In this document: positions 1-64,000 of the stretch, piece after piece
Numbering within the stretch: position 1 is the stretch's first letter
How the letters are laid out: each line of letters begins with the position of its first letter
NCBI GenBank assembly: GCA_016928835.1
Contig: JAFGJW010000006.1
Location: forward strand, 62,001 to 126,000
Source of the DNA: Candidatus Woesearchaeota archaeon
Lineage (GTDB): Archaea > Nanobdellota > Nanobdellia > Woesearchaeales > GW2011-AR15
DNA: 64,000 nucleotides
Direction of reading: 5' to 3'
The notes under the pieces: generated by a model
The model's database searches: none
What the model saw: the letters and a program-made list of their open reading frames with translations, nothing else
Told to the model about the DNA's origin: nothing
Made by a program: the position numbers and the translations under genes

Positions 1-235
1 ATGGACTTACAACAAAAGGGGCATGATCTTCTCCTATATAGAGATATACTGTAACCAGTGATGCTAAATTAGAATTATATTTTATTTTTTCTACACTGCA
101 TGAGTCTACTCTAGTAAGGTTAAACTCTTTAATAACCAACATTGCCTCCTTTGGATAAGTGATAGTATTAATATGCGTACAACCATAAAAAAATATCGTG
201 CTAAGTAATAATAAAAAGATTAAACTCTTTCTCAT
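1..235 (-). CDS. Predicted lipoprotein, 3' part outside the window
   Basis: This frame is open from the ATG at 235 to the window edge (78 codons) and is missing from the ORF track because it has no stop here. The N terminus is a typical signal peptide: a short basic start (MRKS), a leucine-rich core and a lipobox-like FYGC, so the mature protein probably begins at a lipid-modified cysteine outside the membrane. The visible mature part is not recognisable. A TATA-like sequence lies about 30 bases upstream, near 262-276. Function unknown. Confidence 0.6.
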   Translation of the reverse strand, partial: MRKSLIFLLLLSTIFFYGCTHINTITYPKEAMLVIKEFNLTRVDSCSVEKIKYNSNLASLVTVYLYIGEDHAPFVVSP

Positions 236-355
236 TTAATATTTATTTACTCATGTCCTCTTTATATATTTTATCGAACCACGTGATCTAATGATTTTGT
301 AAGCAAGCTTGCAAGCGATATCCAGATGAAACAAGAATTATATTTGTATGAAGTT
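236..355. promoter_or_regulatory. Intergenic region with promoter for the lipoprotein gene
   Basis: Read on the minus strand, this gap contains an A/T-rich TATA-like box (AAATATATAAAG, about 262-276) ahead of the lipoprotein start. A short ATG-to-TAA reading frame sits in the putative leader. The rest is A/T-rich with one small palindromic stretch (GCTTGCAAGC). No RNA gene is visible. Confidence 0.45.
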
Positions 356-700
356 TTAAAAATGAATAATCTCTCCCACTTCTGTTTTAGTTTCTGCTAT
401 TATTCCTTCTGGCAACTCAACAACATACTTTGCTTTATTTTTAGAAAAATATATTGCGAAGGGCTTTAGATTTTCTTTTATCTCTACTACCTTTTTATGT
501 TTGTCCAAAAATAATACGTCTATTGGAAAAAATACAAAGAACATATGCAGGTCTACTCTGGTTGGCTTATTAAAAATGAAAATAAAGCCTGTATCTTTTA
601 TTTTTCTAGAAAACATCAGTCCTTTTGCTTTTGAAAAAACACTACTTAGGATTTTTGTATTTTCACAAATCACTGTGTTTTTTGTTTTGTTTTTTATCAT
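356..700 (-). CDS. DUF192 family protein
   Basis: The 114-aa product matches the DUF192 family: a region with D-hydrophobic-HMFFVFFPIDVLFL, followed by the conserved pattern ending VVELPEGII. DUF192 proteins are small beta-rich proteins of unknown biochemical role, often secreted in bacteria; no signal peptide is evident here. The ATG directly follows the TAA of the upstream pilin-like gene, so it is the last gene of the minus-strand surface operon and is probably translationally coupled. The family call is fairly safe; the role is unknown. Confidence 0.75.
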   Translation of the reverse strand: MIKNKTKNTVICENTKILSSVFSKAKGLMFSRKIKDTGFIFIFNKPTRVDLHMFFVFFPIDVLFLDKHKKVVEIKENLKPFAIYFSKNKAKYVVELPEGIIAETKTEVGEIIHF

Positions 701-1657
701 TTAGCAATCGTTGTAAGTAAGTCTATCAACTTCATAGGTATCTATGCTTGAATCATCTATCCTGAACCAATCGGGCATATCAGTGACATTGCATTTGTCT
801 GTGGTTGTGGCATTGCCAAAATAGATATAGTCAACTACAGATCTCGCCAGCAGTGGAATTCCCTGCGCATCCAAATCTTCGAGATTAACCATGCTTTCGA
901 TACCATAAGGAGAAGGAGATAAATTTCCTGTGAACCTCATCAAGAAGCTGGGCGCATCTGTTGAGTTGATATAGTAAGAGTTTAGAAGGTGTTCATTCAG
1001 AACAGCGGTATCATTAGTTGCATCATCAATAAAATCACTGTTTGGCGTGATGTTTATGAGATTTGTTACCTTGTCTTCTGTCCCAACTGCGTAGAGTGGG
1101 TCCTCGAAACCAAGGATAGAGAATTCTCTTGTATAGATCCTGTCAAAAGTCCATGATGCAAGACCCTGTCCATCTTCGATATATACTGTTGTATTAAGAG
1201 TTACTAGAACATCCCAAGGCGTCACATGCTGGACATATATGTTCTTAACAGATAGGTCTAAATTAATATTGAGCTTGTTCGCCTCTTCATTTGTCCTAGT
1301 AAGCCAGCTTGTGATGTCTGCACCCTGTGCTCCTTGTGTCATAAGGTCGAGTGAAGTGCCGTTCATAGATCCGTTCACAATGATCTCAGTGAAAATTGAG
1401 TCAAAATCATCTACATATCCTTCTATGATACGCACATAGGCATTCATGCTTAACAAAGCTCTATAACCTCCTATAAATAGTTCCCTGTCCAGATCTTTCT
1501 CAAAATCACCAATAAAACTATTAATTGTTTTTATTCTTGCTGAGATAGCATTGCTTTTCTCTCTATATCTATATTTGTCTTTAGTGCTTACTACCGCAAC
1601 TATCAGGATTATAAGGAAAACAGCCATATATGTAAAAAAGACCCCTTTCTTGTTCAT
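701..1657 (-). CDS. Pilin-like membrane-anchored protein
   Basis: This protein of about 318 aa starts MNKKG followed by one hydrophobic helix (residues 5-24), the layout of an archaeal class III (prepilin-like) signal. The rest is a large extracytoplasmic domain with many N-x-S/T sequons and no recognised fold. The ATG at 1657 overlaps the TGA of the VWA gene (ATGA) and has a GAGGGTG site upstream, so I prefer it to the GTG at 1663. It sits in the minus-strand operon of pilin-like genes, probably as a minor pilin or surface subunit. Function is inferred from the N terminus and context only. Confidence 0.6.
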   Translation of the reverse strand: MNKKGVFFTYMAVFLIILIVAVVSTKDKYRYREKSNAISARIKTINSFIGDFEKDLDRELFIGGYRALLSMNAYVRIIEGYVDDFDSIFTEIIVNGSMNGTSLDLMTQGAQGADITSWLTRTNEEANKLNINLDLSVKNIYVQHVTPWDVLVTLNTTVYIEDGQGLASWTFDRIYTREFSILGFEDPLYAVGTEDKVTNLINITPNSDFIDDATNDTAVLNEHLLNSYYINSTDAPSFLMRFTGNLSPSPYGIESMVNLEDLDAQGIPLLARSVVDYIYFGNATTTDKCNVTDMPDWFRIDDSSIDTYEVDRLTYNDC

Positions 1658-4389
1658 CTCCACACCCTCACCTCTGCTATTGCAGGCCCCCAGGGGTAGG
1701 GTATCTGCTGCACAGAGATTGCACTCACCCTTAGATTGTATGCATCAATATTAACATATAATCTGCCATCATCATCATAGTCAAGGCTGTCAAACAATTG
1801 GAATGCGGCTGAGTCAATTGAATCATTAAGATCATAGCCCATGGCTGTGCTTGTATAGTTGCACACTTTGCTGCCAGTGTAATTCTCTGGCACATTTATT
1901 ATAGTTGAGGTGCCATCTTCAAACTCAATGTTCCAGCTGCAGCCAACTGCGAATGGAAGCACGTCAGCATATGACACAGATGAGGTAATAAGGCCTGTGT
2001 AGATAATAGTATTGTTAAGGGAGCACCCTGTTTTGTTTTCAGGCGAATCTGCTGTAAGTATACTGAGGCTGTTAGTCCCGTTCACAAGATTGTTCACCGG
2101 CACATACAAAAAGAACGGATCTCCAAGACGCACATAGTTCTGAGAATATTTTGAGAGATTATATACTTCATTGCCATTAACAGAGAGGTAGTCTGCCCAG
2201 TGGTGCCCTGAGTAAGAAGTTACTTTGGCATCAGTTACTCTCATCCCGCTAGGAACTGTGAAAGAGGGATCACAGCTTGTGAATTTCTCTTCTTCTATTG
2301 AAACAGCAATTTCGTAAAAGGCAGGCTGCTCAGCAATGGGATCATATTCAAGTTCTATATAGGAATCTGGATATAAGTTAGAGAGAGACACATTTCCCCT
2401 AACCTCAATCTTCTGTGTTGATTGTGTCACTGTTGCAAGGATATTATAGGCAATTTCTTCATATATGTTCTGTAAGAACGCGCCGTCTGTACTAATATCC
2501 ACAGTGCCATTTCCAGCCTTAGCTATTTCAGTTAAGGTGTAATTTGCCCGCTCACATGAAGCTAAAGGGCCCATACCGACCACATAGATTGTTACATTCA
2601 AATCATCATGAAGCCTTTTGGCTGCATTTATTGAGCTGTTTATAGGTCCATTGCAATCACTCACACTGCAATCATATTGATTACCATTACATAACCAGGG
2701 GTTATATTCTCCATTCAGAGATGTACCTGTCTCATTGCATCTCCACCATCCGCCAGACCAATATGTCCCGCAGCAATGGGTAGGGATACCATCACTCATA
2801 AGAAGAACAGCTTTGGTTCTGTTATCATTACTGTAAGTACTAAAAATCTCATACGCCTGGTTTAGTGCGCAGCATATGCATGTGCCTCCATCTGCAACTG
2901 CTGAGGCCTTTTTATACCTGTTCCAAATCTCATCAGCAATAAGGCTCAGATTAAGGTCTGATAATACTGGACTGTAAAAAGCATTGGCGTCACTTGAAAA
3001 ATCTGCTAACCAGAGCCTATTGCCAGGCGTGGACTCATTCATGATTATTTCATTAAACTGACCGTCAAGACATCCAGCAACTCCGAGTCTTCTAGCATTT
3101 GGATCTGCGATGTCGCTGGGCAAACAGTTGGGGATCGCATGCCCTTCCGGCGGAAACTCCCACTGGCCCATCCTTGCCTTCATACTGCCTGACTTGTCAG
3201 TTATTAGGACAACGTCAGCATTGCTCCCAAAGATGACTTCCTCAGAAAGATTGTATGAAGCCAATCGTATTGGCACAGTCTTGTTGCTCAGATCGATATA
3301 ATTGAGGGAGACTGGGAAGGACGTCAAGTTTTCATCTGTCAGGTTAATCCACTGCTCAGTCTCATTGCCCTTTGCTTCATAAACAGGGATGTTTCCAATT
3401 GTAAGATAAGTAACATAATCGCTTGAAAAGTGCAGGTATATATTCATAGAGTTTAAGGTGCCAGGAACATAAAAGGCATCATAAAGATTTACAACCCCAA
3501 ATACCCCTGGAAAATTGTACCTTATCTTATATCCTTCAAAATAAGGGCTCAGCTCCTCAGTTCTATAATCAATCCTTAAAAAACCGCCGGCAATGTAAGA
3601 TTCATTGAGCAGATCATCAAAGGTAATATTTATTTCATTATGCTCGCCTTTTTCCAAATAATCTATGCATCCAGTAAGATTCCATCTCTCTGCTGTCATC
3701 ACTGTAGAACTTGGTTCAAATTTCGCTCCGCATTGGTTCCCATTTATGTAAAGGTAAAAATCGCCCCCAATATCAAGCTCCAGCTCCATGTTTGTAATGT
3801 TTGCATCATCAGGTATATCAGTTATGTTTTGTGTAATATTGCCTTGGCCAACAAACCCTCCAAAATACAGGTAAGAAGAATATTTCTTGCTTTTTATTCC
3901 CTCAAGAAAGACTTTTGAAGTAGCTCCTCTCAGCGGCTTGAATTTTTCCATTCCCGAGATAAGTCGGCGCGAGGAGATCAGCTCTGTTCTCTTTCCTGTA
4001 TCAGAATCATTTAAGTATATTGATTCCTGGTTAACAAGGAATTCGAAACCAAATTTGCCCGGTATGAGCCTCTCACTTACTACTTTTGATAAATTCAGTG
4101 CCAGTTCTGTCTTGTTAAGCACGTAGAACTCACCTATCTGCTCTATTACTGTGTTGTCCGGATACACAATCTCACCAGAAGTTATAAGTGATTGAACATA
4201 AGTATCATTTATTTCAGAGACCTTGATAGTCGAGAGACAATTTATAATATCCTGGGAAAAGTAGCTTGTCTGAGGCTGCTCTATATCTGAAACATAGTAC
4301 TTTGTTACAAGCACTAATGCCAGCCCAATCAGCAAGCATGCAAATAGCGCATCCAATGTAAAAAAAATGCCTCTTTTTATTCTTGCCAT
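1654..4389 (-). CDS. Von Willebrand factor A domain surface protein with pilin-like N terminus
   Basis: The 911-aa protein begins MARIKRG and a hydrophobic helix (about 8-28), resembling a class III signal. Residues about 30-390 are a beta-rich region with many N-glycosylation sequons. A VWA domain follows at about 390-650 with the metal-site motif DKSGSM at 398-403, then about 250 further extracellular residues with cysteines. VWA domains bind ligands through a metal ion and are common in adhesins, so a pilus-tip or surface-adhesion role is likely. The start overlaps the preceding pilin-like gene by 13 bases. The opposite arm of the locus holds a second VWA protein. Confidence 0.75.
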   Translation of the reverse strand: MARIKRGIFFTLDALFACLLIGLALVLVTKYYVSDIEQPQTSYFSQDIINCLSTIKVSEINDTYVQSLITSGEIVYPDNTVIEQIGEFYVLNKTELALNLSKVVSERLIPGKFGFEFLVNQESIYLNDSDTGKRTELISSRRLISGMEKFKPLRGATSKVFLEGIKSKKYSSYLYFGGFVGQGNITQNITDIPDDANITNMELELDIGGDFYLYINGNQCGAKFEPSSTVMTAERWNLTGCIDYLEKGEHNEINITFDDLLNESYIAGGFLRIDYRTEELSPYFEGYKIRYNFPGVFGVVNLYDAFYVPGTLNSMNIYLHFSSDYVTYLTIGNIPVYEAKGNETEQWINLTDENLTSFPVSLNYIDLSNKTVPIRLASYNLSEEVIFGSNADVVLITDKSGSMKARMGQWEFPPEGHAIPNCLPSDIADPNARRLGVAGCLDGQFNEIIMNESTPGNRLWLADFSSDANAFYSPVLSDLNLSLIADEIWNRYKKASAVADGGTCICCALNQAYEIFSTYSNDNRTKAVLLMSDGIPTHCCGTYWSGGWWRCNETGTSLNGEYNPWLCNGNQYDCSVSDCNGPINSSINAAKRLHDDLNVTIYVVGMGPLASCERANYTLTEIAKAGNGTVDISTDGAFLQNIYEEIAYNILATVTQSTQKIEVRGNVSLSNLYPDSYIELEYDPIAEQPAFYEIAVSIEEEKFTSCDPSFTVPSGMRVTDAKVTSYSGHHWADYLSVNGNEVYNLSKYSQNYVRLGDPFFLYVPVNNLVNGTNSLSILTADSPENKTGCSLNNTIIYTGLITSSVSYADVLPFAVGCSWNIEFEDGTSTIINVPENYTGSKVCNYTSTAMGYDLNDSIDSAAFQLFDSLDYDDDGRLYVNIDAYNLRVSAISVQQIPYPWGPAIAEVRVWR

Positions 4390-4970
4390 AGTATAACCTT
4401 CATTCCAACAATATCTGACACATTGTCATGTTTATATGTCAAGTATCTTGTTATAGTGATAATATTCTCAGGTGCATTGCCTTGCACCGTGCTCGGAGCG
4501 AACCCCGGTTTTCCTATAAATTCTGCACCGACTAAATCAATTACAGAACCGTTTCTATCCTGGAAATATATTAAAAAATCAGACTTTATCCCAAGGGTAT
4601 ATTTTGTGGTTTCATAGTGGGTACTGGTCATATTCCATAAATAGCTGAGCTTGGTAATATTCAATACGCTGTCTGCTGCAATGCCTATGCTAACAACACT
4701 CTCATTAGTCCAATTAGCAGGTATCCCAGGAGAGACAAGGGACGCAGATAATTTATCTGCCTCAACAACAACCTGGTTAGTCTCTTTAGCAGTGATTATA
4801 TAATTCGTGGTAATATAGTGAAATGAGAGCACCAGCACTAATAAGAACATTGTAGTTGCCATAATAAAGTCAGTATACCATATCTGTGATTTAGTTTGAA
4901 ATCTATAATTTCTAACTATTCTGAAACCTTTGGTTTCTGAGCCAGAAATATTTGATTTTTGACATTTCAT
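4377..4970 (-). CDS. Pilin-like protein with long leader
   Basis: The 197-aa product has a 28-residue polar leader, then KS followed by QIWYTDFIM and a hydrophobic helix (about 33-53). A glutamine at the presumed +1 position fits prepilin-peptidase processing. The mature domain has N-x-S/T sequons and no known fold. The ATG follows the upstream stop as TAA-A-ATG, pointing to translational coupling. It is probably a minor pilin or pseudopilin. The leader is unusually long, and no internal start rescues a shorter one. Confidence 0.55.
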   Translation of the reverse strand: MKCQKSNISGSETKGFRIVRNYRFQTKSQIWYTDFIMATTMFLLVLVLSFHYITTNYIITAKETNQVVVEADKLSASLVSPGIPANWTNESVVSIGIAADSVLNITKLSYLWNMTSTHYETTKYTLGIKSDFLIYFQDRNGSVIDLVGAEFIGKPGFAPSTVQGNAPENIITITRYLTYKHDNVSDIVGMKVILWQE

Positions 4971-4971
4971 T

Positions 4972-5364
4972 TTAGCGGTTTAGACAGATTGAATTATTGT
5001 TATTTGTGATAATATTGGTTCCTTTTTGGATAGAACCATTTACAATTGGTATTGGAAAGCCAATTTCACCTTGCGTATAGTTAATAATTAGTGCAGAGCC
5101 AATATTATATATCTCATATTGGAGCCCCTCAAGTTTATCTGGAATAATAAATGTCCTGTTGTAGCCTGGCTCTGATTGGGCAGCAAGCAGGAATTCATTT
5201 TGGATGCTATATCCAAAGTCTTCTGCCAATATCTTCTTTTTTTCAACAAGATTATCTTGATAAATATCTGAGAATATTGTAGCAAATACTATTAACATGA
5301 CCATGCCTGCCATAGTCATGGACAGGAATTCAAATGTTACCTGAGCTATGCGTCTGCTATAGAT
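4972..5364 (-). CDS. Pilin-like protein with a probable non-AUG (AUC) start
   Basis: The ORF track starts this gene at the ATG at 5319, but the frame upstream encodes RRIA followed by QVTFEFLSM, a textbook class III signal with cleavage before Q. Between the in-frame TGA at 5371-5373 and 5319 there is no ATG, GTG or TTG. The ATC at 5362-5364 lies five bases after a perfect GGTGAT site (5370-5375), the spacing used by nearby genes, and gives a 130-aa prepilin. The region overlaps the end of the preceding pilin gene. A start at 5319 would delete the processing site. The start is inferred; the pilin character is well supported. Confidence 0.6.
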   Translation of the reverse strand: MYSRRIAQVTFEFLSMTMAGMVMLIVFATIFSDIYQDNLVEKKKILAEDFGYSIQNEFLLAAQSEPGYNRTFIIPDKLEGLQYEIYNIGSALIINYTQGEIGFPIPIVNGSIQKGTNIITNNNNSICLNR

Positions 5365-5762
5365 ACTGAATCACCTAATGCCTCAATCTCAATAATATGA
5401 AGACCAGATTCAGCAGACAGAGTCCCAGTTAGATTGACAAGGGAAGTATGGACCACTTCTTGGAGAGTGTTTTCAGCAGCCCTATACCTAAAGAGTATTA
5501 TCCTATTGTTTATCTCAACTTCTTCAATATTCTCTGGGAAATATACTCTAAGTGTTGTTTTAGAGGGCGCTCCAAAATAATACATTGCCTCTGCCTTGTC
5601 AACTATTTTTATTTCTATGTTTCTTATCTGGTTGGAAGCAAGCGCATCCTTTGTGTCCACTGTCTGGGTCTGGAATATTATGACCACAGGTATAATCATA
5701 AGAAATGCAAAACCAAAGATTGTCAGAAATTCTATAGCTGTCTGTGACCTCTTTTTATGCAT
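5346..5762 (-). CDS. Archaeal type IV pilin-like protein, candidate major pilin
   Basis: The 138-aa protein has the clearest class III signal here: MHKKRS, then QTAIEFLTIFGF at the cleavage site, then a hydrophobic helix to about residue 30. The Q-x-x-x-E pattern is characteristic of archaeal pilins cut by PibD/EppA-type peptidases. Small size and first place in the operon make it the best candidate for the main subunit. A TATA box (AATTATAAACC, near 5787-5797) about 30 bases upstream implies a leaderless transcript. The mature domain has no specific match that I recognise. Confidence 0.7.
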   Translation of the reverse strand: MHKKRSQTAIEFLTIFGFAFLMIIPVVIIFQTQTVDTKDALASNQIRNIEIKIVDKAEAMYYFGAPSKTTLRVYFPENIEEVEINNRIILFRYRAAENTLQEVVHTSLVNLTGTLSAESGLHIIEIEALGDSVSIADA

Positions 5763-5786
5763 ATATAAAAATACTTGGCAGAGGTT

Positions 5787-5797
5787 TATAATTCTTT
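5787..5797 (-). promoter_or_regulatory. TATA box of the minus-strand pilin operon
   Basis: On the minus strand AATTATAAACC lies 25-35 bases before the ATG at 5762, the spacing of leaderless archaeal promoters. It lies in the only sizeable gap of the arm, between the cysteine-rich gene and the pilin genes, so it likely drives 5762 down to 356. Confidence 0.5.
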
Positions 5798-5819
5798 TGA
5801 TTTGGTTAGAGAAATAATA

Positions 5820-6434
5820 CTATAGTATGGGAAGTTCAATCACTCTCCCATCATCAGTAACTCCAATATAGGTAAACCAATCGTCACCTTCAATCTCAAC
5901 TCTAATTTCTTTAATTAAGATATTATTGTATGTGCTGACATCTAAAATTTCCATTGATTTAATCTTCTTTTCTTGGTTCTCAAAATATATTTTTGTTAGA
6001 TTCAAAGCAGTTTCATCTGATATGTTCATTTTTTGTTTCTCGCATCTCTGTGTTTCTTGATTGCATATCTCTGCAGGAATACTACATTTACAATCGAGGC
6101 AGCAAGCATATGGAGTTTCATAAGGTTCGCATATGTTATTGCCACATACCGTGTTTATACACTCTTTTTTAGTGGCTGAACAGTAAGTGTTCTCACCACA
6201 CTTACAATCCTTTGGACAGTCCCAACAGTTCTCTCCATTGTTGCATATATTGTCGCCACATCCTCCCATATCTACTTTCCTCTCTCCAGCAATTGTAGTG
6301 GCAGGTGAACTCCTTGTTAGCTTAAAAAGAAATAAGAAAGTAATAAGAAACATGGCCAAAACTGCTCCTATTAGGACATAATTGATTCTTATTTGTCCTT
6401 TCGCATATTTAAAAGCTTTTTTAGTAATACTCAT
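5820..6434 (-). CDS. Membrane-anchored cysteine-rich surface protein
   Basis: The start at 6434 (MSITKK) is chosen over the track start at 6470 because GGGAGAT precedes it and the longer version overlaps the peptidase gene by 50 bases. The protein of about 204 aa has one membrane helix (about 20-40) and two copies of a cysteine motif of the type CGDNICNNGENCWDCPKDC, then a small C-terminal domain that looks like a PepSY/YpeB-type fold but is not certain. Similar Cys motifs occur in the two genes at 8.9-10.2 kb, linking the two arms. Likely extracytoplasmic and disulfide-bonded; role unknown. Confidence 0.55.
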   Translation of the reverse strand: MSITKKAFKYAKGQIRINYVLIGAVLAMFLITFLFLFKLTRSSPATTIAGERKVDMGGCGDNICNNGENCWDCPKDCKCGENTYCSATKKECINTVCGNNICEPYETPYACCLDCKCSIPAEICNQETQRCEKQKMNISDETALNLTKIYFENQEKKIKSMEILDVSTYNNILIKEIRVEIEGDDWFTYIGVTDDGRVIELPIL

Positions 6435-8760
6435 ATCTCCCTGTTGAACCTCCCGGTAACGTGGTTTCACCTCCCCACATTTTTTTGATTAATAGAGTTG
6501 GATCGCCGTACAAGATGTTGATGTGAACTGTATAAAGGAATTTATCATCCAAAAGGAAAGGATGCTTATTCAGGTAGTTTTGCTTACCCTTTTGGTATGC
6601 GTGACCTATTCTCGTTCCCTCATCTAAAAGTTTTGTTATTTCTAATAATAAATCACCAATATAAAGATCCATATTCTCACAATCATTAGAGGTAGTCACT
6701 TTTTGTTGATCACTACCATCTGAATTCATGATATATACCTCATAAGAGCCAGACCTATCTGAGACAAACGCTATTTTTGAACCGTCTGGAGAAAAGAACG
6801 GCCTACTAAAATCAACATATTGGGCTAGATTCTGCTGGTTAGTACCATCTATGTTCATAATATATACTCCATCAATATCTTGCCTTTCAGAAAAAAAAAT
6901 TATTTTGGAACCATCCGCAGAAACTGAGGGGTAGTCATTAGACAAACTAACTTCAGTCAATCTTTGTTGATCACTACCATCTGAATTCATAAGATAGATG
7001 TGCCCGGGTCCATCACGACGTGAAACAAAGACTATTTTTGAACCGTCTGGAGAAAAGAACGGCCTATAATTATCACTGTCTGGTGTGTTAGTTAATCTTT
7101 GCTGATTACTACCATCTGAATTCATGATATATATCTCCTTTGGCCAATAAGAATCTGGGCGATCCCTTGCCGAAACAAAAACTATTTTTGAACCATCAGG
7201 AGAAAAGGACGGTTCAATGTCGTTGCCAGGACTATTTGTTAATCTCTGCATATTAGAACCATCTACATTCATTAAGTAAATATCATATTCCTCTGAGGGA
7301 TCTGATGATGCAAACAATACTTTCGAGCTATCTGGAGAAAAAGAGGTGTATCCATGGTTAATACCATCTACCGCATCTGTTGTTAAATAGTTCAGATTGG
7401 AACCGTCTTGGTCCATAATGCAAATATCATAAGAGTACATGGAATACTCTCTCAGAAAGAGTACCTTCCTTCCATCTGGAGAGAAAAGAGGGTAAACACA
7501 ATTACCAGCTCCTTTTATGGGACCAAAGGTTATTTGATGTTTGTTAGATCCATCAACTTCCATAAGATAAACCTCAAGGAAAGGACCACCAGTATTCGCC
7601 AGAAAAACTATTTCGGAACCATCAGGAGAAAAGGACGGAGAGAGAGAAATTTGGGGTGTAATAAAACAATTATTATCTGTACCTGCCATATAAACTGCTC
7701 CACCTGCCTCTAAAAAGGTCATAACCAGTGAAGAGTCAGTAGTAAGCTTGTTTAAATAACCTCCTCCACAAGCAGCAGTCATCCAAGTGGCGTCTTTAAT
7801 TTCAAGATTAGAAATGGTACTAGGACTAGTATGATCAAATCCACTCCCAAAAAAATAATCCTTATCAGAAACAGGACCTGGACCATGTACCTCAATTATG
7901 GCAAATTTTTTACCAGACAACATATCAGATTCGATGTAACCACAAGTGGGCCCACAAAGTTCTACAGGTATCCCAAAAAAAACACTACACAAGCAGGAGC
8001 CTATGATTGAGTGCGTACTTGAGACATCACCGCATTTTTCGCTCGGCACAACATAGCTTGACAAATCCAGCCCACCACCATAATGTAATCTTGTAGCTGT
8101 ATCTAAGCCATTCAATAGTACATCAATATCTCCACCAACTGGATCAGGAAACCTGCCCACTGCTATGTCTGGCAGATAATTTCCATCACCATCTATGTCT
8201 CCATATGCGTCATCTGAGCCAGTTTCTGAGCCTATTGGTGCTTGTGGAAATGTATAATATCCCCCAATGATAATAAGGTACTTTGCGCCTAATGATGGGA
8301 TTAAAGTATCAAGAACAGCATCTATTTCTATCCAGTCTTGTGGATCAGTGACTATCTGTCCACCCGGATTGATATCTCCTGTTCTTTCATCATCCAAATA
8401 AATAAAAGCTGAAGAAAGGCTATCACTTCTTAATGCAGTTTGAAAGTCTTGAATTTTATTTTCAAGTTTTAATAACTCCTCTCCACTATAAACAGAATCT
8501 AGATTAGTTCTCAAAGCAACAATCAACACATCAACACTACCGCCACATTGAAGATAATTAGAGCAGTAACCGGAACAACATTCCTCATTTTTTATACAAT
8601 CTTCACCAAAAAAGCTACACTGGGGTATTGCATTTGCCATTGGTTCTCGTACCCCTGCCTGGAAAAAATCATTATTGTAACTTACTGTAGCGGCAGCACA
8701 AATATTGAGGGATACTAAGAAGAGAATAACAACAAACAATAGACTTGGCCTTTTTCCCAT
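6421..8760 (-). CDS. Gingipain-like (C25) peptidase interrupted by a seven-bladed PD40 beta-propeller
   Basis: The 779-aa secreted protein has a signal peptide (1-23) and a cysteine-rich knot (48-73). A C25-like caspase-fold domain follows: a D-rich loop before PDIAVGRFP (about 183-205), then candidate catalytic His292 (EVHGPG) and Cys331 (TAACGGGYL). Residues about 367-690 are seven repeats of the FSPDGSKI...YIMNSDGSNQQRLT type (TolB/PD40 blades). After them the peptidase fold resumes: a helix with RIGHAYQKGKQNYL, then ILYGDPTLLI (about 750-760), the usual C25 end. The propeller is thus nested in the protease. It probably acts outside the cell on surface or foreign proteins. Confidence 0.75.
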   Translation of the reverse strand: MGKRPSLLFVVILFLVSLNICAAATVSYNNDFFQAGVREPMANAIPQCSFFGEDCIKNEECCSGYCSNYLQCGGSVDVLIVALRTNLDSVYSGEELLKLENKIQDFQTALRSDSLSSAFIYLDDERTGDINPGGQIVTDPQDWIEIDAVLDTLIPSLGAKYLIIIGGYYTFPQAPIGSETGSDDAYGDIDGDGNYLPDIAVGRFPDPVGGDIDVLLNGLDTATRLHYGGGLDLSSYVVPSEKCGDVSSTHSIIGSCLCSVFFGIPVELCGPTCGYIESDMLSGKKFAIIEVHGPGPVSDKDYFFGSGFDHTSPSTISNLEIKDATWMTAACGGGYLNKLTTDSSLVMTFLEAGGAVYMAGTDNNCFITPQISLSPSFSPDGSEIVFLANTGGPFLEVYLMEVDGSNKHQITFGPIKGAGNCVYPLFSPDGRKVLFLREYSMYSYDICIMDQDGSNLNYLTTDAVDGINHGYTSFSPDSSKVLFASSDPSEEYDIYLMNVDGSNMQRLTNSPGNDIEPSFSPDGSKIVFVSARDRPDSYWPKEIYIMNSDGSNQQRLTNTPDSDNYRPFFSPDGSKIVFVSRRDGPGHIYLMNSDGSDQQRLTEVSLSNDYPSVSADGSKIIFFSERQDIDGVYIMNIDGTNQQNLAQYVDFSRPFFSPDGSKIAFVSDRSGSYEVYIMNSDGSDQQKVTTSNDCENMDLYIGDLLLEITKLLDEGTRIGHAYQKGKQNYLNKHPFLLDDKFLYTVHINILYGDPTLLIKKMWGGETTLPGGSTGRYEYY

Positions 8761-8860
8761 TTGGTTGAAGATATATTGGTTTTCTCTCCTATATAAATAT
8801 TTCTAACTGCTTTAAATATATAAGAAAATTTTATAAACATCTCTCCTTATTAAAATCTTT
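8761..8860. promoter_or_regulatory. Divergent promoter region between the two surface arms
   Basis: Two opposed TATA boxes are visible: ATATTTATATAGG on the minus strand (about 8790-8804) for the peptidase gene, and AATTTATAAACA on the plus strand (about 8825-8838) for the pilin-like gene at 8861. The plus-strand spacing of about 25-30 bases suggests a leaderless message. The two arms could be co-regulated from here. Confidence 0.55.
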
Positions 8861-9742
8861 ATGAAAAAGAGGGGCTACACTGTTATTAATTTTGTCCTCA
8901 TCCTTGGCATTTTAGTTATTGGCGCCATTGTAATTGCGAATTTGAAGGGGTTATCATATAAGCAGGCAGAAGCAATTGAGGAGGAGATTGCAGCAGAGTT
9001 TCTAAAGAACATAGCAAATGCAATCGAGGGCGCAATGCTCTATCCGAGTGATTCTGTTAACAGTGTGAAGCTAGGTGCTGTCAGGGAATATGAGTTAAAC
9101 ATAATGAATAATAAGATTAATCTTTTTTTCCCCTCAACAAGGATTAACCTCTCATACACTCTTCCAGTCTCTAATCTAAATATTATCCCAACCAGTATTA
9201 AGAGCCAAGGTAATCTAACTATTATCTCTAAAGGAAGAAACCTCTTTGTGAGTGATAAGATAAAATGCTTTTTGAATGATGATGTGTGTGATCCTGGTTG
9301 CATATATTATGATGAACTAATTGAAAAAGAGTGCTATCAGGAAATTGCAGAAGGTGTCTGTATCTCTTACTATATTGATATTAATAAGGATGGGCTGACA
9401 AATCATCTTGACTCAGACAACATATGTGATCCAGACTGCTACAATGAGCAAAGGAACGGAGGATTTTATGATTTTGATTGCTTAGAAAGCGGGGACAATA
9501 TCTGTGACCCAGACACTCACATGGTCAGGGATTTTTATTGCGACACTGATTGTTTTGGTGCCAATGGTGTGTGTGACCTTGATTGTGCTGTTTATGATGT
9601 TGATTGTCCTCATCTTGATAACGGCATTTGTGAGATAATGAGGTTTGAGAATTGTATGACCACCTATGATTGCAACTGCGAACAAATATCCAAAACCTGT
9701 AATCCTGCTGACAATAATGCTGATGCGTGGGGATGTGTATGA
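8861..9742 (+). CDS. Pilin-like protein with repeated CDPDC motifs
   Basis: The 293-aa protein opens with MKKRGYTV and a hydrophobic helix (8-27), a class III-like signal without the Q. After a beta-rich stretch of about 100 residues, the C-terminal half holds at least five cysteine motifs such as NICDPDC, GVCDLDC and NGICE, with aspartates between the cysteines. The pattern suggests disulfide-stabilised, calcium-binding surface repeats, but I cannot name the family. It is the first gene of the plus-strand arm; its stop overlaps the next start (ATGA). Confidence 0.6.
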   Translation: MKKRGYTVINFVLILGILVIGAIVIANLKGLSYKQAEAIEEEIAAEFLKNIANAIEGAMLYPSDSVNSVKLGAVREYELNIMNNKINLFFPSTRINLSYTLPVSNLNIIPTSIKSQGNLTIISKGRNLFVSDKIKCFLNDDVCDPGCIYYDELIEKECYQEIAEGVCISYYIDINKDGLTNHLDSDNICDPDCYNEQRNGGFYDFDCLESGDNICDPDTHMVRDFYCDTDCFGANGVCDLDCAVYDVDCPHLDNGICEIMRFENCMTTYDCNCEQISKTCNPADNNADAWGCV

Positions 9743-10221
9743 AAAGATTGGCTGTTTTAATTATAATAGTAAGTATCGCAGCCATTACTGCAATAGCTGA
9801 GGATTATACCTGCGGAGATATGATATGCGAGAAGAATGAGAATTATTTGGTGTGCCCGCAGGATTGCATATCCGGAGTAAAAGATAATTACTGCAACAAT
9901 GCAAGGGACAGGGTCTGCGACCCGGACTGTTATGGTGGTGATCCAGATTGCAGCACAACATATTACATAAAAGAAAAATGGGAAATGAGCAACCTGTTGA
10001 AAACTTTTCTGATAATAGTCTCTCTGCTATTGATTAGCTCCGCAATATATATCCTTTATAAAAAAACAATGAAAAAAGAAAAAATATTTGACACGACCAA
10101 TATTGAGAGCTTCTCAAAATTAAAGCCACAAAAGGACAAAACCTGGGCCAATCTGTCTGAGCAAGAAATCTTGGAGAAGATAAAACAGAGTGAAGATTTC
10201 AGGAGATATAAGAATGAATAG
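9739..10221 (+). CDS. Secreted cysteine-rich protein with one C-terminal membrane helix
   Basis: I place the start at 9739 (MKRLAV), which overlaps the previous TGA and follows a GGGGAT site, not at 9727. The 160-aa protein has a cleavable signal peptide ending near AIA, a domain with CGDMICEKNENYLVCPQDC and VCDPDC motifs like those of its neighbours, one membrane helix (about 88-107) and a charged cytoplasmic tail. It may be an assembly or anchoring partner of the cysteine-rich pilin-like protein before it. Role unknown. Confidence 0.6.
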   Translation: MKRLAVLIIIVSIAAITAIAEDYTCGDMICEKNENYLVCPQDCISGVKDNYCNNARDRVCDPDCYGGDPDCSTTYYIKEKWEMSNLLKTFLIIVSLLLISSAIYILYKKTMKKEKIFDTTNIESFSKLKPQKDKTWANLSEQEILEKIKQSEDFRRYKNE

Positions 10222-10930
10222 AAAAGCTATGACCTTGCTTACCAAATCTATGTTTGCGATATTTATGGTTGTGTTTGTCTTTCTTGTAGTGTTTCTCCTG
10301 ATCCAAAATAGGGTGCAGCGTCTTGAGTCAGGACAACAATTTGATTATTACCTCAAAGGCAATAGATTCTTAACAGCGCTTATAAGCAACCCCAACTGTC
10401 TCTCTCTTGGCCAGCTGCAAGATAGGAAATCTGACACAATACAAAGTGCACTTGATGTTAATAAACTAAACTTAAATGACGGTAAGAATCAGGATCTGTG
10501 GTGCATGGAGAACTATGATTTTATTTATAGTATTGAGGTTGAAGACAGCTCCAGAAATATGTGGAGGATAGGACTTCTCAATCAAGATCCAAGATGGAGT
10601 GAGCGCAAAATCAAGATAACATTGCCATGTATTGTGAGATTTGACAATGGTATTGTGCATGCTGGTACTGTCTCTTTAATAGAGCATGTTGGACAGATAC
10701 CAAGATTTTATGGTTTGATCAAGGAGAGTTGTGTTACCAAGGAAAGCAGAACAGTAAAAATTAATACGGGATATGATTTAAAGTATGAGGATGACACTAA
10801 TACTTTTTTTATGGGTGATGATTATTTTTTCCCATATTTTTCATGTAGGGTTGAGCCTTTTGAGATTAGCAAAGGAACTCATCTTGTTTATCTGTCATAT
10901 AAAGACGGCTCATTAAAAATAAAGGTATGA
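10214..10930 (+). CDS. Pilin-like membrane-anchored protein
   Basis: The start at 10214 (MNRKAMTLLTKS) is favoured by an AGGAGAT site seven bases upstream and overlap with the preceding stop; the track start at 10190 has neither. The protein of about 238 aa has a single N-terminal helix (about 10-32) after a basic segment, then a beta-rich extracytoplasmic domain with cysteines and no known match. It resembles other minor pilin-like proteins of this locus in architecture but not in sequence. Confidence 0.55.
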   Translation: MNRKAMTLLTKSMFAIFMVVFVFLVVFLLIQNRVQRLESGQQFDYYLKGNRFLTALISNPNCLSLGQLQDRKSDTIQSALDVNKLNLNDGKNQDLWCMENYDFIYSIEVEDSSRNMWRIGLLNQDPRWSERKIKITLPCIVRFDNGIVHAGTVSLIEHVGQIPRFYGLIKESCVTKESRTVKINTGYDLKYEDDTNTFFMGDDYFFPYFSCRVEPFEISKGTHLVYLSYKDGSLKIKV

Positions 10931-11454
10931 TGACAAAAAAATATTTAACGAGAAAAGCTCAGACATCTGAGATGGTAGGGATTATTCTACTAATCATTGT
11001 AGTTTCTTTTGTGCTCTTATTTAGCAAACTTGGAGCTGGCAGGGAACAAGTGGCTAAGACAGAATCCACAATTGCCGATTTTGAAAATATTTACCTCTCT
11101 ACAACAATTACTAAATTCCCTTATATAACTGAAGCAGGCATTACCTTAAATGAATTGTTCGGAGTGTTGGTATGTTATGACAGAGACATAGAAAATTTTG
11201 GTTTTGACAACAATAATCAGCTGATTGAGATTAACATCCCTGTTGTTATCCAAAACAATCTCGATCAATTATATGGGAGGGATAATTGGGCAATTGAACT
11301 TGACAATAGATATTGCATAAACTCTCAAAATCTTGTTGAAGATAGCTGCGGGTATCTATTTAAAGAATTTGTGGTCTATGATTTTTTATTTCCTCTTCCG
11401 TGTAAAGTTGAATTAAGGAAGGGCAAAATAATAATTTCAGGTGATAATACATGA
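10927..11454 (+). CDS. Pilin-like protein with canonical class III signal
   Basis: The 175-aa protein has TRKA followed by QTSEMVGII and a hydrophobic helix (to about residue 32). Q at +1 and E at +5 fit archaeal prepilin-peptidase processing. ATGATG at 10927-10932 gives two adjacent possible starts; the first overlaps the previous stop. The mature domain contains several cysteines. Probably an assembled pilin or pseudopilin of the plus arm. Confidence 0.65.
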   Translation: MMTKKYLTRKAQTSEMVGIILLIIVVSFVLLFSKLGAGREQVAKTESTIADFENIYLSTTITKFPYITEAGITLNELFGVLVCYDRDIENFGFDNNNQLIEINIPVVIQNNLDQLYGRDNWAIELDNRYCINSQNLVEDSCGYLFKEFVVYDFLFPLPCKVELRKGKIIISGDNT

Positions 11455-12755
11455 AAAAAAAAGGGACTGTGTTCATCACAATTGTAATAATAGCTGTTGT
11501 TATTGCCATCTTCGCAGTATCAATACCACAAGCAGTACAGAAAAAGACAGCCCCGTTTGAATCTAGCGAGCATTACGCAGAAGCTGTATCTACTGCCATG
11601 TATCAGGCAATTGAAAACTCCATTGCTAGATCAACATACAATATGGGAGATTTCGGCTTCCAAGACATTAATAACAGCTACTGGATAAGCTACTCCCTGC
11701 CATTAGTCCCAAGCGTGGAAGACATAAATGAGAGACTAGAAGTAATGATAAACGACACAGTAAATGATTATATGGGGCAGTTAAGTGCACAGCAGCTTGG
11801 GGACACTGTTATAGAAAGAGTTGACAAAATCAGTCATGTAACAGTTAATGTAGACCAAGATGATGTAATTGAGGGTGAGCATGACAATAGTTTCAGTGTA
11901 ACTGCACATTCTGGGAGAGTCAGGCTGAACTCAGAGAATAATCAAAAAGCATACCAAGACACTGGATTTGATGTTCCTATTGACAACTGGAGATTTTGGT
12001 TCATGTACAGAGTGATAAGAGAGTGGGCACTGCAGAATTCGTTTTCAAAAGAGGCATGCAATATGCTCCCTGAGTTTGGTGTTAAAGGAGGCAGAGAATG
12101 CCCGTATTTGGCTATTACAGATAACACAATTGATAATCTGCTTGAGCAGAAGATATTAGAGCTTAATGAAACATTTTTCAATGAAGATAATGGTCACCAA
12201 TATGTAGAGTGCAACCACACTATTATCTGCAGAGTGGGTGTAACGAATATTGATCCACATAATAAGGACTGCCCGGATGTATGCGACATGTGCGAGTTAT
12301 CAAATTGTGTTTATCTTAACAGGATCAGGGATTGTGAGATAACATGCGACCCAGATCCAGTATGCGGCAATCCTGGTGATGCTCTACTTCCTCCATGCGA
12401 AGAAGGAGAGATTAGATTTGATGAGTACAGGTTTGACGAGGAAGAATGCAGCAGATATCATTGTGAATATTTCTCAGGCGACTGCTATGGATTAGGAGTA
12501 GAGCATACATGGAGTGTCATCTCCGAGATTACATGCACAGACCATAAAAACAGAAAACCGATTTCAGAAGAGGGCATAAAAGAGCTGGGCCTCAGGTTCA
12601 GGATACACACCTACTTTTATAGATACCATGACGCTTATATTGACTGCATCAATAATGATGAGATATGTCCGCCAGAGACCCCTGTAATCCCCCCTCAAGA
12701 ACCAGGGTCTGGAGGGGCGCCTGGCGGAAGCGGAGGTGACGGCTCTGGCGGTTAA
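11451..12755 (+). CDS. Large pilin-like surface protein with Gly-rich tail
   Basis: The 434-aa product starts MKKKGTV and a hydrophobic helix (about 5-26). The mature part has a helical/mixed domain (40-210), then a cysteine-dense region (about 255-370) with CDMCELSNC-like spacing, and ends in a Pro/Gly/Ser tail (PGSGGAPGGSGGDG). GGTGAT five bases before the ATG is a strong ribosome site and the start overlaps the previous stop (ATGA). The tail may be a flexible linker or a contact with the VWA protein encoded next. No family recognised. Confidence 0.55.
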   Translation: MKKKGTVFITIVIIAVVIAIFAVSIPQAVQKKTAPFESSEHYAEAVSTAMYQAIENSIARSTYNMGDFGFQDINNSYWISYSLPLVPSVEDINERLEVMINDTVNDYMGQLSAQQLGDTVIERVDKISHVTVNVDQDDVIEGEHDNSFSVTAHSGRVRLNSENNQKAYQDTGFDVPIDNWRFWFMYRVIREWALQNSFSKEACNMLPEFGVKGGRECPYLAITDNTIDNLLEQKILELNETFFNEDNGHQYVECNHTIICRVGVTNIDPHNKDCPDVCDMCELSNCVYLNRIRDCEITCDPDPVCGNPGDALLPPCEEGEIRFDEYRFDEEECSRYHCEYFSGDCYGLGVEHTWSVISEITCTDHKNRKPISEEGIKELGLRFRIHTYFYRYHDAYIDCINNDEICPPETPVIPPQEPGSGGAPGGSGGDGSGG

Positions 12756-12756
12756 A

Positions 12757-14751
12757 ATGTCTGGGAAAAAATCAGAGATTTCAATATTTGTAATATTCTC
12801 AGTATTAATCACAATCATAGGTATTGTGTTGGTCCTCACATTTGTGGCCAATAATAGGGATAGCGCCAAAAGGACCTATTGTTTAACTCAATATGAGCAG
12901 ACAGGTGAGAGAGACGAGTATTGCGAAGAATTTCTGAGGCTAGAGGGCAATATCATAAAACAAAGAGAATCAAGATTAACTCATTTTTCAGATGGAAAAA
13001 AAGAAGGATATATCAACCTAACCCCTCAAAATGGATTCTTCAAAAGTACATCAATTGAACTGCCAAGAAATGCATATATTAAAAGTGCCAAACTCAAAGT
13101 AGCTCTAAAAGAAGAAAAAATTACTTTGTTCAATGATGACCAGTCAAAGCAAGTTTTAATAGTTCCATTAAATAGGCCTTCAATTACCAAACGAACACAA
13201 GCCCTGCCGAGCAATATAGAAATTGATGATGTAAAGTTTGAAATCAGCGGAGCTTCATATCCACTTGGTGCAGATATTATTTTTATTATTGACACATCTG
13301 ATAGCATGGCAAATGAATGGGCTGCTGTTTGTAGTAAACTGAAAGAAATAGAGAATGAGCTCAATAAGCAGAACCTGGATATAAGGACAGGTGTTTTTGG
13401 TTTGGATGAGGGCGGGACAGATGACTTCTGCATGCAGGCATCAATATCCTCAGACCAGATGAGACCGCTGATGGCTTTGCAGGAATTTAACAGAAATAGT
13501 GGCCATGAGAACCATAATCCCTGCTCATATTGGATGTATCCAAGAACTGATGATTATAGTGAGGCATGGGCCCTTGGAGCTGCCTGGCTGGCACAGAATT
13601 TTGATTGGAGATTGGCTGATGATATTAAGAGAATCATTATTCCCATAAGTGACTCAGACCCTACAGGAGGAAGACCCGTATGCAAAAACATAGATGGGGG
13701 ATGGGAAGGAAAAGCAGAGTTCAGTGATGATGACACAAGCATGGGCTCCGAGGTTATAGCGATTAATATGGCGCTGCAAAAATGCACTGATTACAATAAA
13801 TGGATATATGTTTTACCAATTTCTGGAGATGAAAGCGGAACAGTGAGTGAAAGGTTTGATATAGGCTCAGAGCAATGCCAGTATAACTGGAGATGCCAGC
13901 AGATACTACAATGGATGCACGAGCTGGCTGTGCAGACAGGAGCAATTAGTCAGGAAGACATACTGCCAGCATTTCAGGATCAAGACACAATAATTAATAC
14001 TGTCCTTGATGTGATGACGAGTCCGTTTCCAGGCAATACCATTGTCTCTGTAAGCGGGGTTGATGTGTGGAGATATGACGGTATACTGGATAATGCAAGT
14101 TCTCCCCAGATAGTACGTTCTGAGCAACTAAGGCAGCTAATGCAGAGTTGTGCTGGAACAGAGTGTCCAATAACTATTGTCAGCGACCAGGGGATTATTA
14201 TACTTGACAGGTTAAGGATTAGATATTTGCAGGACCCGCAGTTAGTCTCTATCAGAGTAGCCAGCCAAGAAATTGATGTAAGTGGCCAGCTTTCATACTC
14301 TAATCCAGAAGTTGAGATTGATGTAAAAGAAGAGTTACAATTAGTCTTAGAGAGCTGCCCTCAAAATCAAAAATACTGCACAATTGACATTGCAGCTCAA
14401 GGAGCTCAGGAAGGATTTCTAGGATTTGAGATTGAGGTTGAATATGATTATTATGACCTTGAACAGGATCTAATATTTGATATTATTGACTGCTGGAGGC
14501 AAAGTAATGAAGGCAGGTCAGATAATAATTTTCTTTGCAAGGAGATATTTGTCCCGGAAAAATATGGTTTTAATTACCCTATAACCGAACAGATTGTCAC
14601 TAATATGTTTATCAGCCATAACCTTTGTCATATCATATCCAATAATGATTTTAACTGCGGTGACCAGGATAATATTGAATTTGCACAAAACATATATAAT
14701 GTAAGAAACATATTAATTGAATACAAAGACAGGCAAGTTGTTGTAAGCTAA
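12757..14751 (+). CDS. Second von Willebrand A domain surface protein
   Basis: The start at 12757 (MSGKKSEIS) lies one base after the previous stop; the track start at 12736 is inside the upstream gene. The 664-aa protein has an N-terminal helix (about 10-32), a beta-rich region, then a VWA domain from about 172 with DTSDSM at 179-184. A long cysteine-containing C-terminal part follows. It parallels the 911-aa VWA protein of the other arm, although the two are not obviously alike outside the VWA core. Likely a metal-dependent adhesin on the appendage or envelope. Confidence 0.72.
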   Translation: MSGKKSEISIFVIFSVLITIIGIVLVLTFVANNRDSAKRTYCLTQYEQTGERDEYCEEFLRLEGNIIKQRESRLTHFSDGKKEGYINLTPQNGFFKSTSIELPRNAYIKSAKLKVALKEEKITLFNDDQSKQVLIVPLNRPSITKRTQALPSNIEIDDVKFEISGASYPLGADIIFIIDTSDSMANEWAAVCSKLKEIENELNKQNLDIRTGVFGLDEGGTDDFCMQASISSDQMRPLMALQEFNRNSGHENHNPCSYWMYPRTDDYSEAWALGAAWLAQNFDWRLADDIKRIIIPISDSDPTGGRPVCKNIDGGWEGKAEFSDDDTSMGSEVIAINMALQKCTDYNKWIYVLPISGDESGTVSERFDIGSEQCQYNWRCQQILQWMHELAVQTGAISQEDILPAFQDQDTIINTVLDVMTSPFPGNTIVSVSGVDVWRYDGILDNASSPQIVRSEQLRQLMQSCAGTECPITIVSDQGIIILDRLRIRYLQDPQLVSIRVASQEIDVSGQLSYSNPEVEIDVKEELQLVLESCPQNQKYCTIDIAAQGAQEGFLGFEIEVEYDYYDLEQDLIFDIIDCWRQSNEGRSDNNFLCKEIFVPEKYGFNYPITEQIVTNMFISHNLCHIISNNDFNCGDQDNIEFAQNIYNVRNILIEYKDRQVVVS

Positions 14752-14753
14752 GC

Positions 14754-15221
14754 ATGACTTTTGTTGTTATTACTGGAACTGACAGAAAGGAATTTGAAAC
14801 AATGAGGGAAGCTCTTTCCTACAGAACAGCAGTCAGCAGAATCTATGAGAGGGATACTTTTGGGAATGTGGTGCCATTGGATAATGCAAAGATCCAGGAA
14901 TACCTGCAACATGAACCTGTGGCAAAACCTCCTAAAAAAGAAGAGAAAGCAGCCGACCAAGACCTTTTAAATACTGATGCCGAGAAGAGCCCTCAGACCA
15001 CTATACAAGAAGATAAACTAGATAAAGAATTATCCCACCTTGATCAATTAGAAAGGGAACGTACTTCAGATACTCACGAAGGAGCAAAGTCAAAAAAAAC
15101 AAATTTGCTTACAATATTAATATATGTTTTCATGGCTGCTATCATCATATTTTTTTTGCTGATGATTATTAGACCGTTTTTCGAAAACTTTTTTAATAGC
15201 TATATGAACTTTAATGTGTGA
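14754..15221 (+). CDS. Tail-anchored protein of the surface locus
   Basis: The 155-aa protein has an unusual topology for this locus: a soluble N-terminal region of about 110 residues, of which 50-110 is charged and probably disordered, followed by one strongly hydrophobic helix (about 119-143) near the C terminus. It therefore resembles a tail-anchored membrane protein with a cytoplasmic head, possibly contacting the assembly machinery. No family recognised. It lies tightly between the VWA gene and a pilin-like gene. Confidence 0.5.
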   Translation: MTFVVITGTDRKEFETMREALSYRTAVSRIYERDTFGNVVPLDNAKIQEYLQHEPVAKPPKKEEKAADQDLLNTDAEKSPQTTIQEDKLDKELSHLDQLERERTSDTHEGAKSKKTNLLTILIYVFMAAIIIFFLLMIIRPFFENFFNSYMNFNV

Positions 15222-15223
15222 GA

Positions 15224-15673
15224 ATGAAAAAAGCTGAACTGACTCTGCAGTATATATTCCTAATATTTGTTGCAGTGATAGCTGTCTTTGTAATTGTTGG
15301 CTTGATAACAAGAATGGCTCTTAATTCTGAAAAGTTCATGTGTGCACTCACAGGCAAGTGCGATCCTGATAACGGCTTTAGTGCAGAAAGCCTTGAAGCA
15401 TCTGATGAAGATGGGTTTATGAATGCAATAATAAAAAATGCAAAAATCTGTTATGAAAGGGGAAGCAAAGGAGAGGTTGAAACAAGACAGACTATTGCCC
15501 ATTGCTATGCTGTTAAATGCATTGCCAACGGATGCACTGCCTCATGCCCGGATGTGCAGGGAGAGATTGAAGCAAGCATCGGCAGCAGTAATGTTGATTG
15601 CACAGAGTTCCAGAATAGCAATATAGCCATAATAGATTTTGACTATTCTCTTTCAAAGGTTATTATAAAGTGA
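15224..15673 (+). CDS. Small pilin-like protein
   Basis: MKKA followed by ELTLQYIF and a hydrophobic helix (to about 27) is a class III-like signal with E at +1. The remaining 120 residues contain six or more cysteines. I use the ATG at 15224; a GTG at 15218 overlapping the upstream stop is possible and adds two residues. The gene overlaps the next by four bases. Probable minor pilin. Confidence 0.55.
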   Translation: MKKAELTLQYIFLIFVAVIAVFVIVGLITRMALNSEKFMCALTGKCDPDNGFSAESLEASDEDGFMNAIIKNAKICYERGSKGEVETRQTIAHCYAVKCIANGCTASCPDVQGEIEASIGSSNVDCTEFQNSNIAIIDFDYSLSKVIIK

Positions 15674-16191
15674 AATCAAAGAAGGCTATTGAGTCGGTTG
15701 AGGTATGGATGTGGATTATTGCCGGCCTGATAATCGGAAGCCTCATTTTTGTTGCAGGCTATACTCTCTTGTCTCACTGGGTTCATAACAATGAAGTTAA
15801 CCAGGCCCAGCAAAGCTTTTCTTCTCTAGTATCTTCATTGCTTAATGTCTGCAACCTTGGAGTGGACAGGCAGGAGATATCTCCATACATATTTCCAAAG
15901 GTTGTAAATAATATCACTGCTTACAATGAAAGTACAGATGAATACGGCAAGGGTAATTCTTTGTGCATTGCTATAGAAGGAGAAGGAAGTTATTGTGAAA
16001 ATTTGAAGAAGCTGGAATGCAACCTGCCCATATTTATGGATGCTATTGAAATTAGGGAAAGGAAGACTCTATTTTCTGTTGTACAAAAGGCACTTGGAAA
16101 ACCTCAGAGTGCAAAGATTAGGTTCAATATCACAAAAATATCTTCAGAGAGATCTATTTTTATAAATTGGAGAGAAGAAATTATTGAATAG
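15670..16191 (+). CDS. Pilin-like protein with GTG start
   Basis: The gene begins with GTG overlapping the previous TGA (GTGA). The protein (173 aa) has MKSKKA then IESVEVWMW and a hydrophobic helix (to about 33), similar to class III signals. The mature domain is short and has a few cysteines. It is the last gene of the plus arm; its 3' end overlaps the convergent coiled-coil gene by 11 bases. Confidence 0.55.
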   Translation: MKSKKAIESVEVWMWIIAGLIIGSLIFVAGYTLLSHWVHNNEVNQAQQSFSSLVSSLLNVCNLGVDRQEISPYIFPKVVNNITAYNESTDEYGKGNSLCIAIEGEGSYCENLKKLECNLPIFMDAIEIRERKTLFSVVQKALGKPQSAKIRFNITKISSERSIFINWREEIIE

Positions 16192-17899
16192 TCTGCAATG
16201 GCTGATAGGTATCTGCATTAATAATCCTTACAGGATTTAGTTTAGGTAGCTCCTTTTTCTGTTTTTCTGAATTACATTTTTCAATTGCCTTTTCAATATT
16301 TGGTTGTCCTTCATAATAAAATACTTTCGGCCTTTTTGTTTTCTCAAAGTACTTTTCAAAATAGAGTACATAGTTCCGCGGTATTAAAATTAAGGATTCA
16401 TCCGTATCAATCCCCTTTGCTTCATAAAATTGCTTTGCTTGCTTAACTGAGTCTTCTTCAAAAGATTTTGCCTCTTTACTTTTTTTAGTGAATTCATTTT
16501 TGCTAAATTTGCTAATCTCATCAATGAGATTTTCTTTATTCACCTTTTTATCTGGACGAGCTAATTTTTCTTCATAGATTTTCATGAGCAGTATTAAATT
16601 CAGGATATCAAGACCATATTTTGTGCTGAAGTCCTGATTACCGTCATTCATCCATTTTTCAGTAAAATTCTTTTCTATCATTTTCTCAGCTTCCTCTGTC
16701 CAGCCTTCTTTAAAATTTTCGTTTAGTTTTTCTGCTTCTTTTGTCCATTCCTTAAATTTTCTATCCATCTCTTTTTCAAGCAATTCGTATGTTTTTTCTG
16801 CTAGCTCAACTGGTTTCTCAGTTAAAGAATATATCTTAACAATATTTTCAGATAGGTTAAAGATTCTGTTTGCCAGTACCGCTTCTAGTGGAGAAATGAA
16901 GATTATTTCACTCTGTTCGTAATGGGTGACTTGATTAATATAAAATAAAAAATAGTTTAGCTGTATTTCGGAAGCTCCAATTTTGAAAAATTCGTTGTGG
17001 ATTGGCAAATCCAAAAAACAGTTGTTCAATATGCCAACTGCCTCTTGGACAGAGCAGCCATAGGCTATGTATATCCTACTTGGGAATTTTAATTTTGGAA
17101 TAATATACTGGTGCATCAGAAGTCTGAGGTCATTATCAATATCCAGCTCTTTACTCTCAAACATAAGAATCTCATTATTTTCATCCTGATTATCTTTGAG
17201 TTTTATATCACCCAATGTTTTAATGATTTTGTTATGTTCCGCTATCTCTTTTGAATAGAGGGACATAAGTAAGGTTATTTGATGGCCAGGGTCAATTTTT
17301 TGAGACAACATTCTACTAATTGCTGACCCATGTGTTGTATTAATCAGCTTGTTTATTATCCTTGTCTGCTCATTGATTGTCTGTTTGTATTCTCTTAACT
17401 CATTTTTTAGCAATCCCAATTTTTTGCTATTTTCCTTATCAATTTCTTCTACTTTGCTTAGTTTAAGATCAATTGCCTTGAGTCCTTCTTCACCCTTGCC
17501 AAGATACTGCTCTATCTCTGTGTCTTTTTTAATTTTCTGAGAGAGGATATTGTAAAGACCTAAAAGAATTTTATCGGCTTTTTTCTCTGTCTCAAGATTT
17601 ATTTTCTCGAGTTTTATTTCCTTTAAGTCAAGCTTCTCTATGTTATTAAGCAGTGTAAAAATCATGGGAGTTATTGCCTGCTCATTTAGTGTTTTCACCT
17701 GCTTCAGAACAGAAGAGTCTGTTGATGATTTTATTTCATTAAAAAGATTTTTTTTCTTGTCCTCAATTGAGGAGTCTTCAACTATTTCTTTAATTTGCCC
17801 GAAATAAGAAGAGCTCAATTTTATGCTCGTCAAATCCTGCTGGATTTTTGAGTCAACTTCTGCTGTAATGTTTTTTAATTTAGAATCCTCTTTTTCCAT
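16181..17899 (-). CDS. Large coiled-coil protein of unknown function
   Basis: I start this gene at 17899 (MEKEDSK) because a TATA box (about 17923-17933) lies 25-34 bases upstream, implying a leaderless message; the track's extra 24 residues would include the promoter. The 572-aa product is cytoplasmic in appearance. Residues 1-230 are rich in charged heptad-like helices, a globular region follows at about 265-380 (with RIYIAYGCSVQEAVGIL), then more long helices. No family recognised. Lying between two pilin-like genes, it may serve the appendage, but this is only positional. Confidence 0.5.
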   Translation of the reverse strand: MEKEDSKLKNITAEVDSKIQQDLTSIKLSSSYFGQIKEIVEDSSIEDKKKNLFNEIKSSTDSSVLKQVKTLNEQAITPMIFTLLNNIEKLDLKEIKLEKINLETEKKADKILLGLYNILSQKIKKDTEIEQYLGKGEEGLKAIDLKLSKVEEIDKENSKKLGLLKNELREYKQTINEQTRIINKLINTTHGSAISRMLSQKIDPGHQITLLMSLYSKEIAEHNKIIKTLGDIKLKDNQDENNEILMFESKELDIDNDLRLLMHQYIIPKLKFPSRIYIAYGCSVQEAVGILNNCFLDLPIHNEFFKIGASEIQLNYFLFYINQVTHYEQSEIIFISPLEAVLANRIFNLSENIVKIYSLTEKPVELAEKTYELLEKEMDRKFKEWTKEAEKLNENFKEGWTEEAEKMIEKNFTEKWMNDGNQDFSTKYGLDILNLILLMKIYEEKLARPDKKVNKENLIDEISKFSKNEFTKKSKEAKSFEEDSVKQAKQFYEAKGIDTDESLILIPRNYVLYFEKYFEKTKRPKVFYYEGQPNIEKAIEKCNSEKQKKELPKLNPVRIINADTYQPLQTIQ

Positions 17900-17940
17900 T
17901 AAAAATATAGTTAAGAAAAATGTATATAAATTTGTTGTTT

Positions 17941-18651
17941 TTATGGGATTGCTACATCTTTCCTTGCACAATAAGGTTGTCCCAAAGGATCATTTTTCCA
18001 TTCGCAGTAGGCACTTGCCGCAATACATTTTTCTTGAGTAAATCCAACACAGCATATAAAGTTTGAATCTCTGACAGTTGCTAAAGACTCACTGAAGCAA
18101 AACCTTTCTTTCCAATTGTAATCTGTCGGGAAGAGACCAGCAGTTTCATCATAGGTCTCCCTATCCGGTAGCAGGCATGCATCATCATAATCTGTTGTTG
18201 ATTGTGGCTTTTCACCAGATATTTCAATGAATAGCTGGTGATACTTGTTAGGAGCCTTCTGAGCCAGCAAATCTCTACAATAATGACCATCATAGGTTCC
18301 TTTGCAGTTTGGCACAAGAACAAAGCAGGGTATTTTCTTTTCGCAGAACCACCAAGCACCATGCTGTGCTGCTCCTTGCGGAGTACCGTCTTTGTTCCAG
18401 TCAACTTGATATACTCTGCTGCAGAACTCAATGGTCCCTTCTTCTTTGCCAGCCATATTACACAGGTTCTCACATTCTGTCAATGCTGCTTCCTTGGCAG
18501 CTTTCATAGCATATTCTTCTGACTCTTGTCCTATAACTGAGCTTCCTCTGCCCACAAACTTAAAGAACATATTCAGAACTACTAATGAAATTATCAGCAG
18601 CAAGAACAAACCAAATATCATTTGCAGAGATTTTTCTCCTCTTTTTGTCAT
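17941..18651 (-). CDS. Pilin-like cysteine-rich surface protein
   Basis: The ATG at 18651 follows GGTGAT by four bases and gives MTKRG then EKSLQMIFGLF and a hydrophobic helix, a class III-like signal with E at +1. The track's GTG at 18660 lies inside the ribosome site. The 236-aa protein has about 16 cysteines in its extracytoplasmic part. A TATA box (about 18703-18713) gives a leader of about 30 bases. It is a monocistronic outlier of the surface locus. Confidence 0.6.
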   Translation of the reverse strand: MTKRGEKSLQMIFGLFLLLIISLVVLNMFFKFVGRGSSVIGQESEEYAMKAAKEAALTECENLCNMAGKEEGTIEFCSRVYQVDWNKDGTPQGAAQHGAWWFCEKKIPCFVLVPNCKGTYDGHYCRDLLAQKAPNKYHQLFIEISGEKPQSTTDYDDACLLPDRETYDETAGLFPTDYNWKERFCFSESLATVRDSNFICCVGFTQEKCIAASAYCEWKNDPLGQPYCARKDVAIP

Positions 18652-18753
18652 AAAAATCACCTTAGGTTATTTTATTATGATAGAAATCTATATGCTTCAG
18701 CCTTTATAAACTTTACTGTAACTAGTATATTGCGATACTACAAGGTTTGAGTA

Positions 18754-20379
18754 TTAATACTCTGGCATCTTATCTTCTGATCCCGGCATCTTTGGCTCTT
18801 CTTTTTTTCCTGAGGCAATAACATCATCTATGCGAAGAATCATTGTAGCAACTTCTGATGCCGAGCTTACTGCCTGGGTCTTGATTTTTAGAGGCTCAAT
18901 CACCCCATGTTGCCAGGCATCCATCACTTTGCCCGTAAATACATCTATTCCAGCCCATTTCTTGTTTTTATCATGAGCTGATTTTAATTCAGTGAGAACA
19001 TTAATAGGATCAAGACCTGCATTCTCAGCAAGTGTCCTTGGTATAATCTCCATTGCATCTGCGAATGCATTCAGTGCCAATTGTTCTCTTCCAGAGAGCG
19101 ACTCTGCATAGTGCCTAATATTTCTTGCCAGCTCTATTTCTGGCGCTCCTGCTCCAGCAACAACCTTACCAAGCGTTAAAGCAGATATAACAACACCAAT
19201 TGCATCCTCCATTGCTCTCTCTACCTCATCAATAACGTGCTCAGTGCCTCCTCGTACCAAGATTGTTACTGCTTTTGCATTTTTACAATCCTTTACAAAA
19301 GTCATGTCCTCCTCTCCAACTCTCTGTTCTTCCACAACTCCTGCCTTTCCCAAGTCAGAGGAAGTCAAATCATCAATATTTGTAATAATCCTACCAGTAG
19401 TAGCCTTCGCAAGTTTTTCCATGTCAGATTTTTTAACTCGTCTTATTGCATATATCCCGCGCTTTGCCATGAAATGCTGCGCAAGATCATCAATACCCTT
19501 TTGACAAATTACAACATTTGCACCAATAGCTTCAATTGTATCCACCATTTTTTTAATCATCTTCTCTTCCATATCGAGAAATGCCTGCATCTGGGTTGGA
19601 TCTGTTATCTGGATTTTTGCATCTGTTTCTGTGCTTTTGACTTCAAGCGCAGTGTCAATAAGGGCAATCTTAGCATTTTTCACTATCTTCGGCATTCCTG
19701 CATGAACTCTCTCTTTGTCCAATACAATGCCTTCAACAAGTTCAGTTTGCTCAACACTGGCCCCCACTTTTTTCTCAAGCTTGATATCCTCCTTATCAAT
19801 GGTTATTTTACTGTTGCTTATTTCCATAACCTGCATTACTGCCTTAACAGTCATTTCTCCCAATTTTTCTTTTGCTGACTCTGCTCCTTTTCCGGTCATT
19901 GAAGTCATGGCAATCTTTTTTAATATCCCAATGTCATCAGGCGATATTGGTTCAGCAATCTTATTAAGAACAATCTGGGCTTTTTCAGCAGCCATTCGAT
20001 ATCCCTTGACAATAACAGTAGGATGTATTTCCATTTCCAATAAATCTTCTGCTTTTTTAAGCAATTCTCCAGCAAGCACAACCGCAGTTGTGGTGCCGTC
20101 TCCAACTTCATCCTCCTGTGTTTTTGCAATCTCAACAATCATCTTTGCAGCAGGATGCTCTATACTCATCTCCTCAAGTATTGTTACACCATCATTTGTA
20201 ACAACAACCTCTCCGAGGGAATCTACAAGCATCTTATCCATGCCTTTTGGCCCCAAAGTAGTGCGCACTGTTTCAGCCACCAGTTTAGCTGCCATGATAT
20301 TGTTTCTCTGGGCTGTCCTGCCCGAGCTCCTTTGCGTTCCCTCTGGTAAAATAAATATTGGTTGAACTTCTCTTGCCAT
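18754..20379 (-). CDS. thsA: Thermosome subunit (group II chaperonin)
   Basis: The 541-aa product aligns over its full length with archaeal group II chaperonins. It has the N-terminal nucleotide site ([11 protein letters not shown], about 39-49), the catalytic [10 protein letters not shown] segment (about 92-101) and the C-terminal equatorial signature with [10 protein letters not shown]. It forms an ATP-driven double ring that folds cytosolic proteins. The tail ends [13 protein letters not shown], not a GGM repeat. ATG 20379 follows GGGGTGGAT and is preferred to the GTG nine bases upstream. A proximal promoter lies near 20440; a second, repeat-associated promoter lies near 20590. The gene symbol is generic. 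Confidence 0.95.
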
Positions 20380-20432
20380 TGTATCCACCCCTCAGTATTA
20401 AGGTAATTTTGTCATCTGATGGGAATAATGAC

Positions 20433-20446
20433 GTTTTTATAAATAT
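20433..20446 (-). promoter_or_regulatory. Proximal TATA box of the thermosome gene
   Basis: On the minus strand ATATTTATAAAAAC would place transcription start near 20413, giving a leader of about 34 bases that carries the GGGGTGGAT ribosome site. This looks sufficient for basal expression, so the upstream repeated element at 20586-20668 would be a second, possibly conditional, promoter. Confidence 0.5.
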
Positions 20447-20487
20447 TATGGAATAAATTGAGTTAATTTAAAAATAATAAAATTTAA

Positions 20488-20553
20488 GTAAGGTGGGTGC
20501 CCCTTACCAACCCCTAGCAAAGTGGGGGGTGGAAGGGGGGCTTTGCCCCACTT
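20488..20553. repeat. G/C-rich hairpin block (family copy 1)
   Basis: Two hairpins lie in an otherwise A/T-rich gap: GTAAGG/CCTTAC (20488-20507) and a longer one with arms AAGTGGGG and CCCCACTT (20520-20553) enclosing another G-rich/C-rich run. The segment GGGGGCTTTGCCCCACTTCTAAA resembles blocks near 26520 and 36030, so it looks like a dispersed palindromic repeat. It would lie in the leader of a transcript from the distal thermosome promoter. It could also act as a terminator for IleRS. Confidence 0.5.
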
Positions 20554-20585
20554 CTAAATATTATTATAAAATAATTGATGAAAGA

Positions 20586-20668
20586 TTTAAATAGCTCACG
20601 CGAGAATGTCCAGTGAAACAAAGTTGAACTAGGCTAGGAAATTCCCTTATTTTGTGCTGTCCAGTGAA
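20586..20668 (-). promoter_or_regulatory. Repeated promoter-upstream element, copy A
   Basis: On the minus strand two identical boxes TTCACTGGACA (20658-20668 and 20607-20617) are 51 bases apart. The proximal one is followed after 13 bases (containing TCGCGTGAG) by a TATA-like TATTTAAA. Copy B at 36132-36214 has the same boxes, the same 51-base spacing and nearly the same sequence between them. Copy C at 36870-36901 has one box at the same distance from its TATA. Downstream are a hairpin block and the thermosome gene. Likely a two-site operator, though a mobile repeat is possible. Confidence 0.55.
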
Positions 20669-20684
20669 TAAAAAAAAGATAACC

Positions 20685-23600
20685 CTACTCTAGAACATTA
20701 AACATTGCTTTGAACTTCAATCCTTTTACATTTCCATGGTCGCTGAGATTGTATCTATTTTGTGCAGAAGCATCAGAAATAGTTAATGTCTTGGCCCCGA
20801 CTCTTTCTTTAATAAAACTAAGGTAATTGCTTAAATATCCTTTTAATTCCCTATCCACCTCAAGATAGAGCTCAATTTGGTTTGCTTTTTCCAATTTTGC
20901 TTGTTTCCTAAAAGACTGGATTCTCCTAACAACCTCTCTTGAAAATCCCTCTGCCTGCAGTTCATAGCTTCTCTCTTTGTTAAAATACACCTCGCCTTTT
21001 GAGAAGGAAGAGCAAGTAAATTTCGGGTGGGTATGTTTTTCCAAGATTATGTGTTTTTCATCTAATCTTATAGTCTGTTTTCCAACCTTAACATTAAGGC
21101 TACCTTTTTGTAACCTATTAAGAAGAACAGTATTATCTGTTTCTGAGATAAATGAGATGATATCTGGTGCCAGCTTACCGAAGTCGGTTCCAAGGTTCTT
21201 GAAGTTAGGCTTTACTTTTATATCTACTTCATCGAATTTTTTAGCTATTCTCACTTCCTTGACATTGACCTGATTTATAATTAGGTTTTTCATTCTTTTA
21301 ACGGCATCTGTAACCTCTTTGTCAGTTGTCTCAACTATTACTTCCTGCACAGGCCATCTTATCCCAATCTGAGCCTGTTCTCGTGCGCTTAAAACCGCTT
21401 GTATTATTTCCTTTATTAGTAGTATATCATTTTCAAGTTCTTTGCTTATTTTCTTTTTGTCTGCTTCTGGATAATTACACAGATGGACTGATTCCTGTTT
21501 TAATCTGAACTCAGACTTAAGGTTTTGGTATATTGTCTCTGCCAGATAAGGTGTAACTATTGTCATCATTAGGATGATTTGTTTTAGTACATTGTACACA
21601 ACGTAAAGTACAACCTTTTTTTCCTCTTCTGTTCCTGTGTTGACCTTTTCCCTAACCATCTGGATATATGTTCTTGAGAGCTCTAAGTACAACTCCTCAA
21701 TTTTCCAAGGCACCTGGTTGAGGTAATATTTTTCCATAAGGGAGTTCACTTCTTCAATTGTCGAGTTTAATTTTGATATTATATAGTGCTCTTCATCTCC
21801 TGCTTTATTCATAATTGAATTAGGTATTTTTTCAGGATTTATCTCAATTGTTTTCGACAAGTCAAGCACATAATTGTGCAGATTCCATAAGATGCTAAGG
21901 TTTCTTCTTTTTAGTTCAATATCCTCAAAATTGTAGTTCAAGTCTATTCCCGGATTAGAAGCGCCAAGCGCATAATACCTGAAAGTATCTGCACCGTACT
22001 TATTTGTGACCTCGTCAGGCGAGATTATATTGCCTAGACTTTTTGACATTTTCCTTCCGTAAGAATCCTGAATAAAGCCATGCATGTAACATGTTTTAAA
22101 AGAGATATCTTCCAGAGCAAGCATGCTGGCAACAAAAAGCAGATTGAACCAGCCCCTTATCTGGTCTTTTGCCTCAACAATGAAATCAGCTGGATAAAGT
22201 TTTTTGAAAAGCTTGTCATCATGAGGATAACCCAAGGATGCCCATGAATCGCATCCTGCATCTATCCATACATCCATTATGTCTGGTATTCTTTTCATTA
22301 CACCTTTGCACTTTTTGCATGGGATAGTTACTTCGTCTATCCATGGCTTATGCAGATCAGTTGGTATTTTATTTGCATCATATTTCTTCAAATCTTTTCT
22401 TGATTCTACAACAACATATTCTTTGCATGAATCACATCTCCAAACAGGGAGCGGCGAGCCCCAGAATCTCTGCCTTGTTATGCCGTTATCCCTTAGGTTT
22501 TCCAGCCATGAATCAAATTGTGCACTGCCAGCCCAATCAGGCACCCAGTACATTTTTTCTTTATTGAGTTTTCTCATCTTTGGGATGAGATTCTCAACCT
22601 TAAAGAACCATTGGGTAGTGGTCCGATAAAGAACTGGATTTTTGCATCGCCAGCAATGTGCATAGTCGTGGGCGTAGTCCTCGACTGTTATGATGACTCC
22701 TCTTTTGTCTAAATCTTCAATAAACACTTCATTATTCTCTTTAGCATGGAGTTTTGAAAAAGGGCCCATTGTATTGTCATAATAGCCCTGTTCATCCAGC
22801 TGGTTGAATGGAGGTATGCCCTCTCTGTGGCCTACTTCATAATCCTCTGGACCGCATCCTGGGGCCATATGAACAAGGCCAGTGCCTTGCTCTGTTGTAA
22901 CATACTCATTGCTCATGACAACTGTATGCAATTTTTTTGATTTTTTTCTTAATGCATCGAAGTGGTGTTTTAAGACATCTTCCATTGGATGGATGTATTC
23001 TATGCCCTCAATTTCTTTGCCTTTGAACTCATCAATTATTCTATATTCTTTGCCTGCTTTTTCTTTGATTACTTTGCCTGACAGCTCTTTTGCCAAAATC
23101 CATATCTCTTTACCCACTTTAGCTTTTACATATAGAATATCAGGGTGCACCATTATTCCTAGATTATATGGTATGGTCCACGGAGTGGTTGTCCATATTA
23201 AGAGATATTCATCCTTTTTGCTTTTAACAGGAAATTTAACATAAATGGATTTATCAACAACATTCTTATACTCGAGTTCATGCTTTGCCAATGCAGTCTG
23301 GCAGCTGCCGCACCAGGTCATGGTCATCTGGTCTTCATATAGACGGTTCTTTTCATGAGCTTTCTTAACAAGCCACCACGTGCCTTCAATATATTCACTG
23401 TCTATTGTCTGATATGCATTATCAAAATCAAGCCAGACGCCCAACCTCTGGAAATCTTTGTTCATCTGCTTAAGATTTGTAACAGCAAAATTCTTGCATT
23501 CTTTTACAAATTTGGCAAGACCGTATTTTATTATCTCTTCCTTTGTTTTCATGCCCAGTTTTTTCTGCACTTTGCCCTCTGTGGGCAGTCCGTGCATGTC

Positions 23601-23840
23601 ATATCCTGCCCTGTCCCAGACATCATACCCGGTCATTCTCTTATAGCGTGTCACAAAGTCTTTTAGTACCTTATTCCATGCTGTTCCAAGATGGATCTTA
23701 CCTGAGGTATATGGTGGACCATCAAGAAAGTAAAATGGCTTTTTTCCTTTGGTTTTTTTCCTAGCTTTTTCAACAATATTATTCTTCTGCCAAAATTCGA
23801 TTACTTCTGTTTCTGTTTTAATAGGATCATACCTTTGCAT
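20685..23840 (-). CDS. ileS: Isoleucyl-tRNA synthetase
   Basis: The 1051-aa enzyme charges tRNA-Ile with isoleucine. It has the class I HIGH-region (PPYTSGKIHLGTAWNK, about 41-56), the archaeal/eukaryotic-type segment GYDMHGLPTE, an editing domain around 190-400, KMSKS as GRKMSKSLGN (about 593-602), then the anticodon-binding helical domain and a C-terminal extension of archaeal type. I start at 23840 (MQRYDP), preceded by GAGGTG; the track adds 20 unlikely residues containing the promoter. A TATA-like ATATTTAAAAC lies near 23872-23883. Confidence 0.96.
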   Translation of the reverse strand: MQRYDPIKTETEVIEFWQKNNIVEKARKKTKGKKPFYFLDGPPYTSGKIHLGTAWNKVLKDFVTRYKRMTGYDVWDRAGYDMHGLPTEGKVQKKLGMKTKEEIIKYGLAKFVKECKNFAVTNLKQMNKDFQRLGVWLDFDNAYQTIDSEYIEGTWWLVKKAHEKNRLYEDQMTMTWCGSCQTALAKHELEYKNVVDKSIYVKFPVKSKKDEYLLIWTTTPWTIPYNLGIMVHPDILYVKAKVGKEIWILAKELSGKVIKEKAGKEYRIIDEFKGKEIEGIEYIHPMEDVLKHHFDALRKKSKKLHTVVMSNEYVTTEQGTGLVHMAPGCGPEDYEVGHREGIPPFNQLDEQGYYDNTMGPFSKLHAKENNEVFIEDLDKRGVIITVEDYAHDYAHCWRCKNPVLYRTTTQWFFKVENLIPKMRKLNKEKMYWVPDWAGSAQFDSWLENLRDNGITRQRFWGSPLPVWRCDSCKEYVVVESRKDLKKYDANKIPTDLHKPWIDEVTIPCKKCKGVMKRIPDIMDVWIDAGCDSWASLGYPHDDKLFKKLYPADFIVEAKDQIRGWFNLLFVASMLALEDISFKTCYMHGFIQDSYGRKMSKSLGNIISPDEVTNKYGADTFRYYALGASNPGIDLNYNFEDIELKRRNLSILWNLHNYVLDLSKTIEINPEKIPNSIMNKAGDEEHYIISKLNSTIEEVNSLMEKYYLNQVPWKIEELYLELSRTYIQMVREKVNTGTEEEKKVVLYVVYNVLKQIILMMTIVTPYLAETIYQNLKSEFRLKQESVHLCNYPEADKKKISKELENDILLIKEIIQAVLSAREQAQIGIRWPVQEVIVETTDKEVTDAVKRMKNLIINQVNVKEVRIAKKFDEVDIKVKPNFKNLGTDFGKLAPDIISFISETDNTVLLNRLQKGSLNVKVGKQTIRLDEKHIILEKHTHPKFTCSSFSKGEVYFNKERSYELQAEGFSREVVRRIQSFRKQAKLEKANQIELYLEVDRELKGYLSNYLSFIKERVGAKTLTISDASAQNRYNLSDHGNVKGLKFKAMFNVLE

Positions 23841-23906
23841 TTGAGCACCTCTATTTTCTGAAGTCAGTTGTGTTTTAAATATGTTGCTGTCTATTATCAC
23901 TGCTCT

Positions 23907-23995
23907 GAGACCATAGCATAGGTCTCTCTATATAATGATAATAGAAATAATACCAGTAGCATTCTGGTTCATAAAGATAGAGAAGCTGGTATTAT
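23907..23995. repeat. Two inverted repeats in the divergent promoter region
   Basis: GAGACC and GGTCTC (23907-23912 and 23921-23926) form a hairpin with an 8-base loop. A second, perfect 10-base inverted repeat, ATAATACCAG and CTGGTATTAT, sits at 23947-23956 and 23986-23995 with a 29-base spacer. Both lie between the IleRS promoter and the TATA box (TTTAAATATAAG, about 24010-24021) of the split gene at 24042. They may be regulator sites; nothing else is recognisable in this gap. Confidence 0.45.
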
Positions 23996-24041
23996 ATATA
24001 AAGTTAATGTTTAAATATAAGTCATAATTTTGAATGGGAAC

Positions 24042-24194
24042 ATGACAGTTGTAACTCATAGAAACCCTTTTGGCGGCGGATTAATCTCACAGCATGTATT
24101 TTATAGGACAATAAATCAACCAGATATTGTTAGATTGGTTAACCAAGCGTTAATGGATATGTACCCCCCCAAAGAGCACCCTCCCAACCAATAA
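24042..24194 (+). CDS. Upstream open frame, probable 5' half of a frameshifted gene
   Basis: This frame of 50 codons is absent from the ORF track. Its ATG lies about 26 bases after a TATA box, ideal for a leaderless message. It ends soon after TAC CCC CCC AAA, seven C residues in the exact phase of an X-XXY-YYZ slippery heptamer. A -1 shift there enters the frame of the 386-aa ORF, which is open back to 24143, giving a 439-aa protein. The alternatives are a small independent protein, an indel in the assembly, or a recent inactivating mutation. No family recognised. Confidence 0.5.
   Translation: MTVVTHRNPFGGGLISQHVFYRTINQPDIVRLVNQALMDMYPPKEHPPNQ
24164..24170 (+). other. C7 slippery heptamer, candidate -1 frameshift site
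   Basis: The run C-CCC-CCC is read in frame as two proline codons after TAC, which lets both tRNAs re-pair after a -1 slip. The shifted frame reads PPQRAPSQPIKVVLHP into the long ORF. Homopolymers are also common places for sequencing indels, so either explanation is possible. Confidence 0.45.
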
Positions 24195-24199
24195 AAGTA

Positions 24200-25360
24200 G
24201 TGCTTCATCCCTCAAAACAATGCAGTTGTTCTCCTTTGCAGGAACAAAATGCTAGAGAAGTGCACATCAGATTTCGAAGAAAAGAAGAAGAAGAAGGGGG
24301 ATATGAGCTTGAGACACTATTAATGGGATTATATAGAAGAGGAGAAGATAATTTTATCTTGCCTGATGGTTCTATATTACAAGGTACGATAGTTCCCGTG
24401 CATTATGTTCCTTGCAACGCATTGCTGAAAGAGTTTAATAAAGAAAAGGAAGAATATCTAGCAAATTACAATACCTTATATTTATTATATGAAGACTCTG
24501 AAGAACCTGCTGAATTTGTAAGGAGATTCTGTGATTATCTGTACGCAAAAGAAGAAATTCTCGCTGATTCGATTGGTGCGGTATCAGGAATAAGAGAGTA
24601 TGAACCAAGTAAATGGGGAATAGAGATTAAGGCAAGAGAAATTTCAGATGCCCCTTCTCCAATAGGAATAGATAGGTTGATGACAGCACTTAGGAGGATG
24701 TCTAGGGAGATTGCCGGCAAAAGCAGATGGACTGATAGAAGGGAGATTTATCAGACAATAACTCAGAGGAGTGATGAAGATGAAAGATTGGAGGAAGTTG
24801 GAAGATATTCGCAAGCAAGCAGATATTTGGGTGACTATCAATCACAACTAGTCATTCTTCCACCAACAGCACGATTGCCCATCATGAAAGCCATGGAATT
24901 GCTAATGGCATCTGAAATACTTGAAAGGGAATATGATCTTGACATTATTGCCCTTAGCCGTACAGATTCTGGAAGAACTATGAACTATTTTAGTCTATGG
25001 CAACAAGATATAGCAAAAGATAAAATACCTGACTTTGCACAAGAGATTGCAGATTATCTAGTTTACCTATATGGAGATAAATTAAGGAAGTTTATTCAAC
25101 CTGAGGTAGAAGCGTCAAATATCCAAATAATTAATAAATATGACTCGACTCACAGGGATGCGTTGGAGCTAAAATTGCATGGAATTGCCGTACTTGTTGC
25201 ACTACATGATTTGTTGTTTAATCCTGAACTCAGAGGAAGTGTATTAAAATTGTATATTCATTTTAGAACAGAATATTTAGTTCCTGCAGGTTTAGTTTTT
25301 ATATCCTCTGCAAGATATAAAAGGATAATTGAGGAGCTTCAAAGGCTATCAAAAAAATAG
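24200..25360 (+). CDS. Unrecognised 386-aa protein, probably 3' part of a frameshifted gene
   Basis: As given, the ORF starts with GTG without a ribosome site and directly after the stop of the upstream frame, which makes an independent start doubtful. The protein looks soluble, mixed alpha/beta, with a CSCSPLQ stretch near the start and helical content later. I recognise no catalytic motif. If joined through the C7 run, the N terminus gains MTVVTHRNPFGGG and about 50 residues. It is monocistronic, divergent from ileS, and followed by a 150-base gap. Confidence 0.55.
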   Translation: MLHPSKQCSCSPLQEQNAREVHIRFRRKEEEEGGYELETLLMGLYRRGEDNFILPDGSILQGTIVPVHYVPCNALLKEFNKEKEEYLANYNTLYLLYEDSEEPAEFVRRFCDYLYAKEEILADSIGAVSGIREYEPSKWGIEIKAREISDAPSPIGIDRLMTALRRMSREIAGKSRWTDRREIYQTITQRSDEDERLEEVGRYSQASRYLGDYQSQLVILPPTARLPIMKAMELLMASEILEREYDLDIIALSRTDSGRTMNYFSLWQQDIAKDKIPDFAQEIADYLVYLYGDKLRKFIQPEVEASNIQIINKYDSTHRDALELKLHGIAVLVALHDLLFNPELRGSVLKLYIHFRTEYLVPAGLVFISSARYKRIIEELQRLSKK

Positions 25361-25440
25361 TTTGAAAGGATTAAATAATTTTACTTAGTTGAAATCTGGT
25401 GGTAGTTTCTATTCTTATTGCATTCTTTTCAAACCACAAC

Positions 25441-25480
25441 CTTTATATATTAGTAGTAATATTTAGTATACTAATATATT
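25441..25480 (+). promoter_or_regulatory. Promoter with a palindromic operator candidate
   Basis: A TATA box (CTTTATATATTAG, 25441-25453) precedes a perfect 12-base palindrome TTAGTATACTAA (25463-25474), which would sit at the expected transcription start of the 307-aa gene. A GGGTGG ribosome site follows before the ATG at 25510. The position suggests a repressor site, but only the symmetry supports it. Confidence 0.4.
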
Positions 25481-25509
25481 AAAATGTGTAACTATTTGGG
25501 TGGTATAAA

Positions 25510-26433
25510 ATGCTAGCAAAAGAATATGATGTAAAAACATTAGCTGACACTTTACAAAAATCAGGGCTGGCAGCCAGTCTGTCCGAGGCAAAAAGAATGG
25601 CTGAAAACATAGTAGGCACTGAGAAAAAGGTCGCAAAAGATTTTGATAAAAAGAAAGAACATGAGGAGAAAAGGATTGAGGAAAAAAAATATCGCAATAA
25701 ACAAGAGGAGATTGATGATCTAATTGAAAAGACCAGTTTTGAGAAAAAGGAGTTCTATGTACCCATTAAAGGATTCAGTGTTGAGAGGAAAGAAGAGACC
25801 AGCGCTGCTCCAGAGATTGAGGTTGTTGATATGCCCCAAAAAGAGGAGGCAAAGGCAGTGCCTGTTGTGGAGCCAGAAGAATTAGTCAAAGAAAAGCCAA
25901 ATGAAGGGGTTCAGCTTGAGGTAATTGATCTTCCTGAAGAACCAGAGCCATGTGAACAGGTAAATTCTGACAAAGAAGAAGAAGAATCAGAAGTCGCAGA
26001 AAGACCTGAGATACAGGTAATTGAAGAGGAAGAATCCAGTACAGCAGAGGTTAGAGAAGAGAAAGAGGATATTAAACCTGTGTATACAGATGCCTTTGCT
26101 GATGAGAGGACACTAAAGGAGATAATGAATGAGGATGCTAAGGATATTTATTCTGATGAGAAGGATACTGAGGATGATGATTTTATCCTTTCCAGGGAAG
26201 AAGAAGGTGAAAGTGTAAGTGATACATCTGAGGAGCAGCCAAGCGAGTACAATATTGTGATGCTGGAAAATATGGATGACAGAAAAGAGACAGCAGAGGA
26301 AGAGACATTGGAACCAGTTAAAGAAGAAGAGGCGGCTCCTTCTGAACCAGAAGTTCAGGAAAAACCAAGGGAGTTCAAGAATCCTATCCCAAAAGTGGAT
26401 TTAATGAACCATTTTAATTTTTCAAAGAGATAA
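25510..26433 (+). CDS. Acidic, mostly disordered protein of unknown function
   Basis: The 307-aa product has a small helical N-terminal domain (about 1-45, with LADTLQKSGLAASLSEAKRMAE), a charged coiled segment (45-85), a long Glu/Pro/Val-rich low-complexity region, and a short C-terminal motif ending PIPKVDLMNHFNFSKR. This bait-like layout suggests a scaffold or adaptor with binding motifs at both ends. No family recognised. It has its own promoter and appears monocistronic. Confidence 0.5.
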   Translation: MLAKEYDVKTLADTLQKSGLAASLSEAKRMAENIVGTEKKVAKDFDKKKEHEEKRIEEKKYRNKQEEIDDLIEKTSFEKKEFYVPIKGFSVERKEETSAAPEIEVVDMPQKEEAKAVPVVEPEELVKEKPNEGVQLEVIDLPEEPEPCEQVNSDKEEEESEVAERPEIQVIEEEESSTAEVREEKEDIKPVYTDAFADERTLKEIMNEDAKDIYSDEKDTEDDDFILSREEEGESVSDTSEEQPSEYNIVMLENMDDRKETAEEETLEPVKEEEAAPSEPEVQEKPREFKNPIPKVDLMNHFNFSKR

Positions 26434-26515
26434 TATCTCTTTTTTATTACCATAATTCTTATATAGGAGAAGCAAAAGCATATTATTCTTATTCACTTCA
26501 AGGCAACAAAGATTA

Positions 26516-26541
26516 GGAGGGAGGCTCTGCCTCTCTTCTAA
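26516..26541. repeat. G/C-rich hairpin block (family copy 2)
   Basis: GAGGC-TCT-GCCTC (26521-26533) flanked by GGAGG and TCTTCTAAAA closely resembles the segment at 20535-20556, where GGGGGCTTTGCCCCACTTCTAAA occurs. It lies between the convergent ends of the 307-aa gene and mutL, so it may serve as a bidirectional terminator. The shared TTCTAAA flank suggests common descent, not simply two independent terminators. Confidence 0.45.
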
Positions 26542-26544
26542 AAC

Positions 26545-28245
26545 CTACAACTTTCTTTTAAACATTTTCTCTAATTGCGAGAAACCGAGTTTTATTATTA
26601 CAGGCCGACCGTGCGGACATGTAAAAGGGATGTTCCTGTTATCTAATTCCTGCATATAACGCCGAATCTCATTCAAGTTGACTGTGTCTCCTGCTTTGAC
26701 TGCTGCTCTGCAAGCCATTTTAATTATCTTTTCTTCCTTAAGCTCATCAAGCTTTATTTTTTTAGAATCAAGGTTGTGAATCAGCTCGAGTATTATCTCT
26801 TTATCTATGTGCATTCCAAAAACACTTGGAATGGTCCTAACAATAAAGCTATTCTTGCCAAATTCCTCAACTTGAAATCCTAGCTCTTTGAAAAAATCCA
26901 GGTTATTAGCAAGAACTATTGCTTGTTTTGGATTTAATTCTAATAGCAAAGGCTCTAGAAGTGTTTGTAATGAGACTTGTTTATTATTATACTGTTCCAT
27001 GAATTTTTCATATAGAATCCTTTCAGCAGCAGCATGCTGGTCTATGATAAGCAATTCATTCTTTGTCTCTGCAATGATATATGTTTTGTTGACAACGCCA
27101 TGCACAATCATGTCTGGTAATTTCTCCAGTTCAACATATTTGTTTATCTCTGTCAATGGTTTTTGCTTGCTTGTATCTAAATATCTTGCTTGTGTTTCTT
27201 TTAGTATTAATGGTTTTTCAACATGCTTTTTGGCAAGCTCTCTCTCTGGAATCAGGTTAGTTTTAGTCAATGCATTTTTAACAGCATTGAAAACTATTTG
27301 GTACATCAGATTTGGTTTCTCCAATCTAATTTCCGCTTTTGTTGGGTGGACGTTAACATCTATAGTAGAGGGATCAACTGTAATGTTAAGAACAGCAAGA
27401 GGATATTTGTGTTTCATTAATAAAGTGCGATAAGCATCATTTAAAGCATCTGCTATTATTTTATCTCTCACATATCTCTTGTTTACATAAATTGACTGCT
27501 CTGTTCTGTACCCTCTGGCAATTTCAGGTCTGGATATGAAGCCTGATATTTCAATCCCTGACTCAAAGTGATTGATCTCCAGCAGCAACTTGGCAACTTT
27601 TCTTCCGTAAATATGAGAGAGATTTGTCAACATATCTAAAGTGTGGGGGCAGTTAAGAATCTCATTATCATTGTGAATTAATTTAACATGAACCTCAGGA
27701 TTAATTAAAGCATACCTCTGCACAATATCAGTTATTTGAGAGAGCTCCTGCTTAATTGATTTGAGGTATTTTTTTCTTGCAGGTGTGTTGAAAAATAGAT
27801 GCCTCACAATTATAATTGTCCCGTTTGGGCAACCTGCTTCTTTTATAGATATTATTTTGCCTGCCCTTACCTTAACTTCTGTTCCATGTAATGCTTGCTC
27901 TTGTTTTGTTATCAAAGTCAGCTCAGAAACAGCTGCTATGCTTGCAAGTGCCTCCCCTCTAAAGCCAAGCGTGTTTATTGCAAACAAATCATTTACACTT
28001 TTAATCTTGCTTGTAGAATGCCTTAAACAGGCTAGTTTTGCGTTATTTTCATCCATACCATACCCATTGTCGCTTACTTTGATGTAAGATTTTCCGCCTT
28101 CTTTTATCTCAATAAATATTTGTACAGCTCCAGCGTCAATTGAATTCTCAATCAATTCTTTAACAATAGAAGCAGGCCTTTCAATTACTTCTCCACCAGC
28201 TATCTTGTTTATTATGGACTCCTCTAGGATGATAATGTTTTTCAT
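26545..28245 (-). CDS. mutL: DNA mismatch repair protein MutL
   Basis: The 566-aa protein has the GHKL ATPase motifs of MutL: KELIENSIDAG (about 29-39), DNGYGM (about 59-64) and GFRGEALASI (about 94-103). The C-terminal domain carries DQHAAAERILYE, the metal-binding endonuclease motif of nicking MutL proteins, plus ACRAAVKAGD and CPHGRP. It should therefore nick DNA during mismatch repair with MutS. It overlaps the upstream TIM-barrel gene by four bases; mutS is two genes upstream. Full MutS/MutL sets are uncommon in archaea, which points to old transfer from bacteria. Confidence 0.95.
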   Translation of the reverse strand: MKNIIILEESIINKIAGGEVIERPASIVKELIENSIDAGAVQIFIEIKEGGKSYIKVSDNGYGMDENNAKLACLRHSTSKIKSVNDLFAINTLGFRGEALASIAAVSELTLITKQEQALHGTEVKVRAGKIISIKEAGCPNGTIIIVRHLFFNTPARKKYLKSIKQELSQITDIVQRYALINPEVHVKLIHNDNEILNCPHTLDMLTNLSHIYGRKVAKLLLEINHFESGIEISGFISRPEIARGYRTEQSIYVNKRYVRDKIIADALNDAYRTLLMKHKYPLAVLNITVDPSTIDVNVHPTKAEIRLEKPNLMYQIVFNAVKNALTKTNLIPERELAKKHVEKPLILKETQARYLDTSKQKPLTEINKYVELEKLPDMIVHGVVNKTYIIAETKNELLIIDQHAAAERILYEKFMEQYNNKQVSLQTLLEPLLLELNPKQAIVLANNLDFFKELGFQVEEFGKNSFIVRTIPSVFGMHIDKEIILELIHNLDSKKIKLDELKEEKIIKMACRAAVKAGDTVNLNEIRRYMQELDNRNIPFTCPHGRPVIIKLGFSQLEKMFKRKL

Positions 28246-29060
28246 TTTATGTTCTCTAATTTTTTAAGACTTTTTTCTACACCTGCTTCTGAACCAAGCT
28301 CTATAATAATATTTCCTTTATAATTCATCTCCTTAAGTCTTTTAAACAAATTAACATAATCTAAATCGCCGTCTCCAATAGGAAGATGCATGTCTGGTTT
28401 ATTTATCAGATCATCAACAAGATGAATATGCTTAATCTTATCCCCAAAATGGTCTAAGAATTTTACTGGATCAATATTGTTAGTAATAGCATGACCTGTA
28501 TCTAAACAGATATAAGTGCCACACTCAACTGCTAATTCCATCTCCTCAGGTGTATGGAACATAGTATCATTTATTGGAAGATTCTCAGCACAAAACTCCA
28601 TATTATATTTTTTTGAATAATCAACCAATTGTCTTAATGACTCTCTTACATTTCTCAAAATTTCTTTGGGGAGGAGAGAATGCGCGGAGCTAAACCAACC
28701 GGTATGGATAACAAGTCTTTTGATATCGAGAAAAACACATAAATCTATATCCTCCTTAAAGTCTTTGAGTGAGATAGTTCTAAGTTTGTCGGAAAATGCA
28801 GCTAAGTTGTACTCAATAAAAGGGAGGTGGTAAGTACAATTCACTCCTCGGATTAATTTTTTTATCTCCCCCTTATAAGCTAAATTACTAATAATTGGCT
28901 TGAGAGAAAGAATTTCAAAGCAGTCAAGATTGTATTTTTTTTTTATTTCCAATGTTTTCTTAAAAACGTCTAAGAATTGATTCTTATAATAGGACAGGGG
29001 TTTTTCTTTGTGTTTTAACATTTCTGAAAACATCAACATTGTTGAAACTCCGAATTTCAT
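28242..29060 (-). CDS. TIM-barrel endonuclease IV/sugar-isomerase fold protein in the mutS-mutL operon
   Basis: The 272-aa protein has the AP_endonuc_2 (xylose-isomerase-like) fold: an HTGWF segment near 115, EFCAENLP near 155, CLDTGHAI near 183, HIHLVDD near 213 and IIELGSE at the end. His, Asp and Glu at these positions would bind metal ions. It could be a sugar-phosphate isomerase/epimerase or an AP-site endonuclease; the sequence alone does not decide. The ATG follows AGGTGATGA and lies nine bases after mutS and four bases into mutL, so a repair role is attractive. Confidence 0.7.
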   Translation of the reverse strand: MKFGVSTMLMFSEMLKHKEKPLSYYKNQFLDVFKKTLEIKKKYNLDCFEILSLKPIISNLAYKGEIKKLIRGVNCTYHLPFIEYNLAAFSDKLRTISLKDFKEDIDLCVFLDIKRLVIHTGWFSSAHSLLPKEILRNVRESLRQLVDYSKKYNMEFCAENLPINDTMFHTPEEMELAVECGTYICLDTGHAITNNIDPVKFLDHFGDKIKHIHLVDDLINKPDMHLPIGDGDLDYVNLFKRLKEMNYKGNIIIELGSEAGVEKSLKKLENIK

Positions 29061-29068
29061 TTCATCAC

Positions 29069-31567
29069 CTACATTTCAGTTAACTTTGCTTGTTTAGATT
29101 TTTTTAAAACATATTCTTCTTTGTCTTCTTTAACTTCTTGCTTTTTGGTCTCTACAACAATCTTTTCTGAAATCTCATCTTCATTTTCCAATTTAAATTG
29201 AAGCTCTCTGCTTCTTTTGATTACATCATTTGGCATGCCTGCAAGTTTTGCAACATGGATGCCATAGCTTTTATCTGTGCCTCCTGGAATAATTTTTCTT
29301 AAAAAAACAATTTCATTATCTTTTTCTTTGACAGCAATATTGTAGTTTCTCACTCCTTTTGTCTCTTTTTCTAGTTGGTTAAGTATATGGTAATGGGTGG
29401 CAAATAATGCCTTTGATTTCAGGTTTTTAGCGATATATTCAGCCACTGCCCAGGCAATACTTACTCCATCATAAGTAGAGGTTCCTCTTCCCAGTTCATC
29501 TAAAATAACCAATGATTTTTCAGTTGCATTGTTTAATATATTGGCTGTTTGTGTCATCTCTACCATAAATGTACTTTGCCCACGGTATATATCGTCAAAT
29601 GCGCCCACTCGCGTAAATATCCTATCAACCACACTAATACTTGCCTTTGTCGCAGGAACAAAGCTTCCAGCTTGTGCCATCAAAACAATCAATGCAACTT
29701 GCCGCTGATATGTTGATTTGCCTGACATATTTGGTCCTGTTATAATCATCATCCGATTTTCTTTTGTAAGCATAATGTCATTTGGTACAAAAGGGAGGGT
29801 CTGTTCTACAACCGGATGTCTTCCTTCAATTATCTCGATATCGAAGTCATCTTTTATTTCAGGTTTTACATACTTATTTTTTACAGCTGCTTCTGCAAAA
29901 GAGCATAGAACATCTATGTAAGCTGTACTATAGGCAGTCTTCTGGATTTCCTTTGTATATTTGCTTATCTCTTGAATGATCTCATTGAAAAGTTTTTGCT
30001 CCAGTGCATTTATTTTCTCTTCTGCACCTAAAATTAGTGATTCTTTTTCTTTTAGCTCCTGTGTTATAAAGCGTTCAGAATTAACCAAGGTCTGTTTTTT
30101 TGTATAGTGCTCAGGAACATATTGAAGATTTGGTTTTGTAACCTCAATATAATAACCAAAAACCTTATTAAATCCTATCTTCAATGATTTGATTCCTGTT
30201 TTTACTTTTTCTGTTCTCTCTAATTCTTTAATAAAATATTTTGCATTCTTGCTGGTTTGCTTTAATTCATCTAACTCTTTGTTAAATCCCCTTTTAATTA
30301 TATTCCCTTCTGTTATTGTTACAGGAGGCTCTTCTGTAATTGATTTGTCAATTAATTCTACTGCATTTTTTAATTCTTTAACCTGGCTTAACTTAGTCAA
30401 TAAAGATGTATTTGCTGTTTCAAGCAGTTTTTTTATCTCTGGCACCAGATTCAATGAATTTTTTAAAGCAATTAAATCACGAGGGTTTGCATTTCCGTAG
30501 TTGATTCTTGAAATAATCCTCTCAATATCAGCTATTTTTGCCAACTGGTCCCTTAAATCTCCTCTTGTAAAAGATTTGTTAAATAGTTCTTCAACAGCAC
30601 TTAGTCTTTCTTTTATCTTATCCACATTTTTCAAAGGTCTTTGGAGTATTTGCTTGATTCTTCTTGCTCCCATAGGTGTAACAGTCCTGTCCAATATACC
30701 TAGCAAGGTTCCATTTGGAGTATTATCTATGATATTTTTTACTAGTTCCAAGTTTTTAATAGAAATGTTGTCAAGAACCATATATTGTGATATATCATAA
30801 GACCTAAGTTTGTTAATGTGCTCCAGAGAGGTTTTTTGTGTTTCATATACATAATTAAGCAATGCACCGCTTGAAGAAGTGCTTAATTGCATTAATCCAA
30901 AACCTTCAAGAGTCAAAACATTAAAATGTTTTTTTAGTGCAGATTCAGCTGTGTTTATATAAAAATTTATATCAGGAAAGAAGTTAAGGAAGATTCCTGT
31001 TTCACTCAGTTTCTTAATAAGATCATTTTCTTTGAAAGATTCAGGCAGAAGAATTTCAGCAGGACTGTATTTTGATGTTTCGCTTAAAACATCATCAAAG
31101 TTGCTTAGTTGTGATGTAATAAACTCGCCTGTCGAGATATCTAAGAATGAAATTCCATATCCATTTTGTGACATAGCCAAAGACATAATAAAATTATTAT
31201 TTTTACCCAGCATATTGTGCTCCACCACTGTTCCTGGCGTAACAATCCTAATAACTCCTCTTTTAACAACACCTTTTGCCAGCTTTGGGTCTTCTAATTG
31301 CTCGACAATAGCAACTTTATAGCCTGCTTTAACCATCTTGCTCAAATATGAATCGAGAGCATGATAGGGTATACCCGCAAGTGGAATCTTTTGCTGCGTG
31401 TTTTTAATGCCTCTTTTTGTAAGCACGATGTCTAGTGTTTTTGAAGTAATTTTTGCATCATCAAAAAAAGTCTCATAGAAATCTCCCATCCTAAAAAAGA
31501 TAATGCAGTCTGGATACTTGCTTTTTATATCCATATACTGCTGCATAGCTGGCGTGAGTTTAGCCAT
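29069..31567 (-). CDS. mutS: DNA mismatch repair protein MutS
   Basis: The 832-aa protein is a full-length bacterial-type MutS1. The mismatch-reading motif is present (FFRMGDFYETFFDDA, about 27-41), followed by connector, lever and clamp domains, then the ATPase with GPNMSGKSTYQRQ (Walker A) and VILDELGRGTSTYDG (Walker B). It recognises mismatches and recruits MutL, encoded two genes downstream. I use ATG 31567 (MAKLTP) after a GGGGG ribosome-like site; the track adds 11 residues. Transcribed divergently from the PHP gene. Confidence 0.95.
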   Translation of the reverse strand: MAKLTPAMQQYMDIKSKYPDCIIFFRMGDFYETFFDDAKITSKTLDIVLTKRGIKNTQQKIPLAGIPYHALDSYLSKMVKAGYKVAIVEQLEDPKLAKGVVKRGVIRIVTPGTVVEHNMLGKNNNFIMSLAMSQNGYGISFLDISTGEFITSQLSNFDDVLSETSKYSPAEILLPESFKENDLIKKLSETGIFLNFFPDINFYINTAESALKKHFNVLTLEGFGLMQLSTSSSGALLNYVYETQKTSLEHINKLRSYDISQYMVLDNISIKNLELVKNIIDNTPNGTLLGILDRTVTPMGARRIKQILQRPLKNVDKIKERLSAVEELFNKSFTRGDLRDQLAKIADIERIISRINYGNANPRDLIALKNSLNLVPEIKKLLETANTSLLTKLSQVKELKNAVELIDKSITEEPPVTITEGNIIKRGFNKELDELKQTSKNAKYFIKELERTEKVKTGIKSLKIGFNKVFGYYIEVTKPNLQYVPEHYTKKQTLVNSERFITQELKEKESLILGAEEKINALEQKLFNEIIQEISKYTKEIQKTAYSTAYIDVLCSFAEAAVKNKYVKPEIKDDFDIEIIEGRHPVVEQTLPFVPNDIMLTKENRMMIITGPNMSGKSTYQRQVALIVLMAQAGSFVPATKASISVVDRIFTRVGAFDDIYRGQSTFMVEMTQTANILNNATEKSLVILDELGRGTSTYDGVSIAWAVAEYIAKNLKSKALFATHYHILNQLEKETKGVRNYNIAVKEKDNEIVFLRKIIPGGTDKSYGIHVAKLAGMPNDVIKRSRELQFKLENEDEISEKIVVETKKQEVKEDKEEYVLKKSKQAKLTEM

Positions 31568-31666
31568 ATATAAAACCCCCGATTGTAAGAATAAGCTCAT
31601 AATTTAAAAAAGTGATGGTGAAGACAGAGAAAAGATTATAATATTAACAATAATCTTTGTGTTAAT

Positions 31667-32884
31667 ATGACATTAAAACCAACAAAACCAAGAATGTCAT
31701 GGCCTTGGATTGACGCCAAACCAAAATTAATTGAGAAGATAAAGCACCAGATAAAACTGGATGGGAAGACATATAATTTATTTTTTGGAGATATGCATGG
31801 CCATAGTTGGGTCTCTGCAGATTCCTGGTATAATTCTCCTAATAGATTTTATAGATATGGCAAAGAGGTCGCCAAGCTTGATTTCTGCGCACTAACTGAC
31901 CATGATCATCCGAGAGGATTGATTAAGAATAAATGGCCAAGAATAGTTAATGCTGCTGAGAGGAATTACCTCCCCCAAGAGTTTGTCACTTTTATTGCAT
32001 TTGAATGGACTTCAGGAATGCCAGAATGGGCTCGGATCCCAAGGCTTGAAAAAGATAAAAGAAGAGAATACTATGGTCACCGCAATGTTTATTTCCCTAG
32101 CAGCAATGTTCCAGACATTATGTTTTCACATCAGAATCCTAAATATAGTACTCCTGAGAGATTATGGGATGCTATAAAACAATATGGAGGTATTTCTATA
32201 CCCCATCATCCTCTTGGCGGCCCTGTGAGCCCATTTAGGTGGGATTTTTTTGATGAGGATGTAGAACCAGTTGTGGAAATCTATTCAACTCATGGCAACA
32301 GTGAACATATGGGATGCATGCATGAGATATACAATCCAAAAAAGGGACACAGCGTGCAGCATGCGCTTAGCAAAGGCCTGCACTTTGGTTTCATAGCATC
32401 ATCTGACACGCATAGAGGCCTCGCAGGCAATTTCACAAAAGCAGATTTCAATATTACCTACACCCAAAAATATTTTAGAAGCAACATAAGACCCCCCGGT
32501 CCTGGATTGGCAGCAGTCTATGCTGAAGAACTGACAAGAAAATCAATTTTCAGCGCAATTAAAGAAAAAAGAGTCTATGCAATTACTGGTTCAAGAATTG
32601 CATTAGATGTCAGAGCTAATGGACATTTTATGGGCAGTGTCATTGATGCAGATGCCAAGCCTGTTAAAGTCACTATTAATGTTAAATGTCCCCTGCTGAT
32701 ACATAAAATAGAGGTTGTTAAAAATAACAGAGTTGTTAAGAGTTATGACAAACTCAATAAAGAGGCTGATTTGGAATTTATTGATGGGGAGAGAGAGAGA
32801 GAAGAGGATTATATATACATTAGAGTTATTCAGGAAGATGCGCAGATGGCCTGGTCTTCTCCAATCTGGATCTCTAGCAAGTAA
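31667..32884 (+). CDS. PHP-superfamily metal-dependent hydrolase (DUF3604-like)
   Basis: The 405-aa protein has the PHP signature motifs in order: GDMHGHS (about 42-48), LTDHDH (about 81-86), an HRNVYFP segment, SIPHHPLGG (about 178-186) and ASSDTHRG (about 244-251). These histidines and aspartates bind a metal cluster used for phosphoester hydrolysis in the superfamily. A C-terminal beta-sandwich of about 90 residues follows. The precise substrate is unknown. An A/T-rich promoter lies just upstream, giving a short or absent leader. Confidence 0.75.
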   Translation: MTLKPTKPRMSWPWIDAKPKLIEKIKHQIKLDGKTYNLFFGDMHGHSWVSADSWYNSPNRFYRYGKEVAKLDFCALTDHDHPRGLIKNKWPRIVNAAERNYLPQEFVTFIAFEWTSGMPEWARIPRLEKDKRREYYGHRNVYFPSSNVPDIMFSHQNPKYSTPERLWDAIKQYGGISIPHHPLGGPVSPFRWDFFDEDVEPVVEIYSTHGNSEHMGCMHEIYNPKKGHSVQHALSKGLHFGFIASSDTHRGLAGNFTKADFNITYTQKYFRSNIRPPGPGLAAVYAEELTRKSIFSAIKEKRVYAITGSRIALDVRANGHFMGSVIDADAKPVKVTINVKCPLLIHKIEVVKNNRVVKSYDKLNKEADLEFIDGEREREEDYIYIRVIQEDAQMAWSSPIWISSK

Positions 32885-32962
32885 TGCCATTTGGAGCATA
32901 TTGAGCTTGTAATATCAGTTCTTTCCCAAATTAATTTATATTTATTTATATTCCCATTAATT

Positions 32963-33643
32963 ATGTGCGGAAGATTCTCGCTAGCTGCAGTGGGGCCGAC
33001 ATTGGCCGATTTTTTTAATATCAGAGTAGATGAAACTCTGAAACCGAGGTATAATATCGCACCTACACAACAAGCGCCAGTAATTACCGGAGACAAAGCA
33101 GAAGAATTAATAATGATGAGGTGGGGGCTAATACCTGGCTGGGCCAAAGAAATCGAGACAAAGTATAGTATGATTAATGCAAGGGCTGAGACTTTAACCA
33201 GCAGACCTGCTTACAAAAAACCATTCCAAAGTCAGCGCTGCCTTGTACCTGCAGATGGTTTTTATGAATGGAGAAAAACTCCTACTGCGAAGATACCTTA
33301 CAGAATTACTTTAAGGGATAATGGATTGTTCGCTTTTGCAGGGATATTTGACATTTGGAAAGATGAAGAAGGCAGGGAAATAAAGTCATTTACAATCATA
33401 ACTGTACCGCCAAACAGCTTAGTTAGGGAACTGCATAACAGGATGCCAGCTATTTTAAGAAGAGAGCATGAAAAATTATGGTTGCACAGCACAGCAGCGG
33501 AAAAATTAATTGAGATAGCACTAAAACCGTATCCTTCTGAAAAGATGAAGGCCTACCAAATCTCTCCACTAGTGAACTCTCCCAGCAATGACTCTTTTGA
33601 AATTATCAAGCCTGCAGAGACAAAGACATTATTTGATTATTAA
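32963..33643 (+). CDS. SRAP-domain protein (YedK/HMCES family, abasic-site sensor)
   Basis: Starting at ATG 32963 gives MCGRFSL, placing the catalytic cysteine at position 2 as required in this family; the longer track ORF would bury it. Other conserved elements are RYNIAPTQ (about 30-37), MRWGLIPGWA, INARAET, FYEWRK (catalytic Glu) and LHNRMPAIL (catalytic His). The family forms a stable crosslink to abasic sites in single-stranded DNA and protects replication forks. A TATA-like TTTATATT about 25 bases upstream suggests a leaderless message. Its 3' end overlaps the convergent PolB gene by 38 bases. Confidence 0.92.
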   Translation: MCGRFSLAAVGPTLADFFNIRVDETLKPRYNIAPTQQAPVITGDKAEELIMMRWGLIPGWAKEIETKYSMINARAETLTSRPAYKKPFQSQRCLVPADGFYEWRKTPTAKIPYRITLRDNGLFAFAGIFDIWKDEEGREIKSFTIITVPPNSLVRELHNRMPAILRREHEKLWLHSTAAEKLIEIALKPYPSEKMKAYQISPLVNSPSNDSFEIIKPAETKTLFDY

Positions 33644-35765
33644 TCTTATCAGGTTTCTCCAAGTACTCATGTAATTTACTCTGTTTTTCATAATCCGCTA
33701 ATTCATTTATTTCTTTCCTTGTAAATCCAAATGGCTGCAGGACAACAAATAATGCTCTAACCAATAGTTTTTTATAATGTTCGATATCAGGCTTGCCGCG
33801 ATAATCTTCTGGCAGAACAATACCCTTTTCTGAATAGATAAAATACATTTTTTGACCTGGCTGCATAGAAACATTTTTCCTGTTAAGCAAATCCAATACA
33901 ATTTTTTGAGGCACATCATTTTTGTAGTCTGTCTTGCTTATTACAATTGAGGAGGATAACATTCCTGCTTCTTGCATTGGGAGCATGAATATTGTTTTTC
34001 TTAGCAACTGGCATAGGTACGGAAACATTTCTATTATCTCTTTTTTTGTGTTGCATTGGCCGATTAATCTAAGAACCTCCATTTGGAATTGCTTTACTAT
34101 CTTAGGGGCGCCTCTCTGCCTTGCCTCTAACCCTCTCACTTTTATATCTCCGTTCAGGAAAACACCATAGTAATGGGTTGGGATTGGTCTGTGGTAATCG
34201 TTTATACTTGGCAGGAAAACAATCCATCTGTAAATCCCCTCAAATGAAACAGGAATCCCTGTTTCAAGCTCAATGGCTCTGCATATCTCCCTAACTTCTA
34301 TCTCATTTATGTCTTTTTTTTTGATGTAAAGTGAATCGACTATTCCGTGCACTATTTTGAATCCCTCTTCTTCACAAATCATTTTTGCCTTTATCATTAT
34401 CTCCCTGGCAAACGCGCCTATGGTCATATGGCTTGTTGCTATCCCAAGCTTAAACTCTCTGAAGCGCAGATAGCCATAGGAAGTAACTAAAACCCACTTT
34501 AGACCAACTGACTTGGCCTTGTTCAAAGAAGTTGGATTTGCCTTGTAGTGCATTCTCCTATCAAGAAAAGGCTTTATTGCTATTGGCACAATTCCCTTTC
34601 TCCTCAAAGAAATCTTCAGCGGAAGACCAGGAACTTTCTGGTAAGGCGGTTCACCTCCTTGAATATTCTCTGTACTTATATTATAGTTGTATATAATCCA
34701 AGGAAATAATGAACTAAAATCTATTTCAGCAACATCATGATGTAGCCCGGTTATTGAGTCAAAGGTATGGCCGACCCTATCAAATTTCAATAAAGTATAG
34801 AGTGTCACAGGCTGATCAACTGGCTTTTCTTTAAAAGGCACAAGACAATCTCTCCTAACCATTTCACGTATCAAAGCAGATTGGAAAACAGCACCGAAAC
34901 TTCTTGAGGCGACCTGCTGGAATCTTGTTCCAGAAATAGAAGAAAGTTCGGTAATTGCCTTTAAACAGCATTCAGAGCCAACCATTGTCCCGCTGTCTAT
35001 TAAGAACCGTCCCTTTAGCCTTATTGCATACTCACGATGGACAACCCTACCATAGCTAAAGAAAGATTTGCTCCCTTTGGATTCTATCTTTGTATAGTCC
35101 CACCTGTGAAAAGGACATTTGAGTCTATAAGCTTCAAGTCTTCTGACAAGATAAGGAAGCTTTGCAAATGCGTTCTCCATTAGGATAATATCAGGGTCCT
35201 CAGATATGAAGAGTTCTGTGAACCTTTTTAGGATAGTTTCCTCACTGCCGGTTATTTCTTTACCATTGGTAAGAATAGTTTCCACAGCTGCGTTTTTATC
35301 AGCTCTTATATCTCTTGAAGGAATAATCTCTATATCCATCTTGTCCATTAGAACAGCAGCTTCTTGGTCTAAAGAGAGTATTTTATTATTATAGACTTCT
35401 ACATAAAAAAAAGGTTTTAAATTACTCTTGTAAAGGAACATCTGTTCAGGAGGTATGTCTGCGTCATATAGGTTTATTCTATGCCTGGCTTCTCTTTCAA
35501 TTCTCCTAACAATTCTCTCAAAACAGCTTATTTTTTTAATTGCTATTTCATAAACTTTCTTTATTTCTCCTTTGTAAGTCTTTTTTTCAACAATTCTGTT
35601 GGGGACATTATATTTTCTTAAGATAGACTCGGCAAGTTCACAGCATTCCAGGTAAAGATAATGCCTAAAATTTTTCTCTATCCTTATATTGCTATTGCCT
35701 AGTGTTTTTAACCACAAGATTATTTTGTTTCCATGCCTGTATGAGTCAATCAGTATTGCCTTCAT
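33606..35765 (-). CDS. Divergent family B DNA polymerase (PolB2-like)
   Basis: The 719-aa protein has a polB fold with altered motifs. Motif A is EIDFSSLFPW (Asp kept), motif B is KWVLVTSYGY, and motif C is GIVDSLYI, not YGDTDS, so the first of its two aspartates is lost. The exonuclease domain is recognisable (AFAKLPYLVRRLEAY) but its acidic residues are mostly gone, so proofreading is probably absent. This fits the archaeal PolB2/Dpo2 clade, linked in crenarchaea to error-prone damage tolerance. The start overlaps the 80-aa gene by 20 bases. Whether it is catalytic is open. Confidence 0.82.
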   Translation of the reverse strand: MKAILIDSYRHGNKIILWLKTLGNSNIRIEKNFRHYLYLECCELAESILRKYNVPNRIVEKKTYKGEIKKVYEIAIKKISCFERIVRRIEREARHRINLYDADIPPEQMFLYKSNLKPFFYVEVYNNKILSLDQEAAVLMDKMDIEIIPSRDIRADKNAAVETILTNGKEITGSEETILKRFTELFISEDPDIILMENAFAKLPYLVRRLEAYRLKCPFHRWDYTKIESKGSKSFFSYGRVVHREYAIRLKGRFLIDSGTMVGSECCLKAITELSSISGTRFQQVASRSFGAVFQSALIREMVRRDCLVPFKEKPVDQPVTLYTLLKFDRVGHTFDSITGLHHDVAEIDFSSLFPWIIYNYNISTENIQGGEPPYQKVPGLPLKISLRRKGIVPIAIKPFLDRRMHYKANPTSLNKAKSVGLKWVLVTSYGYLRFREFKLGIATSHMTIGAFAREIMIKAKMICEEEGFKIVHGIVDSLYIKKKDINEIEVREICRAIELETGIPVSFEGIYRWIVFLPSINDYHRPIPTHYYGVFLNGDIKVRGLEARQRGAPKIVKQFQMEVLRLIGQCNTKKEIIEMFPYLCQLLRKTIFMLPMQEAGMLSSSIVISKTDYKNDVPQKIVLDLLNRKNVSMQPGQKMYFIYSEKGIVLPEDYRGKPDIEHYKKLLVRALFVVLQPFGFTRKEINELADYEKQSKLHEYLEKPDKINNQIMSLSLQA

Positions 35766-35988
35766 TTTTCATTAATTCTTTCTCATGCTCCAGCAGGATT
35801 GAGAATAAAATCAATGCCCATGTATTATAGGAGCAGGCGAAACTTATGCTGCTTATATGCCTCTTTACTTTTGCCAAGAGTGTTGTAAATGCATCCTTCT
35901 CATCTTCCCTCAATGATTTCCCGTAATCCATTAATTCCTGTAGGATTGTGTCCACAACAATTCTCTGGCTTGATACTGTGTGTCCCAT
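35746..35988 (-). CDS. Small conserved partner of PolB2
   Basis: The 80-aa helical protein (MGHTVSSQR start, SISFACSYNTWALILFSILL later) lies directly upstream of the polymerase and overlaps it, so the two are co-translated. From memory, small proteins with an MGHT start accompany some archaeal polB2 genes, but I cannot confirm that here. It could be a polymerase accessory subunit. Its promoter is probably copy B of the repeated element, which would leave a leader of about 120 bases with strong hairpins. Confidence 0.5.
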   Translation of the reverse strand: MGHTVSSQRIVVDTILQELMDYGKSLREDEKDAFTTLLAKVKRHISSISFACSYNTWALILFSILLEHEKELMKNEGNTD

Positions 35989-36024
35989 TTTGACTTATGC
36001 TAGTTTAATAAAATATTTCAGAAA

Positions 36025-36086
36025 GGGGACTCTGTCCCCCTTCGACCCCCTGAAGCGAGGGAGTTCAAGAGGGGTATCCCCTCTTG
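36025..36086. repeat. G/C-rich hairpin block (family copy 3)
   Basis: Two hairpins: GGGGAC-TCT-GTCCCC (36025-36039) and a perfect nine-base stem CAAGAGGGG-TAT-CCCCTCTTG (36066-36086), within an A/T-rich gap and flanked by AATATTT on both sides. It lies between repeated element copy B and the PolB2 operon, just as copy 1 lies between element copy A and the thermosome. The blocks may be leader structures or debris of a mobile repeat. Confidence 0.5.
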
Positions 36087-36131
36087 TGAAATATTAAAAA
36101 ATTAAAGTACAAAATTTAAAATTTATTTGAG

Positions 36132-36214
36132 TTTATATACCTCACACGGGAATGTCTAGTGAAACAAAGTTGGACTGGGCTAGGAAATTCCCTTAATTTC
36201 CGCTGTCCAGTGAA
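36132..36214 (-). promoter_or_regulatory. Repeated promoter-upstream element, copy B
   Basis: On the minus strand: TTCACTGGACA (36204-36214), then 51 bases on TTCACTAGACA (36153-36163), then 13 bases ending GTGTGAGG and a TATA box TATATAAA. The 40-base interval between the boxes is nearly identical to copy A. The inferred start of transcription near 36109 leads into the 80-aa/PolB2 operon. The spacing equals about five helical turns, as expected for two sites bound on one face of DNA. Confidence 0.55.
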
Positions 36215-36262
36215 AAAATTTAAGTTAGAAAACTTTTTATATTAACAAAAAATAATTTTTTT

Positions 36263-36391
36263 ATGGCATTTGACTTGTTCTCAAATACTATAGAGTCATA
36301 TTTACTAATTGTTGGTTTCGCAGTATTTCTTGTGGTGCTGCTTTATATTGTCTGGCCTAAAATGATCAAGTTGAGATTGTTTAAAAAATAA
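36263..36391 (+). CDS. Small single-span membrane protein
   Basis: This 42-aa frame (MAFDLFSNT start) is too short for the ORF track. It has one hydrophobic helix (about 13-32, with LIVGFAVFLVVLLYIVW) and a basic tail ending RLFKK, so it would sit with its C terminus in the cytoplasm. A TATA-like TTTTTATATTAAC lies about 30 bases before the ATG. It lies between the PolB2 operon and the RecA-fold gene, on the opposite strand. Function unknown. Confidence 0.5.
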   Translation: MAFDLFSNTIESYLLIVGFAVFLVVLLYIVWPKMIKLRLFKK

Positions 36392-36415
36392 CACCAAATA
36401 GTTGAGGAGAATCCT

Positions 36416-36847
36416 CTACACAAATAGGATATCATCAGCAAATTTCTTAGCAAACCTACCATGCATTGAATCTTCTGCTATCCCAACATTAACCTGAATA
36501 TTTTTTGACAATCGCCCCATTATTTCCCAGCAATTCTCTAGAACATTATAATTCTCTAATTCATCATCATATGAAAATAATATATGGATTGTTGTTATAA
36601 CCAGTATTACAAGCCCAAGTTCCTTTGTCCAAGTTGGAGCTTGTTTTAATGCGTCTCTAAACCGATAAATGGCTTCTGCATTTACAACATAGACTCTATG
36701 TAATTGTTCTTCTTTTATAATTGGAAAAAGATTATGCGGGTTAGCTGCATTACCGCAATCCAGTATAAGAGAAGGTGTTTTCTCGAATGATTTTAGTAAT
36801 AGAGTTTGATTCACTTCATCGGGACATCCTCTATAAGCGATTAGCAT
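36416..36847 (-). CDS. Probable inactive RecA/RadB-fold protein
   Basis: The 143-aa protein lacks a Walker A P-loop, but the order of strands (SLILDCGN, RVYVVNAEAIYRF, GLVILVITTIHILFSYDDE, IQVNVGIAED, ADDILFV) resembles the core of RadA/RadB after the P-loop. I therefore suggest a degenerate RecA-fold protein; this is a judgement from pattern, not a confirmed match. Bacterial ImuA, a RecA-like protein without full ATPase activity, serves error-prone polymerases in a similar way. Promoter copy C lies at leaderless distance (TATA centre about 26 bases before ATG 36847). The track's TTG start adds one residue. Confidence 0.45.
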   Translation of the reverse strand: MLIAYRGCPDEVNQTLLLKSFEKTPSLILDCGNAANPHNLFPIIKEEQLHRVYVVNAEAIYRFRDALKQAPTWTKELGLVILVITTIHILFSYDDELENYNVLENCWEIMGRLSKNIQVNVGIAEDSMHGRFAKKFADDILFV

Positions 36848-36869
36848 CAATTAAGAGATTAAATCAACT

Positions 36870-36901
36870 TTTAAATATCCCACGCGAAAATGTCCAGTGA
36901 A
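36870..36901 (-). promoter_or_regulatory. Repeated promoter-upstream element, copy C
   Basis: On the minus strand TTCACTGGACA (36891-36901) is followed by 13 bases (TTTTCGCGTGGGA) and TATTTAAA, then the RecA-fold start codon about 26 bases after the TATA centre. This copy has no distal box, but its distance from box to TATA (21 bases on the plus strand) is identical to copies A and B. Because it fits a working leaderless promoter, it sets the orientation of the whole family. Confidence 0.6.
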
Positions 36902-36942
36902 GAAATAAGAGTTTAAATGTGGGTATTTAAGAAGTAATCATT

Positions 36943-37749
36943 CTACTTTTTTTCTTCTATAAATTTCTTTATCCTATTGACAAATTCTTCTGCTCTTTTG
37001 TAGTGTTTGTCGTATTCTGCTCCATCAATAAATTTTATTTCTCTATATTCAATAAGCTTGCTCAGCTTATAGAACTCGCGCATTATCTCAGCATATTTTT
37101 CCTCAAGAAGTTTCGGCTTAACCATCTTTTCTTCTATCATATCTGCTACGTGCGAAGGGCTTGGAGGTATCTCACCCAGAGTCATTAATGCCGAGTGTGC
37201 CGCGTCAATCACCGCCCAGTATAAATCCATGGCTGCACTCACCAAATGATAGCGTGAATTTGTTAGTGTGCGCGGAGCCTTATAGAAATATGTCCACACT
37301 GCCTCTGGCGTAGGCCTTATCCTGCCCTGGTAGAGTAGCAGCTGAAGAGGCCTGAAGAAGTCAGTATCCAGCAAAGGGACACCATCCCTTAAGATATTAA
37401 TGGCTACTGGATCCCCGTTCCTCACAAACTCCCAAAAAGAGGTAAATTTGAATGTTGTTACATGTAATCTTCTAGATATCTTTCCAATTAAATCCTGGAC
37501 AATTATTCTGTAAGTCTGAATAAATTCTCTGCTTAGGAAAATTGTTGTATCATCAAGTATTATAAGTATATCAATGTCTCCCTTATGTGTTTTATTTTTT
37601 CTGGCAGTGCTGCCAAAGAGCACTATCGCCTTGACGAACTTGCCCACTTCTTTGTAGATTTCAGCTGAAAACTTATGCGCAAGTTCCCTGTCCTCCTTAT
37701 CATACTTATCTATGTTTTCATTCTTTCTCTCTTTGATTTCTGCTTCCAT
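36943..37749 (-). CDS. Nucleotidyltransferase (MNT-type) fused to a helical, HEPN-like domain
   Basis: The 268-aa protein has a minimal nucleotidyltransferase domain: VLFGSTARK (about 43-51) and GDIDILI (about 57-63), the G-S and D-x-D metal-binding motifs. Residues about 140-265 are helical, with a segment RYHLVSAAMDLYWAVIDAAHSAL that resembles HEPN or a related helical substrate-binding domain. MNT-HEPN pairs often act as toxin-antitoxin or defence modules, but this fused form may instead modify a partner in the operon. It is the third gene of the operon, 32 bases after the TIM-barrel gene. Confidence 0.65.
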   Translation of the reverse strand: MEAEIKERKNENIDKYDKEDRELAHKFSAEIYKEVGKFVKAIVLFGSTARKNKTHKGDIDILIILDDTTIFLSREFIQTYRIIVQDLIGKISRRLHVTTFKFTSFWEFVRNGDPVAINILRDGVPLLDTDFFRPLQLLLYQGRIRPTPEAVWTYFYKAPRTLTNSRYHLVSAAMDLYWAVIDAAHSALMTLGEIPPSPSHVADMIEEKMVKPKLLEEKYAEIMREFYKLSKLIEYREIKFIDGAEYDKHYKRAEEFVNRIKKFIEEKK

Positions 37750-37781
37750 AGTTACTCCTTAGTAAATTAGGTTTATAAATT

Positions 37782-39782
37782 TTACTCCAGGCTCAAACCT
37801 GTGTAAAAAGGCTCTCCTTTGAATTCGGTACTGGGTGCATAATCGCCTACAACATACCTTGGTGGCTCTGTTCGGCCAAAGTAGGAATGCCAGATATCTG
37901 TCCATCCGTCCCTTGTTATACCTGGAACAGCAACATGATATACAGGACTGCCAAAATGGGCCCAAGTGTCTGGCAGGGATATTAGTGCATTAAAGCTACC
38001 GCTTTCAACAATAAAATCCTTAAGTCCTGCTTTCTTAGCCTGCTCAATGAATTCTTTGATAGGCGCATTCCCGTCTCCTGCAATTAAATGCTCATCATGG
38101 AAACCAAAGTTATCGTTCACATGCACATGTCCAATGATGCCCTCATCAACTAATTCCTTTGTCTTGCCGAGAAGCCATTTGTTGAAGCGCTTATTCCTAT
38201 CTTCCAAAGATTCGTCTGGTTTGCTCACAAAAAATTTTTTCCACATATTGGCATGGCCTATGTCAAATGTTGCCTTTATATGTTTTTTTGCCACTTTCTC
38301 TGCCTCTTTTTCTTTCATTCCATAGTTTGATTTAAGTTCTTCAACCATAGCCTTCCTGCCTTTTAACACAATATTTCTTAATTCATCAGGATGACTTCCG
38401 TATGTTTCTGGCCATAGGTTTTCCGGCGCTATAAATATATCTTTTTTCAAATCATAGTGTGTTTTTCCATTTTTAAAATCATCATGAGCCTTTTGTGTCA
38501 TTTGCCATGCATATACCCCAAGTTCAGCCATTGAGTTAGCGGTCTGCTCCATGGCGAATTTGTCTGCAAGTTTAGCTCTCCTCACCATATCAAGCTGCTC
38601 TGTGGCTGTTCTTCTGCCATGCAAAGATAGTTCTTTAATATGGGAGATATTTCTTTCATTCTCTCTTATCTCTTCCTCAAGGTATTTAATGGGGTCAACT
38701 CTGTCAGGAGGAATAAACCCAAACTGCGCTATGGCATCGTAAATCTCTCTTGACTTAACACCCTCTTTCTGGAATTTCCACCAATCCTCCTCAGGAATTT
38801 TCTCCTTGAGATCTTTGTAAAAATTAAGGGCTTTGATAAGCTTCTCCCTGTTTTTCAATGATTCATTATATTCTCTTTCCTGTCTTATGCCAAAATAAAG
38901 GTTGTACATAACATCAACGAATCTCTGCTGGTAAAAAAAGTCCTTTGCAAGCTCTTCTTCTGTGGGCTCCCTACCATATTCATTTTTGTACTGCTCCTTT
39001 CTCTCTTCTTGAAATTCCTCAAAAGTAATCAGTTGTGTTTTTATGTCACCTTTTTCATCAGTTTTATACAAAGGAATCTTGCCGTGATGCATCCTGTCTA
39101 CTGCTTCAAGCTGCTTGTCCACAACAAACTCTCCGTTCTCATCTTTCAAGTATTCAATATTTCCCTTTTCATCGGTTTTATAGATAGGCTTTGCAATCTT
39201 GTCAATAGGCCTTATCTCTGCCACGAGGTTTTTTGTAAGAGGGTCTGCAAGATATATTGCCTTTCTCTTCTCCTCTTCTGGAAATGCCTTAAACATGGAC
39301 TGCCCTCTTTCATCCTGCCATCTGCCATATAAGTATCTTGGAGCCTCGCCAGTATGAAAGACAACAGCTCCGCCAGTAGTGGCGTCAGCTGCGAAATGTA
39401 TGGCTCTTTTTATTTCGTCCATTGTCTCTTTTCGCTGCCTGTCATCAAATTTATGTGCCTGCATATTCAACCCGCTTAAACCCATGACATTAACAGAAGC
39501 ATGTGTTGTAGTCTCCACTTTATTAAACTCTGCTAACTCGCGCATATCTTGTCTCTCTCTCCTTCCAAAAGTCTCTGGTGTCGGCTGCTCTTTATTACCT
39601 TTGCCGTGGCCAAAAAAAGAGAATTCTATCTTATTTGCACCGTGGAATATTCTTGCCTTCAAAGCCTCTGTTTGGTGCTGCATCGGGTTTGTTGTAGTAC
39701 CAAATTCATCAATACCAAACTCATGCTCAACCCTATCCCTCTCTTGCAGTTCTCTATCCATTGTGTTATAGTATTCATCCAT
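37782..39782 (-). CDS. Endonuclease IV-like TIM barrel with a large inserted helical domain
   Basis: I start at 39782 (MDEYYN), one base after the upstream stop. In the 666-aa protein, barrel motifs appear near the start (KIEFSFFGHG, about 51-60; VFHTGEAPR, about 141-149) and again at 503-600 (ATFDIGHANMW, HVHVNDNFGFHDEHL, FIVESGSF). The roughly 350 residues between them are a charged, mostly helical insertion with a short internal repeat (YKTDEKGNIEY and YKTDEKGDIKT). Metal-binding His/Asp/Glu appear kept, so it may be an active hydrolase or isomerase. Substrate unknown. Confidence 0.6.
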   Translation of the reverse strand: MDEYYNTMDRELQERDRVEHEFGIDEFGTTTNPMQHQTEALKARIFHGANKIEFSFFGHGKGNKEQPTPETFGRRERQDMRELAEFNKVETTTHASVNVMGLSGLNMQAHKFDDRQRKETMDEIKRAIHFAADATTGGAVVFHTGEAPRYLYGRWQDERGQSMFKAFPEEEKRKAIYLADPLTKNLVAEIRPIDKIAKPIYKTDEKGNIEYLKDENGEFVVDKQLEAVDRMHHGKIPLYKTDEKGDIKTQLITFEEFQEERKEQYKNEYGREPTEEELAKDFFYQQRFVDVMYNLYFGIRQEREYNESLKNREKLIKALNFYKDLKEKIPEEDWWKFQKEGVKSREIYDAIAQFGFIPPDRVDPIKYLEEEIRENERNISHIKELSLHGRRTATEQLDMVRRAKLADKFAMEQTANSMAELGVYAWQMTQKAHDDFKNGKTHYDLKKDIFIAPENLWPETYGSHPDELRNIVLKGRKAMVEELKSNYGMKEKEAEKVAKKHIKATFDIGHANMWKKFFVSKPDESLEDRNKRFNKWLLGKTKELVDEGIIGHVHVNDNFGFHDEHLIAGDGNAPIKEFIEQAKKAGLKDFIVESGSFNALISLPDTWAHFGSPVYHVAVPGITRDGWTDIWHSYFGRTEPPRYVVGDYAPSTEFKGEPFYTGLSLE

Positions 39783-39783
39783 T

Positions 39784-41340
39784 TTATGGGTAATAAATAC
39801 AGCTACCTGGCCCCTCTTTGAATTTTTGATAACCCACCTGACAAGCCTCCATTGCAAAATGTCCTGCATGCTTTTTCCCAACTTCTTCTTTATAGGAAGG
39901 TTTTGTTTTTTTCTTTTTAGCGCCCTTTGTTTTAGGCGCTAAACTTTTAAAAATATCACCAACTCCACCAAAAACACCAATAAAGGGATCAAGCACAGAA
40001 GGCAATTTTTTCTGCACTTTTTCTTCCTGCTTTTTCTCTCCAAACTCTTCTCCTTTTTCAGAGAGATATTTTTTCAGCTCACCTCCTAAAGCATCCATTG
40101 CTGCCTGGACAGATTCATTAATGCTGCCCATAAGCTGGAAATCTTCTTCCTCACGATATTTCTTATAAGCTTCAATCTGGGCATCATTCCACGAATATGC
40201 TCTCAAGGTTATATCTGCCTGACCTACATGAATAGGGCCTTTATGCTGGTACTCATAACTATGGAAAGCAAGTTCTGGCCGTACCCTATATATAAAGTGG
40301 CTTGCTACAACTCCTCTACTGTTTTTATAATGGTTCTCATCTGTTCTGATAAATAATGTCTCAATTTCAATTATCTGGGTTTCAAACGCATTAATAATTT
40401 CAGGTCTTTTCATGTTTTTTTCATAGAGTTGGAGCCTTTTCACATTTCTCAAATAGGGTGTGATCCAGGACATATAGAGCTGAATAGTATTGTAATGCTG
40501 CCTCAGATACTTAATTTCAAAGTTCTTTCTTGTTTCCAATTCTTTGAAAGTGCGTTCTTTCCATTCATAGTATTGTCTTAATTTCCTCTTCAAAACCTCC
40601 TTAACCTTTTCATTGAATTTCATTGCATTTACTACTCTTTCAATCTCATTTTTCTTCATAGGCTTTGTCCTAAAGAACAAGTCTGGGATTATAGTAAAGC
40701 CCACTGTCTGTGATAAACCATAAACTGAGCTTGGATTTTTCGCACCGCCCTCCACCTGGTCTATCCATAATCCCTTTAATACTATCTCTGAACTCAGGGC
40801 AAGCTCTCCGTTCTCTTTTTCACTGTCATAATAATAACTTAATCTGTCCTCGATAACACGGACCTCTCTCACAATCTGAAATAGGCCCTTAATCATCTCG
40901 CTTATTCCTTTTAAGTACTGTGAAGCCTGGTTCTGTTGTGCTCCTAATCTAGTCTGTAAATTGCCAAATAGAGAAGAGGAAACACTTGAAGCAAGAGTAT
41001 CAATCACCTTCTCAACCCTTTCACAACCCCACTGTTCCTGGAAATGCCGAATAAACCAATAATACATCTGCTCAATATTCAGGTCTGGATATTCAAGAAT
41101 AAGCCTAAAACTTCTAAGTGGTGCAGGAAAGTCAGTCTTAGCAATATTATGTTGCACTATTTCTGTATTCTCCTGAAAAGGAACCGGTTTCTTAAGTTTT
41201 GCAGAAGCCTCGTCATCAATAAATCCGAATTTAATCAATCTTTCTCCAACATTTAACTCAGAGACCTTCTTCTTTTTAATAGCCTCAATCTGGGACTCTA
41301 GTTTATTCTCTTTTTTAGGAACAAAGGGCACACTAACCAT
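39784..41340 (-). CDS. Conserved-looking protein of unknown function, first gene of a three-gene operon
   Basis: The 518-aa protein has a short charged N terminus, a long helical body (about 70-390, with several predicted coiled segments and aromatic-rich stretches), and a Lys/Glu-rich tail with a hydrophobic GVFGGVGDIF region. It ends in a cysteine-containing GPGSCIYYP. I recognise no family. Its stop is one base from the next start. The promoter is A/T-rich (AAAAATATATTAG upstream). It probably acts as a scaffold with the TIM barrel and nucleotidyltransferase. Confidence 0.55.
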   Translation of the reverse strand: MVSVPFVPKKENKLESQIEAIKKKKVSELNVGERLIKFGFIDDEASAKLKKPVPFQENTEIVQHNIAKTDFPAPLRSFRLILEYPDLNIEQMYYWFIRHFQEQWGCERVEKVIDTLASSVSSSLFGNLQTRLGAQQNQASQYLKGISEMIKGLFQIVREVRVIEDRLSYYYDSEKENGELALSSEIVLKGLWIDQVEGGAKNPSSVYGLSQTVGFTIIPDLFFRTKPMKKNEIERVVNAMKFNEKVKEVLKRKLRQYYEWKERTFKELETRKNFEIKYLRQHYNTIQLYMSWITPYLRNVKRLQLYEKNMKRPEIINAFETQIIEIETLFIRTDENHYKNSRGVVASHFIYRVRPELAFHSYEYQHKGPIHVGQADITLRAYSWNDAQIEAYKKYREEEDFQLMGSINESVQAAMDALGGELKKYLSEKGEEFGEKKQEEKVQKKLPSVLDPFIGVFGGVGDIFKSLAPKTKGAKKKKTKPSYKEEVGKKHAGHFAMEACQVGYQKFKEGPGSCIYYP

Positions 41341-41404
41341 TTTTCTATACTAATATATTTTTTACTATTTTTATAATTTTCTATTATATAAAAATGATAT
41401 TTTA

Positions 41405-41420
41405 ACTACTTTGAAGTAGT
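41405..41420. promoter_or_regulatory. Palindrome in a divergent promoter region
   Basis: ACTACTT-TG-AAGTAGT is a 16-base inverted repeat between the 518-aa gene and the secreted protein gene. A TATA box CTTTATAAATAA (about 41433-41443) for the plus-strand gene follows. The L1 leader at 60783 contains the related CTACTTAAAAGTAG. Possibly a shared regulator site. Confidence 0.35.
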
Positions 41421-41465
41421 GTAAAATAGAAAACTTTATAAATAACATGAATTTTGTTGGTCAAA

Positions 41466-41942
41466 ATGAATAAAAAAATCAGTGGTAAAAACATCATTAT
41501 GTTTGCACTCATGATACTCTTTCTTATACCTCTTGTAAGTGCAGCTTGGGTTCAACCATTAGATTGTGATAAACTAACGAATGAAGAGTTTATTTCAAAA
41601 ACTGAGTATACAGAAGAAGAAATGTTCTGCTTTTATGGTTCTGGATATCAGGAAGGGGAGGAAGTTAAAGTCTCTCTTGAAAATGAGGAAAGGAAAATTT
41701 CTGGTGAATACAGTGCAAGTAAGGGAGGTATCTTGACTTCAATAAATTCATTTATTAATAATCTTGTAGCTGGCGTCTATAATCTGTTTGTAAGAGGAGA
41801 GAGCAACACAGTACAGTATAGTGAAAAGATAATAGTGAGAGGAGAAGATCCAGAGATACCTGAATTTACAACAATTGCAGCCGGGCTGGTTTTAATCGGC
41901 GCTGGCATTATAATCTCAAAAAAGAGGAAACAAAATGAATAG
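41466..41942 (+). CDS. Secreted protein with a PEF-type C-terminal sorting signal
   Basis: The ATG at 41466 gives a signal peptide (MNKKISG then a hydrophobic core ending VSA); the track's TTG start is less likely. The mature domain of about 100 residues is beta-rich. The C terminus has IPEFTTIAAGLVLIGAG followed by ISKKRKQ: a short PEF motif, one membrane helix and a basic end, the tripartite layout recognised by archaeosortase-type enzymes. The helix could equally be a plain anchor. It overlaps the next gene by eight bases. Confidence 0.6.
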   Translation: MNKKISGKNIIMFALMILFLIPLVSAAWVQPLDCDKLTNEEFISKTEYTEEEMFCFYGSGYQEGEEVKVSLENEERKISGEYSASKGGILTSINSFINNLVAGVYNLFVRGESNTVQYSEKIIVRGEDPEIPEFTTIAAGLVLIGAGIIISKKRKQNE

Positions 41943-42819
41943 GAAATTGTTATTTTATATATCAGCAATATTCATTATTTGTATAGGTGCATTTGCCCTA
42001 GATTCATGTGAAGATATTGTAACCTGCATAAACCAAGATAATGACCCATATTGTCTTGTAGACGATACAAGCTGTACATTTACTAAATACATAGACTCAG
42101 ACGGATCATGCGTTGTGGATAATAGTTACTTTGACTCAGACGGCGATAATGACGGGTGGACAGATGGATGTGATGCTTTTATTAATGACAACACAGAATG
42201 GATTGATGTTGACGGAGACGGTATTGGACATAATAAGGATTGTGATGATTTTGATTCAGATAATCAAGACATCTGCAATAGTGATACAACAACTACAACC
42301 TCTTCAACCACAACCATCTCAAGTAGTACATCAACAAGTATAACAACAAGCACTTCTACAAGTACTTCAACCAGTAGTTCAACTACTACAACAATACCAG
42401 CAATAGCAGCAGAAAAAGAAAATAACGGCGGCAGTCTTAAATATTTTTGCACTGCTGCTTGGGAATGCAGTGAATGGGGGGCTTGTGCTGACGGAATAAA
42501 AGCAAGGGAGTGCACAAAGACAAATAACTGTGGAGACGAGTCTAATAAACCAGAAGAGGTGAAGATATGCCCTTCGGTATCTGTATTAACTTTAAAATCT
42601 GAGGCAAAAGGTGGCATTAACCAGGGAAATGAAAGCGAGCCGCTAAAAAATGGTGTTCCTGTAGAGCCCACTAGTGATGAGGATAATACCCAAACAGGAG
42701 ATCTGCCCAAAGTCACTGGCATGATAAGTCTAATCGGAGGAACAATTTCTTGGTTGTTTTTAATGATACTATTAGTTTTGTTGCTATTATTTGTGTATTT
42801 CAAGCATAAGAAGAAATAG
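41935..42819 (+). CDS. Cell-surface protein with Ca-binding, Ser/Thr-rich and TSP1-like regions
   Basis: The 294-aa protein has a signal peptide, then a calcium-type acidic repeat (SDGDNDGWTDGCD and DVDGDGIGHNKDCDD, about 65-110) as in thrombospondin type 3 repeats. A low-complexity Ser/Thr linker (about 117-160), probably O-glycosylated, follows, then a TSP1-like domain (AAWECSEWGACADG). A single membrane helix and KHKKK tail end the protein. This is the classic modular plan of an anchored surface adhesin. It is encoded with the PEF-tailed protein. Confidence 0.7.
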   Translation: MNRKLLFYISAIFIICIGAFALDSCEDIVTCINQDNDPYCLVDDTSCTFTKYIDSDGSCVVDNSYFDSDGDNDGWTDGCDAFINDNTEWIDVDGDGIGHNKDCDDFDSDNQDICNSDTTTTTSSTTTISSSTSTSITTSTSTSTSTSSSTTTTIPAIAAEKENNGGSLKYFCTAAWECSEWGACADGIKARECTKTNNCGDESNKPEEVKICPSVSVLTLKSEAKGGINQGNESEPLKNGVPVEPTSDEDNTQTGDLPKVTGMISLIGGTISWLFLMILLVLLLLFVYFKHKKK

Positions 42820-42828
42820 TTGCTGTTT

Positions 42829-43707
42829 CTACTTAATAATAAAATTAAAGATTAGTATATTTTTAAAAACAAGAGAGTATAAGAAGGCCAGCAAAAAACT
42901 TGGGATAAAAGGTATGCCTTCCTTGATCTTTATCTTCTCAATCTTTTTTTCCTTCTTGAACTGCATCAATTTTTTTATTTGATACTTTTTAATCCCTAAA
43001 TCCTTGGGTCCGCAGACATATTCTTTATCTATTACTACATCATCAACAATCCAGTCTCCCTCAGTCAATTTGTCTGGTGCAATATACTTGATCATACTAA
43101 TATCCTCAACAGCCTTAACAATTAACCAGAGATATTGCATGAAATAGAGAAATATGAGTGTCACTGCCAATAAATATTTTAAGTCTCTTTGAACCGCTAC
43201 CTGTGGCAAAAGTAGGATAACACCAATAAAAACCAGTAACACAAGCCCGGTAAGCAGTCTTGATTTCTTGTACTTATGCAGATAAAAAGTCATTCTCTTT
43301 TTTACACCATTAAAATTTCTGAAGCTGAGCGAGAATATCCACACAATTCCATAAAAAGCGCCGATAAATAGTATATTGACATATAATATAGCAATAAATG
43401 GTATAAAAGAGGAGGCAATATCCAGTCCTAACAACGTGCCAAGCGCCATAATCATCTTGCTATCACCCCCGCCCCATTGACCAGAGTAAAACATAATATA
43501 AGCAAGTGCGAATGAACCTGTGAAACCAAGCGCAGAATAAAACAGAAATCTGAAGTCATTCATATATATTGTATAAAGCAGATTCAAGAAAAAGCCGCAA
43601 ACAATCATTCCATAGTTAAGCCAATCCGGAACTTCCCTTTTTCTGAGGTCAGAGACTGAAGCAGCAATCAAGCCAATAAGAGACACAGTAAGTATAACAA
43701 AATTCAT
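42829..43707 (-). CDS. Archaeal prepilin peptidase (PibD/EppA-like aspartyl protease)
   Basis: The 292-aa membrane protein has the GxGD protease signature: Asp in SDLRKREVPDWLNYG (about 19-33) and GGGDSKMIMALG (about 79-90), within about six membrane helices. Such enzymes cut class III signal peptides of pilins and archaellins, so this one probably processes the pilin-like proteins at 0.7-18.7 kb. It adds a C-terminal soluble domain of about 80 residues (GDWIVDDVVID) beyond the usual length. It is next to two surface genes, convergently transcribed. Confidence 0.85.
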   Translation of the reverse strand: MNFVILTVSLIGLIAASVSDLRKREVPDWLNYGMIVCGFFLNLLYTIYMNDFRFLFYSALGFTGSFALAYIMFYSGQWGGGDSKMIMALGTLLGLDIASSFIPFIAILYVNILFIGAFYGIVWIFSLSFRNFNGVKKRMTFYLHKYKKSRLLTGLVLLVFIGVILLLPQVAVQRDLKYLLAVTLIFLYFMQYLWLIVKAVEDISMIKYIAPDKLTEGDWIVDDVVIDKEYVCGPKDLGIKKYQIKKLMQFKKEKKIEKIKIKEGIPFIPSFLLAFLYSLVFKNILIFNFIIK

Positions 43708-43771
43708 ATCTATTCATTCCATTACTGAAAAGTTTATAAAGTTTTTCTTATTCTTCCATCCGGGGATTAGA

Positions 43772-44470
43772 TTGATTGAATTTAAGAAGCTTGGGGAGAT
43801 AATACAAAAAAAAGTCCAGTCGCAGAAATTGGATATCCCAAAACACATTATTATTAATACCCAAACACGGCTCCCTGGTCTTGAACCTGACAAAGAAGAT
43901 GAAATAAAAAAAAAGAGTGTCGAGAACATCTCTCTTGCTGCTGACCTGCAGATAGAATTCAGAATCCCTATTTTAACTGTGTCCTTTGATTCGGATATTT
44001 GTAGAGATGCTGAGTTATCTGAATTTATTGAGACCCTGATTGAAAAAGCAAATCAGAATAAGGTCCGGGTCAGTGTAATTGGAAGCTGGTATGACCTTAG
44101 AGGAGATATTGTCGATGATTTAAAAAAATTAATAAATGAGACCCAGGACTATGACAACCTTTTCCTTAACCTCTGTATCAATTATGACGGACAGCAAGAA
44201 ATTGTTGATGCCTGCAGAGTTATTATTAGAAAGATTATTTTTAACAATCTTGAGATGGATTCCATTAATAAAGAACTAATTAAGCAGAACCTATACAGTT
44301 CCTATTTTCTACCACCTGATTTGATAATTGAATGCTCAAACAGATTCAGAGGTACTTTTCTATGGGATTGTATAAATAGTATTGTCTATTGCACTAATAA
44401 AACCTTTGACATGTTCAGCAAATTGGAGTTTACCAAGGCCCTAGAAAGCTACAAAAGGGATCTAGATTAG
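43772..44470 (+). CDS. Degenerate cis-prenyltransferase (UPP-synthase-like) protein
   Basis: The 232-aa protein starts with TTG after a GGGGAT site. Several cis-prenyltransferase landmarks can be traced: VRVSVIGSWYDL, LFLNLCINYDGQQEIVDACR (normally INYGGRQEI) and PPDLIIECSNRFRGTFLWDC (normally PDLLIRTSGExRLSNFLLWQ). The catalytic MDGNGR loop is replaced by INTQTRL, and the RTSG arginine is lost. It is probably not an active synthase on its own and may be a regulatory partner as NgBR/Nus1 is in eukaryotes. The 3' end shares four bases with the convergent phosphoribosyltransferase. Confidence 0.65.
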   Translation: MIEFKKLGEIIQKKVQSQKLDIPKHIIINTQTRLPGLEPDKEDEIKKKSVENISLAADLQIEFRIPILTVSFDSDICRDAELSEFIETLIEKANQNKVRVSVIGSWYDLRGDIVDDLKKLINETQDYDNLFLNLCINYDGQQEIVDACRVIIRKIIFNNLEMDSINKELIKQNLYSSYFLPPDLIIECSNRFRGTFLWDCINSIVYCTNKTFDMFSKLEFTKALESYKRDLD

Positions 44471-45078
44471 GCAAGTTCCAAATACTTAATCCTCTCCAGA
44501 GAATCTTGTATTTCTTCTGAAGAAGCATCTAAGTCAAATTTCTTCTTAAGCTCCTTTTGAATTAACTCAGTGGTTTTACCTTCATATCCAAGCTTTTTGA
44601 TTAGGTTAACTAGATCTTCGTGCATGTTCCAAGGAAAAACAATCCAAGCCCATTCTCTCTCATGTCCATAGTAATCTGGCACGTATTTGGAATTTGTAAG
44701 GTGAATAAGCGTGGCTGTCTTTAGTTTGTCAGGGTTCAGACCAAGAAGATGAAGCTTCGATATTTCCATACTCTGCCCTGTATCAGTAATATCATCAACA
44801 AGAAGAACTTTCTTACCAGATAAACTAATATTTAGACCATAACTGATTTTTGCTTTCCCGTCCTTTGTTGCAGTTATTCCCCAATGATCTACCTTCATTG
44901 AAAGACAATTTTTAATAACCAGCAAATCACATAATATCCTTGCAGGAACAAGCCCCCCGCGGGAAACAGCAACAATCAGATCAGGCCGATATTTTGACTT
45001 TCTAATTTTGTCGGTAACTATTTTTGCATACCTAACCATTTCCTCCCAAGTAGGCCTTATACATTTCAGATTATCCAA
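44467..45078 (-). CDS. Purine phosphoribosyltransferase family protein
   Basis: The 203-aa protein has the type I phosphoribosyltransferase PRPP-binding motif VLLVDDITDTGQSM (about 88-101), preceded by IVAVSRGGLVPARIL (about 36-50). It is nearest to xanthine/guanine (Gpt-like) transferases, with a C-terminal helical extension of about 50 residues. It would salvage purine bases by transferring phosphoribose. The exact base is not decidable. It shares TTAG at its 3' end with the convergent cis-prenyltransferase-like gene. Confidence 0.8.
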   Translation of the reverse strand: MDNLKCIRPTWEEMVRYAKIVTDKIRKSKYRPDLIVAVSRGGLVPARILCDLLVIKNCLSMKVDHWGITATKDGKAKISYGLNISLSGKKVLLVDDITDTGQSMEISKLHLLGLNPDKLKTATLIHLTNSKYVPDYYGHEREWAWIVFPWNMHEDLVNLIKKLGYEGKTTELIQKELKKKFDLDASSEEIQDSLERIKYLELA

Positions 45079-45182
45079 TTTAAGTCACCCCTAATAATCT
45101 TTTTATTTAGTTATATTTATAATTTACTCTTCAATGGTCAAATAAACAAAGATTTAAATAAAATCACACAATTATATTATTT

Positions 45183-46913
45183 ATGAAAAATATACTCTTG
45201 CTCAGAGAAGTTAGCGAGCAGGATTTACCCATTGTTGGGACAAAAGGCATTAGTCTGTCAAAGTTATTTAAGCACAAGTTTAATACACCACCTGGATTTA
45301 TTGTAACCACCACAGTATTTGATAAGTTGCTGGAAAGTGCAGAGATAAAAACTAATATTAATCACTTACTTACAAAATTGAGTGAGGACTTAAGCAATAC
45401 TAATGAAATTTCAAGTGCCATTCAAAAATTAATACTTAGTTCTGATTTTCCTGAAATTGTGCAGGAAGATATTACTGAGGCGTACGAAAGTCTTGGTTTT
45501 GACCCAATGGCAAGAGATGCCTCTTCACTCCTGCTAACTAAGGAGGAATTTGTTGCAGTCAGGAGCAGTTATACAGAGGAGATTAATCAGTTAGCAGTAG
45601 GCTCAGTTGCTTTGTTAAATGTAAAAGGAGAAAAAAGAGTGATACAAGGTATAAAGGAATGCTATTGCTCTTTATTTGGCCCAAAGGTATTAGGAATAAT
45701 GAAGAGGTCGGCACTCAACGCCTCAAACATGGCAGTTATTATACAAAAAATGGTTGATGCTGAGAAATCTGGTGTTGCTTACTCCTATAATATCAATACT
45801 GGATCAAACTCAGAGATACTCATTAAAGCCTGTTTTGGCTTAGGTGAGGCAATCACCTCTGGCAGTATTTATCCAGACGAATATACTTTGGGGAAGAAGG
45901 AGCTACAGATTAATGATGTCAAGGTTCACGAAAAGAGATTTAGACTTGTAAGGGATGTTGAAACTGAGGAGACGATAAAAGAAGACTTAAAAGAAAAGTC
46001 AAATGTCCGTGTTCTACAGGATCCTGAGTTGATTGAGGTTGCCAGAATTACAAAAAAGATTGTCGCACATTTTGAACAAGATCAAGTTGTAGAGTGGGCT
46101 TTGAGGGATAATACACTTTATATCCTTAATACTAGGGCTATTGCCAAGCAAAAAGAGCATATAGATCAAAAAGAAGAATCTGGAGAAAGGGTGCAGCTTG
46201 AAATATATGAAAGTGAAGAGGAGAAGGTTCCTGATATAATAGACCTTGATACTAGATCAGAGATTGAGGATATTGAGGAGCGAAATTTACCAGAACCCGA
46301 AGTAGCCGAGGTAGATGAAGGGATAATACTTACAAATCAAGATGATGAAATTGCCACTGTTTCTGAACAGGAGGAAGAGATTGAGAAGGCAGAAACAGAG
46401 GATATGGTATCGGATTCTATAGAAATCGAAGCAACTGACCAACCCCCTGGGGAACAAGACAGTGAAGAGATTATTGAAAAGGTTCCACAAGAAGAGGAAG
46501 AAGAAGAGCAAAAGGAAGAAGGTATTCCTGTCCCTGAGGAAGAATCAATTTTTTCTTCATTCAAACCATTTGAAGAGCCGCAGACCGAGCTTAGTAAACC
46601 TATTATCTCCCACAGTGATTCCCCATCTCTCCTCTCAAAGGCATTTTTTAATGCTGGTAATGTAATTATCTGCTGTGATATGGTTATAATGAACAAATTA
46701 AAGGAAATATTCCACCAAGAATTTGGCAGGATTACACACAGCTATAGTGAACTAATTGATGGATTGAGTGATAGAAGGAGTATCCCCTACATACATGAAA
46801 TTCAAAAAATCCATGAACTAAAGACTAAGTTTTTAGAGGAACTCATTGACCCAAGACCGGAAGACGTGGCCTTAGCATTAAATATTGCTGAAAAATTCAT
46901 AGAGGAAATATGA
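45183..46913 (+). CDS. PEP-synthase N-terminal domain protein with acidic tail
   Basis: Residues 1-330 match the ATP-binding domain of PEP synthase and PPDK: TKGISLSKLF (about 20), FVAVRSSYTEE (about 122-132), VIIQKMVDAEKSGVAYS (about 182-198), ACFGLGEAITSG. The phosphohistidine swivel domain and PEP-binding barrel are absent. An acidic Glu-rich linker (about 335-460) and a helical end (480-576) follow. It may use ATP to phosphorylate something other than pyruvate, or be regulatory. A TATA box gives a leaderless message. It overlaps the next gene (ATGA). Confidence 0.7.
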   Translation: MKNILLLREVSEQDLPIVGTKGISLSKLFKHKFNTPPGFIVTTTVFDKLLESAEIKTNINHLLTKLSEDLSNTNEISSAIQKLILSSDFPEIVQEDITEAYESLGFDPMARDASSLLLTKEEFVAVRSSYTEEINQLAVGSVALLNVKGEKRVIQGIKECYCSLFGPKVLGIMKRSALNASNMAVIIQKMVDAEKSGVAYSYNINTGSNSEILIKACFGLGEAITSGSIYPDEYTLGKKELQINDVKVHEKRFRLVRDVETEETIKEDLKEKSNVRVLQDPELIEVARITKKIVAHFEQDQVVEWALRDNTLYILNTRAIAKQKEHIDQKEESGERVQLEIYESEEEKVPDIIDLDTRSEIEDIEERNLPEPEVAEVDEGIILTNQDDEIATVSEQEEEIEKAETEDMVSDSIEIEATDQPPGEQDSEEIIEKVPQEEEEEEQKEEGIPVPEEESIFSSFKPFEEPQTELSKPIISHSDSPSLLSKAFFNAGNVIICCDMVIMNKLKEIFHQEFGRITHSYSELIDGLSDRRSIPYIHEIQKIHELKTKFLEELIDPRPEDVALALNIAEKFIEEI

Positions 46914-47434
46914 ATCCAAAAAAAGAGTTTCACAGAATGGAATCATTTCTTAAAAGGCTTGAGCAGGGTGAACTAAAGCTAGAACACGAGGAGTATGAAG
47001 AATTAAGGCAAGAAGCAAATGCAATACAAGTCCTTTTAAAAAAATATCCCCGACTGACTGTTCAACTTGAGCAGATTAAAAAAGAGATTCTAATATTTTT
47101 GCAGGTGCTGGAAAAATTAATCCTTGTTATTGAGCATGAAATCTTCCTGACAGATGAAGATATAGAAAATTACCAATTTATACCACAAGATTTATGCCAG
47201 ATATTGTCTGAGATCTATGAATTAAACCAGGAAGAGTTCTTTAAAATGGAAAACATACTCGAGAGTGTTTCACATACATATGATAAGTTGCTAATGCTTA
47301 AAGAACTGTCAAACGAGGAGCCATATAAAAGAATTGTTAAAATGTTTCAGGTAATAATGACAAATCTACAAAAAGTCATTGATAAAATAAAGATAGAGAA
47401 AAGAGTGTTGTATGAGTCCAGTCTGGAAAACTAG
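46910..47434 (+). CDS. Helical coiled-coil protein of unknown function
   Basis: The 174-aa product is almost entirely charged alpha helix with heptad-like leucines. It overlaps the PEP-synthase-like gene by four bases, so it is co-translated and probably works with it. It ends with CTAG shared with the convergent transporter gene. No family recognised. Confidence 0.5.
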   Translation: MNPKKEFHRMESFLKRLEQGELKLEHEEYEELRQEANAIQVLLKKYPRLTVQLEQIKKEILIFLQVLEKLILVIEHEIFLTDEDIENYQFIPQDLCQILSEIYELNQEEFFKMENILESVSHTYDKLLMLKELSNEEPYKRIVKMFQVIMTNLQKVIDKIKIEKRVLYESSLEN

Positions 47435-47913
47435 AGCGCTCCAAATATTTCTGTAATAATCTCTCCAACATAGTGTGTAACTAGTATTACAATTAAGGCG
47501 ATAATCAAATGCTCTGCAACAACATGCCAAATTTTAGTTTTTTGTTTTTTTGCCATAATGACACTTACAAGAGTAATTAGTGAGAGGCCATAAATAATAC
47601 TGATGACTATTGCCGTAGAGAGTTCAAAATATATCATGGGGATGGCAAAAGATAGTGCAAATATAAATTTTGAGAGGAAAGTTGAAAAAGTGGCCTGCCA
47701 AATCTCTTTGGTTGTATGTTTGTTTTCTGCCTCCTCAGAAATATGTATGCCTAGTGCATCAGAAAAGGCATCAGCAACAGCTATTGTTAAAATACCTCCT
47801 AAAACAACCTTTTTCGAATGAGTGCCAGAATGCAAACCAACTATTAAACCAAGAGTTGTGATGATTCCAGAGGTTAACCCAAAACTGAAACCTTTGGTTA
47901 GGGACAGCTTCAT
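47431..47913 (-). CDS. Small VIT1/CCC1-like membrane protein
   Basis: Starting at ATG 47913 gives a 160-aa protein with about five membrane helices. GLTSGIITTLGLIVGLHSG and ADAFSDALGIHISEEAE match the VIT/CCC1 iron/manganese transporter family, in which this acidic helix region follows the second helix. It lacks the large cytoplasmic metal-binding domain of plant and yeast members. It might move iron or manganese across the membrane. An AT-rich TATA box lies about 27 bases upstream. Confidence 0.7.
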   Translation of the reverse strand: MKLSLTKGFSFGLTSGIITTLGLIVGLHSGTHSKKVVLGGILTIAVADAFSDALGIHISEEAENKHTTKEIWQATFSTFLSKFIFALSFAIPMIYFELSTAIVISIIYGLSLITLVSVIMAKKQKTKIWHVVAEHLIIALIVILVTHYVGEIITEIFGAL

Positions 47914-48034
47914 ATTAAACAATTGAGAAGAGCTCTCTTATATATATTTAGTTTTTTCTTTCCAAAAGTTTTATTAAGGAGCTCCGTGAATAGAAAAATA
48001 TCAAAAGTAATATTTATTGTAAAAGAGGATTTGT

Positions 48035-51000
48035 ATGACCAAGATTAACAGGCTTGTTATGCAGGGATTCAAATCTTTTGCAAAAAAGACAGAGCTTGTT
48101 TTCGAAGAAAAGTTCAACTGTATTCTAGGCCCGAACGGCAGCGGTAAGAGCAATGTACTTGATGCATTATGCTTTGTTCTTGGAAAAAGTTCATCAAAAT
48201 CTCTCAGAGCTGAGAAATCTGCCAATCTAATCTATAATGGAGGAAAGAAAAAAAATCCAGCACCGCATGCAATTGTGGAATTGGTACTGGACAACACCAC
48301 AAAGGAGTTTCCTATTGATACTGACACTGTAAAAATATCAAGAAAGGTGAGGCAAGACGGCACAAGCAGGTACAGAATCAATGGCAAAAATAAAACACGG
48401 CAACAGGTTGTTGAACTTCTGCAGTCTGCCAGAATCAATCCTGATGGTTATAATATAATACTCCAAGGCGATATCACCAGATTAATTGAGATGAGTCCTA
48501 ATGAAAGGAGAGAGATAGTTGAAGAGATTGCCGGCATCTCAATCTATGAAGAAAAGAAGCAGAAAGCACTGAACGAGCTTAACAAAGTAGAGGAAAGGCT
48601 AAAGGAAGCAGAAATAATAATGGCGGAAAGACATACTTATCTGAGGGAGTTGAAAAAGGAGAGGAATGAGGCACTCAAATTTAAGGAATTGAATGATAAG
48701 ATAAAACAAAACAAAGCAACTGTACTACATGTTAAGATAAAGCAAAGAGAGAGTAAAAAAGAGGAACTTGAGAACCAGATTTCAAAATGTCAGGAAAAAC
48801 TGAAAGCTATCGAAGAGGAAATCTCAAGGTTAAAGAGAGAAGTTGAAGAGAAGAAAGATGAGATAAGAAAAATAAACAATGAGATTGAGGAAAAAGGAGA
48901 CAAAGACCAGGTTAAGATACAAAAAGCAGTGGAACAGTTGAGAGTAGAAATAGCCACCGACAGGACTAGGATCTCAAGCTGCGAGAATGAGGTATCAAGA
49001 GTTGCATCAAGGAAAGAACAGTTAAGTAGAAACCTTGAAGATATAAAAGAGAAGATAGACCGGCTGATTATTGAAAAAACTCAGCTTGAAAAGAGCATTG
49101 ATAACAATAAGGAACAAGGCAACAAAATACAGCTTAAGATAAAAGAACTTAAAGAGAGGTATAATGTGGATGGTGCCGACAACATTGAGAAGGAAGTTGA
49201 GGAGATTGACAAACTGGCTGAAGCTAAGCAGTTGGAGATACAGCAACTAAGAGAAAACCAACAAAACTTATTTCGAGAAAAAGACAGACTAGAGTATCAG
49301 ATAGAAGGAACAGATGAGAGAATCGACAAGATAAGGGAAGTGGAAAAGCAAAACCAGAAAGAATTAGAAAGACTGAAGGAGATTAAGCAGGATTTCAAAA
49401 AAGCTACGCTTGATCTGAACATAAAACTAAACCAAGATTCTTCGCTTGCCGCCCAGCTTGGAACAGCAAGGGATAAATTATTAAAAGTAAAAGAGGAAAT
49501 TGCAAAATTAAATGCTAAACAGGCAAGTGTAAGAGAAAAGATATCTGGTGGCATTGCTGTACAAAAGATCTTGGCATTGAAGAGCAAGATGAAAGGCATT
49601 TATGGAACCGTTGCCGAGCTAGGACATGTGCCCTCCAGATATAGCTTGGCATTAGAGGTTTCTGCTGGACCTAGAATCAGCAGTATTGTAGTAGAGAGTG
49701 ACAAGGTGGCAGCAGATTGTATCAAGTATCTAAAACAGAATAAGCTTGGTGTTGCGACATTTCTTCCTCTTGACAAGATCAAACCAATATTGATTAAACC
49801 TGAGGTAAGAAAATTATCCAAATCAAACGGGGCTCACGGCTTGGCTGTCGAATTAGTAAAATTTGATCCTAGATTTAGCAGAGTATTTTCTCATGTTTTT
49901 GGGAACACTATAGTTGTAGAAAATATTGATACTGCACGGCGGATAGGTGTTGGCAAGGTAAGAATGGCTAGCCTTGATGGTGATCTTATTGAGTTTAGCG
50001 GTGCGATGCAGGGGGGATTCAGAAAACGGACCTCAGGTCTCGGTTTCCAGGAAAAGGAAGTTACACAGGAACTGAAAGATCTTGAGAATAGGCAACATGA
50101 TTTGGAAAAGGTTATATCTAATCTAGAAAAGAAAAAATTGGAGAATGAGGAGGATATAGCGCACCTAAGAGAATTAAAGGCTAATCTTGAAGCAGAGATT
50201 ATAAAAATCCAGAAAAGTCTGCATCTGGAAAGCGAAGATCTGGAAGTGTCCAAAGGACTTAAGAATGGGTTGCGTGAAAAACTTAAAGAAATAGAAACCA
50301 AATTATCTGAGACACAGAAAAAGATCACGATATGCAATAAAGAGCTGACAGATGCAAAGATAAAGAAACAGCAATTAAGACAAAAAATCAACACACTTAA
50401 AAATCCAGCCTTGCTAGCAGAATTAAATACTTTTGAGCAGAAACATAGTGAGTTAAAGGAAGAGATCCTAAGATTAGAGGGAGATTCTAAGAATATTAAG
50501 GTGCAGATTGGCACAATTCTAAAGCCTGAACAGGATAATATCCAGAAGATATTGCGGCAACATGAGAAAGAAGAAGAACAATTTGTTAAAGAAATATCAG
50601 AATTGAAGAAGAAGATTATGGGGCAAGAGAGTGAATTATCAGAGAAAGAAAAGACGCAAAAAGAGTTTTACACTAAATTTAAGGGACTTTTCAAGAAAAG
50701 AGATGGCATTAATGAAAATATCTCAAAATTGGAAAATATAATATACCAGAAAGAGGATTTCAGAAGAAAGGAAGAACAGAGAATGAACTCACTCTCCTTA
50801 GATAATGCAAAAGTATCAGCAGAGTTTGCAGGACTAATGGAGGAGTATAAAGAGTATGAAGGGGTACAGATATTCAAGGATAAGGATGAAGAACTTATTA
50901 AGAAGGAAATCTGGCAATTTGAAAAAATGGTCTCTGACCTAGGTGCCGTCAATATGCGGGCACTTGAAATATATGGTGCAGTAGAAAAGGAATATGGCGA

Positions 51001-51529
51001 GATAATCCAGAAGAAGGATAAATTAACAAAAGAGAGGGAAGATGTTCTTATAATGATGAATGAGATTGACACAAAGAAAAAGACTCTGTTTATGAAGACA
51101 TTCGAGAGTCTTAATAATAACTTCAAAAGCATTTTTACACAACTATCAACAAAAGGAGAAGCGTTCTTAGAGTTGGAGGAGCCCGAAACAATATTCGAAG
51201 GCGGCCTCAGGTTAAAAGTAAGGATCTCAGGCAAAAAGTTTTTAGATATAAGAAGCCTAAGTGGCGGTGAAAAAACTCTTACTGCACTAGCTTTTCTATT
51301 TGCTGTCCAAGAGTTTGAGCCCGCTCATTTTTATATGCTGGATGAAGTTGACGCTGCCCTTGATAAAAGGAATTCGGAAAGACTTGCCAGCCTGATTAGA
51401 AAATACACTAACAAAGCACAGTATATCGTAATAAGCCATAATGATGGAATAATAAGCGAGGCAGATAACTTATATGGTGTAAGCATGGATGAGCATGGGA
51501 TAAGCAAGCTTGTTAGTCTGGAAATCTAA
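48035..51529 (+). CDS. smc: Chromosome segregation protein SMC
   Basis: The 1164-aa protein has the SMC layout: Walker A GPNGSGKSNVLDAL (about 32-45), long coiled coils, a hinge (about 520-680, with YGTVAELGHVPSRYSLALE), returning coils, signature LSGGEKTLTALAF (about 1070) and Walker B FYMLDEVDAALD (about 1098). It forms an ATPase dimer that organises and separates chromosomes. A GAGGAT site precedes the ATG. No ScpA kleisin gene follows, unlike in many archaea; a small unknown gene follows instead. Confidence 0.96.
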   Translation: MTKINRLVMQGFKSFAKKTELVFEEKFNCILGPNGSGKSNVLDALCFVLGKSSSKSLRAEKSANLIYNGGKKKNPAPHAIVELVLDNTTKEFPIDTDTVKISRKVRQDGTSRYRINGKNKTRQQVVELLQSARINPDGYNIILQGDITRLIEMSPNERREIVEEIAGISIYEEKKQKALNELNKVEERLKEAEIIMAERHTYLRELKKERNEALKFKELNDKIKQNKATVLHVKIKQRESKKEELENQISKCQEKLKAIEEEISRLKREVEEKKDEIRKINNEIEEKGDKDQVKIQKAVEQLRVEIATDRTRISSCENEVSRVASRKEQLSRNLEDIKEKIDRLIIEKTQLEKSIDNNKEQGNKIQLKIKELKERYNVDGADNIEKEVEEIDKLAEAKQLEIQQLRENQQNLFREKDRLEYQIEGTDERIDKIREVEKQNQKELERLKEIKQDFKKATLDLNIKLNQDSSLAAQLGTARDKLLKVKEEIAKLNAKQASVREKISGGIAVQKILALKSKMKGIYGTVAELGHVPSRYSLALEVSAGPRISSIVVESDKVAADCIKYLKQNKLGVATFLPLDKIKPILIKPEVRKLSKSNGAHGLAVELVKFDPRFSRVFSHVFGNTIVVENIDTARRIGVGKVRMASLDGDLIEFSGAMQGGFRKRTSGLGFQEKEVTQELKDLENRQHDLEKVISNLEKKKLENEEDIAHLRELKANLEAEIIKIQKSLHLESEDLEVSKGLKNGLREKLKEIETKLSETQKKITICNKELTDAKIKKQQLRQKINTLKNPALLAELNTFEQKHSELKEEILRLEGDSKNIKVQIGTILKPEQDNIQKILRQHEKEEEQFVKEISELKKKIMGQESELSEKEKTQKEFYTKFKGLFKKRDGINENISKLENIIYQKEDFRRKEEQRMNSLSLDNAKVSAEFAGLMEEYKEYEGVQIFKDKDEELIKKEIWQFEKMVSDLGAVNMRALEIYGAVEKEYGEIIQKKDKLTKEREDVLIMMNEIDTKKKTLFMKTFESLNNNFKSIFTQLSTKGEAFLELEEPETIFEGGLRLKVRISGKKFLDIRSLSGGEKTLTALAFLFAVQEFEPAHFYMLDEVDAALDKRNSERLASLIRKYTNKAQYIVISHNDGIISEADNLYGVSMDEHGISKLVSLEI

Positions 51530-51602
51530 TTTTATTACTAATAACAACCTCAATAGTATAGTTCCACAACATTTATAAATTATTTTTTATTATGAACACT
51601 CC

Positions 51603-51947
51603 ATGGCAAACGGACATTATGGCGGACATCAGAAAAAGCAGGTTCATGACCATTATCACACACCAGAAGAGCAGCTGGTTGAAGATATTCATGGCAAGAG
51701 ATACAGACTTAAACCTTACCAGCAGCAAAGCCTGAAGAGCATTGAAGAAAAATTAAAATCAGGAAGCGAGTTTACAAAAAAGGAATTGCATGAATATCAG
51801 GAATACTTGGATGAGCTATCAGAGAAGATTAGAGAAGCATTAACTGCAGAGAAAGCCGATGGAATTTCAAATATCGAGCTTGAAAGAGATTTAAGAAGAA
51901 TAGGTGTCCTATTAAACCAGGTTTCGGCCATATTAGAGAGATATTAG
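51603..51947 (+). CDS. Small helical protein downstream of smc
   Basis: The 114-aa product starts with a His-rich segment (HYGGHQKKQVHDHYH), then three helices with a DELSEKIREAL segment. It has its own TATA box (CATTTATAAATTA) and is leaderless. It lies where scpA lies in related archaea but is much too short to be a kleisin. No family recognised. Its stop shares TTAG with the convergent glycosyltransferase. Confidence 0.5.
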   Translation: MANGHYGGHQKKQVHDHYHTPEEQLVEDIHGKRYRLKPYQQQSLKSIEEKLKSGSEFTKKELHEYQEYLDELSEKIREALTAEKADGISNIELERDLRRIGVLLNQVSAILERY

Positions 51948-53065
51948 TATTTATCAAGTACTTCTTCTATTTCTTTCACAGTCTTTTTCCATGAGAACTT
52001 CTTGAGTATAGTCTCCCTGGCATTTTTGCCAAGTATCCTTAGTTTATCCTTATTCTTTGATAAGAAATTGAGTTTGGTATACAGATTGTAAGAATCCTTT
52101 TTTCGAAAGAACATGCCATTCTGTTTGTCCTTGATATATTCGCTTATATATCCAACCTGGGTAGTAATGACTGCTAAACCGCATGACATTGCCTCTAAGG
52201 TTGTTAGAGAGGTTGTCTCGGTTAGGCTAGGAAGAACATAGAGGTCCATTGCCTGATAATAAGGAACAACATTATTCTTACCCCCAGTAAGGATAATATT
52301 ATTATTCCTCGATAACATATCTTTAATGTCCTTTCGACCAGCCCCAACAACAAGTAAAACTGCTTCAGGCAGTTTTTTACTGAGCCTTATGAATGCCCTG
52401 TACAGAGTAACAAGGTCTTTTTCGTAGGCAAGTCTGCCAACATATCCAATAACAAACTTATTCTTTTCTATTCCTATCCTTTGCTTTGCCTTTCCAATAT
52501 CTGCCGCAGGCATAAATTTATCTGAATCTACACCAAGATGGATAACCCTTTTCTTAGCTGCCACATGCATCCAGCTCAGGAGTTCTAGTATCTCTTCGGA
52601 TGAAACCATAATCAAATCACATTTGTTATAAAAAAATTTTGCCAAACGTTTTGTAATAATATAAATTGGTGTTTTCAGAAAAGCATTTCCATATCCTCTT
52701 GGATATACCTCCCACTCAATAAGATGTGTATAAAATATAATCGGCTTTCCATATCTTTTTGCTATCATTATTGAGAATATACCAATTAGACCAAAAGCCT
52801 GCACCCACACAATATCAGTATGTTTTATTGCTTTTGCGAGCTTACTGAGATTAACTCTTACAGGATACTGATCACCAAGCTGAATCTTGTATGTATCAAA
52901 CCTAATGAGAGAGATGTCAAAATTCTCTTCTATATTACCAAAGTTCGGAGCTACAATAGTTATTTCAAATTTTTTATGCAGCCTAGGTATGACCTCTCGT
53001 AGAAAACTGGATACACCATCATGTCTTGGAAGATATGTATCGGTGGCAATAAGTAATTTTTTCAT
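51944..53065 (-). CDS. GT-B glycosyltransferase, family 4-like
   Basis: The 373-aa protein has a GT4 layout: N-terminal TDTYLPRHDGVSSFLREV, the interdomain GYVGRLAYEKDLVTLYRAF (about 208-226), and the sugar-nucleotide motif TETTSLTTLEAMSCGLAVI (about 287-305) with paired glutamates. It transfers a sugar from a nucleotide donor to a lipid or small acceptor on the cytoplasmic face. It overlaps the LmbE gene by four bases, a pairing that recalls GlcNAc transferase plus deacetylase pathways. Donor and acceptor are unknown. Confidence 0.85.
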   Translation of the reverse strand: MKKLLIATDTYLPRHDGVSSFLREVIPRLHKKFEITIVAPNFGNIEENFDISLIRFDTYKIQLGDQYPVRVNLSKLAKAIKHTDIVWVQAFGLIGIFSIMIAKRYGKPIIFYTHLIEWEVYPRGYGNAFLKTPIYIITKRLAKFFYNKCDLIMVSSEEILELLSWMHVAAKKRVIHLGVDSDKFMPAADIGKAKQRIGIEKNKFVIGYVGRLAYEKDLVTLYRAFIRLSKKLPEAVLLVVGAGRKDIKDMLSRNNNIILTGGKNNVVPYYQAMDLYVLPSLTETTSLTTLEAMSCGLAVITTQVGYISEYIKDKQNGMFFRKKDSYNLYTKLNFLSKNKDKLRILGKNARETILKKFSWKKTVKEIEEVLDKY

Positions 53066-53712
53066 TTTATTTTATAGAATACTTCTGCATATTTCATATT
53101 GTGTAATATACCGTTGAGCCAGGCTTGCAGATATACATTCCACATAAATTGCATAAGTATCAATTTCTGACTCTTGTGCTTGTTTAGAGCCTCAATCTTT
53201 GCCTTGAAAGTATCAGAGATATCAACAACAAGCTTTGGTAGTACTCCCTTTCGTAGATTGAGAAAAAAATTCCACACGTTGAAGGTAAATACATCTCCTT
53301 TGTAATTTGTCTTTTGAACTAGGTTCAGTGTGAAATTATAAACTGCTTTATGATCTCTATGAGGGTCATCCCGAGAATGTGTAAATATCTTAGATGGTTT
53401 TCTTTCTTTTATGATATTAATTAATTTTTTCAATATTTTTTTATCGTTTATCTCTTTCACGAAATTGCCCTCTTTCAGACCAATAAAATAAAGCTCATCT
53501 GTACCAAGAAGTTTCTCTGCCCTTTTTGCTTCTTTCACTCTTGTCTCAACAATTATTTTTCTTTTCAAATGGGGGTGAGTTAATTCGCCGTAAGAAAAGA
53601 TAACTACAATGATATGTTTGCCTTCTTTTGCATACTTTGCAAGTGTCCCTCCTGCTCCCAAAATATGATCATCATTATGTGCACATAAGCAGAGCACTGT
53701 CTCTTTTAACAT
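53062..53712 (-). CDS. LmbE/PIG-L family de-N-acetylase
   Basis: The 216-aa protein has the zinc motif LCAHNDDHILGAGG (about 9-22), a variant of AHPDDE with N for P, and DPHRDHKAVY (about 116-125). Known members remove acetyl groups from GlcNAc of PI lipids, mycothiol or bacillithiol precursors. The overlapping GT4 gene suggests the two act in sequence, adding GlcNAc and then deacetylating it. Which pathway is unclear. Confidence 0.85.
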   Translation of the reverse strand: MLKETVLCLCAHNDDHILGAGGTLAKYAKEGKHIIVVIFSYGELTHPHLKRKIIVETRVKEAKRAEKLLGTDELYFIGLKEGNFVKEINDKKILKKLINIIKERKPSKIFTHSRDDPHRDHKAVYNFTLNLVQKTNYKGDVFTFNVWNFFLNLRKGVLPKLVVDISDTFKAKIEALNKHKSQKLILMQFMWNVYLQAWLNGILHNMKYAEVFYKIK

Positions 53713-53758
53713 GAGTTATCTAAGTGGAAAGAGATTTATTAATTTATTGGAAATGAAA

Positions 53759-54325
53759 TCAGCCAAGATAAAAAGTGAAAAATGAAATTAGATAAAATAG
53801 AACGCTTGAGCAGAGAACATTAACAAAGTAAAAATGAAGTTTTTCAAGTGTGGAGGTATCTCTTGTTATCAGAACTCCAATAATTTTGAGAAGGTATTTT
53901 AATGCAAGCATAGATATACCAACAATAAAGAAGGCATAATTCCTTAATGCATATGTAACAAAAAAAATGATAAAGTGTCTTAGAATTTCTGTAAATTGCC
54001 TAACCTGAAAAAATCCAAAAATCATCCTGTTGACCATTCCAAGAAGTATTATTATCAGTGAAACATAGGGGGAAAAGAAATATGCTGCAGTAACTCCAAA
54101 AACAAATACTAAATCAACAGGAAAATAACCTGTTTTAACTTTCACTACACCTTTAATAAAGTCGGCAAACTCAAAGACTACTAAAAAAAATATTTTTTTG
54201 TTGAAGAATGTCAGGTAGAGTAAAATAGCAAAAATGAATAAGTATTTGAGACTAATTAACTTTGTAACATCCTTTATCTTATCAAAATTGTGATATCTCA
54301 TAGCTTCCAAAGGAGAATATTTCAT
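53759..54325 (-). CDS. Polytopic membrane protein
   Basis: The 188-aa protein has about five hydrophobic helices with few charged residues, and an N-terminal cytoplasmic segment (MKYSPLEAMRYHNFDKI). No transporter motif is recognised. It lies just upstream of the deacetylase and glycosyltransferase in the same direction, so it might act in the same lipid or glycan pathway. Confidence 0.5.
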   Translation of the reverse strand: MKYSPLEAMRYHNFDKIKDVTKLISLKYLFIFAILLYLTFFNKKIFFLVVFEFADFIKGVVKVKTGYFPVDLVFVFGVTAAYFFSPYVSLIIILLGMVNRMIFGFFQVRQFTEILRHFIIFFVTYALRNYAFFIVGISMLALKYLLKIIGVLITRDTSTLEKLHFYFVNVLCSSVLFYLISFFTFYLG

Positions 54326-54350
54326 ATTTTTTTAAATATTTCTATAAAAG

Positions 54351-54995
54351 TCAGAACCACTGTTTTTCGAGATGCATAGGCAATCTTAATTCAGAATCCC
54401 TAGTCATGTTAATAAAATATTTTATGTCAGATGCAAACCTAGCTGCAAATCTCCTCAGCTCAACTTCGTGATCTCTTATATTTCTTTTATATATCCTCCT
54501 AATAAAATATTCATAAAAGAGGCCCATCAAAGAACTCACTTCTTGCCAATTATTATAGTCAATCTCTAACACCGTTGTAATCCAAATGTTCACATCACCT
54601 ACATACGGCTTTATCTTTTTTCCCCCGTAAGTTATCTCAATTCTTGTTAAGTGATAGCATAGAAAATCAACATAGAGTTTATATTTTAGAAATGAGTGCG
54701 GGCCAAAGATTCCTCCGCATTGTTTTTCTGCTCTCCACCATGCTCTCAATTCTTTGGCATTCTCCTGGTCTCTTTTTTCCCCATAAAAATGTTCAATATG
54801 CCTGCTTCCATCAGCATGTTTCCACCCCTCATCGGTCACATAATGGTACATATATCTATAGAGGTTCTCAAAATGAATTACATTTTCCTGCCTTATATGG
54901 GTCTTAAATGCTAGAACATTGCCTCTCCATGAATCCTGTTGCTCAATATTTTCTTCCCAGTGAGGAAATTCTCCTTTAGGTACCCAGACAGTCAT
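54351..54995 (-). CDS. Unrecognised soluble protein
   Basis: The 214-aa product is rich in aromatic residues and His (GEFPHWEENIEQQDSWRGN, HIEHFYGEKR, FINMTRDSEL), with no membrane helix and no catalytic motif that I recognise. A TATA-like ATTTATAAAG lies about 40 bases upstream. It is first in a minus-strand run with the membrane protein, deacetylase and glycosyltransferase. Function unknown. Confidence 0.5.
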   Translation of the reverse strand: MTVWVPKGEFPHWEENIEQQDSWRGNVLAFKTHIRQENVIHFENLYRYMYHYVTDEGWKHADGSRHIEHFYGEKRDQENAKELRAWWRAEKQCGGIFGPHSFLKYKLYVDFLCYHLTRIEITYGGKKIKPYVGDVNIWITTVLEIDYNNWQEVSSLMGLFYEYFIRRIYKRNIRDHEVELRRFAARFASDIKYFINMTRDSELRLPMHLEKQWF

Positions 54996-55104
54996 ACCCT
55001 TATTAATATGTAATTATCTTTATAAATATTTCGTATACTGGTGTGGGAAAAAGGTCTTTCTATAGAAAGTTAATATTTTAAACAATATTATGTTTCTTTT
55101 TATC

Positions 55105-55878
55105 ATGACAATAAAAATAGCGCCTGCCGGGAATGTAGATTCTGATGGATTAGTATCACTAAGGAAAATTAAAGAATTTGGATTAGACGGCCAGGAGATT
55201 GAGTTTGTGAGACAGGTATATATGGATAATAAGACTGCAAAAGAGGTGGGGCAGCTAGCTGAAAAACTTGGGCTGTTCTTAAGTATCCATGCTAGCTATT
55301 TTGTTAACCTATGCTCAGAAGAAAAAGAGAAGGTAGATGCATCAAAAAGAAGAATCTTAGAAGCATGTGAGCGTGCCCATTATTTAAACGCGGAAAATGT
55401 TGTTTTCCACGCAGGGTATTATGGAAAGAGAAGCAAGCAAGAAACCTACAATTTGATAAAAAAAGAGATGGTAGCCATGCAAGAGATAATTAAAGCGAAC
55501 AGCTGGAACAAGGTCAAATTATGTCCAGAAACAACAGGCAAAAAATCACAGTTTGGCGACTTATATGAGTTATTAAGATTAAGAGAAGAAATCAAGTGCA
55601 ATATCTGTGTTGATTTTGCCCATCTTTTAGCAAGAAATGGAAGAATAAATTATGGAGAAACCATTAGTCAGCTACCACAAAAATTTCATGCACATTTCTC
55701 AGGCATAGAATACTCTGATAAAGGGGAGAGAAAACATATTCCAATAGATGAAAAAGAATTTGAAAAATTAGCAAAAGAATTATTAAGGCAGAAAAAAGAC
55801 ATAACTATTGTATGTGAAGCCCCAGATCCCTTTGGGGATGCATTGAGGATGAAAAATATAATTGACAGCATCAAATGA
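55105..55878 (+). CDS. Endonuclease IV-like AP endonuclease (Nfo family)
   Basis: The start at 55105 (MTIKIAP) is preferred because the TATA-like box (about 55068-55081) is only 10 bases from the track's earlier ATG. The 257-aa TIM barrel has the endonuclease IV metal ligands in recognisable motifs: LSIHASYFVNL, NVVFHAGYYGK (about 95-105), CPETTGK, CVDFAHL (about 168-174), HAHFSG (about 191-196), CEAPDP. Canonical Nfo cuts abasic sites. It overlaps the PIN gene (ATGA), starting an information-processing operon. Confidence 0.82.
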   Translation: MTIKIAPAGNVDSDGLVSLRKIKEFGLDGQEIEFVRQVYMDNKTAKEVGQLAEKLGLFLSIHASYFVNLCSEEKEKVDASKRRILEACERAHYLNAENVVFHAGYYGKRSKQETYNLIKKEMVAMQEIIKANSWNKVKLCPETTGKKSQFGDLYELLRLREEIKCNICVDFAHLLARNGRINYGETISQLPQKFHAHFSGIEYSDKGERKHIPIDEKEFEKLAKELLRQKKDITIVCEAPDPFGDALRMKNIIDSIK

Positions 55879-56258
55879 AAAGAATAATACTAGACACAAA
55901 TTTTTTGTTGATTCCTTACAATTTTCATGTTGACATTTTTGCAGAGATTGATAGGATATGTCATTTTCCATATCAACTTGTAGTTCTTGATGCCACTATC
56001 AACGAGCTAAAAAGGATTATTGAACGCCAGAGAGGCAGACATAGGGATGCTGCCAAATTTGCACTCCTGTTAATAAATAAGAAAGACTTATATACTCCTG
56101 CTAATTCCACTGAGCATATTGCTGATGATGTGATAGTAGAGATAGCAGACAAAGATACCATAGTCGCGACACAGGACAAGGTTCTCGGCAAAAGACTAAA
56201 GGAAAAAAATATAAGAAGGATTGTATTAAGGAATAAAAAATATCTTGAAATGATTTAA
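55875..56258 (+). CDS. PIN-domain ribonuclease family protein
   Basis: The 127-aa protein has the PIN acidic residues: Asp in ILDTNFLLIP (about 5-14), Glu in ATINELKR, and Asp/Asp in ADDVIVEIADKDTIVATQDK. It resembles the archaeal VapC9/UPF0129 group, which is found beside rpoE and ribosomal genes in many archaea, so a role in RNA processing is more likely than a toxin. No antitoxin gene is adjacent. It starts within the end of the AP endonuclease gene and precedes rpoE1 directly. Confidence 0.85.
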   Translation: MKRIILDTNFLLIPYNFHVDIFAEIDRICHFPYQLVVLDATINELKRIIERQRGRHRDAAKFALLLINKKDLYTPANSTEHIADDVIVEIADKDTIVATQDKVLGKRLKEKNIRRIVLRNKKYLEMI

Positions 56259-56259
56259 A

Positions 56260-56817
56260 ATGTTTTATAAAACACTAATACAAGATCATATAAGAGTGCC
56301 ACCAAAACTATTCAATAAGCCTGTTAAAGAAGCCCTTCTTGAGCAGATTAAGACCCTCTATGATGGATTCATTTCAAAGGATGTGGGTGTAGTTATTGAT
56401 GTCCTATCAATCGAATCTGTTAGTGAAGGAATAATTGTTCCAGGGGATGGCGCTGCTTATTATGAGAGTACATTTCTCCTATTAACATTCAAACCTGAGC
56501 TTCAAGAAGTGGTCAACGGACAGATTAAAGATATGGCAGATTTCGGCGCATTTATTACTCTGGGACCTATTGAAGGAATGGTCCATATATCCCAGACAAT
56601 GGACGACTTTGTGTCATTCAGCAAGGATAAGGTTCTAATGGGAAAGGAAAGTAAAAAGACACTCAAGATTGGCGATAAATGTAGAGCAAGGATAATAGCT
56701 GTCAGTTATAAGGATATCACCAATCCTAAATTTGGAGTGACTATGAGACAAAAGGGTTTGGGCAGGTTTGAGTGGATTAAGGAGGACTTTGCTCCAAAAA
56801 AGGGTGATGGAAAATAA
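56260..56817 (+). CDS. rpoE1: RNA polymerase subunit Rpo7 (RpoE1)
   Basis: The 185-aa protein has the Rpo7 N-terminal tip domain (LIQDHIRVPPKLF start) and a C-terminal S1 RNA-binding fold (QIKDMADFGAFITLGPIEGMVHISQ, about 88-112). Rpo7 pairs with Rpo4 in the RNA polymerase stalk. The gene starts almost directly after the PIN stop. Spt4 follows in the same operon, separated here by a CBS gene. Confidence 0.95.
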   Translation: MFYKTLIQDHIRVPPKLFNKPVKEALLEQIKTLYDGFISKDVGVVIDVLSIESVSEGIIVPGDGAAYYESTFLLLTFKPELQEVVNGQIKDMADFGAFITLGPIEGMVHISQTMDDFVSFSKDKVLMGKESKKTLKIGDKCRARIIAVSYKDITNPKFGVTMRQKGLGRFEWIKEDFAPKKGDGK

Positions 56818-56850
56818 GATTTTCCAAGACCCACAAAAACTAAAAATTTT

Positions 56851-57240
56851 TTGCGGGTGATAAAAATTATTAAGATTGAGGATTGGATGTCAAAACCTGT
56901 TATTACCATTTTAAAAGACAGCAGCATGTTCGATGCAGTAAAATTAATGGACAAACATAATATTGGGTGCATTGCTGTTGTTGAAAAAGAGAGACCTATT
57001 GGAATATTAACTGAGAGAGATATTATCAGGAGAGTAGTGGCAAAAGAGAAGAATCTTAAACAAACGAAAGTTGCGGATATAATGACAAAGAATCCGGTCA
57101 CAGTAAATAGTGAAGCATCAATCCTTGAAGTTACTAGAATCATGAGCGAGAATAATTTTCGCAGGGTCCTTGTTGTTAAAAACGATAAACTTGTAGGCCT
57201 GGTAACTGCAAAAGATATTATTGGTTTGACTTCAACATAG
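56851..57240 (+). CDS. Two-CBS-domain protein inserted in the rpoE1-spt4 operon
   Basis: The protein of up to 129 aa has two CBS motifs (MSKPVITILKDSSMFDAVKLM and MTKNPVTVNSEASILEVTRIM), a pair that binds adenine nucleotides or S-adenosyl compounds. Start choice is hard: TTG 56851 and GTG 56857 are in frame, but GTG lies in a GGTGAT site that points to ATT 56866, which would give MIKIEDWMSK; ATG 56887 is another option. I keep the longest. Insertion between rpoE1 and spt4 suggests a link to energy state. Confidence 0.75.
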   Translation: MRVIKIIKIEDWMSKPVITILKDSSMFDAVKLMDKHNIGCIAVVEKERPIGILTERDIIRRVVAKEKNLKQTKVADIMTKNPVTVNSEASILEVTRIMSENNFRRVLVVKNDKLVGLVTAKDIIGLTST

Positions 57241-57241
57241 A

Positions 57242-57430
57242 ATGGCTAAACAAAAGGTATGCAAAGAGTGTAGGATTATGGTTGAAGGAGATGTGTGTCC
57301 AATTTGCAAAGGAAACCAGTTTACTGATAACTGGCACGGACAGATAAACATTATTGATCCCAATAAGTCCCTTATTGCCCAGAAGAGGGGTATAAAAGTA
57401 AAAGGCAGGTATGCGATTAAAGTTAGGTGA
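57242..57430 (+). CDS. spt4: Transcription elongation factor Spt4 (RpoE'')
   Basis: The 62-aa protein has two zinc-binding pairs (VCKECRIMVEGDVCPICKG) and the conserved INIIDPNKSLIAQKRGI region of archaeal Spt4. It binds Spt5 and makes RNA polymerase more processive. It lies one base after the CBS gene and overlaps S24e's possible GTG start. Confidence 0.95.
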   Translation: MAKQKVCKECRIMVEGDVCPICKGNQFTDNWHGQINIIDPNKSLIAQKRGIKVKGRYAIKVR

Positions 57431-57435
57431 AACAA

Positions 57436-57801
57436 ATGGAGTTAGAGGTCATCAAGGAGAAAGAATTGCCCCTCCTCTCGAGGAGGAGAGTATCTCTGTG
57501 GCTTAACCATAAAGGACCCACTGCTTCGCGAAATCAACTCATTAAGCAGATTGCAGACAAATTTAAAGTTGAGCCTGAGCTTATAATTATTAAGCATATA
57601 TACCCTCAATTTGGTACTGAAAGAACTAAGGTGATAGTGCATATCTACAAAGACAATGGTAAAATCGAGTTTTTTGAACATAAAAACTTAGTGGCAAAAC
57701 ATAGAGCTAAAGAGGATACAGATGGCGAAAGCAAGAAAAAAGGAGAAGAAGCACACAAACAAAAAGCCAGTGAAGATTTGGACACTATACGAGAAGAGTA
57801 A
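57436..57801 (+). CDS. rps24e: Ribosomal protein S24e
   Basis: Starting at ATG 57436, five bases after GGTGA, gives a 121-aa S24e, a small-subunit protein of archaea and eukaryotes. The core ([20 protein letters not shown] and [20 protein letters not shown]) is intact. The tail of about 30 charged residues ([19 protein letters not shown]) is encoded by the 80 bases that overlap S27ae in another frame. Confidence 0.93.
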
Positions 57802-57907
57802 AATTAAAAACAAATTCTGTCCTAAGTGCGGCCAAGGAGTCATTATGGCTAACCATAAAGATAGATGGACATGTGGTAAATGTAAGTATACTGAGTTTAA
57901 GAAGTAG
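57722..57907 (+). CDS. rps27ae: Ribosomal protein S27ae
   Basis: The 61-aa protein has the zinc motif [20 protein letters not shown] and CGKC of S27ae. A GAGGATACAG site precedes the ATG. It overlaps S24e by 80 bases, much more than usual for this gene pair, and its 3' end overlaps the convergent coiled-coil gene by 11 bases. Confidence 0.93.
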
Positions 57908-58814
57908 AATTGATATTTTGTTTTTCTTCAACAATATTTTTTTGAAAAACCAATAAATCTTCTGTGGTTAATTTCTTCTTTTTCTTAATCTTATCTTCAA
58001 CTATTTCTGTTTTTTGCTGTAAAGTAATCTTTTCCTGCTCTTGTTTCTCGATTTTTTTCTGAGTTTTCACTTGTTTGATTTTCTCATTTATTTCATTCAT
58101 CGAAACAAGCCTTTCTTTTAATTTCTCATTAATCCCAGTAAATTCTTCCTTTAGTTCAGTGAATTTTTTATAAGCCTCTTGTTCCTTAACTTTGAACTCG
58201 TCAATCTCTTTTGAGAGCAAGAGCATTTCCTCATGCTTCTCCTGGCTTTTTACAGCATTTTCCTGCACTTTTGTATGAACAGAATTCGCTTCAGTCTTAA
58301 GTTTCTCAATATTAGAGTTTATTGCATGCAGTCTGTTCCAAACATCACTTACCTTGTTAATCTCTTCCAAATCCTGTTTTAAGTCATGAATTTTTTTCAT
58401 GATTTTTTTTTCTTCACTAAATGGCACAGCTTCTGTCTCAACCTTATATTCAAGTTTTTCAATCTGTTCTTTTATAAGTGCAGGATTGCCTTGGATATTA
58501 TACTTCTTAGAAATCTCTTTTCTTTCTTTGTTGAAAGATTTTGCTTCCTGGATTTTATCTTTTATTTGTTTATTCAGCTCTTTTCTTCTTTCCTTTAGTC
58601 TTTTAACTTCGTCAGTGTAGCTATTTCTCTGAGATTTTGCAGCCCTAATATTACGGATTAGTTCACTGATTTTTTTAGAATGTCCCTCTTTCTCCTCAAA
58701 TTGAGCCTCTTTTTTCTCATTTATGTCATTTAACTTTATTCTAAGCTCTGTAATTTCTTTTCTTAATTTTGAAATCTGCCTCAAAAGGATTTTTTTTGTG
58801 TCACTTGTTGTCAT
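57897..58814 (-). CDS. Archaeal coiled-coil protein near the ribosomal stalk operon
   Basis: The 305-aa protein is nearly all charged coiled coil with a central region [21 protein letters not shown] that resembles a conserved family of archaeal coiled-coil proteins often beside ribosomal genes. ATG 58814 is chosen over 58823. It lies 20 bases after L12 in the same direction and is probably co-transcribed with L12-L10-L1. A role in ribosome or chromosome biology is possible but not shown. Confidence 0.65.
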
Positions 58815-58834
58815 TAATCTCACAATACCAATCT

Positions 58835-59143
58835 TTATCCGAAAAGAGCACCTAATCCAGCAGCTGCTTCTTCTTCACTTTTCTTTTCTTCTTGTTTTTT
58901 TGGCTGATGTTCTTCTTTTTTATCCTCATGTTTATGAGCAGCTGTTCCAGCTGATGCAACAGGCGCTATAGCAGCTGATTTAATAGCGTTATCTATATCT
59001 ATTCCTTCCAATGCCGCCACCAAGGCTTTTATCCTTGCCTCATCTGGCTTCATACCTGCAGCAGCAAGTATTTTCTTTACACTATCTTCATTTACTTTTT
59101 TTCCTGCTTTATGTAAAAGCATTGCAGCATATATATATTCCAT
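58835..59143 (-). CDS. rpl12: Ribosomal protein P1 (L12)
   Basis: The 102-aa protein has the archaeal stalk N-terminal helix domain ([20 protein letters not shown]), an Ala-rich hinge, an acidic/Lys run and the C-terminal GLGALFG that recruits elongation factors. It binds L10 in multiple dimers. A GGAGG site sits upstream, 16 bases after L10. Confidence 0.95.
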
Positions 59144-59159
59144 TTTTATCCTCCTCCTA

Positions 59160-60122
59160 TTAACCGAACAATGATCCTAAACCAACAGCCATATCATCAT
59201 CAGATTTTTTCTCCTTCTGTTGATCTTGTTTCTCTTTCTCTTCAGATGCATCTTTCTCTGGTTGTTCCTTAGGTTTGTCCCCAGATACTTTGTGGGCCAA
59301 AACAACTGCATTCTGATATGCATTAAAAATAACATCTTTAATATTGTCTGTTGTAACAATATTGCATGATGATGCCAAGGCACTTGAGTCTGTGTAAGCT
59401 TTTAATAATAATTGATTAATTGTTTCTTTAGAGACATAACCAATAGTAAATGCAAGGTTCAGAGACTCTATGGCAGCTAAGGCGATATTATCCCTATAGT
59501 CTTTAGGACTAACTGTAAGTAAATCTTCGGTAAATATAAATCCATCTTCATAGACTGCAGTAAGGTTAAGACCTATCTCCATTGGTTCAATTGAAAGACG
59601 TGATAATATACTGGCAAGCTCGCTTGATATTTTATCCCCTTTTCTTGCCACTACTGTATCCTCTTTAATCACAATTTTGCCCTGCTCAATGCCTGTTTTT
59701 ATTCCGACCTTACCAAGCATCCCGATTACTGGCCCAGGGGTAAAGGTGGTGGGGCCTGCATTTACAGATATTGGCTTTGTTGCAATTTGTCCTGGCTTTG
59801 CCGGGGCACTAGATTTATTTTCTTGCAGTATCATGCTAAGCTTAAACGGATTCTCCTTTGTAAAAACTAGGGCAGGTATTCCTCCTAAATAGTCATTCAG
59901 TTTGTCAATATCTTTTTTACCTGATTTCTCAAATGCGATTTTCATAAGCCTCTTTTTTGTCATTTTCAGAATCATGTGCTTCTCTGTAAGTTGTTTTCTA
60001 ATTTTCTGCAACTGTGGGGCAGGTATATTTTCCATATTAACTACCCCAATGATTGGAGATTCATTTATCAAGTTAACAAACAAATTTACAGTTTCTTTTT
60101 TATGTTCTGAAACATAGGCCAT
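59160..60122 (-). CDS. rpl10: Ribosomal protein P0 (L10)
   Basis: The 320-aa protein has the L10 RNA-binding domain ([20 protein letters not shown] region), the archaeal insertion domain, helical stalk-binding C terminus and the GLGSLFG end that copies P1. ATG 60122 (MAYVSE) is used; the track adds three residues and overlaps L1's stop more. It forms the base of the stalk for L12 dimers. Confidence 0.95.
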
Positions 60123-60127
60123 GTTAA

Positions 60128-60769
60128 TCACATTATTCTTACTGGTTTCCCCATAGTATACTTAATAAAGATGGATTTGACATTATTTTCACCTTGCGGA
60201 AGGTGATGAATCAAGTAATTGTATACAAAATTAATATTTTCAACAAGCTCCTCATCAGACATTCTTTCAGTGCCAATAACTGTATGGATTATTGGATGAT
60301 TTTTTACTGTAAGCCTTATTGTCTGCTGCAATCTTTGGTACACTGGTTGGAGATTGGCATTAGGGGGGACAATACACCCTGCTTTGGGATTAGGCATTTT
60401 TCCTCTAGGGCCAAGAATTGTACCAAACACAGTTGCCACCTTTTGCATTATAGTCGCCTGAGCTATAAAATAATCATTCTCTTCAGTTAGCTTCTTTATT
60501 TGTTTCTTACTATATTTATCAAAATCATTGGCAACCACAACATTGTCCATTACCTTTCTTGCCTGATCTGCTAATTCTGGTCCCACGAGAGCACAGACTT
60601 TTACTTTGCGCTCAATCTTTTTTGGTAAGGTAATGAAGAAATCTACCTTGTGTTCCGGCTTTTTAAGGTCTAATAGTTTAAGGTTTATTATAATATCAAC
60701 TGACTGAGTGAAATTGCGTTTATCAGATTCTCTTAGTTTTTTAACAGCTTCTTTAAGGTCTGCTTTCAT
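60128..60769 (-). CDS. rpl1: Ribosomal protein L1
   Basis: The 213-aa protein has L1 motifs ILGPRGKMPNPKAG (about 122-135) and the NIKSIFIKYTMG-like C-terminal strand. It binds 23S rRNA at the E-site stalk and in other archaea also represses its own mRNA. A strong GTAGGAGGG site precedes the ATG. L11, often next to L1 in archaea, is absent here; an MFS gene lies upstream instead. Confidence 0.95.
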   Translation of the reverse strand: MKADLKEAVKKLRESDKRNFTQSVDIIINLKLLDLKKPEHKVDFFITLPKKIERKVKVCALVGPELADQARKVMDNVVVANDFDKYSKKQIKKLTEENDYFIAQATIMQKVATVFGTILGPRGKMPNPKAGCIVPPNANLQPVYQRLQQTIRLTVKNHPIIHTVIGTERMSDEELVENINFVYNYLIHHLPQGENNVKSIFIKYTMGKPVRIM

Positions 60770-60782
60770 TTTTCCAACCCTC

Positions 60783-60843
60783 CTACTTAAAAGTAGTCCA
60801 AGGGAACTCTGTATGGCAATGGAAACACCAAGTATTTATAAAG
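60783..60843 (-). promoter_or_regulatory. Promoter and leader of the L1-L10-L12 operon
   Basis: On the minus strand the TATA box AACTTTATAAATAC (about 60831-60845) should start transcription near 60812, leaving a leader of about 43 bases. In it CTACTTTTAAGTAG (60783-60796) can fold just before the GGAGGG site, so pairing there could control translation. L1 autoregulation is known in methanogens; I could not identify an rRNA-like L1 site by eye. Confidence 0.45.
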
Positions 60844-60865
60844 TTTATGGGGAGTAGACCTAGTT

Positions 60866-62032
60866 TCATATTGGTTGTTTATATTCTCTAATCATCAAAA
60901 CACATCCAAGCACCATCACTATTGCAGCAACCAATGGCAACATTCCTGGAATAAAATTATTGATTATAAAACCCCCAATAAATGGTCCTGCAATCTGAGC
61001 CAGACTACCAAGAGAGTTTGTAACTCCAAGTACTGCTCCTTGTTCCCTTTTATGTGCTTTTCTGGAGATATCCCCCACCAACAGAATTCTCAGCAACCCA
61101 GAGCCAGAAGCAAAGAATGTGGTTACAATATAAAACATCCACCCCCGGTTAATGAAAGCTGCAGTAAATAAACCGATTATCATAAAAATTATTCCCATAC
61201 ATTGAAGCTTCTGTTCACCAAAAAAGTCTATTAATCTTCCTAATAGGCTCCCCCTTATTGTTATACTAATTAACCCAACATAAGTCAGTATAAAACCCAT
61301 ATCTCTTGCAGTAAAATTAAGCTGTCTTTCAGCATATAAGGCAAGGGAACTTACCCATATAACATGAGACAAGATAAATGAAAAAAATTGCCATAGTTTT
61401 GGGGATAGTTTTGGCTTGGAAAAATATTTATTAATCTCATCAAAACTGAAAATCTTTATATTTATTTTAATTCTTTTTTTTCTTTTTATAGTCTCAGGCA
61501 GAAAAAATAGGGTCATAAACATAGTCAAAAAGGAGAATACAGCAGCAATAAATGCAGGTACACTATAACTATATATCGATAAGAAACCTCCAATTGCTGG
61601 ACCTACTAAAAAGCCAAAACCAAATGCAACTCCACTAATGGCAAATACTCTGCTTCTCTCTTTTTTTGTAGAAATATCGCTCAAATAGGCCTGAGCTATT
61701 GTAAAATTGCTACCGAGCATGCCATCAACAATCCTAGACAAAAAAATCATCCATAAAGAATTGGCAAATCCAAGAATAATAAAACTGATAAAAGTAGAGA
61801 GTTGTGAAAAAAATAATAGTGGTCTTCTTCCGTAATGGTCACTTAATTTGCCCATTATTGGCGCTGAGATGAACTGAAACAATGAAAAGGTAGTTAGGAT
61901 TAAACCAACAACAAAAGGACTTGCGCCTAGCTCTTGTGCAAAAAAGGGAAGATAAGGCAGAATCAAAGAAAAACCAAGGACTTCAGTGAGCATAATTGTA
62001 AAGATAGTAATATGCTCTTTTGTATATTTCAT
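60866..62032 (-). CDS. Major facilitator superfamily transporter
   Basis: The 388-aa protein has about 12 membrane helices and the MFS loop motif GKLSDHYGRRPLLF (about 61-74), with a second-half GRLIDFFGEQKLQ. It is most like TetA/drug:proton antiporters, but the substrate is not known. It is transcribed in the same direction as L1 but about 100 bases upstream, with a separate promoter between. Confidence 0.85.
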   Translation of the reverse strand: MKYTKEHITIFTIMLTEVLGFSLILPYLPFFAQELGASPFVVGLILTTFSLFQFISAPIMGKLSDHYGRRPLLFFSQLSTFISFIILGFANSLWMIFLSRIVDGMLGSNFTIAQAYLSDISTKKERSRVFAISGVAFGFGFLVGPAIGGFLSIYSYSVPAFIAAVFSFLTMFMTLFFLPETIKRKKRIKINIKIFSFDEINKYFSKPKLSPKLWQFFSFILSHVIWVSSLALYAERQLNFTARDMGFILTYVGLISITIRGSLLGRLIDFFGEQKLQCMGIIFMIIGLFTAAFINRGWMFYIVTTFFASGSGLLRILLVGDISRKAHKREQGAVLGVTNSLGSLAQIAGPFIGGFIINNFIPGMLPLVAAIVMVLGCVLMIREYKQPI

Positions 62033-62184
62033 CCAGAAGAGAAAATCTGTCTGGTTTTTATGTTTATTGATAATTTTTTAATCAATTATCTGCCACAGTA
62101 ATTCTCTTTCAGCTGCATTTCTGCTATTGAAAAAATTTATAAAGAATAAAATGTGTTCAATATAACATGAGGGAGGTGATCATT
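62033..62184. promoter_or_regulatory. Divergent promoter region of the MFS and SPFH genes
   Basis: The gap is A/T-rich. A TATA box ATTTATAAAG (near 62138) serves the SPFH gene, whose GGAGGTGATC ribosome site (about 62171-62180) is a full match to the archaeal anti-SD. An imperfect inverted repeat TTGATAATT/AATCAATTATC (near 62070-62090) is visible. No gene is seen. Confidence 0.45.
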
Positions 62185-62940
62185 ATGGGATTATTTGGAA
62201 TAGCTTTTGTGTTATTCTGGCTGTTTATTCTGCTCTTAACAGGGCTAAAAATTGTACACCAATATGAACGAGGGGTTAGGTTTACTTTGGGCAAATTCAG
62301 CGGCATTATGAATCCTGGATTGAATTTTGTGTGGCCCATTTTGCAGACATGGCAAAAAGTGGACATCAGAACAACTGTTGTTGATGTTCCTGACCAGGAT
62401 TGCATGACTAAAGAGAATGTCTCTGTGAAAGTAAATGCGGTTCTTTATTATAAGATTAGGGATGCAAAAACATCCATACTTGAAGTGGAAGACTATCATT
62501 ACGCTGTTTCGCAGATGGCTCAGACAACAATGAGGGATGTTGTCGGAGAGGTTGCACTTGATGAACTGCTTTCAAACAGGGATGAGATCTCTAGTAAAAT
62601 CCAGACCATTATTGACAAAGCAACAGATCCTTGGGGAATAAAGGTTGAGAGTGTTGACCTGAAGCATATTGAATTGCCAAAAGAGATGGTCAGGACAATG
62701 GCCAAAGCTGCTGAAGCAGAAAGAGAGAGGAGGGCTGTGATTATTAAAGCAGAAGGAGAGGTTGTTGCTGCGAGAAATATGGCAAAGGCAGCCCATATGC
62801 TTTCACAGGTGCCAGGTGCACTTCATTTGAGAACATTGCAGAGCATAAATGATCTAAGTTCTGATCAGTCAAATACTGTAGTCTTTGCAATGCCGCTCGA
62901 GGTCCTAAGAGCCTTTGAGGGATTTGGAAAGAAAAAATAA
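62185..62940 (+). CDS. SPFH/Band 7 (stomatin-like, slipin) membrane protein
   Basis: The ATG at 62185 sits four bases after GGAGGTGATC; the track's 62167 start lies before that site. The 251-aa protein has one N-terminal membrane helix (about 3-22) and an SPFH domain (HQYERGVRFTLGKFSGIMNPGLN, DVPDQDCMTKENVSVKVNAVLYY), then a helical region (MAKAAEAERERRAVIIKAEGE) that oligomerises. Such proteins organise membrane regions. No NfeD gene is adjacent in this window. Confidence 0.9.
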   Translation: MGLFGIAFVLFWLFILLLTGLKIVHQYERGVRFTLGKFSGIMNPGLNFVWPILQTWQKVDIRTTVVDVPDQDCMTKENVSVKVNAVLYYKIRDAKTSILEVEDYHYAVSQMAQTTMRDVVGEVALDELLSNRDEISSKIQTIIDKATDPWGIKVESVDLKHIELPKEMVRTMAKAAEAERERRAVIIKAEGEVVAARNMAKAAHMLSQVPGALHLRTLQSINDLSSDQSNTVVFAMPLEVLRAFEGFGKKK

Positions 62941-62961
62941 GTGTACTTCTTTAAAACATAA

Positions 62962-63003
62962 AGTATATAAATATATATCGACTTCGATATATCGTTAGCG
63001 ATA
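62962..63003 (+). promoter_or_regulatory. Promoter with tandem 14-bp palindromic operator
   Basis: A TATA box (GTATATAAATATA, about 62962-62974) is followed by two directly adjoining palindromes, TATCG-ACTT-CGATA (62976-62989) and TATCG-TTAG-CGATA (62990-63003). The identical five-base arms and placement at the expected transcription start point to a repressor site, most likely for the PadR protein encoded next. Confidence 0.7.
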
Positions 63004-63061
63004 CAAATCTCTAACAGACCTCAAAAATTTAGAAATTTTTCATGTGTTGTTAACAATAGAA

Positions 63062-63565
63062 ATGATAAGAGGACACCTGCGATTTGTAATGTTGGATGAG
63101 CTTAGAAAAAAGCACATGAGCGGCTACGCTCTTATGAATGCTATTAAAGAAACCTATAATATTAAGCCCAGTCCTGGTTCAGTATATCCTTTGCTGGAAT
63201 GCCTCAAAGAAGAAAATATCATCCAAGTCAAAGAGCTGAAAAGAAAGAAGATATATTCAATAACAGCAAAAGGCAGAAAAAGATTAAAGAACATAGCTAA
63301 AAAAAAATTAGAGATATTAAATAGTATAGAGGAAGGGGTGAATTTACTCTGCGGCCTTAGTGAGCGCAGCAGAGATGCTGAATTACTGAGATATATGATC
63401 AATGAGATCAAAGGGGGAAAGCTTCCCTTTGCACATTTAAACCCTGAGCTAATGAAATTTAGAAACTGCCTGCTTCCCTATATGGTCGAAAAGGAAAATA
63501 AAAAAATTGCCAAAATTAAAAAAATATTAAAACAAGCAACAAAAGGTATAAGTAGTATAGAATGA
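63062..63565 (+). CDS. PadR-family transcriptional regulator
   Basis: The protein of about 167 aa (ATG 63062; a GTG at 63044 is possible) has a PadR winged helix: GHLRFVMLDELRKKHMSGYAL, SPGSVYPLLECLKEENII and RKKIYSITAKGRKRL (about 62-76), then a helical dimerisation tail. PadR proteins commonly repress adjacent efflux genes. It overlaps the ABC transporter gene by ATGA and follows the tandem palindromic operator, so it probably represses itself and the transporter, releasing on a ligand. Confidence 0.88.
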   Translation: MIRGHLRFVMLDELRKKHMSGYALMNAIKETYNIKPSPGSVYPLLECLKEENIIQVKELKRKKIYSITAKGRKRLKNIAKKKLEILNSIEEGVNLLCGLSERSRDAELLRYMINEIKGGKLPFAHLNPELMKFRNCLLPYMVEKENKKIAKIKKILKQATKGISSIE

Positions 63566-64000
63566 AAAAGCAGATAGAAATAAAATTAGTTGATGTATGG
63601 AAAATCTATAAAATGGGTGAAGTTGAGGTACATGCACTTAGGGGTTTAACACTTGAGATAAATAAAGGCGAATTTGTTGCTATTCAGGGACCTTCTGGAA
63701 GCGGGAAATCAACAGCAATGAATATGATTGGCTGCCTCGATGTTCCGACAAAGGGCACTATACATCTCGAAGGCCATAACATTTCGCAATTATCAGAATC
63801 AGATTTAGCACAGATAAGAGGCAAAAAGATTGGGTTCATTTTTCAACAATTTAATCTGATAAATACACTAACTGCACTAGAAAATATAACGCTCCCTATG
63901 GTTTTTCAGGGAATTCCAGAATATGAAAGGAAAAGAAGAGCAATAGAACTTCTTGAATCGGTAGGTCTTGGAGAAAGGATTGATCATAAACCAAAGGAAC
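63562..64000 (+). CDS. ABC transporter ATP-binding protein (MacB/LolD type), 3' part outside the window
   Basis: The first 146 codons run off the window edge, so it is absent from the track. Walker A GPSGSGKSTAMNMIGCLD (about 43-60) and the Q-loop GFIFQQFNL (about 91-99) are clear, and the sequence matches the LolD/MacB exporter ATPases. A permease gene should follow outside the window. Overlap with the PadR gene implies one operon, suggesting PadR-controlled efflux. Confidence 0.9.
   Translation, partial: MKKQIEIKLVDVWKIYKMGEVEVHALRGLTLEINKGEFVAIQGPSGSGKSTAMNMIGCLDVPTKGTIHLEGHNISQLSESDLAQIRGKKIGFIFQQFNLINTLTALENITLPMVFQGIPEYERKRRAIELLESVGLGERIDHKPKE

Follow-up and report, generated by a model that had tools for sequence, protein, structure and literature searches.

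A TATA-coupled promoter element that probably controls an order-wide DNA-repair regulon in Woesearchaeota

We describe a 30-bp promoter element, CACTGGACATTCNCGCGTGAGN-TATWTAAA (minus-strand reading), that occurs in three copies (A, B, and C) in a 64,000-nucleotide stretch of Woesearchaeota DNA, referred to below as the window. The element probably controls a regulon of DNA-repair and DNA-processing genes that extends across the order in Woesearchaeota and is analogous to the bacterial SOS regulon. Its spacing, its orientation to the target gene, the kind of gene that it precedes, its conservation, and its occupancy of the place of the TFB recognition element (BRE) are all directly observed. 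Judging from the functions of the targets alone, the inducing signal would be DNA damage.

Three copies of the element in the window

The window belongs to contig C8 in a genome of 1.53 Mb (G000). A sequence-only reading of the window had reported five boxes with associated TATA-like sequences. All were found where it had placed them, on the minus strand: TTCACTGGACA at 20607-20617, 20658-20668, 36204-36214, and 36891-36901, and, with one mismatch, the proximal box of copy B at 36153-36163. The TATA-like boxes lie at 20586-20593, 36132-36139, and 36870-36877, each beginning exactly 21 bases before the proximal box (plus-strand coordinate), and the 40-bp interval of A is nearly identical to that of B (35 of 40 positions). 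The 51-bp distance between paired boxes was likewise correct for A and B; as a general rule it did not hold, being peculiar to these two copies, and the extra boxes in other genomes are mostly 7 bp upstream. Searched for alone with up to 2 mismatches, the 11-mer box showed no enrichment in the window (15 matches, compared with 19 expected). The full geometry of box plus TATA occurred 3 times in the window and in none of 100 Markov simulations of it. Coordinates are given in Table 1.

Table 1. Copies of the promoter element in the window and the genes that copies B and C would control
Feature	Coordinates	Strand	Remarks
Copy C, CACTGGACATTTTCGCGTGGGA-TATTTAAA	36870..36899	-	22 nt before ATG of RecA-like gene
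Target of C, 144-aa protein, putative RecA-like	36416..36850	-	Leaderless ATG at 36847
Copy B, CACTAGACATTCCCGTGTGAGG-TATATAAA	36132..36161	-	Upstream of PolB2 operon
Distal CACTGGACA box of B	36204..36212	-	51 bp upstream of proximal box; without its own TATA
First gene of PolB2 operon, 80-aa protein, no family assigned	35746..35988	-	
Family-B DNA polymerase	33606..35765	-	Pfam: DNA_pol_B only
Copy A, CACTGGACATTCTCGCGTGAGC-TATTTAAA	20586..20615	-	Without a leaderless ORF after it
Distal CACTGGACA box of A	20658..20666	-	51 bp upstream of proximal box

Copies C and B recur at orthologous loci of relatives. As had been proposed, C is at leaderless-promoter distance from the RecA-like gene, which it would control; the 144-aa product has no Pfam match, and "RecA-like" is the description given in the sequence-only reading. 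For the orthologue in genome G013 (44% identity; E value, 1e-36), the element likewise lies 22 nt ahead of the start codon, and PolB2 follows the gene. Copy B does lead to the PolB2 operon, which it would control: the element is upstream of the 80-aa gene and PolB2 (a label that combines the earlier naming with the operon context), and the leader, of about 130 nt, contains a GC-rich inverted repeat. In G006, the element lies immediately upstream of a PolB2 relative (33% identity); G008, whose contig begins at this point, was outside this comparison. GC-rich inverted repeats are located in the leaders downstream of both A (window positions 20500-20553) and B (36021-36086), and a similar GC-rich stretch is found near the copy on contig C16.

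Copy A is upstream of the thermosome gene by position, as the sequence-only reading had it, but not as a conserved site: its TATA box is 197 nt from the start codon, and the element was present at the thermosome in 0 of 19 relatives. The thermosome was consequently rejected as a target. Copies A and B and the promoter of a LAGLIDADG gene on contig C9 have about 85 bp of flank in common, indicating that promoter regions have been duplicated within this genome. Because of this common sequence, A may be a promoter copy produced by duplication and now lacking a gene; it is an intact promoter element without a certain target.

The common flank is also what favors a mobile repeat of the MITE or REP type carrying a promoter, which the sequence-only reading had offered as an alternative and which we consider very improbable. 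Elsewhere, conservation is limited to about 30 bp, information content drops to background on both sides, and neither a conserved flank nor a terminal inverted repeat is present. Moreover, the orientation of the element and its 22-nt distance to start codons are fixed, and it is found in a consistent promoter position at orthologous genes of other genomes in the order.

Distribution, orientation, and promoter anatomy

A search of the whole 1.53-Mb genome, suggested as a check by the sequence-only reading, identified 10 copies of TGTCYAGTGAA and 1 copy of the reversed control. A profile built from 17 copies detected about 14 sites in this genome and comparable numbers in other members of its family. 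We then applied a strict pattern, CACTGGACATNNNNRYRYRNNNTWTWTAWA, with at most 1 mismatch, to 60 genomes of the same order. It matched 174 sites in 36 genomes, with no strict site in the other 24, and the pattern read backwards matched 0 sites. An exact scan over 85,462 species genomes matched at least 111 stretches. Among the matches listed, the named records were Woesearchaeota, Nanoarchaeota, and other DPANN metagenome-assembled genomes, plus a few whose labels are doubtful ("Aenigmatarchaeota," "Euryarchaeota," and one "Aminicenantes" bin). The sole viral match was a contig with portal and major head protein genes (L372), on which the element (L372:7738-7767), with two tandem boxes, is 22 nt before a leaderless 37-aa ORF. 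This viral copy parallels the SOS boxes of phages and suggests that the virus has a Woesearchaeote host.

The gene on the TATA side of the element points away from it in 115 of 122 cases (p=3e-26), and gene orientation on the opposite side is mixed (70 to 54). The leaderless start codon is typically 22 nt past the TATA box. Among spacer-12 sites having an ORF within 90 nt, with start codons chosen by script, the distance was 21 to 25 nt in 51 of about 95, with a mode of 22. The near-palindromic TATA box permits two readings; the gene context indicates that the element is an upstream promoter site of leaderless genes and that the minus-strand reading is the appropriate one for the window.

The plus-strand alternative was a short coding sequence beginning MSSETKL, or a small RNA. 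A and B do have an open frame of 8 to 14 codons in common, and a TATA-like sequence is upstream of it on the plus strand. However, the two frames end at different points, the sequence past TGTCCAGTG is not conserved in other copies, an Rfam search gave no match, and the plus-strand side lacks a consistent gene orientation. The frame arises fortuitously from the reverse complement, with nothing conserved beyond the box, and the chance that it is a coding remnant or an RNA gene is negligible. On the orientation statistics and the absence of downstream conservation, a plus-strand promoter of a small RNA or ORF was rejected. A link to tRNA genes was also considered and rejected, as only a few copies are near tRNAs.

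The consensus of 152 sites is CACTGGACAT-T-Y-N-C-RYRYRA-R-N-TATWTAAA. Conservation of the first ten bases and of the TATA box is partly by construction, since both were fixed by the search pattern. The RYRYR part, fixed only as purine or pyrimidine in the collection scan, further prefers GCGTG, and loci from a profile search that permitted gaps have the same spacing of 12, rarely 14. Additional CACTGG boxes on the same strand are present within 60 bp upstream at 54 of 162 sites, 28 of these boxes at exactly 7 bp, compared with 5 boxes in reverse orientation. The pairs spaced by 51 bp in A and B are a version of this upstream multi-box arrangement.

Ordinary leaderless promoters at the same loci have an A-rich BRE, with A at 75% at position -4 and 89% at -3. 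Promoters with the element read CGTGAG at the BRE position; hence, the element substitutes for the canonical A-rich BRE, and this suggests that the promoters have a dedicated regulator. Where the sequence-only reading had named inconsistent TATA spacing or gene context as evidence against an operator, we found a fixed geometry and a consistent promoter position.

Target genes and the likely signal

We annotated 75 leaderless targets using Pfam and NCBIfam. They include 16 LAGLIDADG proteins, 8 Cas4-like proteins, 4 each of MCM, RNase_H_2, and Hef, 3 each of XerA, GyrI-like, and BRO-N proteins, and 2 each of RadC, Cdc6, DNA methylase, and TnpB-type proteins. Targets recognized by eye are UvrA, an ERCC4-type (XPF-type) nuclease, an Hjc-like protein, DUF763, and a radical-SAM protein. 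The neighbors across from the targets at these sites are for the most part unrelated housekeeping genes. By our own classification, about 50 of the 75 targets are in the DNA-processing class, compared to 6 to 12 of 61 controls (Fisher p, 6e-12 to 5e-8), the control count being a range because it is based on the first 25 of 104 control families. When LAGLIDADG proteins were not counted as hits, the numbers were 34 of 75 and 12 of 61 (p=0.002). In the genome containing the window, the targets are the RecA-like gene (C), the PolB2 operon (B), an NreA-type gene (Nre_N), a Cas4/Dna2-like nuclease, an RNase_H_2 protein, XerA, three LAGLIDADG genes, a GyrI-like protein, a protein with the sequence NLPEKKF, and a 38-aa ORF. 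The earlier proposal of an operator for a shared stress or damage regulon is thus supported by the geometry, the single orientation, the repair targets, and the order-wide conservation; its heat-stress part, with the thermosome as a member, is not.

Several targets have features of their own. The frame of the NreA-type gene behind the element (L062, G000:C8 at about 306800) is broken at a poly-A run, which may be a sequencing error or real. LAGLIDADG proteins are the commonest targets, and some have N-terminal HTH-like regions (L047, L019, L126, L157, L178, and L243, among others); it is possible that they are homing endonucleases timed to damage, or regulators. The element also precedes a conserved, very short ORF of 22 to 45 aa with the pattern N..I..LFF.QIK.MT, adjoining TsaC/Sua5 genes (L046, L114, L135, L177, L197, L201, L205, and L239), often with a GC-rich hairpin in the leader. 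The NLPEKKF protein, of about 90 aa, is a recurrent target (L132:1134-1409, L138, L140, L144, L176, L186, L203, and L234) without a Pfam match. Its AlphaFold2 (AF2) model (pLDDT, 87) has four strands and one helix. Since the best match in a fold search, although weak, was Borrelia Pur-alpha (E value, 0.02), the protein is possibly a nucleic-acid binder.

The same promoter element could respond to replication or cell cycle timing, or to DNA uptake or foreign DNA, rather than to damage. MCM at 4 loci and a Cdc6-lid AAA protein (an Orc1 paralogue) at 2 are replication-type targets. The frequency of LAGLIDADG, Cas4-like, XerA, DNA methylase, and TnpB-like targets, as well as the copy on a viral contig, would fit a response to foreign DNA. 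With LAGLIDADG, transposase-type, DNA methylase, and small no-family proteins among its targets, the regulon could thus serve replication or mobile DNA instead. However, a repair regulon better accounts for the combination of UvrA, Hef, the ERCC4-type nuclease, RadC, NreA, PolB2, Hjc, BRO-N/DinD-like, and GyrI-like proteins, and ribosomal, division, or central replication operons are not recurrent targets. We consider these other signals unlikely and DNA damage the better reading.

Candidate regulators and comparison with known systems

We expect that a sequence-specific protein would bind the CACTGGACA core together with the alternating purine/pyrimidine half beside the TATA box (RYRYRA), and that it may occupy several successive boxes on one strand. 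Given the missing canonical BRE and the rigid spacing to the TATA box, the protein would most likely act as an activator that recruits TFB/TBP upon DNA damage. A repressor that masks BRE and TATA and is released by damage would be nearly as plausible, and we favor the activator only slightly. At archaeal activator promoters with a weak BRE, the regulator site abuts BRE and TATA and could recruit TFB. Unlike at those promoters, the 22-bp upstream part of the element is invariantly spaced across many families of one order.

In some genomes, the genes of two HTH families are themselves preceded by the element. The first (L074 type) has it in three genomes but is absent from the site-rich genomes G001 and G008 and was rejected. 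Members of the second are about 157 aa long with a predicted helix-turn-helix, and the gene is present in a single copy in 53 of the 60 genomes. In the rows aligned, they are 54 to 71% identical to the copy in G000, and the element precedes the gene in four genomes. The family was not found in G025, a genome with 6 sites, and for this reason the protein stays a lead. A single-sequence AF2 model was poor (pLDDT, 64), and a search for a relative of solved structure found none. We regard this protein (for example, L302:1489-1959) as the best lead for the regulator; it would bind CACTGGACATTCNCGCG.

A different possibility is that the element is an origin recognition box (ORB; an Orc1/Cdc6 site), with an Orc1 protein as the regulator, as Orc1-2 is in Sulfolobales. 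The archaeal ORB reads TTCCACTGGAAAC, and CACTGGA agrees with half of it. In two genomes (L102 and L109), the element precedes the gene of an Orc1 paralogue, and the role of Orc1-2 as a damage regulator in Saccharolobus (PMC9738581) is a precedent. The element nevertheless lacks the ORB dyad TCCANTGGA with its G-tract, and its sites are dispersed at promoters, whereas origin boxes cluster beside orc1. No element-like box cluster was present near Cdc6_C genes at 30 loci; with boxes absent near orc1, Orc1 was rejected as the regulator. The paralogue was observed as a target in just those two genomes. In addition, the Sulfolobales Orc1-2 element (DDRE) is ANTTTC (PMC9738581), and the conserved columns of CACTGGACATTCNCGCGTGAGN contain no such hexanucleotide. 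An origin-box identity is, in our view, quite improbable.

The bacterial SOS regulon, defined by the LexA box, is a close parallel to the repair regulon that we propose. In both, one short operator precedes dispersed repair genes genome-wide, including uvrA and an accessory polymerase, and both include DinD-like and GyrI/SbmC-like proteins and have a copy in a virus. They differ in that the archaeal element is a different box, in a TATA promoter, at a fixed distance from TATA. They also differ in that the LexA DNA-binding domain (PF01726) has no match in G000 at an E value of ≤0.001; in relatives, matches were weak and mostly short and partial, in some genomes.

Coordinated damage regulons are well known in bacteria. 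Those controlled by DdrO/IrrE in Deinococcus (RDRM) and by PafBC/DriD resemble the one proposed here in being independent of LexA, and differ in that their promoters and regulators are bacterial. The Deinococcus RDRM/DdrO system is a bacterial parallel (PMC5552922), with a conserved promoter motif of damage genes. The archaeal damage regulon found in the literature that we searched is that of Sulfolobales (Orc1-2), and a search of the same literature for regulons of Woesearchaeota, DPANN, and Nanoarchaeota found no damage regulon. The DDRE of Sulfolobales is likewise an archaeal promoter motif of damage genes; the Woesearchaeota motif is unrelated to it in sequence and spans 30 bp including TATA.

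On balance, we lean towards an SOS system that spans the order, is independent of LexA, and uses a novel promoter element and a novel class of regulator; its promoter would have been captured by viruses and homing-endonuclease genes. The element yields a concrete list of targets, including proteins without an assigned function that now resemble repair factors, such as the RecA-like gene product, the NLPEKKF protein, and the short ORFs beside TsaC. Its sequence offers a starting point in the search for the regulator and might also mark the hosts of archaeal viruses. By analogy, the regulon looks like an archaeal counterpart of the bacterial SOS regulon in an order of tiny uncultured archaea.

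Follow-up and report, generated by a model that had tools for sequence, protein, structure and literature searches.

A PolB2-PPB2-iRadA mutasome in a Woesearchaeales genome lies behind a promoter box that may mark an order-wide DNA-damage regulon

The analysed window was a 64-kb stretch (64,000 nucleotides) of a Woesearchaeales genome, in which the open reading frames (ORFs) described by an earlier note on this DNA were located at the positions given there. A Dpo2-type B-family DNA polymerase of 719 amino acids (AA), PolB2, was encoded on the complementary strand (33606–35765) and was identified by a match to NF004416 (E = 3e-98) and by its B-family fold. A forward-strand gene (32963–33643), tail-to-tail with it and sharing 38 nt with its 3′ end, encodes an SRAP protein, the HMCES/YedK-type abasic-site protein (PF02586, E = 9e-72; the start, MCGRF..., was picked by eye). 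SRAP is a neighbour enriched near polB2 (PMC11791011). Upstream of PolB2, an 80-AA ORF on the complementary strand (35746–35988) overlapped the polymerase gene by 20 nt, as had been described, and a 143-AA protein, here termed iRadA, was encoded on the same strand at 36416–36847, with an alternative TTG start at 36850. An Rfam search of the mutasome region gave no match. The ORF, homologue alignment and gene context assigned the 80-AA product to PPB2 (arCOG07300), a predicted small helical protein with an MGxT arm encoded next to PolB2. Its N-terminus reads MGHTVSSQR, and MGHT or MGRT begins the protein in 17 homologues, with MGRT present in three relatives and R9 retained.

Alignment of PolB2 with 15 homologues revealed that D349, the aspartate of motif A, and D477, the second aspartate of motif C, were invariant, as was D329-R330, a D(K/R) motif conserved in the loop that precedes the palm. 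Motif C read HGIVDS (IVD at 475–477), in which isoleucine replaces the first aspartate, so that the description of the active site as GIVDS rather than GDTDS was accurate. The exonuclease was likewise eroded, as had been noted, the Pfam exo1 score being 17.5 bits against a cutoff of 23 bits. The loss of the first DxD aspartate and of the exonuclease residues could mean that this PolB2 is catalytically dead and that the complex plays a structural or regulatory role where forks stall, which was the original interpretation of the family (PMC4104785). However, the two catalytic aspartates named above are invariant, and Dpo2 of S. islandicus, with the same IID-type motif, is described as an active extender in translesion synthesis (PMC8764526, PMC11791011); a dead enzyme is thus improbable, and PolB2 is expected to synthesize DNA here. 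The dpo2 gene of S. islandicus is damage-inducible and required for targeted mutagenesis (PMC7390963). A clamp-binding motif at the C-terminus of PolB2 or iRadA occurs in some mutasomes only, and inspection by eye gave no clear QxxLxxFF in either protein of the window. In several relatives, a VRR-NUC domain was fused to PolB2.

The 143-AA protein had been proposed to be a RecA fold without a P-loop, and structural analysis agreed with this. Its AlphaFold model had a pLDDT of 95.4, and the top 50 matches in the PDB were all Rad51, RecA or their paralogues (TMq up to 0.83). The P-loop is replaced by GCPDEVN, the ATPase motifs are absent, and the N-terminal helical domain is missing, strand 1 starting at residue 2. 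Sequence searches did not recover this kinship: phmmer and Pfam gave no Rad51-family match, and the profile check that had been suggested, made against RadA with hhalign, was not significant (E = 0.3). The relationship of iRadA to RadA therefore rests on predicted fold and gene context. The lack of a sequence match would also suit an unrelated Rossmann-like protein that happens to adjoin PolB2, but the confident model with only Rad51/RecA proteins among its top matches rules this out, and its strict co-occurrence with PolB2, together with its adjacency and the PPB2 fusions seen in relatives, leaves such an identity next to no likelihood.

The distribution of the three genes was evaluated across 145 Woesearchaeales genomes. 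iRadA was present in 15 of them, and PolB2, with PPB2, was present in all 15 (Fisher p about 1e-17), which bore out the co-occurrence that had been put forward as a check. The usual arrangement was a mostly adjacent iRadA-PPB2-PolB2 operon, with iRadA and PPB2 fused in L050, L057 and L061; in the window genome, the operon is split in two. Among named archaea and bacteria, PPB2 adjoined PolB2 in 65 of 80 loci, and iRadA was detected in 11 of 80, the iRadA of distant groups having diverged too far for this profile. These results confirm that the polymerase and the 80-AA and 143-AA proteins are the PolB2-PPB2-iRadA mutasome, here in a Woesearchaeales genome. The archaeal mutasome suggested by the earlier note is thus supported by fold and co-occurrence, but it is not a new proposal, since the operon of PolB2, arCOG07300 and an inactivated RadA was described by Makarova et al. 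in 2014 (PMC4104785) and the PolB2 mutasome was named and modelled by Timinskas et al. in 2025 (PMC11791011). The published model is a heteropentamer of one PolB2, one iRadA and three PPB2 subunits (PMC11791011), and the proteins of the window would be expected to form a physical complex as well.

The most novel part turned out to be the promoter element, which had been mentioned only in passing as common to both transcription units. A 32-nt element was indeed present at both (36132 and 36870) and a third time at 20586, and its core, CACTRGACA, occurred six times in the window against 0.61 expected, a count reached in 0 of 100 shuffles. All promoter features described here lie on the complementary strand. 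Before iRadA, the CACTGGACA box (36891–36899) stands 52 nt from the ATG, with TATTTAAA at 36870–36877. The PPB2-PolB2 promoter carries a proximal box, CACTAGACA (36153–36161), with TATATAAA at 36132–36139, and a distal, second CACTGGACA box (36204–36212) lying 51 bp further upstream. The two form a 96-nt double-box cassette (36132–36227) with 84% identity to a sister cassette (20586–20681) upstream of a thermosome gene (18754–20388, complementary strand), which is thus a putative member of the same regulon as PPB2-PolB2. One of the six core occurrences, at 31429 within mutS, lacks a TATA box and probably arose by chance; about 17 other genomic matches without a TATA box were also taken as chance.

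Across the order, CACTGGACA was found before iRadA in 12 of 14 genomes (p = 8e-14), before radA in 23 of 30 (p = 3e-20) and before a Cas4-like nuclease gene in 18 of 30 (p = 3e-14), compared with 5 of 187 background ORFs; the exact box was absent from the other two iRadA promoters, and the reversed-motif control gave 0. The distance from the box to the downstream TATA box is rigid, at about two helical turns. Together, the two elements were common in Woesearchaeales and almost never seen elsewhere in the class, so that the box is restricted to this order. Neither the box nor a damage regulon of Woesearchaeota was met with in literature searches within their coverage, which excluded subscription journals and preprints, so the box appears to be new, although the mutasome behind it is known.

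Regulon content, read from pattern matches and sequence stretches, amounted to about 5–20 promoters per genome. The box genes included those for RadA, Nre, Hef, Hel308, Xer recombinase, PD-(D/E)XK nucleases, a Cas4/Dna2-like nuclease, an Orc1/Cdc6 paralogue, MCM, ribonucleotide reductase, gyrase A and homing endonucleases, as well as restriction and toxin-antitoxin-like genes; thermosome, Sua5, GyrI-like and homing endonuclease genes represent functions other than repair. MCM, ribonucleotide reductase, gyrase A and the Orc1/Cdc6 paralogue, together with radA, would also fit a regulon tied to replication or the cell cycle, or a box bound by some factor linked to replication, with the mutasome merely expressed in S phase. 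This is unlikely, as the error-prone polymerase, Hef, Hel308, Nre and the Cas4/Dna2-like nuclease, as well as the toxin-antitoxin-like, restriction and homing endonuclease genes, fit damage or stress better, and the box matches did not include the region of the window genome's initiator gene orc1 (L372). We consider it likely that CACTGGACA at its fixed TATA spacing is the order's own operator of an SOS-like DNA-damage regulon. It would comprise RadA and the PolB2 mutasome along with numerous genes for recombination, replication and nucleases, and would be exploited by homing endonuclease, restriction-modification and toxin-antitoxin genes in the way that bacterial mobile elements make use of LexA control. 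Gene content and orthology with Sulfolobus suggest that the box genes would be induced by DNA damage, and the box presumably acts in activation and not in repression.

The Orc1/Cdc6 paralogue (arORC2-like, 356 AA) is a tentative candidate for the regulator and may act like Sulfolobus Orc1-2, with the box as its ORB-like site. The core of archaeal origin boxes is TTCCAGTGGAAAC, which the reverse complement of the box, TGTCCAGTG, resembles. The paralogue's own gene stands behind a box in the window genome and in 3 of 29 relatives, with a box in the next intergenic region in about 11 more; arORC2 genes adjoin PolB2 operons in Euryarchaeota (PMC4104785), and the damage regulator of Sulfolobus is Orc1-2 (PMC9738581). 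However, G006, G012 and G101, each at least 90% complete, lack the paralogue yet carry boxes, G006 even before radA. Because co-distribution fails in these genomes, the paralogue was not accepted as the proven regulator, and its role is rather doubtful. The Sulfolobus site, ANTTTC, also differs from the box, as does the origin-like candidate near the window genome's initiator gene, which reads TTCCAGAGGAAAAG; the box was accordingly rejected as the origin box of this genome.

Taken together, PolB2 as a B-family translesion polymerase, PPB2 as a putative helical protein and iRadA as an ATPase-dead Rad51 paralogue would carry primer extension past lesions once DNA has been damaged. Each half of the split operon has its own promoter with the same CACTGGACA box, to which an activator would most likely bind after damage, recruiting TBP/TFB, and the box would mark an order-wide regulon in which radA is joined by numerous genes for recombination, replication and nucleases. 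This explanation as a whole, from mutasome and split operon to order-wide box regulon and damage-responsive activator, was given a probability of roughly 0.8. DPANN archaea are mostly uncultured, and gene regulation in them is almost unstudied. If true, a damage-response operator common to a whole order would be a first handle on an SOS-like response in DPANN, would place the PolB2 mutasome inside that response and would make repair genes, including small uncharacterised ones, predictable from sequence alone. It would also mean that archaeal damage-regulon operators differ by lineage, with ANTTTC in Sulfolobus, TTTCACTTTCA in Halobacterium and CACTGGACA in Woesearchaeales.

Compared with the published PolB2 mutasome of Sulfolobales, Euryarchaeota and bacteria (PMC4104785, PMC11791011), the locus has the same three protein families and gene order, the loss of the first DxD aspartate, the D(K/R) motif, the MGxT arm of PPB2, an ATPase-dead RecA fold and an SRAP neighbour, and relatives share the iRadA-PPB2 fusions. 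It differs in its split operon, in an MGHT instead of an MGRT arm and in a very short iRadA (143 AA), and some Woesearchaeales relatives differ in the VRR-NUC fusion; the main text of PMC11791011 makes no mention of DPANN or Woesearchaeota, of VRR domains or of promoters. The Orc1-2 damage regulon of Sulfolobus (PMC9738581) likewise includes PolB2/Dpo2 and an Orc1 paralogue, whereas its operator, the DDRE site, is ANTTTC instead of CACTGGACA and radA is a core member here. The ANTTTC operator is not the conserved core in the window, where ATTTTC occurs in the iRadA promoter and none in the PPB2 promoter. The UV-B motif TTTCACTTTCA of Halobacterium (PMC2556686), which precedes the radA1 TATA box, is likewise short and directly adjoins the TATA box on its upstream side in radA and other damage-induced genes. 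It was described for four genes of one species, whereas the box here is order-wide, precedes the mutasome and has another sequence; the shared TTTCACT was seen at two or three window sites only and is not conserved in relatives. In bacteria, ImuA-ImuB-DnaE2 and Pol V (UmuC-UmuD′-RecA) also unite a polymerase of the damage response with a RecA-fold protein and a further, accessory subunit. Their polymerases and accessory proteins come from unrelated families (C or Y against B family here), and there is no LexA box here. The window polymerase belongs to the B family and not to the C-family DnaE2 with Y-family-like ImuB, so that the parallel with ImuA-ImuB-DnaE2, proposed as one of function and not of sequence, holds as a functional analogy only, and Pol V is the nearer published parallel.

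The window (C8:62001–126000) belongs to a 1.53 Mb draft genome in 20 contigs. Its minus strand carries the B-family polymerase PolB2 (33606–35765), the 80-aa ORF of its partner PPB2 (35746–35988), which overlaps PolB2, as the earlier note had described, by 20 nt at the PolB2 start, and the 143-aa ORF of iRadA (36416–36847), located 427 bp upstream of the 80-aa ORF. A hydrophobic 42-aa ORF lies on the opposite strand between iRadA and PPB2 (36263–36391, plus strand), and a cluster of MutL, an AP-endonuclease-like TIM barrel and MutS (26545–31600) adjoins the mutasome region.

Sequence searches with the 143-aa protein gave zero matches. The AlphaFold model was very confident (pLDDT 95.4, pTM 0.90), and its best 50 PDB matches were all Rad51, RecA, DMC1 or Rad51 paralogues, with TM-scores by query of up to 0.83. 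GCPDEVN (residues 8–14) stands where the P-loop would be. The RecA fold lacking a P-loop that the earlier note had proposed could thus be recovered from structure; the RadA profile match was insignificant, although its register was as expected (IDCGNAANPH vs IDTENTFRPE). On the predicted model, the protein is identified as iRadA.

The earlier note also claimed a common promoter element for both units, and a 32-nt element was indeed found before PPB2-PolB2 (36132) and before iRadA (36870), with a third copy before the thermosome gene (20586). A 96-nt double-box cassette is common to the PPB2-PolB2 and thermosome promoters (84% identical). The core, CACTRGACA, occurs six times in the window (0.61 expected) and 38 times in the whole genome, compared to four for the reversed motif. 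The mutasome operon is split in this genome, with the box retained by each half. The PPB2 leader (35985–36130, minus strand) forms stacked hairpins (z = -5.9) with flanks AATATTTCA/TGAAATATT; a short palindromic insertion here may have been what divided the operon.

In 12 of 14 genomes, the box was located 51–68 nt upstream of the iRadA start codon; two more, diverged operons also had it upstream. Of 30 relatives, 23 had the box in front of the radA operon and 18 in front of a Cas4/Dna2-like nuclease gene, while only 5 of 187 other ORFs of the same loci had a box within 300 bp (p=8e-14 for iRadA, 3e-20 for radA and 3e-14 for the nuclease). The reversed motif was absent from the upstream regions of these three genes and the 187 background ORFs. 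At 122 promoter sites, pre-selected for a TATA box at 8–18 bp so that the finding is the sharpness inside that range, the core started ~22–24 bp upstream of the TATA box and was joined to it by a conserved stretch: CACTGGACAT-YYNCGCGYRAGN-TATTTAAA. Box and TATA occur together in most genomes of the order Woesearchaeales, up to 32 per genome with control counts near zero, compared to 0–2 per genome elsewhere in the class. No prior description of the box was found among the open-access journal papers searched.

Approximately 15 box promoters were present in the window's genome. Besides PPB2-PolB2 and iRadA, they precede RadA with a 92-aa companion, an Orc1/Cdc6 paralogue, the Nre repair protein, the Cas4/Dna2-like nuclease, a YprB-like RNase H, a Xer-type recombinase, the thermosome, a GyrI-like protein, three LAGLIDADG endonucleases and small ORFs. 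A set taken without selection from seven relatives added Hef, Hel308, MCM, ribonucleotide reductase, gyrase A, a radical-SAM/HHH protein, PD-(D/E)XK nucleases, DUF763, DNA methylases, a restriction enzyme, BRO, toxin-antitoxin-like genes, another thermosome and more LAGLIDADG genes. Based on this gene content, the set reads as a DNA-damage regulon, in which damage would be the inducer.

Free-standing LAGLIDADG-type genes recur at 13 box-controlled loci (e.g., L096, L104, L111), which may hint at a link between homing endonucleases and the damage response. An ORF of ~30–45 aa with a recurring TIxxLFFxQxKxLS-like motif lies directly behind the box, near the Orc1 paralogue and Sua5 (loci L373, L375, L222, L257, L270, L286 and others), and is possibly a damage-induced small protein. 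The 92-aa protein between box and radA (L106:2926–3204) had no Pfam match; a similar protein precedes RadA in another genome (G134, L240). The box-controlled Nre gene (L103:3799–4993) is divided between two frames (63 + 342 aa) at a poly-A run, through either a frameshift or an assembly error.

In the proposed mechanism, damage would activate a putative factor that binds CACTGGACA; because the box-to-TATA spacing is rigid, an activator touching TBP/TFB is suggested. The Orc1/Cdc6 paralogue, itself box-controlled in the window's genome, could be this regulator by analogy with Sulfolobus Orc1-2 (PMC9738581), but it is an unlikely candidate because boxes remain in genomes where the paralogue was not found. 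RadA, nucleases and helicases would serve fork repair or remodelling. iRadA, PPB2 and PolB2 may come together and extend primer ends that are mispaired or contain lesions, with mutations as the price.

PolB2 matched its best-fitting NCBI type B polymerase family at E=3e-98, under that model's own cutoff, and its AlphaFold model (pLDDT 87.9) matched archaeal PolB structures. Its named relatives belong to Nanoarchaeota/Woesearchaeota (63% and 49% identity), which places the host among DPANN archaea of the Woesearchaeales kind. Across 15 homologues, D349 of motif A and D477, the second aspartate of motif C, were invariant, and the exonuclease domain scored under the Pfam threshold, in agreement with the retained aspartates and eroded exonuclease noted earlier. 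With PolB2 as the query, the window's genome yielded no further B-family polymerase, and the other two members of this genome's family (G063 and G119) yielded no B-family polymerase of any kind, unlike most genomes of the order, which have one. In six relatives (L046, L047, L049, L051, L054, L055), a C-terminal VRR-NUC nuclease-like domain, above the Pfam cutoff in three, is fused to PolB2; it is absent from the window's PolB2, and no description of such a polymerase-nuclease fusion was found in the open-access literature searched.

iRadA of the window's type was present in 15 of 145 genomes of the order, all 15 with PolB2 (Fisher p ~1e-17) and with PPB2 adjoining iRadA; diverged PolB2 occurred in three further genomes. 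The usual gene order is iRadA-PPB2-PolB2, and iRadA and PPB2 are joined in frame in three genomes. In named archaea and bacteria, 65 of 80 loci have PPB2 next to PolB2, while the short iRadA profile matched just 11 of them, which fits a protein that evolves fast. Given the strict co-occurrence and the PPB2 adjacency, the mutasome here belongs to a known system (PMC4104785; PMC11791011). The window's 80-aa protein begins with MGHTV, and the 16 homologues aligned with it begin with MGHT or MGRT, which corresponds to the known N-terminal arm of PPB2. PolB2 has the published D(K/R) motif (PMC11791011) as the invariant D329-R330, and in the window the first motif C aspartate is replaced by Ile (HGIVDS), likewise Ile in the IID of S. 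islandicus PolB2 (PMC11791011). In that species DNA damage induces Dpo2, and targeted mutagenesis depends on it (PMC7390963).
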